From Bacillota bacterium (lineage in GTDB: Bacteria; Bacillota; Clostridia; Peptostreptococcales; Anaerovoracaceae), in the NCBI GenBank assembly GCA_017432725.1, contig JAFRIQ010000030.1, forward strand, positions 1 to 40,752: DNA of 40,752 nucleotides, read 5' to 3'. The notes below the pieces were generated by a model. The model did no database searches and was not told where the DNA came from. It saw only the letters and a program-made list of their open reading frames with translations. This document shows positions 1 through 40,752 of this stretch, piece by piece; positions within the stretch are counted from its first letter, which is position 1; the number at the start of each line of letters is the position of its first letter. A program made the translations under genes and the position numbers.

Positions 1-104
1 CCTTCAGTATCTGTGTACATGTATATATTATATCAAAAACCCATTTTCTTTCACCATCAAATCGCCATATTAAGCACTTCTATATTACTTTACGAATGTG
101 AATA

Positions 105-113
105 TGGTATGAT
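105..113 (+). promoter_or_regulatory. extended -10 promoter for the homocysteine methyltransferase gene
   Basis: TGG-TATGAT is a TGn-extended -10 with the hexamer at 108-113. No good -35 is seen 17 bp upstream. The predicted start near 120 leaves a leader of about 16 nt holding the AAAGGAG ribosome binding site before the ATG at 136. Confidence 0.4.
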
Positions 114-135
114 TTTCCCTGCAAAGGAGAAACAA

Positions 136-960
136 ATGGACAGGATCAGGATACTCGACGGCGCTACGGGCACCGAACTCATAAAAAGAGGCTACGACGG
201 AAGCAATCAGGCGGAGTGGATACTCTCCCACCCTGACGTATTTGAACAACTGCAGGCAGCCTACGTGGAAGCGGGAAGCGAGATACTTTATACGCCCACC
301 TTCGTGTGCAGCCGGTCGCAGCTTATGCACTGCCACGCAGAGGACAAAGTGGAAGAGTACAACAGAAAAATGTTCTCCCTTGCCAAAAAGCACGGAACGA
401 CAGTTTTCGGAGACCTCGGGCCGACCGGTCTTCTTTCGGGGAAGCTCGGAAAAACTACGGAAGCAGAAATATATGACATATACAGGCAGCAGGCTTCGGT
501 CCTCGAAGACTGCGGCGTGGACGCTTTCATCATCGAGACCATGACCACAAGAGAAGATGCTATAAACGCCGTAAGAGCGGTAAAGGATATATGCGATAAA
601 CCGGTAATACTTTCGCTCAGCTGCGATAAATACGGCCGTTTGATGAGCAGGACCGGCATTCTGGATATCCTGAAAGAGGCGGAAGACCTAGGTATACACG
701 CATTCGGCCTCAACTGCTCCACGGGCCCTGAGGAAATGCTGCCCCAGATAAAGAAGATACACGAAAACACCGATCTGCCGCTTCTTGCGAAACCGAACGC
801 AGGTCTTCCCGTTATCCGCGGAGGAAAGACCGTATACGACTGCAGCCCTGAAAAGTTCGCTTCCTATGCGAAAGAGTTCATAGAAAACGGAGTGAGATAT
901 CTCGGAGGCTGCTGCGGGACGACGCCCGAACATATACGAAAACTCGCTCAAAGCGTGTAA
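136..960 (+). CDS. homocysteine S-methyltransferase domain protein
   Basis: The 274-aa protein matches the homocysteine S-methyltransferase fold, which transfers a methyl group to homocysteine through a Zn-activated thiolate to make methionine. Visible motifs are DGATGTELIKRG near the N-terminus, GLNCSTGPEEM with Cys194, PNAGLP, and GGCCGTTPEHI with Cys259-Cys260; these three cysteines are the expected Zn ligands. The length corresponds to only the first module of MetH, with no folate, cobalamin or activation domain. It may work in a split MetH system or with S-methylmethionine. I chose the ATG at 136 because AAAGGAG lies 7 nt upstream; an in-frame start further left has no ribosome binding site. 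It is monocistronic as far as can be seen. Confidence 0.88.
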   Translation: MDRIRILDGATGTELIKRGYDGSNQAEWILSHPDVFEQLQAAYVEAGSEILYTPTFVCSRSQLMHCHAEDKVEEYNRKMFSLAKKHGTTVFGDLGPTGLLSGKLGKTTEAEIYDIYRQQASVLEDCGVDAFIIETMTTREDAINAVRAVKDICDKPVILSLSCDKYGRLMSRTGILDILKEAEDLGIHAFGLNCSTGPEEMLPQIKKIHENTDLPLLAKPNAGLPVIRGGKTVYDCSPEKFASYAKEFIENGVRYLGGCCGTTPEHIRKLAQSV

Positions 961-996
961 ATTGCCCGTTTTCTTCATAAAAAATATGCTCTTACA

Positions 997-1027
997 GGCA
1001 GCTCGGTCTTACGGTCGCGCTGCCTTT
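997..1027 (+). terminator. weak stem-loop after the methyltransferase gene
   Basis: GGCAGC (997-1002) pairs with GCTGCC (1019-1024), a 6-bp stem with a 16-nt loop, followed only by TTTGTG. The U-tract is poor, so termination may be partial. The hairpin overlaps the region just upstream of the next promoter. Confidence 0.35.
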
Positions 1028-1028
1028 G

Positions 1029-1037
1029 TGCTATACT
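1029..1037 (+). promoter_or_regulatory. extended -10 promoter giving a likely leaderless GNAT mRNA
   Basis: TGC-TATACT is a TGn-extended -10 with the hexamer at 1032-1037. The expected transcription start is 7 nt past the hexamer, which is the A of the ATG at 1044. No Shine-Dalgarno sequence precedes that ATG. The -35 position holds no clear match. Confidence 0.5.
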
Positions 1038-1043
1038 CTCCCT

Positions 1044-1793
1044 ATGACTGATTACACTAATGTAAAAAAAATCACAGGAATAACTGACAAAAGTATACTT
1101 CTCGATCTCGCCGATATAGAGGAAGCGCTGCGTCTGGGCATTGCTTCCGTGGAATGCACCATCCCGGAAAAAGGGGTGCTGGCCCGTATGAAAAGCGATA
1201 TCGTTTTTCTTTTGTCCGCAGCAGATCTTGAAAGCAGCATACTGCTTATGGACAAACTCCCGAAAGACGAACCCTACGTTCTTTGCATCCACGGCACTGA
1301 AGCTATCGGATACGCAAAGGAAAAATGCGGGCTGACTGGAAATACCCTGTATTTCCAGTACGTTTACGAAGGGAGCGCCGAAGAGATCTCAAAGCATATG
1401 GTATGCCTCGAAGGATGCGATCTCGAGGTACGCCATCCGGGAGAGGAATCTTTTGCCCAGGTTGTGCAGAATTACGATCTGATCCCAGAAGATGATCTCC
1501 GTAAGGATTTCGAAGATCCTTCATTCCTGGGAGGCTTTACAGAAGGAGAATTCGCATGCTTCATAGGCCTGCACAGAGAAGGCGCTATGGGGCTTCTCAG
1601 AGTATTTCCGCAGTTCAGAAGACGCGGATATGCGGAAAAAATATACTCGACTCTTATATATAACCAGCTGAAACGCGGAGCCATACCCTACTGCCACGTC
1701 GACGTGACCAACGATGCCAGCATCCATATCCAGAACAAACTGGGTTTCACAAAGGCGCAGAAGACCGTTGCATGGCTTTCGCATGATATATAA
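1044..1793 (+). CDS. GNAT family N-acetyltransferase
   Basis: The 249-aa protein carries a C-terminal GNAT domain (about residues 140-249) that would move an acetyl group from acetyl-CoA to an amine. The acetyl-CoA pyrophosphate loop is visible as FPQFRRRGYAEKIY, and the typical C-terminal strand as NDASIHIQNKLGF. The first 130 residues are not recognised and may set substrate specificity. The ATG at 1044 sits directly behind an extended -10 element, so the mRNA may be leaderless; a TTG at 1028 region gives an alternative start without better signals. Its stop at 1793 lies 4 nt before the next ATG, and that gene lacks its own ribosome binding site, so the two may be translationally coupled. 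The acceptor substrate is unknown. Confidence 0.82.
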   Translation: MTDYTNVKKITGITDKSILLDLADIEEALRLGIASVECTIPEKGVLARMKSDIVFLLSAADLESSILLMDKLPKDEPYVLCIHGTEAIGYAKEKCGLTGNTLYFQYVYEGSAEEISKHMVCLEGCDLEVRHPGEESFAQVVQNYDLIPEDDLRKDFEDPSFLGGFTEGEFACFIGLHREGAMGLLRVFPQFRRRGYAEKIYSTLIYNQLKRGAIPYCHVDVTNDASIHIQNKLGFTKAQKTVAWLSHDI

Positions 1794-1797
1794 CGAT

Positions 1798-2484
1798 ATG
1801 AGCGATATAACATACAGACACGAACTGAAATTCCTGCTTGATCCTTTCGACGCAGCTGTTCTTAAAAAACAGCTGTCTTTAGTGTGCAAAAAAGATCCTC
1901 ATTCAGTATATGAAGATTACTCATACGACATAAGGAGCCTTTACTTCGACGATGCAAGGAATACGTCCTTCGACGATAAGATCAACGGAGAAAGGACCAG
2001 GAAAAAGTACAGGATACGCATGTACAACATGGATACGGACTTCATTATGCTGGAATGCAAACATAAGGATGACATATGGACCTACAAACAGGACCAGCAG
2101 ATAAGCCTGGACGTATGCAAACAGCTGATCAAAGCTGATTACGCAAACGTCGAAGCCGAAGGGACTCTTCTTGAGCAGTTCCTTGTGGACGCGAAACTAT
2201 TCGGATTAAAGCCCGCTGTTATAGTTGAATACAAAAGACTTGCGTACACCTACCCCGTAAGCGACGTGAGGATAACCTTCGACGAGGACATACGCTCGGG
2301 AAGGTACGACAACGATTTTCTCAGAAAAAACCTTCTGACTTTCAGCGTAGGCGATGAGAACTGCATCGAACTGGAAGTCAAATGCAACGAGTTTATTCCT
2401 GCTCACATCCTGGCTGTGCTCAACAGCGTGGATAAATGCAGATTGGCCATCAGCAAATATGCTCTGGCATATCAGATAAAATAA
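1798..2484 (+). CDS. VTC-domain polyphosphate polymerase-like protein
   Basis: The 228-aa protein is a stand-alone VTC domain, the triphosphate-tunnel fold that in yeast Vtc4 makes polyphosphate from ATP. Tunnel residues are visible in order: RHELK (E9, K11), KYRIRMYN (K70, R72, R74), ECKHK (E86, K88, K90), EYKR (E144), RITFDEDIRSG and ELEVK (E193, K195). No membrane segment is seen, so it is probably cytosolic and docked to the next gene product. The ATG at 1798 fits the family N-terminus; 1783 is an alternative. Neither has a clear ribosome binding site, which suggests coupling to the gene before it. The VTC-DUF4956-CotH order is a recurring bacterial arrangement, but its function is not settled. 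Polyphosphate synthesis is an inference from the fold. Confidence 0.85.
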   Translation: MSDITYRHELKFLLDPFDAAVLKKQLSLVCKKDPHSVYEDYSYDIRSLYFDDARNTSFDDKINGERTRKKYRIRMYNMDTDFIMLECKHKDDIWTYKQDQQISLDVCKQLIKADYANVEAEGTLLEQFLVDAKLFGLKPAVIVEYKRLAYTYPVSDVRITFDEDIRSGRYDNDFLRKNLLTFSVGDENCIELEVKCNEFIPAHILAVLNSVDKCRLAISKYALAYQIK

Positions 2485-2508
2485 TTACCCTTTGAGGAGA
2501 AACAGACA

Positions 2509-3180
2509 ATGAATATTATCGACATCATCAAAAAAAGCGTGATCGAGCAGTTCGACACATCCCTTGACATCAAGGACGTCATGTTCAGCCTTCTGGTTGC
2601 GTTCCTGATCTCTATGCTCATCGTACTTGTATACAAGAAATCCTTTTCTGGGATCGTATACAGCAGAAGCACGGTGCTGACAATCATACTCCTGACAATG
2701 TCGACAAGTATGATTATCAGGACCATCAACTCCAACCTGGCTCTGTCCCTTGGTATGGTCGGTGCTTTGAGCATCGTCAGGTTCAGGACTGCCATAAAGG
2801 ATCCCGTGGATACGGCGTTCCTTTTCTGGGCGGTAACTGCAGGCATCATGTCCGGAACCGGTCTTTATCTCATATCCATCGCCGGTTCACTTGGCATTGC
2901 CGTTATCTACTACGTGTCTTACCTTGTCAGCGTAAAGACCAAACAGCAGTATCTGCTCATAATAACCTATGACAACAAACAAGGCGCAAAAGTCGAAGAA
3001 GCAATGGACAAGATCAAGAAAAAGCAGTTCAAGAGCAAATCCATGACGGCAGGTATCACAGAAGTCACCTACCAGGTCGCTTACAGCAGCGCCGTAGACG
3101 ACCTGATGACAGAACTCAAGACCGGCATAAAGGTAAAAAGCGTTAATCTCGTTGCATATACCAACGACTTCGGAATGTAG
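2509..3180 (+). CDS. DUF4956 membrane protein
   Basis: The 223-aa protein has an N-terminal membrane domain with about four helices between residues 25 and 145 and a soluble C-terminal domain (about 150-223) that looks like a small alpha/beta ligand-binding module. The signature GALSIVRFR (residues 85-93) followed by DPVDTAFLFWAV resembles the MgtC/SapB membrane motif. GAGGAGAAAC lies ahead of the ATG. It lies 24 nt after the VTC gene and 3 nt before the CotH gene, so the three are one operon. It may couple the cytosolic VTC enzyme to the membrane, perhaps as a channel or transporter for its product; that role is inference. Confidence 0.85.
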   Translation: MNIIDIIKKSVIEQFDTSLDIKDVMFSLLVAFLISMLIVLVYKKSFSGIVYSRSTVLTIILLTMSTSMIIRTINSNLALSLGMVGALSIVRFRTAIKDPVDTAFLFWAVTAGIMSGTGLYLISIAGSLGIAVIYYVSYLVSVKTKQQYLLIITYDNKQGAKVEEAMDKIKKKQFKSKSMTAGITEVTYQVAYSSAVDDLMTELKTGIKVKSVNLVAYTNDFGM

Positions 3181-3183
3181 AAA

Positions 3184-6075
3184 ATGAAAAAGGAACAAGG
3201 AAAAACAGATTACAGGTTTTTAGCCGTTATATCGGTCCTTCTGATCCTGTTCATTGCCGGAGGTATATATTTCAAAGGTAAGGGAGACGCAGTGCTGCCT
3301 GATCCGGTGCCTCTGCCCGATACGGCGAACGAGTCAGTGTACAAGGGACTGGTCATTAGCGAAGTACTCACGAACAACGGAGGAGTATATATAAGCGAAG
3401 ACGGTCTATGCTGCGACTTCGTCGAGGTATTCAACGGCAGTACTGAAGCGATCGAACTTTTCGGCTACGGTCTTTCAGATACGACGGACAAGATCAAATG
3501 GGCATTCCCGGACATAACTATACAGCCGGGAGAATATATAGTCGTCAATCTGACAGGACAGTCCATGGACGGACTCAATGCCAATTTCAAGCTTTCCAGC
3601 AAGGGCGGAGAGAGACTTATCCTGGTCAACAATAAAGGCAAAGTGATCGACGCTCTCGATACACCTTCGATGGGCAAGAACCAGAGTCTCGTCAGAAACG
3701 TAAGACAATGGCAGATAAGCGGCTACCCCACCCCCGGATTCGAGAATTCAGAAGACGGACTTCAGGCATACAGGGACAGTCTCCTGATCATCGAAGAACA
3801 GGATCTTGTCATAAACGAATTCCTATGCAAAAACGAAGGCAACTACATAAACGATAATGCCCGTACGGACGGATATATAGAGTTCATCAACAAATCAGAC
3901 AGGATAATCAGTCTCTCAAACTATTATCTCAGTGACGATATTTCTGCGCCTTTCAAGTTCAATCTTCCTAAGGTATTCCTATCCCCCGGTGAGATATATA
4001 TGCTCTACACGGGAGAAAATCCTTACGCTCCCGAAGAATACACAGGTTTCGGACTTCAGAACAAAACGGGATCCATCTTTATAGCAAGAGACGGAAAGAT
4101 CGTAACAAAACTGGATTATGAAAACATCCCCAACGGATGCGCATACGTGCTGGGAGACAATGGCGAATATTACGTCAGCTGCGCCCTTTCACCGGGATAT
4201 GCAAACGACGCAAACGGCGTGGACAGTTTCCAGAAAGCGAATATGACAAGGCCCGCAGGCCTCATCATAAACGAGGTCATGAGCTCTAACAACAGCGTCA
4301 TACCGCAGAACGGTTACCAGTTCTACGATTGGATTGAACTGTACAACGGTTCGGCAGAAAGTATTTCTCTGGCAGATTACGCTCTGACCAACGATACGGC
4401 TGAACCAGCACTTTTCGCTTTGCCCGACGTAACTTTGGATCCCGGCGCATATTACGTCGTGATGTGCAGCGGAAATACCGACCTTTCCAATGACAGCTAT
4501 ATCCATGCCAATTTCAAGATAGGAAAGAGCGAATCTCTTTATCTTATGAATGGATCGACCGTCAAAGACAGCGTGTTCGTATACGGCATACCACTGGAAT
4601 ACAGTTATTCGAGAGGGAAAAGCTACGGATGGGGGTACAGTTCCAGACCCACTCCGGGAAGCGCGAACATCGAAGGAAGCAGAGTCATATCTCCTGCCCC
4701 CGAGATCGAACTTCCTTCAGGAGTATATAACGGAGTATCGTCTCTCAGCGTAGTCATATCCGGTCAGGGAAGGATCTATTACACTACGGACGGTTCTGAA
4801 CCTACCACCAGTTCCCGCGTATATACGGGACCTTTGAGTATTGGCTACTCTACGGTAATAAAGGCGGCAGCCCTTCTGTCCGGTTCCATGCTCAGCCCCT
4901 CCGTATGCTGCAGCTATATAGTCAACGATCCGCACGACGTCCCCGTAGTATCCATAGCCGTCAATCCGTGGCAGTTCAGCAACATGTATTACAACTATAC
5001 CCAGAATCTGAGGTATCCGGCATATTTTGAACTGTTCGAAGAAGACGACTCGGCCAGCAGCCCCTGCGGCATCGCCCTTTCAGGACTCACCGGCAGAAGA
5101 TACAACAAGAAGAACTATGCTCTAAGATTCGACGGAGAATACGGAGCGACTTCTTTAGATTACAAAGTTTTCGACGATCTTGATTGTTCCTCTTTTGACA
5201 GCATCGTAATAAGAGGCGGAAGCAACGCGGAATCATCACTGCCCTGGAAAGACGAATTCGCATCGAAACTTGCACAAGACTGTCTTCTCACGAGAAGCAG
5301 CAAGACCTGCGCTCTTTACATCAACGGAGCATACAGAGGCTTTTACAACATACGCGAAAAGATAACGCCGACTATGATAGCGGACCACTACAACGTGGAC
5401 AAATCAAAGGTCAGCATCGCAAGATGGACCGGCGATCTGGAATGCGGGGAGAATACATGGCTGAAAGCCATGCAATGGGGCGAGAGCCACGACCTTGCTA
5501 ATGATGCGAACTATTACGAATTCTGCAGGATGGTCGACGTTGAAGAACTGTGCGATCTGTGGATATTTCAGATGTATATGAACAATCCGGACATATACAA
5601 TATCAGGGTCTATTCACACCCCGACATAGACGGAGGAAGATGCAAATTCATTTACTTCGATTTAGACCTGGGTTTTTACGGACCTGAAACCAACTACCTT
5701 TCCGCGGTCCCCTTCAACTATTCAGGTTATGCTCAGGATCTCGCAGGTCACAGTTATGATATGAGGGTAAACCTGGCACTTCTCAGGAATACACAGTTCA
5801 GGGAACTGTTTATAGAAAGGCTGAGCTATCATCTGCATCATACGCTTTCTACGAATAATACCCTTGCCCTTTTCGATTACTATACCAACCTTTATGCTCC
5901 TGAGATATGGAGAGATATGTATACCAACGGTTACGACACGTCATGGTATGACAGCAACATCTATCAGTTCAGATATCTGATCTCCATAAGGACGTGGGTC
6001 CTGATGGACTACGCCAGATATTTCTTCGGTCTTTCATCCGCAGAGATGAGCAAATACTTCGGAGAACTCTGGTAA
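3184..6075 (+). CDS. CotH-kinase family surface protein with three lamin-tail domains
   Basis: The 963-aa protein has one N-terminal membrane helix (about residues 11-28), so most of it lies outside the cell. Three lamin-tail domains start near residues 52 (LVISEVLTNNGG), 207 (LVINEFLCKNEG) and 358 (LIINEVMSSNNS). A chitobiase/hexosaminidase C-terminal-like module follows (about 503-585, with YYTTDGSEPTT), then a CotH kinase-like domain from about 585. Its conserved NGAYRGFYNIREK (E725) and YFDLDLGF (D826, D828) match the substrate and metal sites of CotH, an atypical kinase that phosphorylates spore-coat proteins in Bacillus. It closes the VTC-DUF4956-CotH operon and is followed by a strong terminator. 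No spore-coat genes are nearby, so the target is probably an envelope protein. Confidence 0.9.
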   Translation: MKKEQGKTDYRFLAVISVLLILFIAGGIYFKGKGDAVLPDPVPLPDTANESVYKGLVISEVLTNNGGVYISEDGLCCDFVEVFNGSTEAIELFGYGLSDTTDKIKWAFPDITIQPGEYIVVNLTGQSMDGLNANFKLSSKGGERLILVNNKGKVIDALDTPSMGKNQSLVRNVRQWQISGYPTPGFENSEDGLQAYRDSLLIIEEQDLVINEFLCKNEGNYINDNARTDGYIEFINKSDRIISLSNYYLSDDISAPFKFNLPKVFLSPGEIYMLYTGENPYAPEEYTGFGLQNKTGSIFIARDGKIVTKLDYENIPNGCAYVLGDNGEYYVSCALSPGYANDANGVDSFQKANMTRPAGLIINEVMSSNNSVIPQNGYQFYDWIELYNGSAESISLADYALTNDTAEPALFALPDVTLDPGAYYVVMCSGNTDLSNDSYIHANFKIGKSESLYLMNGSTVKDSVFVYGIPLEYSYSRGKSYGWGYSSRPTPGSANIEGSRVISPAPEIELPSGVYNGVSSLSVVISGQGRIYYTTDGSEPTTSSRVYTGPLSIGYSTVIKAAALLSGSMLSPSVCCSYIVNDPHDVPVVSIAVNPWQFSNMYYNYTQNLRYPAYFELFEEDDSASSPCGIALSGLTGRRYNKKNYALRFDGEYGATSLDYKVFDDLDCSSFDSIVIRGGSNAESSLPWKDEFASKLAQDCLLTRSSKTCALYINGAYRGFYNIREKITPTMIADHYNVDKSKVSIARWTGDLECGENTWLKAMQWGESHDLANDANYYEFCRMVDVEELCDLWIFQMYMNNPDIYNIRVYSHPDIDGGRCKFIYFDLDLGFYGPETNYLSAVPFNYSGYAQDLAGHSYDMRVNLALLRNTQFRELFIERLSYHLHHTLSTNNTLALFDYYTNLYAPEIWRDMYTNGYDTSWYDSNIYQFRYLISIRTWVLMDYARYFFGLSSAEMSKYFGELW

Positions 6076-6087
6076 ACAAAGAGACAA

Positions 6088-6124
6088 AAAAAGGAAGTCC
6101 GGTATCACCGGACTTCCTTTTCTA
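6088..6124 (+). terminator. bidirectional terminator between CotH and the surface-protein gene
   Basis: A 14-bp stem AAAGGAAGTCCGGT/ACCGGACTTCCTTT with loop ATC is flanked by A7 on the left and T5 on the right. It can end both the rightward CotH operon and the leftward surface-protein gene. Confidence 0.92.
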
Positions 6125-6138
6125 TTGCGAATGACAAA

Positions 6139-8205
6139 CTATGCTTCTGCCTTATTTGTTTCTTCTTCCTTTTCTTTTCTCTTTCCTCTTATGATCAGAA
6201 GGAGTATGTCTGCTATAAGTATCGCTATCATCGCTATTGTCCATTTGTCGGTAAGCGCCATCGGATTTCGCATGTCCTCCGTGAAGATGAAGGCTATCAC
6301 CGCTGCTGCTGCGGGAAGGATGCTTGCTACGGATATCGCTTTTCTAGCTTTCTTTCCGTCCTTGCGGTCTTCGTCCTCAGACTCTTCTTCATCATCTTCT
6401 TCATCGTCATCCTCTTCCTTTTTGTTTCTGAGGGTGAGGAGCATGAACATTGTCATAAGGACCGTGAATATTGTGCTGATCAGGTTTACAAGGGCCCATG
6501 CTTTGCCATCCATATCGGCAAGAGGAACTTCCTCTTCTTCGATCTCAACGGGCTCTTCCTTATCATCTTCGTCTGCGGATGCTGTTTGGGTATCCTCAGG
6601 CTGTGTTTCTTCAGGCTCTTCCGGTTCATCGCTCGTTTCAGGTACCGGCACGATTGAAGGTGTTACCTGCTCCGGTTCGGGAATGATCTCGTCCTTGGGC
6701 TCTTCCTCGGGCTCTTCGGGGGTCTTTTCCGGCTCTTCGTCTATGATCTCGTCTTCGGGTTCCGGTGTCGGTTCCTCCGGCACTTCGGGATCTTCCGGTA
6801 CTTCAGGTACTTCAGGCTCTTCCGGTACCACAGGTACTTCAGGCTCTTCGGTGATCTCTTCAGGCACTTTATCGACAGTGTAGATGAAGTTTACGACTTT
6901 GTCTGAATCCATCTCGCCTGTGAGGCTATCGCCTTCAGCTCTGTTGTATGTATATCCATCGACCATCTTGTATCCTGCGTAGAATCCGGGTGCGAATCCT
7001 GTTATGTCGTAGCTCTTCTCGCCTTCTGCGGCCGTGCTTCCCTCGAAGCTTCTGATCTCCTGGTCTGCAAGGACCTCGCCGTTCTCATCTACGTAGTTCA
7101 TTGTCACGGTATATTCCGGCTTTACGAGTGTGTAGTGAAGGACTATGGTGATGTCGCTTCTTATCATAGTGAAGGCTTCCCCTTTTGACATGCCCGTCAC
7201 GCTTCCTATGGAAGGATCCTGGCTTCCCCCGCTGATGTACCAGCCTCCGGCTTGATACTCATCGCCTCCGTATACTATGTTTCCGTTCTCTTTTACTGTG
7301 AACTCGCCATTTACTGCTGCGAACAGTTCACCGCCCATAAGGCCTTCTTCGCCCGGGTGCATGACTACGGTCTTTCCGTTTATCTCGAGAGCGCCTTCAA
7401 CGTGTCCGTCTACTGCGGTTCCGCCGGGAGCATTGCTCAGGTCATGATATACAGTGATCGTATACTCTTCGTCTGCAAATTCGGGATCTGTGTATTTGAC
7501 TTCTTTGATTTCTTCTTTAGGTTCTTCGGGTGCAAGTTCTTCAGGTGCAGGCTCTTCTTCAGCTACCTTTACGACATGATCTGAAGTGTAGAAGTTATTT
7601 CCGTCGAAGCTTACTGCATATGTAAGGTCTCCGATAACGTATGTCCAGCTGTAGGAAACATCAAGTCCGTCTATGGATGCTGTGCCGTCGGCTCCGGATA
7701 CTGTGGTGTAGCTTACCGTATCAGCGCCTTTTCTTCCGGTGAAAACTGCTTCAGCTCCTTCTACAGGATTCCTGCCGTCGCTTACGCGGAGCACTGCGCT
7801 TCCGTATACTACAGGAGCCTCTTCTTCAGCCGCCGAGTAGTAGAGATTCAGCTCGATCACGTCTCCCGGCATAGGGCTGTTGAAGGATGATCCGAAAATG
7901 CTGGCATTCTCTCCGTCGAAACAGAAGTAGTATGCGGCGCTTCCGTTCATCTTGGCCGAGCCGCTCACGTAGGTCCCGTATGCGTCTCCGTACAGCCACC
8001 CGAATGGGAATGAACCGTATTCAAGCTCATAAATTCCCGCATCCTCGTGATAGACCGTATCTGTCGCTTTTAGCTTTTCATTTACGAATATGTTCACATC
8101 TACTCTGATCTGTGATTCATCTGCGAATACCGATGCCGGTATCATGGTAAAGATCAGCACCAGCGTCATCAGTAAAACTTTAATTCTTTTCTTCGTAGTT
8201 TTCAT
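6139..8205 (-). CDS. secreted membrane-anchored MucBP protein with Pro/Glu-rich stalk
   Basis: The 688-aa protein starts with a signal peptide (KKRIKVLLMTLVLIF then ASVFA). An N-terminal beta-rich region (about 28-125) is followed by a carboxypeptidase-regulatory-like fold (about 130-205), a repeat-like beta domain (about 240-370) and a MucBP domain (about 375-447, MNYVDENGEVLADQ). A Pro/Glu-rich stalk with PEVPEEP-type repeats covers about 447-557. The C-terminus is not an LPxTG signal: it has one helix (about 563-585), a very acidic linker of D/E residues, and two more helices (about 616-669). Probable role is surface adhesion or a structural stalk. GAGGAAAAA precedes the ATG. It is divergent from the SARP regulator, 209 nt away, which is a candidate controller. 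Confidence 0.8.
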   Translation of the reverse strand: MKTTKKRIKVLLMTLVLIFTMIPASVFADESQIRVDVNIFVNEKLKATDTVYHEDAGIYELEYGSFPFGWLYGDAYGTYVSGSAKMNGSAAYYFCFDGENASIFGSSFNSPMPGDVIELNLYYSAAEEEAPVVYGSAVLRVSDGRNPVEGAEAVFTGRKGADTVSYTTVSGADGTASIDGLDVSYSWTYVIGDLTYAVSFDGNNFYTSDHVVKVAEEEPAPEELAPEEPKEEIKEVKYTDPEFADEEYTITVYHDLSNAPGGTAVDGHVEGALEINGKTVVMHPGEEGLMGGELFAAVNGEFTVKENGNIVYGGDEYQAGGWYISGGSQDPSIGSVTGMSKGEAFTMIRSDITIVLHYTLVKPEYTVTMNYVDENGEVLADQEIRSFEGSTAAEGEKSYDITGFAPGFYAGYKMVDGYTYNRAEGDSLTGEMDSDKVVNFIYTVDKVPEEITEEPEVPVVPEEPEVPEVPEDPEVPEEPTPEPEDEIIDEEPEKTPEEPEEEPKDEIIPEPEQVTPSIVPVPETSDEPEEPEETQPEDTQTASADEDDKEEPVEIEEEEVPLADMDGKAWALVNLISTIFTVLMTMFMLLTLRNKKEEDDDEEDDEEESEDEDRKDGKKARKAISVASILPAAAAVIAFIFTEDMRNPMALTDKWTIAMIAILIADILLLIIRGKRKEKEEETNKAEA
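6530..6870 (-). repeat. Pro/Glu-rich low-complexity repeat inside the surface protein
   Basis: Short degenerate units encoding PEVPEEP, PEVPEDP, PEEPTPEP and EPEEPEE repeat over about 110 codons. They form an extended stalk between the MucBP domain and the membrane helices. Slipped-strand copy-number change is possible here. Confidence 0.75.
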
Positions 8206-8414
8206 TTTTTCCTCGCTTTCGTCCGCAAATTGTTTGTCATTACGCCTTAGATTTTACTTATGTGCGCATCAATAAAAGTGTCTTAATGGACAGCGAGAAA
8301 GAACGGATTTTTGAAGATCTGTCACTAAAATCGTCTCAAAAAAACAAAAACTGTGAAAAAAAGGATTTTTTTGTGATAGACTTTAATTGTGTTTAAAAGA
8401 TAAGGAGGTGGCGC

Positions 8415-9632
8415 ATGGGCAACAAGGCAGAAACCATACACGTAAGACTGCTCGGCGGTTTTTCCGCAACGTATAAAGGGAAAGATATCACCGACAGCAA
8501 ACACAGCGTTTCACAGTTCGCAACTTTAATGCAACTTCTTTTCTACTGTAAGAATACGGGCGTGAGCAGGAGCTTCATGAAAGAAGTACTGTTCGGAGAC
8601 AGAGATGTCGACGACGCCCAGCATGCAGTAAGGAATATCATTTACAACGCAAAGAAAAGACTAAAAGCCGTGGGGCTTCCCGATGCAGACTATATAACGG
8701 TCGAAAACGGGACGTACTTCTGGACAGACAAGATCCCTACGGTATGCGATACGGAAGAATTCGAACACCTTTACGAACTGGCTCAGGAGGAAACTGACGA
8801 ACTCGAAAAACTTTCTTTCCTGATGGATGCCATACATAAATACGGCGGAGAATTCCTTTTCGGACAGGTCAGCGGAGCCTGGGCGGTAAGAGAGGCAGTA
8901 AAATACCGTGATCTCTTCAGCCGCTGCACCGAAGATGCAGCTGAGATAATGAGGAACCGTCTCATGTACAAGGAGCTTCTTTCACTTGGTGAGTATGCGA
9001 CTCAGGTCGACCCCTTCGCAGAATGGGAGATGCTTTCCATAGAAGCCCTCTCGGCTCTCGGAAGGTTCAAACAAGCGGAAGAACTCTGCGACCGCACGGT
9101 AGAGTTATATATAAACGAACACGGACAAAAGAATCCTACTTACATTAGAGATCTTGCCAACAGACTCAGCGCCGGTATGGTGCATCAGTATGCTGATATA
9201 TCAAAAATACAGGCAGACCTTGCATCTCCGCTCATAGAAATAAAAGGCGGCCTGTTCTGCGCGTACCCTGTATTCCAGGAAGTATACAGAACCCTCGGAA
9301 GACTCATGGAAAGACATGCGGACCGTTTTTACCTCATGCTCTGCACCATTCTTGACAGCAAAGGCAACATTATGGAAAGCGGCTCCAAACTCGACGAATT
9401 GTCGCCGAGGCTCCAGGAAGCGATCATCCTATCCATACGTCATTCAGACACCGTTACTAAATACGGCAAAGGCCAGTACCTTGTGCTCCTTACCAATACC
9501 AGCAGAGAAGACTGCGAGATCGTTAGGAGACGTATCGACAGGAATTTCCTTACGCCGAGCCAGCGGACCGGTATCGATTATCAGATCAATACGGCGATAA
9601 TCTCTCCGGAAATGCTCAAACGACCATTATAA
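8415..9632 (+). CDS. SARP/BTAD-type transcriptional regulator with degenerate GGDEF-like tail
   Basis: The 405-aa protein begins with a SARP-type winged-helix DNA-binding domain (about residues 5-100: VRLLGGFSATYKGKDI, then SVSQFATLMQLLFY) and a BTAD tetratricopeptide-like domain (about 110-260, ending in RFKQAEELCDRTVELY). The last 125 residues look like a diguanylate-cyclase fold: SDTVTKYGKGQYLVLL (residues 345-360) sits where the GGDEF loop belongs but has YGKGQY instead of GG(D/E)EF, so it is expected to be inactive and may only bind a ligand or another protein. AAGGAGGTG gives a strong ribosome binding site. It is divergent from the surface-protein gene and ends at a clean terminator. 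It probably acts in the cytosol as an activator; the target is unknown. Confidence 0.8.
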   Translation: MGNKAETIHVRLLGGFSATYKGKDITDSKHSVSQFATLMQLLFYCKNTGVSRSFMKEVLFGDRDVDDAQHAVRNIIYNAKKRLKAVGLPDADYITVENGTYFWTDKIPTVCDTEEFEHLYELAQEETDELEKLSFLMDAIHKYGGEFLFGQVSGAWAVREAVKYRDLFSRCTEDAAEIMRNRLMYKELLSLGEYATQVDPFAEWEMLSIEALSALGRFKQAEELCDRTVELYINEHGQKNPTYIRDLANRLSAGMVHQYADISKIQADLASPLIEIKGGLFCAYPVFQEVYRTLGRLMERHADRFYLMLCTILDSKGNIMESGSKLDELSPRLQEAIILSIRHSDTVTKYGKGQYLVLLTNTSREDCEIVRRRIDRNFLTPSQRTGIDYQINTAIISPEMLKRPL

Positions 9633-9643
9633 AACAACAACGT

Positions 9644-9682
9644 AAAAGGTGCCGTTCCTACAGGACGGCACCTTTATTTTTT
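9644..9682 (+). terminator. bidirectional terminator between SARP regulator and flavoenzyme gene
   Basis: AAAGGTGCCGT (from 9645) pairs with ACGGCACCTTT, an 11-bp stem, with TATTTTTT on the right and a shorter A-run on the left. It serves two convergent genes. Confidence 0.9.
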
Positions 9683-9693
9683 CTTCGTATCAT

Positions 9694-11619
9694 CTAAATA
9701 GCATTCGCTGCGTCATATGCGGTCTTCGTAGCTCTCGATATATCTGCCGTCGTTTCACCGGAGCAGTCTCCTATGAAAGTATACGGTACTTTGAGCCCGT
9801 CAAGATCGGGTCTCTGCTGCTTCGATCCCACTGCCATTACCACGAAGTCTGCCGGAATCTCTATCCTTTCCTCTCCGCTTTCGGTCTCTGTGATGCAGAT
9901 CACCTTGCCAGGCTCTATTTTTTCGAGCCTTGTTTTTACGTACATTTTTACGCCGTACTTCTCGTAATTTTCCATCATATACGGTCTGATGGTAGCGCTT
10001 TCTGTTTTCGCGACCATATCGAGCATCTCTATGACCGATACCTTCTGTCCGATGAAGCCCAGATATTCAGCAGTCTCCGCGCCCACCTGACCGCCTCCGA
10101 TCACAGCTACGTTTCCGAACACCACGGCTTTATGATCGAGTACGTCCCATGCGTTGGTAACGTGCGGAAGGTCGTATCCGGGAACTTTCACGGTGACGCA
10201 GGTCGCTCCCGTAGCCACCAGAACGTGATCGAATCCGTTCAGCACTTCTACGTCAGCTTTCCTGCCCATATGGAACTTGACGCCCAGTTTGGGAAGAATA
10301 TTTTCGTAATACCTGAGGCTTCTGAACATCTCCTCTTTTCTGGGAGGAACTGCAGCTATATTGATCTGACCTCCGATGCGGAGTTCCTTTTCAAAGACTT
10401 CAACATGATGACCTTTAAGAGCGGCCACTCTTGCGGCCTCGAGCCCCGCTATCCCTGCTCCTACCACTGCTACATTTTTAGGAGTCTCTGCAGGAACTAT
10501 CTTTCTCTCGGCCTCATGGCCGTTCTCCGGGTTGAGCACGCACTGTATATATGATGCTGACATGATGCTGTCCGTGCAGCCTTTGTTGCACATCATGCAA
10601 AGCCTTATCTCATCGGCTCTGCCTTCGGCGCATTTGTTCCCTATATCCGGATCGCACACAAGAGGTCTTCCCATGGCAACTATATCCGCTTCACCGTTAT
10701 TAAGAAGCGCTTCCATGGCCTCGGGAGTCACTATCCTCGCCACGGCAGACGTGGGGATGGACACGACCTCTCTGATGCGTTTATGGGCTTCCATAGACGT
10801 ACCGTAGGGCTGTATACCCATAGGAGGAATGGTATCCGCTATGTTGCTCGTGTGGTTGGCTCCGGCGATATGTATCATATCGATGCCTTCCTTTTCGAGT
10901 ATCTGAGCATACTTTACGGCTTCCTCAAGTTCGAGTCCTCCGTTACCTCTGATCTGTCCGTTTTCCATGGGAAGTCTGATACCGAGCTTGTAGTCCATGA
11001 TCATATCGGGAACAGCTTTCCTTATGGCTCTTACCATCTCCGTTGAGAATCTGGTCCTGTTCTCGAAAGAACCTCCGAATTCGTCGCTGCGGTGATTCAT
11101 CTTCGTAGAAAGAAGAACTCCGTTGAGCCTGTCTCCGTGTATCTGTATAACGTCTATACCGGCCTTTTTTGCTATGACGGCTGCCTCTGCAGCTTTGTCT
11201 ATAAGATGGCGGAGAGTTTCTGCCGGAGCCTGGTCGGAGAAAGTTTTCATGCTTTCTGCCATGAACTTGCGGCCTTCCGCCATGCCCTCCGTTTCCACTA
11301 TGTGCTGGTATGTCTCTACGTCGAATTCTCTGTAGAAAAGCTGTACGCCAAGCTTTGTGCCGACTGCATGGCATGCATCGGCAAGCCTTTTGAAATTCGG
11401 AATGTCAGCTTCTGAGAGTATCTTCAGTCCGAATCCGGGAAGACAGCTCACGTTTCCCAGAACTATATACGCGCAGCCGCCTTCGGCTATCCTTTTGTAG
11501 AAATTGAAACTGCGCTCCCCTATGACTCCGCTTTCTTCATAGCCGGTGGTCATGGGCGGGAACATGATCCTGTTCTTGAACGTGACGCCCTTGATGGTGA
11601 TAGGTTCGTTAATTTTCAT
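9694..11619 (-). CDS. NADH:flavin oxidoreductase, 2,4-dienoyl-CoA reductase / enoate reductase type
   Basis: The 641-aa protein has an old-yellow-enzyme TIM barrel (about residues 1-335) that binds FMN, a [4Fe-4S] site with C-x2-C-x3-C-x11-C spacing (near 338-360, CMMCNKGC then QC) and two Rossmann folds for FAD and NAD(P)H (GAGIAGLEAARVAALKG and IGGGQVGAETAEYLG). This layout and length match E. coli FadH, clostridial enoate reductases and BaiCD/BaiH bile-acid enzymes, which reduce conjugated C=C bonds. The cysteine spacing equals that of FadH. No bai or fatty-acid genes are nearby, so the substrate is open. AGGAGGAAGC precedes the ATG. It follows era by 19 nt on the same strand and may be read from that operon. 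Confidence 0.88.
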   Translation of the reverse strand: MKINEPITIKGVTFKNRIMFPPMTTGYEESGVIGERSFNFYKRIAEGGCAYIVLGNVSCLPGFGLKILSEADIPNFKRLADACHAVGTKLGVQLFYREFDVETYQHIVETEGMAEGRKFMAESMKTFSDQAPAETLRHLIDKAAEAAVIAKKAGIDVIQIHGDRLNGVLLSTKMNHRSDEFGGSFENRTRFSTEMVRAIRKAVPDMIMDYKLGIRLPMENGQIRGNGGLELEEAVKYAQILEKEGIDMIHIAGANHTSNIADTIPPMGIQPYGTSMEAHKRIREVVSIPTSAVARIVTPEAMEALLNNGEADIVAMGRPLVCDPDIGNKCAEGRADEIRLCMMCNKGCTDSIMSASYIQCVLNPENGHEAERKIVPAETPKNVAVVGAGIAGLEAARVAALKGHHVEVFEKELRIGGQINIAAVPPRKEEMFRSLRYYENILPKLGVKFHMGRKADVEVLNGFDHVLVATGATCVTVKVPGYDLPHVTNAWDVLDHKAVVFGNVAVIGGGQVGAETAEYLGFIGQKVSVIEMLDMVAKTESATIRPYMMENYEKYGVKMYVKTRLEKIEPGKVICITETESGEERIEIPADFVVMAVGSKQQRPDLDGLKVPYTFIGDCSGETTADISRATKTAYDAANAI

Positions 11620-11638
11620 ATGCTTCCTCCTATGCCCG

Positions 11639-12532
11639 TTATTTATATCCGAAATTGCTTATGGCGATGGTACTGTCTCTCCATCTTTCCTTTACTTTAA
11701 CGAACAGCTCGAGATAGACCTTGCACCCGAGGAGCGCTTCTATCTCTTCTCTTGCCGACATACCTATGCCTTTCAGCGTGTGTCCCTTTTTCCCTATGAT
11801 GATCCCTTTGTGGCTCTGCTTTTCGCAGTATATCGCCGCGTTGATCTTGGTGACCTTTCCGCTTTCATCGAAGGCTTCTATCTCCACGGCTACGCCGTGG
11901 GGAACTTCTTCATTAAGGTATGTCAGTATCTTCTCCCTGATGATCTCGGAAACCAGGAACCTTTCGGGGTTATCGGTGATCATATCCGGCGGGAAGTACA
12001 TAGGTCCTTCTTCAGCTCTTTCCTCCAGCGCTTTGAGAAGGTAGTCTACGTTCTTTCCCTCGAGGGCGTTCGTTCCTACTATCTCCTCAAAAATTCCCAT
12101 CGCTTCGTATGAAGCGTAGATTGCTTCGAAGGTGGCAGGATCAATTTTATCTATCTTGTTGATGACCAGTATCTTGGGGGTATCGACTTTCTTTAATGCG
12201 TCGATAATATATCTGTCGCCGGACTTCCCGTCTTCGAGAGGCGAATCTACCAGGAACAGTATCATATCCACCTCTCCGAAGGTGCTCAGAGCCGTCTCGG
12301 TCATGTAGCTCCCGAGGGCGTTCTTGGGTTTATGTATGCCCGGTGTATCGATGAATACGAGCTGGCATACGGGCTCCCCGTCTTCGGTTCGTGTGTAGAT
12401 GCCACGTATGGCGTTTCTGGTGGTCTGAGCCTTATCGCTCGTAATGGCCACCTTTTCTCCGAGTATGGAATTAAGAAGCGTGGATTTCCCCACGTTGGGT
12501 CTTCCAACTATAGCTACGAATCCCGATCTCAT
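11639..12532 (-). CDS. era: ribosome-assembly GTPase Era
   Basis: The 297-aa protein has the usual Era length and layout: a GTPase domain with GRPNVGKSTLLN (G1, residues 10-21), DTPGIHKP (G3) and NKIDKI (G4), and a C-terminal KH domain (about 205-290, with the GxxG-like IIGKKGHTL) that binds the 3' end of 16S rRNA during 30S maturation. Its ATG overlaps the ybeY stop codon as ATGA, so the two are translationally coupled. phoH-ybeY-era is a common order in Bacillota. Confidence 0.97.
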   Translation of the reverse strand: MRSGFVAIVGRPNVGKSTLLNSILGEKVAITSDKAQTTRNAIRGIYTRTEDGEPVCQLVFIDTPGIHKPKNALGSYMTETALSTFGEVDMILFLVDSPLEDGKSGDRYIIDALKKVDTPKILVINKIDKIDPATFEAIYASYEAMGIFEEIVGTNALEGKNVDYLLKALEERAEEGPMYFPPDMITDNPERFLVSEIIREKILTYLNEEVPHGVAVEIEAFDESGKVTKINAAIYCEKQSHKGIIIGKKGHTLKGIGMSAREEIEALLGCKVYLELFVKVKERWRDSTIAISNFGYK

Positions 12533-12996
12533 CTTGTGATACCAAGCTTGTTCATGACAAGTTCTTCCTTTTCTCTCATCTGTTTTTTTTCTTCTTCATC
12601 TTCATGGTCGTAACCGAGGAGATGGAATACGGAATGAACGAAAAGATAAAGCAGTTCCCTTTCGTAGGAATGACCGTATTCTTCAGCCTGCTGCCTGGCT
12701 TTATCTGCGCAGATCACCACGTCGCCGAGTTCAACGAAAACACCCTCTTCCGTTTCGCAGGGTATCTCGCCCCTTTCGTACATAGGAAAAGAAAGAACGT
12801 CTGTCGCTCTGTCGACTCCTCTGTATTCTTTATTGAGCTTATGTATCTCCTCGAGACTTACAAAACTAACAGATACCTCCGCCGGGACTGTTATACGCTC
12901 TTCATCAAGGGCATATTCCGCAGCGGTCTGCATAGCGCCGGAAGTCTCTGCATCCGGCATATTGTCTTCATCAAAATATATGTTGAGTGCAGCCAT
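12529..12996 (-). CDS. ybeY: endoribonuclease YbeY
   Basis: The 155-aa protein is of family size and carries the Zn-binding motif HSVFHLLGYDH (H-x3-H-x5-H), needed for 16S rRNA 3' end processing and ribosome quality control. I chose the ATG at 12996, two nt past the phoH stop codon, because it gives the usual YbeY start (MAALNIYFDE) and has GAGGAATAAG in front. A start at 13029 would add 11 residues inside phoH and lacks support. It overlaps era by 4 nt. Confidence 0.95.
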   Translation of the reverse strand: MAALNIYFDEDNMPDAETSGAMQTAAEYALDEERITVPAEVSVSFVSLEEIHKLNKEYRGVDRATDVLSFPMYERGEIPCETEEGVFVELGDVVICADKARQQAEEYGHSYERELLYLFVHSVFHLLGYDHEDEEEKKQMREKEELVMNKLGITR

Positions 12997-12997
12997 C

Positions 12998-13966
12998 TTA
13001 TTCCTCGTTCCACTCCGGATGCTTTGCAAGATACCTGTCGTAGGCGTTGACTATCTTTCTTACGAGAGGATGTCTCACCACGTCCGTATCGGTGAGCTCG
13101 CAGAATGCTATCCCTTCTACGCCCTGAAGTATCCTCATGGCGTCTATGAGTCCGGAACGTTTTCCTCTCGGAAGATCTATCTGCGTTACGTCGCCCGTCA
13201 CTATGACCTTGGAACCGAATCCCATACGCGTCAGGAACATCTTCATCTGCTCCTTTGTGGCGTTCTGGGCTTCATCGAGGATGATATATGAATTATCAAG
13301 AGTCCTTCCTCTCATATACGCGAGAGGCACTACCTCTATGACTTCCTTTTCTTTGAGTCTTAAAGCCGCTTCTCTTCCGAGCACATCGTAAAGGGCATCA
13401 TACAGAGGCCTGAGATACGGATCCACCTTTTCCTGAAGATCTCCGGGAAGGAAACCAAGCCTTTCGCCTGCTTCCACCGCAGGCCTTGCAAGTATGATCT
13501 TCTCGACCTCTTTCGCTTTAAGAGACGATACCGCCATCGCCACGGCTATGTAAGTTTTGCCTGTTCCTGCGGGACCTACGCCGAAGCATATGTCGTTCTT
13601 CTTTATGGCGTCTACGTAATCCTTCTGACCTATGGTCTTGGGCTTTATGGGTCTTCCTTTCACCGTGTAACAGATGACGTCTCTTTGCAGATTGCTCTGG
13701 GTGTATGAAACGCCTTCTCCCGCCAGGGTTATTATGTAGTTTACCTTCTGTTCGTCGAGTTTCTGGCCGCTTTCAACGACCTTAAAAAGCTCGTTGATGA
13801 CAAACTCCGCAGACTCGGGATCGTCACCTATGATGGATATCTCATCTCCGCGGTATGCGATCTGCACGTTGCAGGCCTTCTCAACAAGCTTCATGTTGTA
13901 GTCGAAGACACCGAAAACTTCGGAAGGTTCGACCATCACGCTGGGTTTTATTCGGATCTCACTCAA
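12998..13966 (-). CDS. phoH: PhoH family ATPase
   Basis: The 322-aa protein has the PhoH-like P-loop ATPase domain (about residues 115-320) with Walker A GPAGTGKT and Walker B YIILDEAQNA, after an N-terminal KH-like region. PhoH proteins are cytosolic ATPases linked to RNA metabolism; the exact reaction is not settled. The start is TTG at 13966 (encoding MSEIRIKP), preceded by AGAGGAC about 7 nt upstream; no in-frame ATG is better. It leads the phoH-ybeY-era cluster, which ties it to ribosome maturation. Confidence 0.93.
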   Translation of the reverse strand: MSEIRIKPSVMVEPSEVFGVFDYNMKLVEKACNVQIAYRGDEISIIGDDPESAEFVINELFKVVESGQKLDEQKVNYIITLAGEGVSYTQSNLQRDVICYTVKGRPIKPKTIGQKDYVDAIKKNDICFGVGPAGTGKTYIAVAMAVSSLKAKEVEKIILARPAVEAGERLGFLPGDLQEKVDPYLRPLYDALYDVLGREAALRLKEKEVIEVVPLAYMRGRTLDNSYIILDEAQNATKEQMKMFLTRMGFGSKVIVTGDVTQIDLPRGKRSGLIDAMRILQGVEGIAFCELTDTDVVRHPLVRKIVNAYDRYLAKHPEWNEE

Positions 13967-13992
13967 TAATTTTGTCCTCTTTTTCCTTGAAC

Positions 13993-14026
13993 ATCAAAAT
14001 ACAGGCGGAAACCCGCCTGTATTGAT
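13993..14026 (-). terminator. terminator of the metal-exporter gene
   Basis: ATACAGGCGG (13999-14008) pairs with CCGCCTGTAT (14013-14022), and the stem extends with ATCA/TGAT. Read leftward, the hairpin is followed by TTTTGAT. It separates the exporter gene from phoH. Confidence 0.8.
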
Positions 14027-14056
14027 TTTATCAAAACTTAAAGATACTTAAAAGAG

Positions 14057-14899
14057 TTAAAAGATGAGATTTAGGATAATGCCTGTCAATGCGCTGCAAA
14101 TATACAGAGTCAACGTGATTATAACGCATTCCTTCTTCGACTTGTTCATTCTGAATAGCACGATCAGGCCAAGCCCCGCTCCTGAGCACAGCCCCGCCAC
14201 TGCCGATGCGAAGCTCAAAGATCCGGACAGATAAAGCTCCGTAAACAGAACGGATACAGCGCAATTGGGTACAAGCCCGAGAAGCGCAGTGATGAACGGC
14301 TGAATAAAGAGATCTCCTCCTATGAACGTAGCCAGTTCCTCTGCGCCTATGAGCGCTATGAGTATATTGAGACCGAAACAGATCCCGAACAGCCACCCCT
14401 CTATCTTGAGGGTATGGATGAGCGCAGGCCTTAATATACCGGGGCTTTCCTCACAGCCGCAGTCCTCATCGGTACATATATCCCCCACTTCTTTACGCAG
14501 CTTCCATCTTTTGAAGATCGGATTCAAAAGATATCCGAAAACGAGGGCTGAGGTGAATTTCACAAGAAGCAGTCTCCAGATACCCGAAGAAGCGCCCGGG
14601 TGGCTGAGCATGATCAGAAGGGCTTCATCGGAAGTCGCAAGAAATACGGAAATGAGAGTACCGGCTCCTATCACGCCGCCTACGTACAGATTGCTCATGG
14701 CAGCGGAAAAACCGCACTGAGGTATAAGCCCCAATACGGAAGAAAACAAAGGTCCTAAAGCCTCTCCTTTTTTTACAAAAGCCATGCTCATAACTTCGGA
14801 ATGTTTCTCCAAAGCTTCCATGAGTAGATATACTGCGAAAAGGAAAGGCAACGCTACTGCGCAGTCTTTCAGCGCATCCAGAAATGCATCTATTATCAT
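14057..14899 (-). CDS. putative 10-TM heavy-metal exporter (ArsP_2/DUF2899-like)
   Basis: The 280-aa protein is almost entirely membrane helices in two homologous halves, each with a conserved break motif: GLIPQCGFSAAMSNLYVGG (about residues 57-75) and GLVPNCAVSVLFTELYLSG (about 211-229). This inverted-repeat pattern with Pro-x-Cys matches the putative 10-TM metal exporter family (ArsP_2, also annotated as manganese or arsenic efflux). A cytosolic loop between the halves carries CTDEDCGCEE, a likely metal-binding cluster. The start at 14899 is preceded directly by an extended -10 element and no ribosome binding site, so the mRNA may be leaderless. The metal is unknown; no arsR or metal riboswitch is seen. 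Confidence 0.75.
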   Translation of the reverse strand: MIIDAFLDALKDCAVALPFLFAVYLLMEALEKHSEVMSMAFVKKGEALGPLFSSVLGLIPQCGFSAAMSNLYVGGVIGAGTLISVFLATSDEALLIMLSHPGASSGIWRLLLVKFTSALVFGYLLNPIFKRWKLRKEVGDICTDEDCGCEESPGILRPALIHTLKIEGWLFGICFGLNILIALIGAEELATFIGGDLFIQPFITALLGLVPNCAVSVLFTELYLSGSLSFASAVAGLCSGAGLGLIVLFRMNKSKKECVIITLTLYICSALTGIILNLIF

Positions 14900-14908
14900 A
14901 ACTACGGC

Positions 14909-14917
14909 ATTGTATCA
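14909..14917 (-). promoter_or_regulatory. extended -10 promoter giving a near-leaderless exporter mRNA
   Basis: On the minus strand TGA-TACAAT is an extended -10 with the hexamer at 14914-14909. The expected start near 14902 leaves about 3 nt before the ATG at 14899, and there is no Shine-Dalgarno sequence. Confidence 0.5.
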
Positions 14918-15052
14918 CAAGCGATGCAAAGGCGCTACAGCTTTATGTCAAAATACAAAAAATGTATATTTACTTTTATAATTGCATTATTTGAGCATAT
15001 ATTATATATTTTATGTATATTTATTTTCATTATACTTTCAGGAGGTATCATT

Positions 15053-15223
15053 ATGAAAGCAAACGCACCTACAAAGGTCACTCTTATCGCATCTATTATC
15101 CTTGCGGTGATAGCGCTTATCGCTAATTTCGTCGCCATTCCCGTCATTTCAGGCTACGCATTCTTCATCATGTGCGGAGCATTCGTAGTACTGCTCCTCG
15201 GATGCCTGCTTAAGGGAAAATAA
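15053..15223 (+). CDS. small two-helix membrane protein
   Basis: This 56-aa protein is not recognised. It has two hydrophobic segments (VTLIASIILAVIALIANFVA and YAFFIMCGAFVVLLLGCLL) joined by a short turn, with a basic C-terminus. It should lie in the cell membrane as a hairpin. CAGGAGGTATCATT gives a strong ribosome binding site for the ATG at 15053. The 150 nt upstream are very AT-rich and contain TATAAT at 14977-14982. It ends 20 nt before a terminator, so it is its own transcription unit. Length and layout fit small regulatory or stress membrane proteins, but no function can be given. Confidence 0.75.
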   Translation: MKANAPTKVTLIASIILAVIALIANFVAIPVISGYAFFIMCGAFVVLLLGCLLKGK

Positions 15224-15243
15224 GCTGAAAGGAAAAGCTCATG

Positions 15244-15274
15244 GCGCATCCCGGAAGGGATGCGCTATTTTTTT
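15244..15274 (+). terminator. terminator after the small membrane protein
   Basis: GCGCATCCC (15244-15252) pairs with GGGATGCGC (15257-15265) around loop GGAA, followed by TATTTTTTT. This is a textbook intrinsic terminator. Confidence 0.95.
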
Positions 15275-15275
15275 C

Positions 15276-15304
15276 TTGCCAAAGCCCCATCCCTTGTATA
15301 TAAT
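15276..15304 (+). promoter_or_regulatory. sigma-A promoter of rpsU
   Basis: TTGCCA (15276-15281), a 17-bp spacer and a perfect TATAAT (15299-15304). The -35 begins at the end of the upstream terminator's T-run. The expected start near 15311 leaves a leader of about 34 nt. Confidence 0.8.
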
Positions 15305-15344
15305 ATTTGCTGTTCTTATCTGAACGAGTAAGGAGGTGAATGTC

Positions 15345-15527
15345 ATGGCACAAGTTACCGTCAGAGAAGGTGAGAATCTGGAAAACGCTCTCAAGAGATT
15401 CAAGAGATCCTGCGCTAGAGATGGAATCATGGCTGAACTCCGCAAAAGAGAATGCTACGAGAAACCCAGCGTAAGAGCAAAGAAGAAATCTGAAGCAGCC
15501 CGTAAAAAGGCAAAGCAGAGATACTAG
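15345..15527 (+). CDS. rpsU: 30S ribosomal protein S21
   Basis: The 60-aa basic protein matches S21: it starts [20 protein letters not shown] and ends in a Lys/Arg-rich tail ([14 protein letters not shown]). S21 sits on the 30S platform near the anti-Shine-Dalgarno region and helps initiation. The ATG at 15345 is preceded by AAGGAGGTG. A GTG at 15336 lies within that ribosome binding site and is rejected. It has its own promoter and terminator. Confidence 0.96.
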
Positions 15528-15543
15528 TCTCACAAAGAACATC

Positions 15544-15571
15544 AAAGCCGGAGCAATGCTCCGGCTTTTTG
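15544..15571 (+). terminator. terminator of rpsU
   Basis: AAAGCCGGAGC pairs with GCTCCGGCTTT around AAT, followed by a T-run and GTTTTC. It lies between convergent rpsU and mtaB; on the minus strand the U-run is short, so it mainly serves rpsU. Confidence 0.92.
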
Positions 15572-15574
15572 TTT

Positions 15575-16924
15575 TCATATTACAGTTCCTTTGATGCCGT
15601 CCCGGAATACTTCCGTTACCAGTATATCCGCGAACTCGTTCTCCCTGCACTCATCTTTCGTGTAGACCATGGCGAAATTGCTTGCGTGGCCTTTGAAATA
15701 GCCCCTGTCTTTTTCTTCTATGAGGACTCTCTGAGTGGTACCCATCAGAGATGACATGAATTTTTTGCTTTCTTCCTCCGCCACCTCTGACAATATCCTG
15801 TTCCTTTCCTTTTTCACGGAGGGATCTATCTGATCCATTTCGGCAGCCGGGGTGTAGAGCCTGACGGAATAAGGGAAACCGTGTACGTGTATGAATCCGA
15901 CCTTTCTTACGAGTTCAAGGCTTTCTTCGAAGTCTTCCTCATTCTCTCCCGGGAAGCCCACTATTATGTCTGTAGTGACGCCGTAGTGCGGATCGAAGTC
16001 CTTGAAAGTCTTCACCATAGCCAGATAATCTTCAGCAGTATATCGCCTGTTCATAAGGGAAAGGACTTTATTGCTTCCGGACTGGGCGGAAAGATGAACG
16101 TGATGGGCAAGCTTTTCATACTTAAGAAGGGATGCGATATAGTTTGCGTCGACCACGGTAGGCTCCATACTGTTCAGCCTTATTCGGAAATCTCCGGGAA
16201 TATCGTTGAGAGCGCACACCAGGTCTTCAAGACTCGTTTCAAAGCCCTTTTCCGTCCCGTACAGAGCAGTGTTTATGCCTGTCAGTACAATTTCCTTATA
16301 TCCTTTTTCGATGAGCGATTTCGCCTCTTTTACAACGCTTTCAAGGGGTCTGGATCTCACGGGTCCCCTTGCGTAAGGGATCACGCAGTAGGAACAGAAC
16401 CTGTTGCATCCGTCTTCTATCTTGATCAGAGCCCTCGTTCTGCTCTCTATGCCGGTGACAGTTCCCAGCTCCTTGTAGCTGTTTTCACTTATGGGGCATG
16501 CCGGCATCCCGTAGCTTCCCTCTCTTTTCAGAAGCTTTCCGTAATCTTCGCTTTCCTTTATGAGATTGCGTCTTTTCTTTGTCCTTAAAAACTCTTCTGC
16601 AAGATCTGCGGCGCTTCCTTTTCCCGTGGTCCCCAAAATGATATCGGCTTCCTCTATCCTGTCGGTATCCTTGGGATTCGTCTGGGGATAGCAGCCCATG
16701 AGGATGACGACCGCATCGGGATTTTCCTTCCGCGCTTTTCTGACGAACTGCCTTGACTTTCTGTCCGCCATTGAAGTTACGCTGCAGCTGTTCACGATAT
16801 ATACGTCGGCCTTTTCACCGTCTTCCGCAAGCAAATACCCGCGGCGTTTGAAATCCTCCGCGATGGCCTGTGATTCATATTGATTGACCTTGCAGCCAAG
16901 TGTATAGAAAGCGACCTTTTTCAT
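15575..16924 (-). CDS. mtaB: tRNA t6A37 methylthiotransferase MtaB
   Basis: The 449-aa radical-SAM enzyme adds a methylthio group to t6A37 of ANN-decoding tRNAs. Domains in order: UPF0004 with N-terminal Fe-S cysteines (Cys11 in [11 protein letters not shown], then VNSCSV and MGCYPQ), a radical-SAM core with C-x3-C-x2-C (CNRFCSYC, about 170-177) and a C-terminal TRAM-like domain. The start TLGCKVNQ is typical of MtaB rather than MiaB. The start at 16924 is preceded by no Shine-Dalgarno sequence but by an extended -10 exactly 7 nt away, so the mRNA may be leaderless. In many Bacillota mtaB sits downstream of dnaJ; here it lies 2.4 kb from dnaJ with two unrelated genes between. Confidence 0.95.
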
Positions 16925-16931
16925 GATTCGT

Positions 16932-16940
16932 ATTGTAGCA
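16932..16940 (-). promoter_or_regulatory. extended -10 promoter giving a leaderless mtaB mRNA
   Basis: On the minus strand TGC-TACAAT is an extended -10 with the hexamer at 16937-16932. Seven nt on is 16925, one nt before the ATG at 16924. No ribosome binding site or clear -35 is present. It overlaps head-to-head with the promoter of the glycosidase gene. Confidence 0.5.
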
Positions 16941-16945
16941 CATTA

Positions 16946-16954
16946 TGATATACT
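16946..16954 (+). promoter_or_regulatory. extended -10 promoter of the GH2 gene
   Basis: TGA-TATACT is an extended -10 with the hexamer at 16949-16954. The expected start near 16961 leaves a 13-nt leader with no Shine-Dalgarno sequence before the ATG at 16974. Confidence 0.45.
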
Positions 16955-16973
16955 TTAGTGTAACTATCGATAT

Positions 16974-18527
16974 ATGAAAAGGTACCGTTTTATGAATACT
17001 TACCCCCGTCCCCAGATGAAAAGAGACAGCTTCCAGAGCCTGGACGGCGAATGGATGCTCAACCAGAATTTGATCAACGTTCCCTACCCGCCTCAGGCGC
17101 CGGCCTCCGGATATGCGGGAGACAAAAACGCTGTTCACCTCTCCTATTCCAAGTTTTTCGATTTCAAAAAGGAAAAAGCCCGCGCGTTGCTTCACTTCGG
17201 TGCAGTGGACCAGGTAGCGTCGGTATCCCTTAACGGAGTGCAGATAGGCGTTCACGAGGGCGGATACCTGCCCTTCGAATTCGACGTGACAGAATCAATA
17301 GTCGAAGGAGTCAACGAGCTCACCGTGGAATGCGAAGACAAGCTGGATCATTACTATCCCTACGGGAAGCAGACCAAAAAACCGGGCGGTATGTGGTACA
17401 CCCCTTTCTCAGGCATATGGAAAAGCGTATGGCTCGAACAGGTGCCGGAGGAATATATCCATGGAATAAAGATCACTCCCGATCTTAAGGGCGTGACCCT
17501 CGATATAGACGGCGAGATAAGGAGGATCGATATCGAAGACCCTGTACTCTGGACTCCGGACGATCCCCATCTCTACACAAAGACCATTGAAAAAGGCGAA
17601 GATAAAGTTGAGATATACTTTGCTCTGAGGACCATAGAGATAAAGGAACTGGGCGGGATAAACAGGGTCTGCCTCAACGGAAAACCCGTATTTCTCCACG
17701 GACTTCTCGATCAGGGCTACTACGTACCCGGTCTTTGCACCGCTACTCCCGAGGAATATGAAAAAGACATCCTGACCATGAAATCTCTCGGCTTCAATAT
17801 GCTGAGGAAACATATAAAGATAGAAGACGAGAGCTTCTACTACCTCTGCGACAAACACGGGATGCTGGTGATGCAGGACATGGTCAATAACGGAGAATAC
17901 AAGTTCTTCAGAGATACTCTCCTTGCTACTCTCGGTATCAGCATGAGGGATACCACCGGTTTTGCAGAAGGAAGAAAAGAATTCTGGATAAGGCACTCGA
18001 AAGAAACTATCGAGCATCTGTACAACCACCCCTGCGTCATAGCCTATACTCTATTCAACGAAGGATGGGGACAATTCGAAAGCGACGCCGCATATACCAT
18101 GCTGAAAAGTGTGGACGATACCAGGCTTTTCGATTCCACTTCAGGCTGGTTCCCCCAAAACAGAAGCGACTTCGACAGTCTCCATATATATTTCAGGACG
18201 GTGGAGCTGTTCCCTAAGGAAAGACCTCTCCTGCTCTCGGAGTTCGGGGGATATTCCTACCCTGTCGAAGGACACCGCTCAACAAAAAAGACCTACGGCT
18301 ACGGAGCCTGCAGGTCGAAAGAAGAACTTACTGAAAAGATAGTATCCGCCTATGAAAAAATGGTCATCCCGGCCATAAAGAACGGGCTTTGCGGAAGCAT
18401 ATACACCCAGGTCTCCGACGTCGAAGACGAGATCAACGGTATGATGACCTACGACAGAGAAGTGCTCAAGGTCGACGCCGGAAAAATGAAAGAACTATCA
18501 GAACGTATCTTTGCAGAGATCGGGTAA
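16974..18527 (+). CDS. glycoside hydrolase family 2 protein
   Basis: The 517-aa protein has a GH2 sugar-binding beta-sandwich (about residues 10-155, YPRPQMKRDSFQSLDGEW), a very short middle Ig-like part (about 160-215) and a TIM-barrel catalytic domain (about 220-515). The acid/base Glu363 lies in LFNEGWGQ and the nucleophile Glu423 in LLSEFGGY, as expected for a retaining beta-glycosidase such as a beta-glucuronidase or beta-galactosidase. No signal peptide is seen, so it acts in the cytosol on imported sugar. It is shorter than typical GH2 enzymes (600-1000 aa) because the middle domain is cut down. The start could be 16974 or 16992; the second has AAAAGG upstream. No sugar transporter is nearby. 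Its end overlaps the convergent HAD gene by 30 nt. Confidence 0.88.
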   Translation: MKRYRFMNTYPRPQMKRDSFQSLDGEWMLNQNLINVPYPPQAPASGYAGDKNAVHLSYSKFFDFKKEKARALLHFGAVDQVASVSLNGVQIGVHEGGYLPFEFDVTESIVEGVNELTVECEDKLDHYYPYGKQTKKPGGMWYTPFSGIWKSVWLEQVPEEYIHGIKITPDLKGVTLDIDGEIRRIDIEDPVLWTPDDPHLYTKTIEKGEDKVEIYFALRTIEIKELGGINRVCLNGKPVFLHGLLDQGYYVPGLCTATPEEYEKDILTMKSLGFNMLRKHIKIEDESFYYLCDKHGMLVMQDMVNNGEYKFFRDTLLATLGISMRDTTGFAEGRKEFWIRHSKETIEHLYNHPCVIAYTLFNEGWGQFESDAAYTMLKSVDDTRLFDSTSGWFPQNRSDFDSLHIYFRTVELFPKERPLLLSEFGGYSYPVEGHRSTKKTYGYGACRSKEELTEKIVSAYEKMVIPAIKNGLCGSIYTQVSDVEDEINGMMTYDREVLKVDAGKMKELSERIFAEIG

Positions 18528-19205
18528 CTCATCAAGAGAATATATTATCCAGTCGGGCTCGTATTCCCGCTTTATGGAATCTGATTTAAAGGCATCTCCG
18601 TATGCCTTTTTCTTTCTGTTGAGCCAAACCGCTTTCATACCGGCAGCTTTAGGACCGAACACGTCGTCTCCCAGACTGTCACCTACGAAAAGGCATTCGG
18701 AAGGATCCCATCCTGTGGCGTCGATGATGCCCTGATAGAATTTAGGATGGGGTTTGTATACTTTAAAGTCTTCCGAAGTATAGCATGCGTCAGCCGTGAT
18801 ACCGTACATATCCATATGATGCTTCAGAACGTCATTATCTGTTGTGGAACCTATCACCACGTCAAAACCCATGGCTTTGAGATCTTCCAGACATTTCTTT
18901 GCATCGGGGAATATCTTCCTGTCGCCGAATAGCATGTCTATATACGGTTTTACTTCCCTTTTTCCGTCGGCTTCTATGCCATACTTTTCGAACAGTTCTT
19001 CAAGAAGCAGTCCGTAGAGTTCCTTTTCCGTATAGAAAGGTTCTTCATCCATTCTGCTTCTTTTTATCGTCTTCCACTCATTGTAAAAGACTGAAGGATC
19101 AAAGTCTGAACCGACGTTCTTCAGGATCTGTGCCGTAGCGTCTACCGAACTGGTGCCCGTATCGCTTATGGTACCGAAAAAATCGAATATTATATGCTTT
19201 ATCAT
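18498..19205 (-). CDS. HAD superfamily hydrolase
   Basis: The 235-aa protein has HAD motif I as IIFDFFGTISD, with the nucleophile Asp8 but Phe10 where phosphatases have the second Asp; this is the pattern of haloacid-dehalogenase-like members. Motif II (GSTTDND), the motif III Lys in VYKPHPKFY and motif IV GDSLGDDVFG are present, and an alpha-helical cap lies between about residues 18 and 95. It is likely a cytosolic hydrolase of a phosphorylated or halogenated small molecule; the missing second Asp makes phosphatase activity less certain. CGGAG lies upstream of the ATG. Its last 30 nt overlap the end of the convergent GH2 gene and no terminator separates them. Confidence 0.88.
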   Translation of the reverse strand: MIKHIIFDFFGTISDTGTSSVDATAQILKNVGSDFDPSVFYNEWKTIKRSRMDEEPFYTEKELYGLLLEELFEKYGIEADGKREVKPYIDMLFGDRKIFPDAKKCLEDLKAMGFDVVIGSTTDNDVLKHHMDMYGITADACYTSEDFKVYKPHPKFYQGIIDATGWDPSECLFVGDSLGDDVFGPKAAGMKAVWLNRKKKAYGDAFKSDSIKREYEPDWIIYSLDELPDLCKDTF

Positions 19206-19233
19206 GATACGCTCCGTGATAATTATTGACTAA

Positions 19234-19262
19234 ATCCTAAAGAAAAACCGGAACGATGTCAA
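19234..19262 (-). promoter_or_regulatory. possible promoter of the HAD gene, nested in the dnaJ terminator
   Basis: On the minus strand TTGACA (19262-19257) is formed by the loop and stem edge of the dnaJ terminator, followed by a 17-bp spacer and TAGGAT (19239-19234). The expected start near 19227 leaves a leader of about 22 nt before the ATG at 19205, with CGGAG inside it. Confidence 0.4.
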
Positions 19263-19275
19263 CGCATCGTTCCGG
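19236..19275 (-). terminator. terminator of the hrcA-dnaJ operon
   Basis: CCGGAACGATG (19248-19258) pairs with CATCGTTCCGG (19265-19275) around a 6-nt loop. Read leftward it is followed by TTTTTCTTT. Confidence 0.92.
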
Positions 19276-19283
19276 ACTTGTCA

Positions 19284-20462
19284 TCAGTCGAAAAACTCTT
19301 TTACTTTATCTGCAAAACTCTTGCGTTTGGCGTAGGAACCTTCAGCGGGCTTCTCTTCGCCGAACTGCCTTATGAGTTCTTTCTGCTTGTTTGTCAGTTT
19401 GGTAGGTACTTCGAGATTCACTTCAACGTACATATCTCCCATCCTGCCGTTGTTAAGTCCTGCTATTCCCTTGCCCTTCACTCTGAGCACCGTTCCGGGC
19501 TGAGTGCCAGCGGGGATCTTGCATGAGATCTTTTCTCTTAAGCTGGGGATGGTGATCTCATCTCCGAGCGCCGCCTGCGTGAATGTTATTGGCACGGTGA
19601 TCCAGAGATCGTTTCCCTTTCTCTTGAGATAATCATGGGGCGATACCGTAAGCACGATGAAGAGATCTCCAGGGCTTCCTCCCTGGGTGCCGGGTTCTCC
19701 CTGCCCTCTCAGCGTTACCACAGAATTGGTATCCACACCTGCCGGGATATCAACGTTTATGCTCATGTTCTTGTTGATGGTACCGCTGCCGAAGCACTTG
19801 TCGCACTTCGTGTCTATGATATATCCCTTGCCGTTACATACGTTGCAGGGACCGGTCCTTCTCATGGTGCCCAGTATAGTGTTCTGCACCGTAGTGGCAG
19901 TTCCCGTACCGTTGCACTGAGGACAGGTATGTTTGGCTGTGCCGCCTTTGGCTCCCGTTCCCTTACAGGCTTCGCATTCGCAGTCCTTCGTTATCTTGAT
20001 GGTCTTTTTTACGCCGAAGGCAGCTTCTTCGAAGCTTATGGTCATACGCTTCTGTATATCCGCGCCTCTTCTCGGGCCGTTTCTCGTTGACGTATACGAT
20101 GACCCTCCGCCTGTGAACATATTGAATATGTCGCCCAGATCGTCGAACCCGAAATCCGACGCGTTAAAACCGCGGGATCCGGAGAATCCGCTGAAGCCGG
20201 AGAATCCGCCGCCGCTGCCTGCTCCGTAAGACGGGTCTACGCCTGCAAATCCGAAGCGGTCGTAATTGGCTTTCTTTTCCGGGTCGGAAAGTATGGAATA
20301 TGCCTCGTTGACCTCTTTGAATTTCTCCTCGGCAGAAGCGTCACCCGGATTTCTGTCCGGGTGATACTTCATTGCCATCTTTCGGAATGCTGATTTAATT
20401 TCTTCCTCTGAGGCCCCTTTTTTCAGTCCCAGGGTCTCATAGTAATCTTTCTTTTCCGCCAT
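19284..20462 (-). CDS. dnaJ: co-chaperone DnaJ
   Basis: The 392-aa protein has all type I DnaJ parts: J-domain (1-70) with the HPD motif in [10 protein letters not shown], a Gly/Phe-rich linker (about 75-130), four CxxCxGxG zinc repeats ([32 protein letters not shown]; about 155-230) and a C-terminal substrate-binding domain. It stimulates DnaK ATPase and delivers unfolded protein. It lies 10 nt after dnaK in the HrcA operon and is the last gene before the terminator. Confidence 0.98.
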
Positions 20463-20472
20463 TGTTTAATCT

Positions 20473-22344
20473 TTAGTCGTCGACTACCTCGAAGTCTGCG
20501 TCGACAACGTTATCGCTATTGTTATTTGTGTTCTGCTGAGGCTGCTCCTGAGTAAATCCCTGTGCTCCCATGTCGGGTCCGGCGTTCTGCTGGGTCTGCT
20601 GTGCCTGCTGAGCCTGCTCGTAGAGTTTCGTGGAAATTACGTGATACTCATTCGTAAGTTCTTCCATCTTCGCCTTGATCTCTTCTGTCGTGCCTGCATT
20701 GAGAGCGGACTGGAGAGCATCCTTTGCAGCTGTGATCTTAGATACTTCGTCCGGGCTGAGTTTTCCGTCAAGATCTTTAAGGTTCTTTTCTGTCTCGTAT
20801 ACGAGAGTTTCAGCCTGGTTCCTGATCTCTATGCCTTCCTTCTTGGCCTTGTCTTCAGCAGCATACTGCTCGGCTTCCTTGACCTTAGCGTTGATCTCGT
20901 CTTCGGAAAGCTTCGTAGAAGAAGTGATGGTTATGTTCTGGCTCTTTCCTGTTCCCAGATCCTTTGCGCTTACGTTTACGATACCGTTGGCATCGATATC
21001 GAAGGTAACTTCGATCTGCGGGACCCCACGGGGCGCAGGAGGAATACCGGAGAGCTGGAACCTGCCCAGAGTGATATTGTCGGCAGCCATCTGTCTCTCG
21101 CCCTGCATTACGTGGATATCGACCGCAGTCTGGTTATCTGCAGCTGTAGAGAATATCTGGCTCTTCTTTGTAGGAATAGTAGTATTCCTCTCGATCAGCC
21201 TTGTGGCTACGCCGCCTAAGGTCTCTATGGACAGAGACAGCGGAGTTACGTCGAGGAGCAGTATATCGTTTACTTCACCTGTGAGCACGCCTGCCTGGAT
21301 GGCTGCGCCGACTGCTACGCATTCATCGGGGTTGATGCCCTTGAAGGGCTCTTTGCCTGTTACCTGCTTTACGCATTCCTGGACTGCCGGGATCCTTGTG
21401 GAACCACCGACGAGTATTACCTTTGCAAGATCTGCGGAAGTTACGCCTGCATCCTGCATAGCCTTCTTCATAGGCTCTATAGTACGGTCTACAAGGTGCT
21501 TCGTGAGCTGTTCAAACTTAGCTCTTGTAAGGTCCATATTGATGTGGAGAGGTTCTCCGTTATTTACAGTGATGTACGGCAGGTTGATGTTTGTCGTCTG
21601 GCTTGAGGAAAGTTCCTTCTTTGCCTTTTCTGCAGCCTCTTTAAGTCTCTGCATTGCCATCTTGTCGTTTCTGAGGTCAGTGCCGTTCTCTTTTGCGAAC
21701 TCGTCTGCGATATAGTTCATGAGGACGTTATCGAAGTCGTCTCCGCCGAGCTTTGTATCGCCGTTGGTCGCCAGTACCTCGAATACTCCGTCGCCGAGCT
21801 GCAGGATAGATACATCGAATGTACCGCCGCCCAGGTCGTATACAAGTATCTTCTGAGAGCCTTCAGCCTTGTCAAGGCCGTAAGCAAGAGCCGCTGCCGT
21901 AGGCTCGTTGACGATTCTCTTTACGTCGAGGCCTGCGATCTTTCCGGCATCCTTCGTTGCCTGTTTCTGGCTGTCGGAGAAATATGCCGGTACGGTGATT
22001 ACCGCTTCAGTTACTTTCTGTCCCAGATAGCTCTCTGCATCTGCTTTGAGTTTCTGAAGTATCATTGCGGAAATATCCTGCGGTGTGTAGGTCTTTCCGT
22101 CGATGGATACCGTATAGCTCGATCCCATATGACGTTTGATGGATGAGATCGTTCTGTCGGGGTTGGTTATAGCCTGGTGTTTTGCTGTTTCTCCTACCAG
22201 TCTTTCTCCGCCCTTTGTGAATCCGACGACCGAAGGCGTCGTTCTGTTACCTTCTGCGTTGGTGATGACTACAGGATCTCCTCCCTCGAGCACCGCTACG
22301 CAGCTATTTGTTGTTCCAAGGTCAATACCTATTACTTTTCCCAT
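20473..22344 (-). CDS. dnaK: Hsp70 chaperone DnaK
   Basis: The 623-aa protein is full-length Hsp70. The nucleotide-binding domain (1-385) starts [17 protein letters not shown] and contains [13 protein letters not shown]. The substrate-binding domain (about 390-510) includes [17 protein letters not shown] helical lid and a Gln/Asn-rich tail end in the usual EVVDD-type motif. Like other Gram-positive DnaK proteins it lacks the extra segment found in the proteobacterial N-lobe. AAGGAGG precedes the ATG. It is expressed with grpE and dnaJ under HrcA/CIRCE. Confidence 0.98.
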
Positions 22345-22357
22345 TGTTTTATCCTCC

Positions 22358-22912
22358 TTATTGTGATACTACCACCATAGCTGGGCGTATCACCTTATCG
22401 TTCATTGTATATCCTTTTTTTATGACTTCAGCGACCATGTCGCTTTCCATACCTTCAACCGGCATCATCTGCACTGCCATGTGCACCACCGGATCGAACT
22501 TTTCGCCCTTTGCGGCGATCTCCTTCACGTGGTTCTTTTCGAGCACCGTAAGGAACTGTTTGTATATGAGCTCGATGCCGTCTGCAAATTTATCGTTTTC
22601 GGGCTTCGTCTGCATAGCTCTCTCGAAATTGTCTATGACTTCGAGCAGCCCCTCTATGAATTTTGCGTTGGCATTCTGATAGATCTCTTCCTTTTCCTTG
22701 ATGGTCCTGGTCCTGTAGTTCTGATATTCCGCAGTGACCCTGAGCCATTTGTCGTAGTAGTCTATTGTTTCCTGCTGATCCGCCTGCTGCTCAGGAGCAG
22801 TTTCCGGCTCTTCCGGCGTTTCCGTTTCTTCTCCGGGAGCTTCCGTCTGCTGATCTTCCTTTATTTCCTCTTCCTGAGGATCTTCGCAGCATACTTTTTC
22901 TTCTTCACTCAT
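22358..22912 (-). CDS. grpE: nucleotide exchange factor GrpE
   Basis: The 184-aa protein has an acidic, disordered N-terminus (about 1-50, many Glu/Gln), a long coiled coil (about 55-115, [18 protein letters not shown]) and the C-terminal beta-wing domain ([13 protein letters not shown], then [17 protein letters not shown]). It releases ADP from DnaK. Its start overlaps the hrcA end by 8 nt, so the two are coupled; AAGGAGAAG lies upstream. Confidence 0.97.
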
Positions 22913-23942
22913 CCTGAACTTCTCCTTCTATTTCGAACGTATTGTTCATATTATCCGTTATATATTTGATGACCGACGTTACTTCGTCGTATTTCATCCT
23001 CTTTGGACCAAGTACTCCCAGCCTTCCGACCATCTTGCCGTTGACCCGGTAATCCGCCGTTATGAGGGCGAAATCCTTAAGATCCGGGGAGTTTTCGTCT
23101 CCTATGGTCACCACCAGTCCGTTGTCTCTGTTAACGAGGACCTGTGAGAACTGGTCCTTGTTGGTGACTATATCGTATACGTCCTTCACCTTCTCCACGT
23201 CGTTGAACTCCGGAAGGGCGAACACGTTCTTGTATCCGTTGACGTAGAGATCCACGTCCAGCATCTTCTCCAGAGTCTTTATGAAGCCCGGGACCACCGA
23301 ACTGCTCATTCCGGTCAGCTGGGGAAGATCTCTTTCGAACTCTTCCATTATGTCCTGCGTAAGTATGTTGCTAACGCTCTGGCCGCTGTAGTTGTGCGTT
23401 GCCACCTTTGACATAAGCGTCAGGTTTTCTTCAGTGTAGGGGCAGCCCACCCTTATGGCAGTATTGCTGACCCTTCCGTTCTCGCACACTATCATCAGTA
23501 CCACGGAAGTCTCGTCCACGGGAAGGAAGTTGATATACTTTATCTTGTTCTCCTCCTTGGGCGTGACCGCAAAGGATACCAGATTGGTCATTTCCGAAAG
23601 GACCTTCGACGCGTGTTCCAAAGTCCTGTCAAGTTCTTCCGAACCCTGATCGAGCTTCTCCTTGATGACCTCTTTTTCCTCCGGGGAAAGCTCCGAATGG
23701 CTCATGAGCTCGTCGACGTAAAGCCTGTATGCCTTATCCGAAGGCACTCTGCCCGCCGAGGTATGGGGATGTGTGAGGTAACCCATCTCCTCAAGATCCG
23801 ACATCTCGTTCCTTATGGTCGCAGGACTGACGTCTATGTCGTCTCTTTTGGAAAGCGTCCTGGATCCTATGGGCTCGGCCGAGTTGATGAAGTCCGCTAC
23901 GACGGCCTGAAGTATTTTCAGTTTTCTGTCGTTAAGTTCCAT
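22905..23942 (-). CDS. hrcA: heat-inducible repressor HrcA
   Basis: The 345-aa protein has the HrcA winged-helix N-terminus (LNDRKLKILQAVVADFINS, then SPATIRNEMSDLEEMGYL) and the C-terminal GAF-like dimerisation/effector domain. HrcA binds the CIRCE operator, needs GroEL to stay active, and falls off DNA on heat shock. It is the first gene of the operon it controls, with a perfect CIRCE 31 bp upstream of its ATG. The ribosome binding site AGGGTG is weak, as is often seen for a repressor made in small amounts. Confidence 0.97.
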   Translation of the reverse strand: MELNDRKLKILQAVVADFINSAEPIGSRTLSKRDDIDVSPATIRNEMSDLEEMGYLTHPHTSAGRVPSDKAYRLYVDELMSHSELSPEEKEVIKEKLDQGSEELDRTLEHASKVLSEMTNLVSFAVTPKEENKIKYINFLPVDETSVVLMIVCENGRVSNTAIRVGCPYTEENLTLMSKVATHNYSGQSVSNILTQDIMEEFERDLPQLTGMSSSVVPGFIKTLEKMLDVDLYVNGYKNVFALPEFNDVEKVKDVYDIVTNKDQFSQVLVNRDNGLVVTIGDENSPDLKDFALITADYRVNGKMVGRLGVLGPKRMKYDEVTSVIKYITDNMNNTFEIEGEVQDE

Positions 23943-23973
23943 AATGCACCCTGAAAATTATCTTCTTTCTTTA

Positions 23974-24000
23974 TTAGCACTCAAATAACACGAGTGCTAA
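23974..24000. promoter_or_regulatory. CIRCE operator (HrcA binding site)
   Basis: TTAGCACTC-N9-GAGTGCTAA is a perfect consensus 9-9-9 inverted repeat. It lies between the hrcA promoter and the hrcA ATG, downstream of the -10, so bound HrcA blocks transcription. Confidence 0.98.
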
Positions 24001-24010
24001 CATCGTCTTA

Positions 24011-24039
24011 AATATACCCCCTGTGCCCGGCAATGTCAA
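24011..24039 (-). promoter_or_regulatory. promoter of the hrcA-grpE-dnaK-dnaJ operon
   Basis: On the minus strand TTGACA (24039-24034), a 17-bp spacer and TATATT (24016-24011), a near-consensus sigma-A promoter. The CIRCE starts 10 nt past the -10, around the start site. Confidence 0.88.
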
Positions 24040-24084
24040 TAGAATAAATATGTATAAATTGTGAATTCACAGCCCCCTTCCTCA

Positions 24085-24113
24085 TTGACACAGGGCCTGT
24101 TTAATGGTAGTAT
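24085..24113 (+). promoter_or_regulatory. promoter of the pyr operon
   Basis: A perfect TTGACA (24085-24090), a 17-bp spacer ending in TGG and TAGTAT (24108-24113), so also an extended -10. The expected start near 24120 lies just before the PyrR element. It is divergent from the hrcA promoter. Confidence 0.78.
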
Positions 24114-24121
24114 TACCTAGA

Positions 24122-24153
24122 CCTTTAAGAGCGGTCCCGTGAGGCCGCCAAGG
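24122..24153 (+). promoter_or_regulatory. PyrR RNA-binding loop in the pyr leader
   Basis: The leader folds as CCTT...AAGG (24122-24153) around an inner stem GCGG/CCGC and loop TCCCGTGAGG. This matches the known PyrR site, a stem with an internal bulge and a loop of the UCCNGNGAGG type. UMP-bound PyrR stabilises this anti-antiterminator. Two further hairpins follow (GAACAC/GTGTTC at 24161-24175 and GTAATAT/ATATTAC at 24176-24195). Confidence 0.86.
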
Positions 24154-24193
24154 ACAGCGGGAACACGACGTGTTCGTAATATTTTCGTATATT

Positions 24194-24225
24194 ACTGCTT
24201 TCCTGTGAGGGGAAAGCAGTTTTTT
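24194..24225 (+). terminator. attenuator terminator of the pyr operon
   Basis: ACTGCTTTCC (24194-24203) pairs with GGAAAGCAGT (24211-24220), followed by TTTTTTC. It lies between the PyrR loop and pyrC, 18 nt before the ATG, as in classical pyr attenuators. Confidence 0.88.
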
Positions 24226-24242
24226 CTTTTTAAGGAGCAAAA

Positions 24243-25409
24243 ATGACCATAAAAAAATGCGGCAAATACACAGTCTTACCCGGTTTCGCAGACGTTCACG
24301 TTCATCTGCGGGAGCCGGGTTTTTCATATAAAGAGACCATATATACCGGAAGCAGAGCGGCTGCAAGAGGCGGTTTCACAACGGTCTGCACCATGCCCAA
24401 TCTCGATCCCTTCCCGGACACTCTTGATAATCTAAACGTGCAGCTCGGTATTATCAGAAAGGATTCCGTGATAGACATAATCCCCTACGGATGCATCACC
24501 AAAGGCGAAGCAGGCAGCGAGCTTTCCGATATGGAGGCTATGGCCCCTTACGTAGCGGCTTTTTCCGACGACGGGAAAGGCGTGCAGCTGGGCGGAATGA
24601 TGAAGGACGCCATGGAAAGAGCAAAGTCTCTCGGAAAGATGATAGTAGCCCACTGCGAAGACAACAGCCTTCTTGACGGAGGTTACATACATAAAGGAAA
24701 ATACGCTCTTGAGCACGGGCATAAAGGAATATGCTCGGAATCCGAATGGAAGCAGATAGAAAGAGACCTTGAGCTTGCAAAGGAGACGGGCTGCGCCTAC
24801 CACGTATGCCACATTTCCGCAAAAGAAAGCGTACAGATCATAAGAGAAGCAAAGAAAGACGGAATTGACGTCAGCTGCGAAACAGCGCCCCACTACCTTC
24901 TTCTGGACGACAGTTTCCTAAAAGAGGACGGAAGATTCAAGATGAATCCGCCCCTAAGGGACAAAAGCGACAGAGAGGCTCTTCTTGAAGGCATCTGCGA
25001 CGGCACCATAGATATCGTAGCCACGGACCACGCACCTCACAGCAAGGAAGAGAAATCCAAAGGTCTTAAGGGCAGCGCCATGGGCATAGTCGGTCTGGAA
25101 ACGGCTTTCCCCCTGCTCTACACCTATCTGGTGAAACAGGGCGTCATAAGCCTTGAAAAGCTTCTTGACCTCATGTGCTATAGCCCGAGAAAAAGATTCG
25201 GGATCCCCGAGAAAGATGACTTCACCGTCTTCGACCTTGAAAACGAATATACCGTCGACCCGTCGCTCTTCCTTTCAAAAGGGAAAGCCACTCCTTTCGA
25301 AGGATGGAAGGTATACGGGAAGTGCATGCTGACCGTATGCAGCGGACAGGCGGCATACAAAGATAAAGACCTTGAGGAGGATATATGCAGCAGGATATTT
25401 TCAGAATAA
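24243..25409 (+). CDS. pyrC: dihydroorotase
   Basis: The 388-aa enzyme closes carbamoyl-aspartate to dihydroorotate. The metal site is visible as HVHLREPG (His19, His21) and the late ATDHAPHSKEE (Asp262); APHYLLLDD and NPPLRDKSDREAL also match. It is shorter at the N-terminus than usual class I enzymes: only about 12 residues precede the core, so the small N-terminal beta domain is reduced. TAAGGAG precedes the ATG. It is the first gene after the PyrR attenuator and overlaps pyrK by 25 nt. Confidence 0.95.
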   Translation: MTIKKCGKYTVLPGFADVHVHLREPGFSYKETIYTGSRAAARGGFTTVCTMPNLDPFPDTLDNLNVQLGIIRKDSVIDIIPYGCITKGEAGSELSDMEAMAPYVAAFSDDGKGVQLGGMMKDAMERAKSLGKMIVAHCEDNSLLDGGYIHKGKYALEHGHKGICSESEWKQIERDLELAKETGCAYHVCHISAKESVQIIREAKKDGIDVSCETAPHYLLLDDSFLKEDGRFKMNPPLRDKSDREALLEGICDGTIDIVATDHAPHSKEEKSKGLKGSAMGIVGLETAFPLLYTYLVKQGVISLEKLLDLMCYSPRKRFGIPEKDDFTVFDLENEYTVDPSLFLSKGKATPFEGWKVYGKCMLTVCSGQAAYKDKDLEEDICSRIFSE

Positions 25410-26122
25410 CGGAAAACAGGGAGATCGCCCCTTCCGTCTTCAGAATGAAAGCTGAAGGAGACACGAAAGCGATCACGAAGCCCGGCCAGTTCGTCAACAT
25501 ACTGCTGGACGGTTTTTATCTCAGGCGCCCCATATCCGTATGCGACGTAAATGAAAACAGCATTACTGTCATTTACAAAGTCGTTGGAGACGGCACGAAG
25601 CTGATGTCTTCCATGAAGGAAGGAGAAAGCCTCGACATACTTACGGGCCTCGGAAACGGATACGATCTAAGCCTTTCGGGAAACAGGCCTCTGCTCCTCG
25701 GCGGAGGAGTCGGGGTACCTCCCCTTTACCTGCTGGCAAAAGAATTAAGAGCCCAGGGCAAGGAAGTCACGGCCGTACTTGGTTTCAATACCGGGGAAGA
25801 AGTATTTTACGAAAAAGAGTTCAAGGACTTAGGCGTAAAGACTCTCGTCACAACAGCCGACGGATCCTATGGGATCAAAGGCTTCGTGACAGATGCCATG
25901 AACGATATTGACTATACGTATTTCTATACCTGCGGTCCTGAGCCCATGCTCAAAGCCGTTTATGATCTTTCTGAGACCGAAGGACAGTTCAGCTTCGAAA
26001 GAAGGATGGGCTGCGGATTCGGAGCCTGCATGGGTTGTTCATGCAAGACCAGAAACGGATTCAAGCGCATATGCAAGGAAGGCCCTGTGCTTATGAAGGA
26101 GGAAATAATATGGGAAGACTGA
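25385..26122 (+). CDS. pyrK: dihydroorotate dehydrogenase B, electron transfer subunit
   Basis: The 245-aa protein is the FAD and [2Fe-2S] subunit that passes electrons from PyrD to NAD+. A ferredoxin-reductase beta barrel (1-100, with YLRRPISVCDV for FAD) is followed by a nucleotide-binding domain (GGGVGVPPLYLLAKEL, CGPEPMLKAV) and a C-terminal cluster motif MGCGFGACMGCSC with a later Cys. GAGGAGG inside the end of pyrC precedes the ATG. It overlaps pyrC by 25 nt and pyrD by 13 nt. Confidence 0.96.
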   Translation: MQQDIFRITENREIAPSVFRMKAEGDTKAITKPGQFVNILLDGFYLRRPISVCDVNENSITVIYKVVGDGTKLMSSMKEGESLDILTGLGNGYDLSLSGNRPLLLGGGVGVPPLYLLAKELRAQGKEVTAVLGFNTGEEVFYEKEFKDLGVKTLVTTADGSYGIKGFVTDAMNDIDYTYFYTCGPEPMLKAVYDLSETEGQFSFERRMGCGFGACMGCSCKTRNGFKRICKEGPVLMKEEIIWED

Positions 26123-27021
26123 GCGTAGATCTTTGCGGCATAGAACTTGACAATCCCGTCATACCCGCTTCCGGGACCTTCGGATACGGATATGAATTCG
26201 CTGAAGTTTACGATATAAACTGCCTGGGAACGTTCTCGTTCAAAGGCACCACGAGAGAAGAAAGATTCGGGAATCCTACACCCAGGATTGCCGAATCAGC
26301 TTCGGGCTGCGTCAACGCCGTAGGGCTCCAGAATCCGGGCGTGGACAAAGTTATCTCCGAGGAACTGCCAAGGCTCAAAAAAGTGTTCCATAAGCCTGTC
26401 ATGGCAAACGTGAGCGGTTTCTCCATCGATGAATACGTATACGTCTGCGAAAAGCTGGACAAAGAAGATCAGGTGGGATGGCTCGAGGTGAACATTAGCT
26501 GTCCCAACGTTCACGGAGGCGGAATGAGCTTCGGCACTGATCCCAAAGCTGCCACCGAAGTAACTAAAGCAGTGAAAGCCGTTACGAACAAACCCGTCAT
26601 AATGAAGCTCTCGCCCAACGTTACCGATATCGTAGCCGTTGCGAAAGCCTGCGAGGATGCAGGCGCAGACGCAGTAAGCCTCATAAACACCCTCATGGCC
26701 ATGAGGATAGATATAAAGAGAAGAAAGCCCATACTGGGGAACGTCACCGGAGGTCTCTCCGGAAAAGCCGTTTTCCCGGTCGCTCTCAGGATGGTCTATC
26801 AGACATCGAAAGCTCTAAGCATTCCTGTAGTAGGTCTCGGAGGCGTATCCACCGCCGAAGACGTCATAGAAATGATGATGGCCGGAGCCAGCGCCGTACA
26901 GGTAGGAGCGGCAAACCTGATAGACCCATGGGCATGTAAAAAGATCATAGAAGATCTGCCGGCAGCGCTGGACAAACTCGGAATAAAGGACATAAAGGAT
27001 ATCATAGGGGCGGCCCACTAA
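26110..27021 (+). CDS. pyrD: dihydroorotate dehydrogenase, class 1B catalytic subunit
   Basis: The 303-aa TIM barrel oxidises dihydroorotate to orotate with FMN and hands electrons to PyrK. It has the class 1B site NISCPNVHGGGMSFG, whose Cys acts as base, and the FMN phosphate region GLGGVSTAEDVIEMMMAGA. The ATG at 26110 has AAGGAGG in front and gives the family start (GRLSVDLCGIELDNPVIPAS); a longer reading frame from 26035 lies inside pyrK and is rejected. NAD-linked PyrD/PyrK suits anaerobic growth. Confidence 0.96.
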   Translation: MGRLSVDLCGIELDNPVIPASGTFGYGYEFAEVYDINCLGTFSFKGTTREERFGNPTPRIAESASGCVNAVGLQNPGVDKVISEELPRLKKVFHKPVMANVSGFSIDEYVYVCEKLDKEDQVGWLEVNISCPNVHGGGMSFGTDPKAATEVTKAVKAVTNKPVIMKLSPNVTDIVAVAKACEDAGADAVSLINTLMAMRIDIKRRKPILGNVTGGLSGKAVFPVALRMVYQTSKALSIPVVGLGGVSTAEDVIEMMMAGASAVQVGAANLIDPWACKKIIEDLPAALDKLGIKDIKDIIGAAH

Positions 27022-27035
27022 AGGAAGGAGTAAAA

Positions 27036-27734
27036 ATGAGCAAAGACGTTATCATAGCCTGCGATTTCCCTGGCAGAAAAGAAACCTTGGATTTTCTTGA
27101 TAAGTTCAAGGAAGAAAAACCTTTCGTAAAGGTCGGTATGGAACTTTTCTATGCCGAAGGACCGAAATTCGTTAAGGAAATAAAGGACAGAGGACACAAG
27201 ATATTCCTCGACCTCAAACTCTGCGATATACCCAATACCGTAAAAAAAGCCATGGCTGCGCTTTCGGATCTGGACGTGGACATCTGCAATCTCCACGCCT
27301 TCGGGGGAATGGAAATGATGAAAGCGGCAGTAGAAGGCCTGACCAGGCCGGACGGCAGCCGTCCCCTGCTCATAGCAGTAACGGTCCTGACTTCCATAAG
27401 CCAGGAAATGCTCGAAAATGAGATAAAGATAGAAAGACCTCTTAAAGACGTGGTCATAGAATATGCTAAAAACGCAAAAGAAGCCGGCCTTGACGGCGTC
27501 GTTTGCTCTCCTCTGGAAGCGTCTATAGTTCACGAAAACTGCGGTGACAGTTTCCTTACCGTGACTCCGGGGATACGCTTTGCTGACGATGCGAAAGGCG
27601 ATCAGCAGAGAGTCACTACGCCGGCAAAAGCTAAGGAGATAGGCTCCGATTACATAGTGGTAGGAAGATCTATCACGGCTGCCGAAGACCCGGTAAAAGC
27701 ATACAGAAGATGTGTAGAAGAGTTTTGTAAATAA
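27036..27734 (+). CDS. pyrF: orotidine 5'-phosphate decarboxylase
   Basis: The 232-aa enzyme converts OMP to UMP. The catalytic tetrad motif is FLDLKLCDIPNT (Asp59, Lys61, Asp64), and the phosphate-gripper end has TPGIRFADDAKGDQQR and DYIVVGRSIT. AAGGAGTAAAA lies ahead of the ATG. It is of normal bacterial size and lies 14 nt after pyrD in the operon. Confidence 0.96.
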   Translation: MSKDVIIACDFPGRKETLDFLDKFKEEKPFVKVGMELFYAEGPKFVKEIKDRGHKIFLDLKLCDIPNTVKKAMAALSDLDVDICNLHAFGGMEMMKAAVEGLTRPDGSRPLLIAVTVLTSISQEMLENEIKIERPLKDVVIEYAKNAKEAGLDGVVCSPLEASIVHENCGDSFLTVTPGIRFADDAKGDQQRVTTPAKAKEIGSDYIVVGRSITAAEDPVKAYRRCVEEFCK

Positions 27735-27746
27735 AGGAGAAAGAAT

Positions 27747-28382
27747 ATGAAGGAACTTATAGCAAAAGACCTGCTGTCAATAGAAGCCGTATTTTTAAGC
27801 CCGGACAAGCCATTTACCTGGGCAAGCGGGATCAAGAGCCCCATATACTGCGACAACCGTCTCACCCTTACCGCGCCCAAGGTAAGAAACGACGTCGAGA
27901 ACGGTCTTGCAGCTCTTGTAAAAGAATATTATCCGGACGCTGAAGTCCTTATGGGCACCTCCACGGCGGGCATAGCCCACGCCGCCATCACAGGACATCT
28001 TCTCGGACTTCCCATGGGTTACGTAAGAGGCGGGGCCAAAGATCACGGAAGACACAACCAGATCGAAGGAAAGCTTGAAAAAGGCCAGAAAGTCGTAGTG
28101 GTCGAAGACCTCATATCCACTGGAGGCAGCGTCATAGAAGTAGTCAACGTTTTAAGAGAAGCCGGAGCCGACGTACTTGGCATAGTCAGCATATTCACCT
28201 ACGGCATGAAAAAAGGTCTCGAGCGCCTGGCAGAAGCAAAGGTGGAAAACCACTCTCTCACTAACTTCGACGTCATAGTAAAAGTAGCAGCGGAAGAAGG
28301 ATATATAAAGCCGGAAGACGTGGAAAGACTCAAAGCCTTCAGAGACGATCCTTCCGACGAAAGCTGGATAAAGGGAGAATAA
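27747..28382 (+). CDS. pyrE: orotate phosphoribosyltransferase
   Basis: The 211-aa enzyme joins orotate and PRPP to give OMP. The PRPP-binding motif [16 protein letters not shown] (about residues 116-131) and the flexible-loop region [17 protein letters not shown] are clear. Its stop is 1 nt from the pyrB ATG; AAAGGAG precedes its own ATG 12 nt after pyrF. Confidence 0.96.
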
Positions 28383-28383
28383 G

Positions 28384-29475
28384 ATGAGGAACCTTCTCGA
28401 TATAATGGACCTGTCCACAGATGAACTGGACAGCCTCATAAAGACCGCGCTGGATATCAAGGACCATCCTGACAAATACGCGGACGCATGCAAAAGAAAG
28501 AAGCTTGCGACCCTCTTCTTCGAGCCGTCAACGAGAACGCGCCTCAGTTTTGAAGCGGCTATGTATGAGCTGGGCGGAAACGTCATAGGTTTTTCCGAAA
28601 GTTCATCAAGCTCTGCGGCAAAAGGAGAAAGCGTGGCCGATACGGTAAAGGTAGTCAGCAACTACGCCGATATCATAGCCATGAGACACCCTAAGGACGG
28701 AGCAGCGCTGGTAGCCGTAAGAAACGCAAATGTTCCTGTCATAAACGCAGGAGACGGAGGGCACCACCACCCCACGCAGACCCTTGCGGACCTCCTCACC
28801 ATATACAGGGAAAAAGGAGGATTCAGCGGCCTGACTATAGGCCTTTGCGGCGACCTGAAGTACGGAAGGACCGTTCACTCTCTGGTCTACGCTATGTCAA
28901 GATACGAAGGCGTGAGCTTCGTTTTCATATCTCCGGAAGAACTGAGATTCCCCAGATATATAATCGATGACGTGCTCGAAAAGAACGGTATACCCTACTC
29001 CGAAACTTCGGACCTCGAGGAAGCCATACCCAAACTCGACATACTGTATATGACACGCATACAGAGGGAGCGTTTCCTTGATATGAACGAGTACGAAAGA
29101 CTTAAAGACAGCTATATCCTCACTCCCGAGAAACTTGTCTCGGCGAAAAAGGACATGGCTATACTCCACCCTCTTCCCAGAGTCAATGAGATATCAGTGG
29201 CAGTGGACAGAGATCCGAGAGCAAAATATTTCGAACAGACCCTGAACGGAAAATACATGAGGATGGCCCTTATACTGAAACTCCTGGGACTTGACGGGAA
29301 GCCGTCCGATGAGGCCGGAGATACGGTGCGGGACGTTATATACGACAGATTCAAATGCCCCAACCACAGGTGCATCACTACCACCGAACAGGAACTGCGT
29401 CAGGAATTTTACAGCGTTGATGAAGAAAAAGGCATTTACCGCTGTGTTTACTGCGATACAGAAATAAGGAAATAA
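28384..29475 (+). CDS. pyrB: aspartate carbamoyltransferase fused to a PyrI-type zinc domain
   Basis: The 363-aa protein joins carbamoyl phosphate and aspartate. Residues 1-303 are the catalytic chain, with the carbamoyl-phosphate loop [25 protein letters not shown] and [11 protein letters not shown] 60-residue tail then carries C325-x4-C330-x23-C354-x2-C357 (CPNHRC ... CVYC). E. coli PyrI has the same arrangement (C-x4-C-x22-C-x2-C) in the zinc domain that contacts the catalytic chains. The PyrI nucleotide-binding allosteric domain is absent, and no separate pyrI is in the window. The tail probably steadies the assembly rather than giving CTP feedback. The gene starts 2 nt after pyrE. Confidence 0.95.
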
Positions 29476-29492
29476 CATTAGGCGAGGTTAAA

Positions 29493-32400
29493 ATGAAACG
29501 AACAGATATCAAAAAGATAATGATCATAGGTTCCGGTCCCATTGTCATAGGACAGGCGGCTGAATTCGACTATGCAGGAACGCAGGCCTGCCTGGCCCTC
29601 AAAGAAGAAGGTTATCAGGTAATACTGGTAAATTCCAATCCTGCCACCATCATGACCGACACATCAATTGCGGACAAGGTGTACATGGAGCCGCTGACCC
29701 TTGAATACGTGGCCAAAATAATCAGATACGAACGCCCCGACGCCATACTCCCCGGTATAGGCGGACAGACAGGTCTCAACCTCGCCATGCAGCTCAACAA
29801 CAAAGGGATACTTGCCGAATGCGGCGTAGAACTTCTCGGTACCAGCAGCGAAAGCATAGAAAAAGCAGAAGACCGCGAACTCTTCAAGGAAATGTGCATA
29901 TCCATAGGAGAACCGGTAATACCTTCCGAGATAACCTACAGCATCGACGAAGCAAAGGCTGCCGCCCTCAAGATAGGATATCCCGTCGTGCTCAGGCCTG
30001 CATTCACCCTAGGCGGTACCGGAGGCGGATTCGCCAACAATGAAAAAGAACTCGAAGAAATAGGCAAAAACGCTTTCGCTCTTTCCCCCGTGCATCAGGT
30101 GCTCATAGAAAAGAGCGTAAAAGGATATAAAGAAATAGAATTCGAAGTCATGAGAGACGGCAACGACAAAGCCATTACCATATGCGGTATGGAAAACGTC
30201 GATCCCGTAGGAGTCCACACGGGAGATTCCATAGTTGTCGCTCCCATACTGTCCCTTTCAGACTCGGATTTCAAAATGCTCAATGACAGTGCGATCAAGA
30301 TCATTAGAGAGCTCAAGATATCCGGCGGATGCAACGTCCAGTTCGCATTGAACCCGGACAGCAGCGAATATTATCTCATCGAAGTAAATCCGAGGGTATC
30401 GCGTTCATCGGCCCTCGCATCCAAGGCATCCGGTTATCCCATAGCAAGGGTAACGGCAAAAATAGCGGTGGGCATGTCTTTAGACGAGATTCCCGTTGCG
30501 GGAGGCTTTGCTTCGACAGAACCGTCTCTTGACTATATCGTTGCTAAATTCCCAAGGTTCCCCTTCGACAAATTCACCACCGTACCCAACGTACTCGGTA
30601 CGCAGATGAAAGCGACAGGCGAAGTCATGGGCATAGGCTCGAATCTTGAGGAATGCATGCTCAAATCCGTAAGGTCCCTCGAGATCGGAGCATATCACTT
30701 CAGCCTGCGTAAATTCGATGAGTGGAACAAAGAAGACCTTCTCTCGTACGTCGGAGAATTCCACGATGATAACGTCTTCGCCATCTTCAAACTTATACGC
30801 ATGGGAGAAAGCCTTGAAAAACTCCATGAGATCACCATGATCACTCCTCTTTTCCTCGAATCCTTCAAAAAGATCGTGGATATGGAAACGGAGATCTCAA
30901 GAAGCCACGGCATAGATACTTTAAGAGAAGCCAAGAAAATGGGCTTCTCTGACAGATATATAGCAGAGCATTGGAACATAGATGAAAAAGACGTCTATAT
31001 GCTCAGGAAACTGCACGGGATAATCCCTTCCTTCAGGATGGTAGACACCCTGCACACGGGAAAATATATAGCATACCTCTATTCTTCCTACAGCGGAGAG
31101 AACCAGTCGAAACTGGGCAACAAGAAAAAGATCATCGTCATAGGCGCAGGTCCCATCAGGATAGGCCAGGGCGTAGAGTTCGACTACTCCACGGTCCATG
31201 CGGTCCAGACCATAAGAAGAGCCGGCTACGAAGCCATAATCATCAACAACAACCCTGAAACGGTGTCAACTGACTACACCACTTCCGACAAGCTGTATTT
31301 CGATCCTCTGACTCCCGAAGACGTTATGGAGATCATTGATTACGAGCAGGCGGACGGAGTCATAGTGACCCTCGGCGGACAGACAGCCATAAACCTGGCA
31401 GAGCCTTTAGCCGCGCGCGGCGTAAAACTCATAGGAACGGACTGCGAATCCATAGACAAGGCCGAGAACCGCGACAGTTTCGAAAAGATACTCAAAGACC
31501 TGAACATACCCCAGCCTCAGGGAAGAGCCGTAACCACCATAGAAGACGGTATAAAGGCTGCCAACGAAGTCGGATATCCGGTACTGGTAAGGCCAAGCTT
31601 CGTTCTCGGCGGAAGAGCGATGGAGATAGTCGCAAACGACGAGATGCTGAAGCATTATCTCAAAAACGCAGTTGAGATCGACGCGGATAAGCCCGTGCTC
31701 GTGGACCACTACATCCAGGGCAAGGAAGTAGAAGTAGACGCCATCTGCGACGGATACGACGTATTCGTTCCGGGCATCATGGAACTTGTGGAGCGTACCG
31801 GCGTCCATTCCGGAGACTCCATAAGCGTATATCCTACCTACTCTATTTCCGACAAAGTAAAGGGAACGATACTTCAGTACGCAAAGAAACTGGGTCTCGG
31901 TATAGGGATCATAGGCCTTTTCAACATACAGTTCATCGTAGACAGCAAAGACGACGTATATATCATCGAAGTGAATCCCCGCTCTTCAAGGACCGTTCCG
32001 TTCCTCTCAAAAGCCACGGGATACTCTCTTGCAGATATAGCTACGGAAGTCATACTCGGAAAGACCCTTAAGGAACAGGGGATCTTCGGTATCTATCCTG
32101 ATGAAAAGAAACGCAACTACGTAAAGGTTCCTGTGTTCTCTTCCAACAAGATCAAAGGACTCGACGTCTATCTCTCACCGGAAATGAAATCCACAGGCGA
32201 GGCCATAGGATACGACACTTCCCTTCCGAGAGCTCTTTACAAAGCCCTCCAGGCTTCAGGCATGAAACTGCAGAACTACGGCACCGTTGTCGTAACGCTG
32301 GCAGACGAAGACAAGGATGAAGCTCTTCCCATAGTGAGAAGCTTCTACAACATGGGATTCAACATCGCCGCTACGGCAGGGACGGCAGATTTCCTCAAGA

Positions 32401-32663
32401 CCAACGGGATACGCACCCATAAACTCGGAAAGATCTCTGAAGGAAGCAATGAGATACTCGATTTCATTAGGTCAGGTTTCGTGAGCTACGTCATAAACAC
32501 GAGGTCCATGACGTCCGGGATCCATTTTGTCGACGGCGCGGAAATAAGGCGCTGCGCCAATGAAAACGGAGTGACCATATTCACTTCTCTGGACACGGTC
32601 AGGATAGTCACTGAAGTGCTCGAGGAGATGACCATTTCCGTATCGACCATAGACGCTGAATAA
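29493..32663 (+). CDS. carB: carbamoyl-phosphate synthase large subunit
   Basis: The 1056-aa protein has both ATP-grasp halves, each starting with a matching motif: KKIMIIGSGPIVIGQAAEFD and KKIIVIGAGPIRIGQGVEFD (about residue 545). The C-terminal MGS-like allosteric domain (about 930-1056) is present. It makes carbamoyl phosphate from bicarbonate, ammonia and 2 ATP. Ammonia normally comes from CarA, which is not in this operon; it must lie elsewhere or the enzyme uses free ammonia. GCGAGGTTAAA precedes the ATG. Its last 39 nt before the stop recur at 33274-33312. Confidence 0.97.
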   Translation: MKRTDIKKIMIIGSGPIVIGQAAEFDYAGTQACLALKEEGYQVILVNSNPATIMTDTSIADKVYMEPLTLEYVAKIIRYERPDAILPGIGGQTGLNLAMQLNNKGILAECGVELLGTSSESIEKAEDRELFKEMCISIGEPVIPSEITYSIDEAKAAALKIGYPVVLRPAFTLGGTGGGFANNEKELEEIGKNAFALSPVHQVLIEKSVKGYKEIEFEVMRDGNDKAITICGMENVDPVGVHTGDSIVVAPILSLSDSDFKMLNDSAIKIIRELKISGGCNVQFALNPDSSEYYLIEVNPRVSRSSALASKASGYPIARVTAKIAVGMSLDEIPVAGGFASTEPSLDYIVAKFPRFPFDKFTTVPNVLGTQMKATGEVMGIGSNLEECMLKSVRSLEIGAYHFSLRKFDEWNKEDLLSYVGEFHDDNVFAIFKLIRMGESLEKLHEITMITPLFLESFKKIVDMETEISRSHGIDTLREAKKMGFSDRYIAEHWNIDEKDVYMLRKLHGIIPSFRMVDTLHTGKYIAYLYSSYSGENQSKLGNKKKIIVIGAGPIRIGQGVEFDYSTVHAVQTIRRAGYEAIIINNNPETVSTDYTTSDKLYFDPLTPEDVMEIIDYEQADGVIVTLGGQTAINLAEPLAARGVKLIGTDCESIDKAENRDSFEKILKDLNIPQPQGRAVTTIEDGIKAANEVGYPVLVRPSFVLGGRAMEIVANDEMLKHYLKNAVEIDADKPVLVDHYIQGKEVEVDAICDGYDVFVPGIMELVERTGVHSGDSISVYPTYSISDKVKGTILQYAKKLGLGIGIIGLFNIQFIVDSKDDVYIIEVNPRSSRTVPFLSKATGYSLADIATEVILGKTLKEQGIFGIYPDEKKRNYVKVPVFSSNKIKGLDVYLSPEMKSTGEAIGYDTSLPRALYKALQASGMKLQNYGTVVVTLADEDKDEALPIVRSFYNMGFNIAATAGTADFLKTNGIRTHKLGKISEGSNEILDFIRSGFVSYVINTRSMTSGIHFVDGAEIRRCANENGVTIFTSLDTVRIVTEVLEEMTISVSTIDAE
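32622..32660 (+). repeat. copy 1 of the carB 3' end repeat
   Basis: The last 13 sense codons of carB (encoding EEMTISVSTIDAE), followed by TAACAAAAAAG. It matches 33274-33312 at 36 of 39 positions. Confidence 0.93.
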
Positions 32664-32688
32664 CAAAAAAGCGGCACGAAATGAAGTG

Positions 32689-32729
32689 AACCCCTTTCGT
32701 TAGAAAAAAATCTAATGAAAGGGGTTTTT
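32689..32729 (+). terminator. terminator after carB
   Basis: AACCCCTTTCGTTAG pairs with CTAATGAAAGGGGTT (one G-T pair) around an A-rich loop, followed by TTTTTAA. It lies within the stretch bounded by the two carB-end copies. Confidence 0.9.
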
Positions 32730-32827
32730 AAGTGTCTGGAAAGATAAAGTAGAGTAATGAATTTAAGCGCCGCATGTGTTAAAGTGATGTTGTAGTAGTG
32801 TTTTAATAGTCGCATGGAGGAAGAGAA

Positions 32828-33283
32828 ATGGATAAAAAGACAAATCTGATACAGACGTTTTTCATGTCTGTCCTGTTTTCAGTGATCTTTACGGCAGTAG
32901 GATACTTCATGTCCCCCGCCGATCCGGTAAATGTATCGATCCAGTTTGTTGTAGGTCTTATTGTAGGAATGGCTGTCAGCCTCATCATTCCTGTGGGCGA
33001 GATAGGATCTGCCGTAGCTTCCAAACTCAGCGCACCGGGAAGCCCGGCATTCAGCTTTTTTATGTTCAATACCATACTTCTGATAATGCTGGTCTTTATG
33101 TGCCCGATCATGGCTGTCATTTTCGGCTGCGTCTTAGGCGGGGCACCGCTGCCTGCTATTCTGCACGGAGCATACGGCAACTTTGTCCCCTTCTATATCT
33201 GTGGAGCCCTGGCGATGCAGCTTCTGGGAACAAAGATCTCAAAGTTGTCGGCCTATCTGGCTCATCCTGAAATGAGGAGATGA
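32828..33283 (+). CDS. unrecognised four-helix membrane protein
   Basis: I do not recognise this 151-aa protein. About four membrane helices are visible (near residues 8-27, 36-58, 77-105 and 110-132), with a conserved-looking GAYGNFVPFYICGALAM in the last part. ATGGAGGAAGAG gives a good ribosome binding site. The 164 nt before it hold the carB terminator and a weak promoter (TTAAAG-17-TTTAAT). Its last codons and TGA stop (EMRR-stop) lie inside the second copy of the carB 3' end, out of frame with carB, so its natural C-terminus may have been lost at that junction. It looks like cargo of an insertion rather than part of the pyr operon. Confidence 0.7.
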   Translation: MDKKTNLIQTFFMSVLFSVIFTAVGYFMSPADPVNVSIQFVVGLIVGMAVSLIIPVGEIGSAVASKLSAPGSPAFSFFMFNTILLIMLVFMCPIMAVIFGCVLGGAPLPAILHGAYGNFVPFYICGALAMQLLGTKISKLSAYLAHPEMRR

Positions 33284-33312
33284 CCATTTCGGTATCGACT
33301 ATAGACGCAGAA
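33274..33312 (+). repeat. copy 2 of the carB 3' end (gene remnant)
   Basis: This non-coding stretch still reads EEMTISVSTIDAE in frame, then CAA instead of TAA. Against carB it differs at 3 of 39 positions (TCC/TCG, ACC/ACT, GCT/GCA), all third-position and silent. Similar sequence continues for about 12 nt (CAAACAAAAAAAG against TAACAAAAAAG). Confidence 0.93.
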
Positions 33313-33317
33313 CAAAC

Positions 33318-33350
33318 AAAAAAAGAGCCCTGCAAAGCAGGGCAATTTTT
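33318..33350. terminator. bidirectional terminator beyond the carB remnant
   Basis: GCCCTGC (33327-33333) pairs with GCAGGGC (33337-33343) around AAA. TTTTT follows on the right and a run of seven A lies on the left. It can stop rightward pyr transcription and leftward transcription of the UroD-family operon. Confidence 0.88.
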
Positions 33351-33356
33351 CTGTTT

Positions 33357-33494
33357 TTAAAGTGTTACCAGCATAGAGACCATTCCGATAACAGCCTGTT
33401 TTCTTCCCGCCATATTATCCTCGGGAAGAGGAGACGGCATTTCCTTTGCAAGGGCTTCAACGTCCTGCTCGAAGTTTTCAAACTTGATTATCAT
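33357..33494 (-). CDS. unrecognised 45-aa protein downstream of the UroD-family gene
   Basis: A short reading frame with ATG at 33494 and TAA at 33357 encodes 45 residues: MIIKFENFEQDVEALAKEMP, then a Pro-rich SPLPEDN turn, and a hydrophobic helix (QAVIGMVSMLVTL). The ribosome binding site AATAGGAGGTAGCAAA is among the best in the window, which argues strongly that it is translated. It starts 14 nt after the UroD-family stop and ends just before a terminator, so it is the second gene of that operon. The family is unknown; an accessory or regulatory peptide of the methyltransferase is possible. Confidence 0.72.
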   Translation of the reverse strand: MIIKFENFEQDVEALAKEMPSPLPEDNMAGRKQAVIGMVSMLVTL

Positions 33495-33508
33495 TTTGCT
33501 ACCTCCTA

Positions 33509-34711
33509 TTAAACTCTGTTATTGTAATCCCTGAGCCAGTTGCAGACTGCCAGAAGGTTCTGTCTGTTGGAGTCGAACGGATAAGATACAAGTCTGTTCT
33601 CGCAGAAGATGTATCCGCCGTCAACGGAGAAATCTTTGACCAGTTTTTCGGTCCTGGCAACGCACTCTTCGGGTGTTCCGTATCCGAGCATATGGGTGTC
33701 CATTCCGCCTATGATTCCGGCCTTCGGACATTTTTCTCTGATCTCGTAAACATCATCTACATCCAGGTGCAGGAAAAGCATTCCCTTTCTGTAGTCGTTG
33801 ATCCTGTCGAGAAGTATCTTTGCAGAGCCTTCCGTGAAGAGTCTCATGGAGATTCCGGGATGCTCTTCGAGGATATCGTAGTTTACTTTGATATACGGCC
33901 AGTAGAACTCTTCGAACTGCTTGGGGTTCATGACTGTATGTGCAAGATAAACGTTGTCTCCGTCGAACAGAGCAGTCTGTGTATGCTGGTTGTCGATATT
34001 CTTCCATGCGGCCTTGACGCCTTCTATGGCAGCCGGAGGAAGGATAGCATCCATCATTGCATGAAGCTCGGATTTATGTCTTCTCATATCAAGCGAGAAG
34101 TTCTTGATCCCTCTGTAATGAGAGAAGATAGATTCTGCGGGGCAATATACCAGCGGTCCTTTATAGTCCATGCATCTGGGCATACCGTAATTGTCGTAAA
34201 GTTCCTGAGGCATTCTCTGGCAAAAAGCCATGAAGTCGCCGATCTCTTTCTGAAGTTGCTTAAAGAACTCGAGATCTACGCCTGCGGCAAGTTTCGGATA
34301 CTTTCTGGGGATGCACTTTTCCCACTGGAATTTCTGCGGATTGGCTGCGAATTCCATCATCTCATCGTCGTTGACGGTCGGGAAGTCAGTTACCTGAATG
34401 GACCAGGCATCGTCATCGACTTTGTAAACGGAAGAACCTGCCAGCTCCGTGATCCTCCACTGGTTACGGTTGCTGTACTCGATGAAAGTATCAAAGCCAT
34501 ATCTCTCTTCAAACTCATTCGTGAGTTTTGCCATCAGATCGTAATCCAGCATAGCTTCGGAAAGCTTGCACTTAAGATCTGAATCGTACACCTTCCACGT
34601 TACGTAGAACGAAAGGTTAGGTACGTACGTCTGGCCGGGATGATAACTCATAGCGTCCTGGAAGTACATACGTCTTCTTTGGAGCAATGCATCTCTTTCT
34701 TGTTCGTTCAT
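33509..34711 (-). CDS. uroporphyrinogen decarboxylase-family protein (methyltransferase-like)
   Basis: The 400-aa protein has the UroD-type TIM barrel in its C-terminal two thirds (EHPGISMRLFTEGSAKILLD, then CPKAGIIGGMDTHMLG and YGTPEECVARTEKLVKDF). It does not show the N-terminal arginine motif of haem-pathway HemE and no haem genes are near. Many clostridial relatives are corrinoid-dependent methyltransferases (MtaA/MtbA type), so methyl transfer is a reasonable inference, but no corrinoid protein gene is adjacent. I chose the ATG at 34711 because AAAGGAATAACA lies ahead; upstream ATGs lack a ribosome binding site. The promoter overlaps a perfect 18-bp palindrome, which suggests a repressor. 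It is followed by the 45-aa gene. Confidence 0.78.
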   Translation of the reverse strand: MNEQERDALLQRRRMYFQDAMSYHPGQTYVPNLSFYVTWKVYDSDLKCKLSEAMLDYDLMAKLTNEFEERYGFDTFIEYSNRNQWRITELAGSSVYKVDDDAWSIQVTDFPTVNDDEMMEFAANPQKFQWEKCIPRKYPKLAAGVDLEFFKQLQKEIGDFMAFCQRMPQELYDNYGMPRCMDYKGPLVYCPAESIFSHYRGIKNFSLDMRRHKSELHAMMDAILPPAAIEGVKAAWKNIDNQHTQTALFDGDNVYLAHTVMNPKQFEEFYWPYIKVNYDILEEHPGISMRLFTEGSAKILLDRINDYRKGMLFLHLDVDDVYEIREKCPKAGIIGGMDTHMLGYGTPEECVARTEKLVKDFSVDGGYIFCENRLVSYPFDSNRQNLLAVCNWLRDYNNRV

Positions 34712-34749
34712 TGTTATTCCTTTCTTCATTTGAATATTAAAAAATACCA

Positions 34750-34777
34750 AATATAGTATACTATATTAGCCTGTCGA
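34750..34777 (-). promoter_or_regulatory. promoter with overlapping palindromic operator
   Basis: On the minus strand TCGACA (34777-34772), a 16-bp spacer and TATATT (34755-34750). The spacer and -10 contain the perfect palindrome AATATAGTATACTATATT (34750-34767), an arrangement typical of a repressor operator. Confidence 0.6.
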
Positions 34778-34811
34778 TTTCTATGTATAAATCATCGGTT
34801 TTCCATCAAAC

Positions 34812-34848
34812 AAAAGACCTGCTTTTGTCCTAAAAGCAGGTCTTCTTT
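34812..34848 (-). terminator. terminator of thrS
   Basis: AAGACCTGCTTTT pairs with AAAAGCAGGTCTT around a 5-nt loop (34814-34844). Read leftward it is followed by TTGTTTG; on the other side the A/T flank is also suitable. Confidence 0.88.
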
Positions 34849-34851
34849 TAA

Positions 34852-36609
34852 CTATTTGATTGCCTTTGTATCGATCTCTTCTTTCACCAGTTTGATGAAT
34901 TCTTCGAGCTTCATGGCGCCCATATCTCCTTCCGTCCTGTGGCGCGGGGAGATGGTCTCATTCTCCATATCCTTATCGCCTACGACCACCATGTAGGGTA
35001 TCTTCTGGAGCTGCGCTTCTCTGATCTTCTTTCCTATCTTTTCATTTCTGCTGTCTATGGCTGATCTGAATCCGTAGTAATCGAAGTGAGCCTTGATCGA
35101 CTCAGCATATTCGAGAGCCCTGTCCGTTACGGGCAGTATCTCTATCTGAACAGGTGCGAGCCAGCACGGGAAAGCGCCGGCAAAATGCTCCGTTATGATT
35201 CCGAGGAATCTTTCGATGGATCCGTATACAACGCGGTGTATCATAACAGGTGTCTGTCTTTCGCTGTTTGAATCCACGTATTCAAGGTCAAATCTTCCCG
35301 GAAGCTGATAATCCAGCTGTATAGTACCGCACTGCCATACTCTTCCGAGGCAGTCCGTTACGTGGAAGTCCAGTTTCGGCCCGTAGAATGCGCCGTCTCC
35401 CGGATTTATCTCGTAGGTCTTTCCTATGGAAGTAATAGCATCAGCAAGGGCATTCTCAGCTGCTTCCCAGTCGCCTCTCGTACCTATATGGTCTTCCGGC
35501 ATGGTGGAAAGCACGATCTTGTAAGGAAGTCCGAATACGCTGTAGACTTCATCGATGAGCTTCGTGATCCTGACTACTTCTCCCTGGATCTGGTCTTTTG
35601 CAAGCAGGATATGTGCGTCGTCCTGAGTGAAGGCTCTTACGCGGAACATGCCGTGGAGCGTACCGCTCATTTCATGTCTGTGCACGTTGCCCAGTTCGCC
35701 GTATCTGAGTGGCAGGTCTTTGTATGAATGGGGTTCAAGAGAGTATACAAGGATGGATCCCGGGCAGTTCATAGGTTTGATGGCGTAATCTTCGTCTTCT
35801 ATGACCGTGGTGTACATATTTTCCTTGTAGTGTTCCCAGTGGCCTGAGGTCTCCCAAAGAGTCCTCTTCATGATCTGTGGTGTCTGGATCTCCACATAGT
35901 CCCATTTCTTATGCTGTTCTCTCCAGAAGTTGATGAGTTCGTTCCTGACTATCATTCCGTTGGGAAGGTAGAACGGGAATCCGGGTGCCTCATCCCTGAA
36001 TGCAAAGAGTCCCAGGTCTCTTCCCAGTTTTCTGTGGTCGCGGCGCTTTGCCTCTTCTATCCTTTCAAGATATGCATCCAGTTCTTCTTTCTTCGGGAAA
36101 GCGATGCCGTATATCCTCTGCAGGGTCTCTCTGCTTGAGTCGCCTCTCCAGTAAGCCGAATTGCAGGTGAGAAGTTTAAGAGCGTTCCCTTTAACCCTTC
36201 CGGTGCTGTCAAGATGGGGACCTGCGCAAAGGTCTGTGAATTCTCCCTGTCTGTAGAAAGAAATAGCTTCTCCTTCGGGAAGGTCGTTAATGAGTTCGAC
36301 CTTAAAGGGCTCTTCTCTTTCTTCCATGAACTTGAGAGCTTCCGCCCTCGGAAGTTCGAAACGTTCGATGGGAAGCTTCTCCTTGCAGATCTTTCTCATT
36401 TCTTCTTCGATCTTTTCCATGTGTTCCGGTGTGAACGCAAATGGAGCCAGCATATCGTAATACCAGCCTTCTGCGATGGACGGTCCTATGGCCAGTTTGA
36501 CTTCCGGCCAAAGCCTTTTCACTGCCTGAGCCATGATGTGTGAGCAAGTATGCCAATACGTCTGGCGGTACTCCTCGTTTTCAAATGTGTACTTGTTTTC
36601 TTCTGACAT
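34852..36609 (-). CDS. thrS: threonyl-tRNA synthetase (TGS-less form)
   Basis: The 585-aa enzyme charges tRNA-Thr. It begins at the editing domain (YWHTCSHIMAQAVKRLWP; DLCAGPHL), followed by the class II core with motif 2 (FRVRAFTQDDAHI) and motif 3 (HRVVYGSIERFLGII), and the anticodon-binding domain (about 485-585). The N-terminal TGS/ubiquitin-like domain of the usual 640-aa enzyme is missing; AGAGGAG before the ATG and family examples of the same length show this is natural and not a truncation. No T-box leader fits in the 80-nt gap upstream. A 12-bp inverted repeat overlaps the promoter. Confidence 0.96.
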   Translation of the reverse strand: MSEENKYTFENEEYRQTYWHTCSHIMAQAVKRLWPEVKLAIGPSIAEGWYYDMLAPFAFTPEHMEKIEEEMRKICKEKLPIERFELPRAEALKFMEEREEPFKVELINDLPEGEAISFYRQGEFTDLCAGPHLDSTGRVKGNALKLLTCNSAYWRGDSSRETLQRIYGIAFPKKEELDAYLERIEEAKRRDHRKLGRDLGLFAFRDEAPGFPFYLPNGMIVRNELINFWREQHKKWDYVEIQTPQIMKRTLWETSGHWEHYKENMYTTVIEDEDYAIKPMNCPGSILVYSLEPHSYKDLPLRYGELGNVHRHEMSGTLHGMFRVRAFTQDDAHILLAKDQIQGEVVRITKLIDEVYSVFGLPYKIVLSTMPEDHIGTRGDWEAAENALADAITSIGKTYEINPGDGAFYGPKLDFHVTDCLGRVWQCGTIQLDYQLPGRFDLEYVDSNSERQTPVMIHRVVYGSIERFLGIITEHFAGAFPCWLAPVQIEILPVTDRALEYAESIKAHFDYYGFRSAIDSRNEKIGKKIREAQLQKIPYMVVVGDKDMENETISPRHRTEGDMGAMKLEEFIKLVKEEIDTKAIK

Positions 36610-36646
36610 TTGTTTTTTCTCCTCTTACGTAAAGGTTTATATAGTT

Positions 36647-36694
36647 AATGAATTGTACTACTTATTACGCACAAAAGCAAATGTACAATTCATT
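36647..36694 (-). promoter_or_regulatory. 12-bp inverted repeat around the thrS promoter
   Basis: AATGAATTGTAC (36647-36658) and GTACAATTCATT (36683-36694) form a perfect 12-bp inverted repeat with a 24-nt spacer. On the minus strand the second arm holds the -10 TACAAT (36657-36652), 17 bp from TTGCTT (36680-36675). The first arm contains the stop codon of the upstream gene. It lacks a U-run, so it is more like a paired operator or an mRNA structure than a terminator. Confidence 0.5.
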
Positions 36695-37067
36695 CCCAGA
36701 CATATTCAGAAGCGCGCCTTATCTCATATATATTTATGAACGGAAGCCTGAAACAATCCTCGCCCCTGCTGCATAGAGTTATCCTGAAACCTCTTCCGTT
36801 CTCCGTCACCTCATATTCTTCTATTTCCGTTTCCCTGCCGGGAAGCAGATTCGAAAGGGACAGTATCTCCTGAGCAGCCTCATAGGCTTTCTCTGCATCT
36901 ATGCTTTTCGTTTTCATATCGATAGTCAGGGCTCCGGCTTCAGAGCAGTCTTCTGCAAGCATCTTAAGGAGCCTTTGGTCCTGGACGTATTTATCCATAT
37001 CAGAATTGAAAACAAGAAGCATAGAAAACACCATGAAGAAAGCGCCGAACACTATAAAGACTTTCAT
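36690..37067 (-). CDS. small N-anchored pilin-like protein (MKVFIV), last gene of a four-gene cassette
   Basis: The 125-aa protein is not recognised. It has a single hydrophobic segment at the very N-terminus (MKVFIVFGAFFMVFSMLLVF) and a soluble remainder with the pair Cys41 and two later cysteines (LCSRGEDC). This layout is like pseudopilins or TadE/TadF-type proteins, which are held in the membrane by an N-terminal helix. It shares the start MK-x-F-IV with the three genes before it and begins 4 nt after the previous stop. No pilus ATPase, prepilin peptidase or platform gene lies in the window. Confidence 0.72.
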   Translation of the reverse strand: MKVFIVFGAFFMVFSMLLVFNSDMDKYVQDQRLLKMLAEDCSEAGALTIDMKTKSIDAEKAYEAAQEILSLSNLLPGRETEIEEYEVTENGRGFRITLCSRGEDCFRLPFINIYEIRRASEYVWE

Positions 37068-37071
37068 ATTT

Positions 37072-37479
37072 CTACCGTACTCCCAAGTATTCGCTGGGAG
37101 AGGCCGAATTTATCTCATATCCTCTCCTTGCCCCATCTTTTATACCGAGATACCTGGCTACTGCATCTGGGCCTTCCATCGGAACGACGATACGGTATTC
37201 AATGATTCCTCTTTTGCCGTCGCTGTCTATCCTCGGAACGCTGCCGGCCTCCGGCGCTTCTATGATGATATCTTCTTCCCTTACTCCGAGTTTTAAGGAC
37301 AGTTCTTCCCTAAGGGCGTCCCTGTCGAAACCGCCCTGCTGTTTTGCCTCCTCTTTTGCCGCATAAACGATATCGGTCATCAGAGCTATCTTCTGGCTGT
37401 TCTTTGCCTCTAAAGTAAGCTGTGCCAGAAAGAAAAGCATCATTGGTATAACTGCAAGAAGTACGATGAACTGTTTCAT
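37072..37479 (-). CDS. small N-anchored pilin-like protein (MKQFIV)
   Basis: The 135-aa protein starts MKQFIVLLAVIPMMLFFLAQ, one membrane helix, followed by an outside domain of about 110 residues with an amphipathic helix (YAAKEEAKQQGG) and a beta-rich end. This is the general layout of TadE-like minor pilins, but no family can be named with certainty. Its ATG overlaps the stop of the preceding gene as ATGA, so translation is coupled. It is the third gene of the cassette. Confidence 0.74.
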   Translation of the reverse strand: MKQFIVLLAVIPMMLFFLAQLTLEAKNSQKIALMTDIVYAAKEEAKQQGGFDRDALREELSLKLGVREEDIIIEAPEAGSVPRIDSDGKRGIIEYRIVVPMEGPDAVARYLGIKDGARRGYEINSASPSEYLGVR

Positions 37480-37634
37480 TTTTCGTCCACCATGTAAATG
37501 TACTGCCTGTCAAATGCACCTTTCTCAAAATTACTTTTAAGGACTGACTTGATACTGTTTTCATCACCGGCTATAAGGCCGAATATGAACAGCCCCAGGA
37601 TTATACACGCGATCATCACAATCATGTCTTTCAT
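37476..37634 (-). CDS. 52-aa N-anchored small protein (MKDMIV)
   Basis: This short gene encodes MKDMIVMIACIILGLFIFGL, one membrane helix, and a 30-residue polar tail ending QYIYMVDEK. It overlaps both neighbours by ATGA (stop of the 51-aa gene, start of the 135-aa gene), which is strong evidence of a real coupled gene. Size and helix position resemble Flp-type pilins, but the Flp cleavage motif is not seen. GAGGAG lies 12 nt upstream. Confidence 0.72.
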   Translation of the reverse strand: MKDMIVMIACIILGLFIFGLIAGDENSIKSVLKSNFEKGAFDRQYIYMVDEK

Positions 37635-37786
37635 ACCCTTACGATCTCCTCTACAGAAAACATGTCGTTGATCTCCTCTACCGCCTTGTTCTTTATCTCT
37701 TCGGCAGTAGATCTTAAGCTGAGTATCAGGCCTGCAAGTATCACGCCTAAAACTATAGTCGCTATAAGAACAATAAAATCCTTCAT
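37631..37786 (-). CDS. 51-aa N-anchored small protein (MKDFIV), first gene of the cassette
   Basis: This short gene encodes MKDFIVLIATIVLGVILAGL, one membrane helix, then a 30-residue tail rich in Glu/Lys (STAEEIKNKAVEEIND) that should be a helix. CGGAGGGGTAT is a strong ribosome binding site for the ATG at 37786. It overlaps the 52-aa gene by ATGA and has a near-identical start to it (MKDFIV against MKDMIV), so the two are likely ancient duplicates. A Flp-like pilin role is inference only. Confidence 0.74.
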   Translation of the reverse strand: MKDFIVLIATIVLGVILAGLILSLRSTAEEIKNKAVEEINDMFSVEEIVRV

Positions 37787-37854
37787 ATACCCCTCCGTAT
37801 TTACAATATTTTACATTGTCAATTTATGGTAACACCGCTGCGGGCATAATGCAA

Positions 37855-37879
37855 TAAAAAAAGCATCGCTGCCGATGCT
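37855..37879 (-). terminator. terminator of the Pr6Pr gene
   Basis: AGCATCG (37862-37868) pairs with CGATGCT (37873-37879) around CTGC. Read leftward it is followed by seven T. Confidence 0.88.
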
Positions 37880-37898
37880 CTTAGAAATCTTTATTCTC

Positions 37899-38597
37899 TC
37901 ACTTCGCTTTATTGACCTTTTGATATATGCCCCACTCAGTCCTCGATATGAGCCAGGTAACGAAAAGCATGACTGCTCCGGATACAGGCGCCAAATACAT
38001 CTTTCCTCCGAATGTGAAATGATAGAAGTCTGTCCATCCTCCGTTCTTCGGACCAATGAATGCGACCATCACTATATATACTATGGCATAAAGGAAAACA
38101 GAAATGACTCCGTACTTTACGTACTTTTTGCTGAAGTCCTGAGTTTTTTCCAAAAACAGTACGCTTATGATGGAAAGCAAAGGAGCCACCAAATGAAGTG
38201 TGAAAGTTATCCCTGAAAACATGAGTGTATAAGCTCTAAGAGGAGGGATACCGTAAGGAGCAAGCACCAGTATATTGACCGGCCCCAGGAAAAACACGCA
38301 GGTAAGGAAAGTCACTGTCACTGAAACCGCTGCAAAAATCTTCGTTAGATAGACCCATCTTGGAAGATATCCGCTTCCGCTTTTGATATTTTTTACCTCG
38401 AACGGTATACACAGAAGCGCTGCAAATGCTGCGAAATAGTTGGAAAGGTTTGTGAAATACTTAAAGCTTGAAAATCCATGGACCTGCATATTGCCATCGC
38501 CCGTGCTGATGAAAAACTTGGACATAGCAATAGAGATCAGCACTATGGTAACGATGTTAACGATTATAGCTATGATATTTCTTGTCTTTGTATTCAT
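37899..38597 (-). CDS. Pr6Pr family membrane protein
   Basis: The 232-aa protein has about six membrane helices and the Pr6Pr signature FKYFTNLSNYFAA (about residues 44-56), with DFYHF near the fifth helix; members resemble the FAR-17a/AIG1 fold, whose eukaryotic relatives hydrolyse fatty-acid esters. Function in bacteria is unknown. It starts 9 nt after the C_GCAxxG_C_C gene on the same strand and ends at a clear terminator, so the two form one operon. Confidence 0.82.
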   Translation of the reverse strand: MNTKTRNIIAIIVNIVTIVLISIAMSKFFISTGDGNMQVHGFSSFKYFTNLSNYFAAFAALLCIPFEVKNIKSGSGYLPRWVYLTKIFAAVSVTVTFLTCVFFLGPVNILVLAPYGIPPLRAYTLMFSGITFTLHLVAPLLSIISVLFLEKTQDFSKKYVKYGVISVFLYAIVYIVMVAFIGPKNGGWTDFYHFTFGGKMYLAPVSGAVMLFVTWLISRTEWGIYQKVNKAK

Positions 38598-38606
38598 TTC
38601 AGGTCC

Positions 38607-39032
38607 CTATATAAGATCATGGTCGGAAAGTATCTCGGCACACTTCTTGGCAGTTTCTTTCATTATCTCCGGACAAAGTTCCCACATCATACTTCTGTCA
38701 GTAAGTATATCCTCGCAGTTCACGGATCCGTATTTGTCTCCGTATTCTTCATCGAACCATGCGAAAAGCTCGGTGACCATTGCCGTACTGAGCTGCTTAT
38801 CGAACATTGTGAGCATCAGCGCGCCGCCCGTAAGGCAGCCACACAGAGCCCCGTTCCTAAGCCCTGAACAAAGACCTGACGCAGCGTTGGCGAACACTTC
38901 GTTATCTTCTCCCCTGAGTTTAAGGCCGAAGCGTACCATAGCTTCGCTGCAGCAGCATCTTTCTTCCAGGACTTCATCCATTATTTTTTCTATATCCATA
39001 CTTTTATCAATGCAACTGTTACATTCTGTCAT
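38607..39032 (-). CDS. C_GCAxxG_C_C family redox/metal protein
   Basis: The 141-aa protein has the family pattern with many cysteines: MTECNSC at the start, EERCCCSEAMVRFG (about 24-37), LCSGLRNGALCGCLTGGALM (about 52-71) and two late cysteines (VNCED, WELCPE). Members of this family have an all-helical fold and are thought to bind metal, haem or a redox centre. The start at 39032 follows GGAAAGGCTGG; upstream codons lack support. It is cytosolic and shares a promoter zone with the NifX-like gene in the opposite direction. Confidence 0.82.
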   Translation of the reverse strand: MTECNSCIDKSMDIEKIMDEVLEERCCCSEAMVRFGLKLRGEDNEVFANAASGLCSGLRNGALCGCLTGGALMLTMFDKQLSTAMVTELFAWFDEEYGDKYGSVNCEDILTDRSMMWELCPEIMKETAKKCAEILSDHDLI

Positions 39033-39052
39033 AGTTATCCAGCCTTTCCTTA

Positions 39053-39061
39053 TGGTATAAT
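39053..39061 (+). promoter_or_regulatory. extended -10 promoter of the NifX-like gene
   Basis: TGG-TATAAT is an extended -10 with the perfect hexamer at 39056-39061. The expected start near 39068 leaves a 23-nt leader with CGGAGG. Confidence 0.6.
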
Positions 39062-39068
39062 AATAGCA
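39060..39068 (-). promoter_or_regulatory. extended -10 promoter of the C_GCAxxG_C_C gene
   Basis: On the minus strand TGC-TATTAT has its hexamer at 39065-39060, overlapping the opposite-facing TATAAT by two bases. The two promoters cannot both be occupied, so the two genes may be expressed alternately. Confidence 0.5.
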
Positions 39069-39090
39069 CAAAGCGATATCGGAGGAAAAT

Positions 39091-39471
39091 ATGTTAAAAA
39101 TAGCAGCAGCAACTTTAGGTCCCGAACCTGAAGATATGATAGCAGACCTTTTTGAAGAGTGTACCCATCTGCAGGTTTATGACGGGGATACAGGTGAACT
39201 TGTCGAAGTGATAGAAAGAAACGGACAGAGCGACGTTCAGCTGGGACAGATACTTGCAGATATGTGGGCGGAAGCCGTTATATGCGGACCTTTAAGACAG
39301 GACGTGTTCGACATAATCGCAGCGGATGAATATTCCATAACCCGGTATAACGGAGTGGGAATGCCAGCGGTCATAGCTCTGAAAGCGGCTCTGGATTACA
39401 AGCTTGACGTCATAAGAGACCCCATAGACGGTATAGGCTGCATAGGTCACCTTCTTGACCAGCATAACTAA
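39091..39471 (+). CDS. NifX/NifB-type dinitrogenase cofactor-binding domain protein
   Basis: The 126-aa protein has the Nitro_FeMo-Co fold: IAAATLGPEPEDMIADLFEECTHLQ and then the loop ending in GVGMPAVIALKAALDYKLD. In nif systems this domain carries Fe-Mo cofactor precursors; in genomes without nif, such as here, it is a stand-alone protein thought to bind metal clusters or cofactors. GGAGGAAAAT precedes the ATG. It stands between the Cys-rich C_GCAxxG_C_C gene and the MobA-like/ModE gene, which points to a shared metal or molybdenum job. Confidence 0.75.
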   Translation: MLKIAAATLGPEPEDMIADLFEECTHLQVYDGDTGELVEVIERNGQSDVQLGQILADMWAEAVICGPLRQDVFDIIAADEYSITRYNGVGMPAVIALKAALDYKLDVIRDPIDGIGCIGHLLDQHN

Positions 39472-39475
39472 AACG

Positions 39476-39505
39476 AAAGACCTTTCAGTATGAAAGGTCT
39501 TTTTC
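39476..39505 (+). terminator. terminator after the NifX-like gene
   Basis: AAAGACCTTTCA pairs with TGAAAGGTCTTT around GTA, followed by TTC and T-rich sequence. It also lies at the end of the convergent MobA-like/ModE gene. Confidence 0.9.
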
Positions 39506-39506
39506 T

Positions 39507-40442
39507 TTATTCCAGATCACCAAAATGTTCTTCAAAGGACTTTACCGAATAGTTCCGAATATCCTCCAAGTAGTCGCTGTAAGCTTTTAGAAGTTTTTTC
39601 CCTCTTTCGGTAAGGCTGCTTCCGCCTCCTTTTTCTCCGCCGCTTTTTCTCTCAATGAGCGGATATCCAAGTTCAGCCTCCACGGAGTTGAGAAGTTTCC
39701 ATCCTGTGGTATAAGACATATGAAGGCAGGCGCTGGCACTCTGTATAGACCCTGTATGGTCTATCATCTCAAGGAACTGCGCTGTCCTGGGAGTAAGTAC
39801 CGTATCGGCCTTTGCTATAGTCACGGAAATATCCGGCCACAGAGAACCTCCGCTATTATGTTCCATGCGGAGTTTTCTTAAGGCTTTGAAATCTTCAGGA
39901 GTATCCGCGTCCATAAGTATCCCAATATCATCCACTTCAACAGAGTTGACTTCGAAACCTAAGTTCCTCACAGCTCCCTGTATACCGTTTTCTCCCGTAT
40001 ATCCGGCTATCTTTTCTGCAGCTTTTCTGCTTAGGATCAGGGGGTGACCTCCGCGTCCGTTGCAGACCGGACGTATCACGTCGCCTTCTGCTTCAGACAG
40101 TTTTCTAAGCGTATCCTTGCTTATAACCGGTACGTCGCAGGGAGAAACGAGCACATAATCATAATTTTTTTTAAGCGCTTTTACACCAATACAGAAGGAT
40201 TCGAACATACCCGTTTCAGCGTAATCGGGATTTTCGGCAAAGGAAATACCGAGGATCTCCGTATTTTTCTTAAGAAGCTCTCCTTTGTATCCTCCAACCG
40301 CCACTATCTCTTCCGCGCCTATGAAGCGGTAGTTGCTGACTATATCGGCAAGCATGGTTCTGTCACCTACTGTCATCAAAGGCTTGAAATCCCTCATTCT
40401 TGAAGACAGCCCTGCCGCAGTTATGATCCCTGCATATCTCAT
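39507..40442 (-). CDS. MobA-like NTP transferase fused to a ModE-like winged helix
   Basis: The 311-aa protein joins two parts. Residues 1-195 form a MobA/MocA-like nucleotidyltransferase (IITAAGLSSRMRDFKPLM, VSPCDVPVISKDTL, NGRGGHPLILS), the type that adds CMP or GMP to molybdopterin. Residues about 205-311 form a ModE/LysR-type winged helix (AASACLHMSYTTGWKLLNS region, IERKSGGEKGGGSSLTERG), very like the DNA-binding domain of ModE. Such fusions occur beside molybdenum hydroxylase genes in clostridia. GAGAGAAT lies ahead of the ATG. It may modify cofactor and control its own targets; there is no oxotransferase or hydroxylase in the window. Confidence 0.86.
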   Translation of the reverse strand: MRYAGIITAAGLSSRMRDFKPLMTVGDRTMLADIVSNYRFIGAEEIVAVGGYKGELLKKNTEILGISFAENPDYAETGMFESFCIGVKALKKNYDYVLVSPCDVPVISKDTLRKLSEAEGDVIRPVCNGRGGHPLILSRKAAEKIAGYTGENGIQGAVRNLGFEVNSVEVDDIGILMDADTPEDFKALRKLRMEHNSGGSLWPDISVTIAKADTVLTPRTAQFLEMIDHTGSIQSASACLHMSYTTGWKLLNSVEAELGYPLIERKSGGEKGGGSSLTERGKKLLKAYSDYLEDIRNYSVKSFEEHFGDLE

Positions 40443-40477
40443 TTTATTCTCTCAGATCAAGTTAAAAAGTATTACGC

Positions 40478-40554
40478 TGGTGTGCCCGACAGGAGTCGAA
40501 CCTGCGGCCTCCAGAGTCGGAGTCTGGCGCTCTATCCAGCTGAGCTACGGGCAC
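40478..40554 (-). tRNA. tRNA-Arg (anticodon CCG)
   Basis: The 77-nt sequence folds as a full cloverleaf: acceptor GTGCCCG/CGGGCAC, D-arm GCTC/GAGC, anticodon stem CCAGA/TCTGG with loop CTCCGAC, T-arm GCAGG/CCTGT with TTCGACT, then ACCA encoded at the 3' end. Loop positions 34-36 read CCG, which decodes CGG (Arg). Confidence 0.95.
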
Positions 40555-40627
40555 ATACTAAAATATATTTTAACATATTGTTAGCAACATTTGAAAAAAA
40601 GACGGGAAAACCTGAACTGGTAAGATG

Positions 40628-40662
40628 AAAGTAGACATGGTAAAAAAACATGTCTACTTTTT
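40628..40662 (+). terminator. stem-loop before the transposase-like gene
   Basis: AAAGTAGACATG (40628-40639) pairs perfectly with CATGTCTACTTT (40649-40660) around a 9-nt loop, followed by TTC. It can work as a terminator that shields the downstream gene from outside transcription, as seen near the ends of some insertion sequences. Confidence 0.6.
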
Positions 40663-40695
40663 CTTATGCTATGATTTGTTTGAGGAGGTGATTCT

Positions 40696-40752
40696 ATGGG
40701 TAGACCAAAAGGAGGAAACAATAGAAAGTGGACAAACGAAGAGCGTCTTAAA
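40696..40752 (+). CDS. probable IS3-type transposase OrfA (N-terminus only)
   Basis: Only the first 19 codons are in the window (MGRPKGGNNRKWTNEERLK), then the window ends. The start matches helix-turn-helix transposase subunits of IS3-like elements in clostridia. TGAGGAGGTG is a strong ribosome binding site. The hairpin at 40628-40660 and the tRNA gene next door fit an insertion sequence boundary. The identification rests on a short sequence, so it is tentative. Confidence 0.5.
   Translation, partial: MGRPKGGNNRKWTNEERLK

Follow-up and report, generated by a model that had tools for sequence, protein, structure and literature searches.

The window, a stretch of 40,752 nt from a draft genome of the family Anaerovoracaceae (G000; 68 contigs, 75% complete), carries a run of pyrimidine genes on the plus strand that ends with carB (29493–32663; identified from its open reading frame and translation), encoding the large chain of carbamoyl-phosphate synthase. 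It is preceded by a pyrB-type gene and other pyrimidine genes (Pfam), and the best relatives of its protein are found at 75–93% identity. The 13 codons that precede the carB stop (32622–32660; copy 1) recur on the same strand at 33274–33312 (copy 2). The copies lie 652 nt apart, and the 613 nt between them contain, all on the plus strand, what is probably the surviving 5' half of the native carB terminator (T1, 32665–32681), the left end of a decayed IS3-family element (32682–32774) and a gene for a hydrophobic protein of 151 amino acids belonging to an unnamed family (32828–33283). Copy 2 runs into CAA (33313–33315) where carB has its stop TAA, and is followed on the plus strand by a terminator (T2, 33318–33350) consisting of an A-tract, a stem (33327–33343) and a T-run, which is terminator-like on both strands. 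Further to the right, all on the minus strand, lie a 45-aa open reading frame (33357–33494), the URO-D-type gene downstream of which it is located, and thrS.

An earlier note on this DNA had described the repeat as differing only at third codon positions, and this was borne out: in the window sequence 36 of the 39 nt are identical, and the three mismatches (TCC/TCG, ACC/ACT, and GCT/GCA) all fall on third positions. The alignment can be extended to 49 nt at 88%, and both copies continue into AACAAAAAA. The next-best match of the 39-nt end on either strand of the 40.7-kb window reached 25/39, the ends of 14 other plus-strand open reading frames, taken as controls, reached at most 18–22/39 within 1 kb downstream, and a 17-nt core of the repeat occurs exactly only at the two copies in the whole draft genome, with one more match elsewhere that has two mismatches. 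Because of these poor second-best matches, the controls, and the restriction of the core to two places, the repeat is not attributable to chance. Identity is 92% over the 39 coding nt, whereas the terminator arms past the stop differ more (GCGGCAC-GAAA vs. GCCCTGC-AAA).

The copies differ in three of 13 codons, compared with 515 third-position differences over 1057 codons between the window's carB and that of G008, the nearest syntenic genome examined; such a distance would suit a sister lineage nearer than G008. The silent-only pattern consists of three changes and is weak alone, with a chance of approximately (1/3)^3 = 0.04 if all of them arose in a non-coding copy and a higher one if some arose in copy 1. 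Polarising the three differences with the help of G008 was uninformative; both copies differ from it in eight of the 13 codons.

As the earlier note had claimed, the 151-aa reading frame is present and closes inside copy 2, with only its last two codons, the stop and one further base lying there; the 10 nt common to the gene's 3' end and the start of copy 2 (33274–33283, plus strand) are GAGGAGATGA. The note had put the product down as a membrane protein of four helices, a putative structure. No Pfam or NCBIfam family was found above its cut-off for the protein (best, ABC2_membrane, E 0.0031), and one weak homologue of it matched DUF2798 at E 0.034. Proteins matching it at E 0.01 or better occur in 21 of 296 genomes of the family (G000 included), several of which do not look homologous on reading; ten full-length homologues of 155–186 aa, at 18–30% identity, were found in other genera of the family. 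Since these end within approximately 10 residues of the same point, except for two with longer tails, the window's gene is not clearly truncated and its end may be natural. Its GC3 of 0.553 is host-like (0.48–0.59 in nine neighbours), and composition gave no sign of a foreign origin. A viral source was dropped, as no relative was present in the viral contig collection. A strict scan returned no promoter for the gene.

The insertion sequence remnant behind carB

The earlier note had seen a terminator after each copy. This was right for T2. The hairpin that follows copy 1, by contrast, belongs to a decayed IS3-family element, whose left tip it forms, and is not carB's own terminator; half of the latter appears to be left as T1. 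The window aligns at 32682–32774 to positions 1–94 of a profile built from 16 full or partial copies of the insertion sequence (IS) with an E value of 1.4e-21 (nhmmer). Comparison of positions 31900–34750 with ten other genomes of the genus gave 12 matches just after carB, nine of them within approximately 160 nt of a contig end and eight with alignments starting at 32680–32682; crowding at contig ends indicates repeat-like behaviour, and some congeners carry several copies. The element starts 18 nt past the carB stop, after an A-tract and a GC arm. The assignment of T1 was made based on its sequence and on the flanks of sibling copies: the interrupted remnant AAAAAA-GCGGCAC-GAAA comprises an A-tract, the GC arm GCGGCAC and the loop GAAA, and the same layout is found to the left of most sibling copies.

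Members of the IS3 family have imperfect inverted repeats starting with 5'-TG and ending with CA-3', two open reading frames and a target duplication of 3–5 bp. The intact relatives agree with this, with two open reading frames in different frames (as read from copy L183), inverted-repeat ends and a short duplication. Six full copies measure 1453–1463 bp and end in TGAAGTGAACCCC (altered at one base in one copy) and in TGGGGTCAGTTCA or a close variant, and in intact copies the hairpin comes first and is followed by the start of orfA. A 282-aa piece of OrfB from the full copy L183 in genome G135 matched NF033516 (transpos_IS3) at E 3.8e-101, with 339 bits against a cut-off of 160. The copy in the window is not a complete element but 93 bp of the left end, with a remnant of the orfA start at 32732–32752 (plus strand, from comparison with intact copies) whose frame stops after six codons. 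Neither the right end nor OrfB had a match in G000, which is 75% complete, and the exact 22-nt left tip is single-copy in this incomplete genome.

The hairpin of the left tip (32689–32726) and its T-run, together covering 32688–32727 of the plus strand, are intact. Folding gave a 17-bp stem of −25 kcal/mol with a z-score of −8.2, and the tip may now serve as the terminator of carB. In contig 115 of G008 (C115, approximately 2902–2953; L189/L147), a solo left-tip hairpin of approximately 54 bp stands after a GC arm, with the rest of the element gone; it would be a second dead tip persisting as a terminator-like hairpin. The structure of the hairpin, and the fact that it has survived both in the window and on this contig, suggest that the tip can replace the terminator broken by the insertion.

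Insertion sites of the element in the genus

Ten loci were checked for full copies, six of which had a recognisable right end and four did not. In five of the six full copies, the rejoined flanks form a strong hairpin whose loop holds the insertion, and there is a target duplication of 3 bp (four copies) or 4 bp (one copy); the sixth, L183, showed neither a duplication nor a rejoined hairpin. With copies mostly split over contig ends, 24 left flanks were also paired with 28 right flanks. The last and first 3 nt were shared in 16.3% of 86 same-genome combinations vs. 2.2% of 586 different-genome combinations. A duplication of 3 or 4 nt was present in 16 of the same-genome pairs; 12 of these (11 distinct left flanks) folded at −14 kcal/mol or below and four folded weakly. 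The same threshold was reached by 1 of 14 pairs from different genomes and, among 48-nt windows drawn at random from the same loci, by 12.8%.

The left flanks were also scored for an A-tract followed by a GC arm: the mean over 34 distinct left flanks (window included) was 10.9 vs. 8.2 over 6,800 positions taken at random from these loci, and a score of at least 12 was reached by 11 of the 34 flanks vs. 1.0% of controls. Low-scoring flanks near the control mean were L192 (7), L183 and L194 (both 9), yet the flanks of L194 rejoin to a terminator. In 21 of the 34, an open reading frame of at least 60 aa, judged by length only, lies on the strand of the IS and has its end no more than 60 nt from the left tip. 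The target arms vary in sequence between sites and most have A- and T-tracts, as terminators do; judged from these arm sequences, the targets are not of the REP kind. In genome G159, one copy sits inside the loop of the left-tip hairpin of another, with the duplication AAT. Its halves are on different contigs (L237, G159:C20; L218, G159:C9, which carries the right half), so that we infer their pairing; the arrangement suggests that the element treats its own tip hairpin as a target.

A group of 13 distant, plasmid-borne relatives has 58–63% OrfB identity, and both ends were found in ten of them. Rejoining at z −4 or below, with z-values from mononucleotide shuffles, was observed in four of the ten (L231, L232, L235, L248); L243 (z −3.3) and L247 (z −2.9) were intermediate, and L249 (−1.6), L246 (−0.7), L234 (0.4), and L245 (0.7) did not rejoin.

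Two miniature forms were also encountered. At L199 (G045:C35, 11313–11365), a 53-bp palindrome pairs the IS tip with its mirror image, is flanked by the complementary arms gacccctcgctc and gagcgaggg, and would fit a MITE-like derivative in a hairpin loop. At L177 (G223:C4, approximately 63398–63419), an element of approximately 50 bp combines an IS-like left tip with right-end-like sequence and is possibly another miniature derivative. We consider it probable that this IS3 lineage recognises terminators by their hairpin form, inserts into the loop behind genes and brings its own left-tip terminator in place of the broken one.

Origin of the two-copy arrangement

The gene order of G008 matches that of the window on both sides, its carB protein is 93% identical, and nucleotide similarity runs to the carB stop and resumes at 33391. 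The 45-aa open reading frame, which has a counterpart in G008, would accordingly mark the start of the undisturbed right flank. Between the flanks, G008 has no second carB end and carries another gene of 111 aa (L114, 4953–5288, minus strand), the product of which showed no similarity to the 151-aa protein on direct comparison and had no match in the other 40 genomes searched. As the two syntenic genomes carry unlike single genes there, the slot behind carB is variable between them.

In a scan of 104 distinct carB loci, a second carB end was found in the window only and in none of the 103 others. The scan covered 200–4000 nt downstream, leaving aside loci whose downstream sequence was shorter than 200 nt, those with identical ends, and the copies of the window (L001, L082, L084). 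The best match elsewhere was 25/39, compared to up to 26/39 for reverse-complement and 24/39 for shuffled controls; with downstream stretches as short as 200 nt, short loci could conceal a copy. The order expected of a donor (carB, IS remnant, 151-aa gene) and an empty recipient site were both absent among the genomes examined. Genome G013 holds two carB pieces (C22 and C42) with 80–85% identity, besides another carB at 63%; these may be binning contamination stemming from some relative of the lineage to which the window belongs.

The account towards which we lean, if only by a little, is that a recombination remnant adjoins a transposon remnant, the former left by a one-off event with a related lineage that displaced the old carB end. 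An IS3-family element would have entered the loop of the carB terminator in that other lineage and would later have decayed to its left 93 bp, the remnant and position of which are seen in the window, with a hairpin that may have gone on terminating carB. This carB end, together with the IS remnant and the 151-aa gene, would then have recombined into the ancestor of G000, by homologous recombination within carB on the left and by an illegitimate join on the right at GAGGAGATGA, which occurs both in carB and where the 151-aa gene ends. Such an exchange would need no enzyme of a mobile element. The recipient's own last 13 codons would remain downstream as copy 2, together with T2, and copy 2, with no coding role left, would since have lost its stop.

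That copy 2 is the displaced native end is indicated by its position, without a stop, before a complete terminator and the flank common with G008. The earlier note had concluded from the silent-only differences that copy 2 is the old end of another carB allele. This is still the best reading and the more diverged terminator arms speak for it, but the three changes that the note relied on are weak alone; silent-only changes and more diverged arms together favour two alleles that were once under selection over a fresh duplicate. The microhomology GAGGAGATGA is a candidate for the junction that we propose, and with the donor missing it looks the same as a chance agreement. Because GAGGAGATGA may stem from either source and the 151-aa gene may end naturally, a one-off recombination, homologous to the left and microhomologous to the right, is favoured.

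Duplication of a carB end is in itself an ordinary event, and a tandem duplication with a subsequent deletion would give a like picture. The carB end, terminator and 151-aa gene would have been duplicated at GAGGAGATGA, the second gene lost and copy 2 left to drift, with no foreign allele involved. The possible microhomology at the junction, the continuation of both copies into AACAAAAAA, the host-like composition of the 151-aa gene, and the fact that a second full carB was not seen in the draft genome would all be in agreement with this course. It would require an extra deletion ending just past T2, however, and a fresh duplicate is not expected to have non-coding arms more diverged than its coding part, nor three differences that are all silent (approximately 0.04 if all fell in the dead copy); we regard it as unlikely, though as the most serious rival to recombination between lineages.

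The fragmented state of the draft genome, with its 68 contigs and 75% completeness, raises the question of an assembly chimaera of two strains, a mixture that would also yield two slightly unlike alleles. Its parents would have had only approximately 10–17 identical nt in common at the 33274 junction, and the words commonly used in assembly are longer than this. Both outer flanks are, moreover, syntenic with G008, and a chimaera is accordingly thought quite improbable.

The earlier note had likened the event to what site-specific elements and gene cassettes do, an explanation that fared poorly. Integration of a small element at an attachment site in the carB 3' end, bringing a replacement end with it, would explain the repeat at both ends, the gene end rebuilt with silent changes and the old end beside the old flank. 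No recombinase was recognised in the 613 nt that separate the copies, where the 151-aa frame and two opposite-strand frames gave no Pfam match at E 0.001, and G008 has its insert at the same place without a repeat. The note had also suggested looking for the 151-aa protein next to carB in other genomes, and none of 119 other carB loci (some overlapping) contained a relative. The lack of a recombinase, the 0/103 other loci with a second end and the absence of the protein from these 119 loci make a carB cassette or island unlikely, to a degree that leaves it slightly behind even the chimaera. A rearrangement driven by the IS, in which recombination between copies or an adjacent deletion introduced copy 2 along with the 151-aa gene, is the least credible of all: the IS end does sit exactly between copy 1 and the 151-aa gene and congeners with several copies exist, but no IS sequence is present at the copy-2 junction, the incomplete G000 has neither a right end nor another copy, and an IS alone does not produce a second carB end.

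Comparison with known systems and implications

Palindrome-choosing IS3 elements are already known, and terminator targeting looks new. The elements IS1397 and ISKpn1 insert into the loop of their target with a 3-bp duplication. PMC1525189 names both as members of the IS3 family for which there is experimental evidence of selectivity for REP sequences. The likeness to the present element lies in an IS3-family transposase that prefers palindromes, here too with insertion in a hairpin loop and a short duplication; the targets here, however, are terminator hairpins of varied sequence and not a REP family, and the left tip of the present element forms a hairpin resembling a terminator. According to PMC5678879, IS1272 of the IS1182 group targets inverted repeats of varied sequence and replaces them without a target duplication. 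The varied inverted-repeat targets are shared with the element described here, which belongs to another family, keeps both arms and duplicates 3–4 bp. Terminator hairpins are also the insertion sites of group IIC introns, but these are retroelements with no DDE transposase and no such duplication; the kind of target is thus the same as that of the present IS and the type of element differs. No report of an IS3-family element targeting intrinsic terminators was found in the titles and abstract openings examined from the open-licence PMC literature, where absence does not equal absence from print.

For the recombination proposed at carB, the closest counterpart is homology-facilitated illegitimate recombination, known from transformation experiments, in which homology on one side is combined with a few shared bases on the other. 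It likewise leaves foreign DNA together with part of the recipient sequence behind, whereas the event suggested here is deduced from one natural locus whose parents were not found. Genomic islands at the 3' ends of protein genes are flanked by a silent-only repeat of the gene end, as is the DNA inserted here, but in the present case there is no integrase and no recurrence at the carB loci examined. The duplicated carB end would be a useful example of a partial gene copy with silent differences that may arise without a site-specific element.

If the element does choose terminator hairpins, this would offer a transposon a very large number of safe sites behind genes, and the terminator that it carries would keep the host gene properly ended, making insertions nearly harmless. 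After the death of the element, the tip would persist as a domesticated terminator, as may be the case behind carB. Some 'terminators' recognised by eye are accordingly to be treated with caution, as they may be transposon tips. The preference for terminators would constitute a testable target rule in a common IS family.
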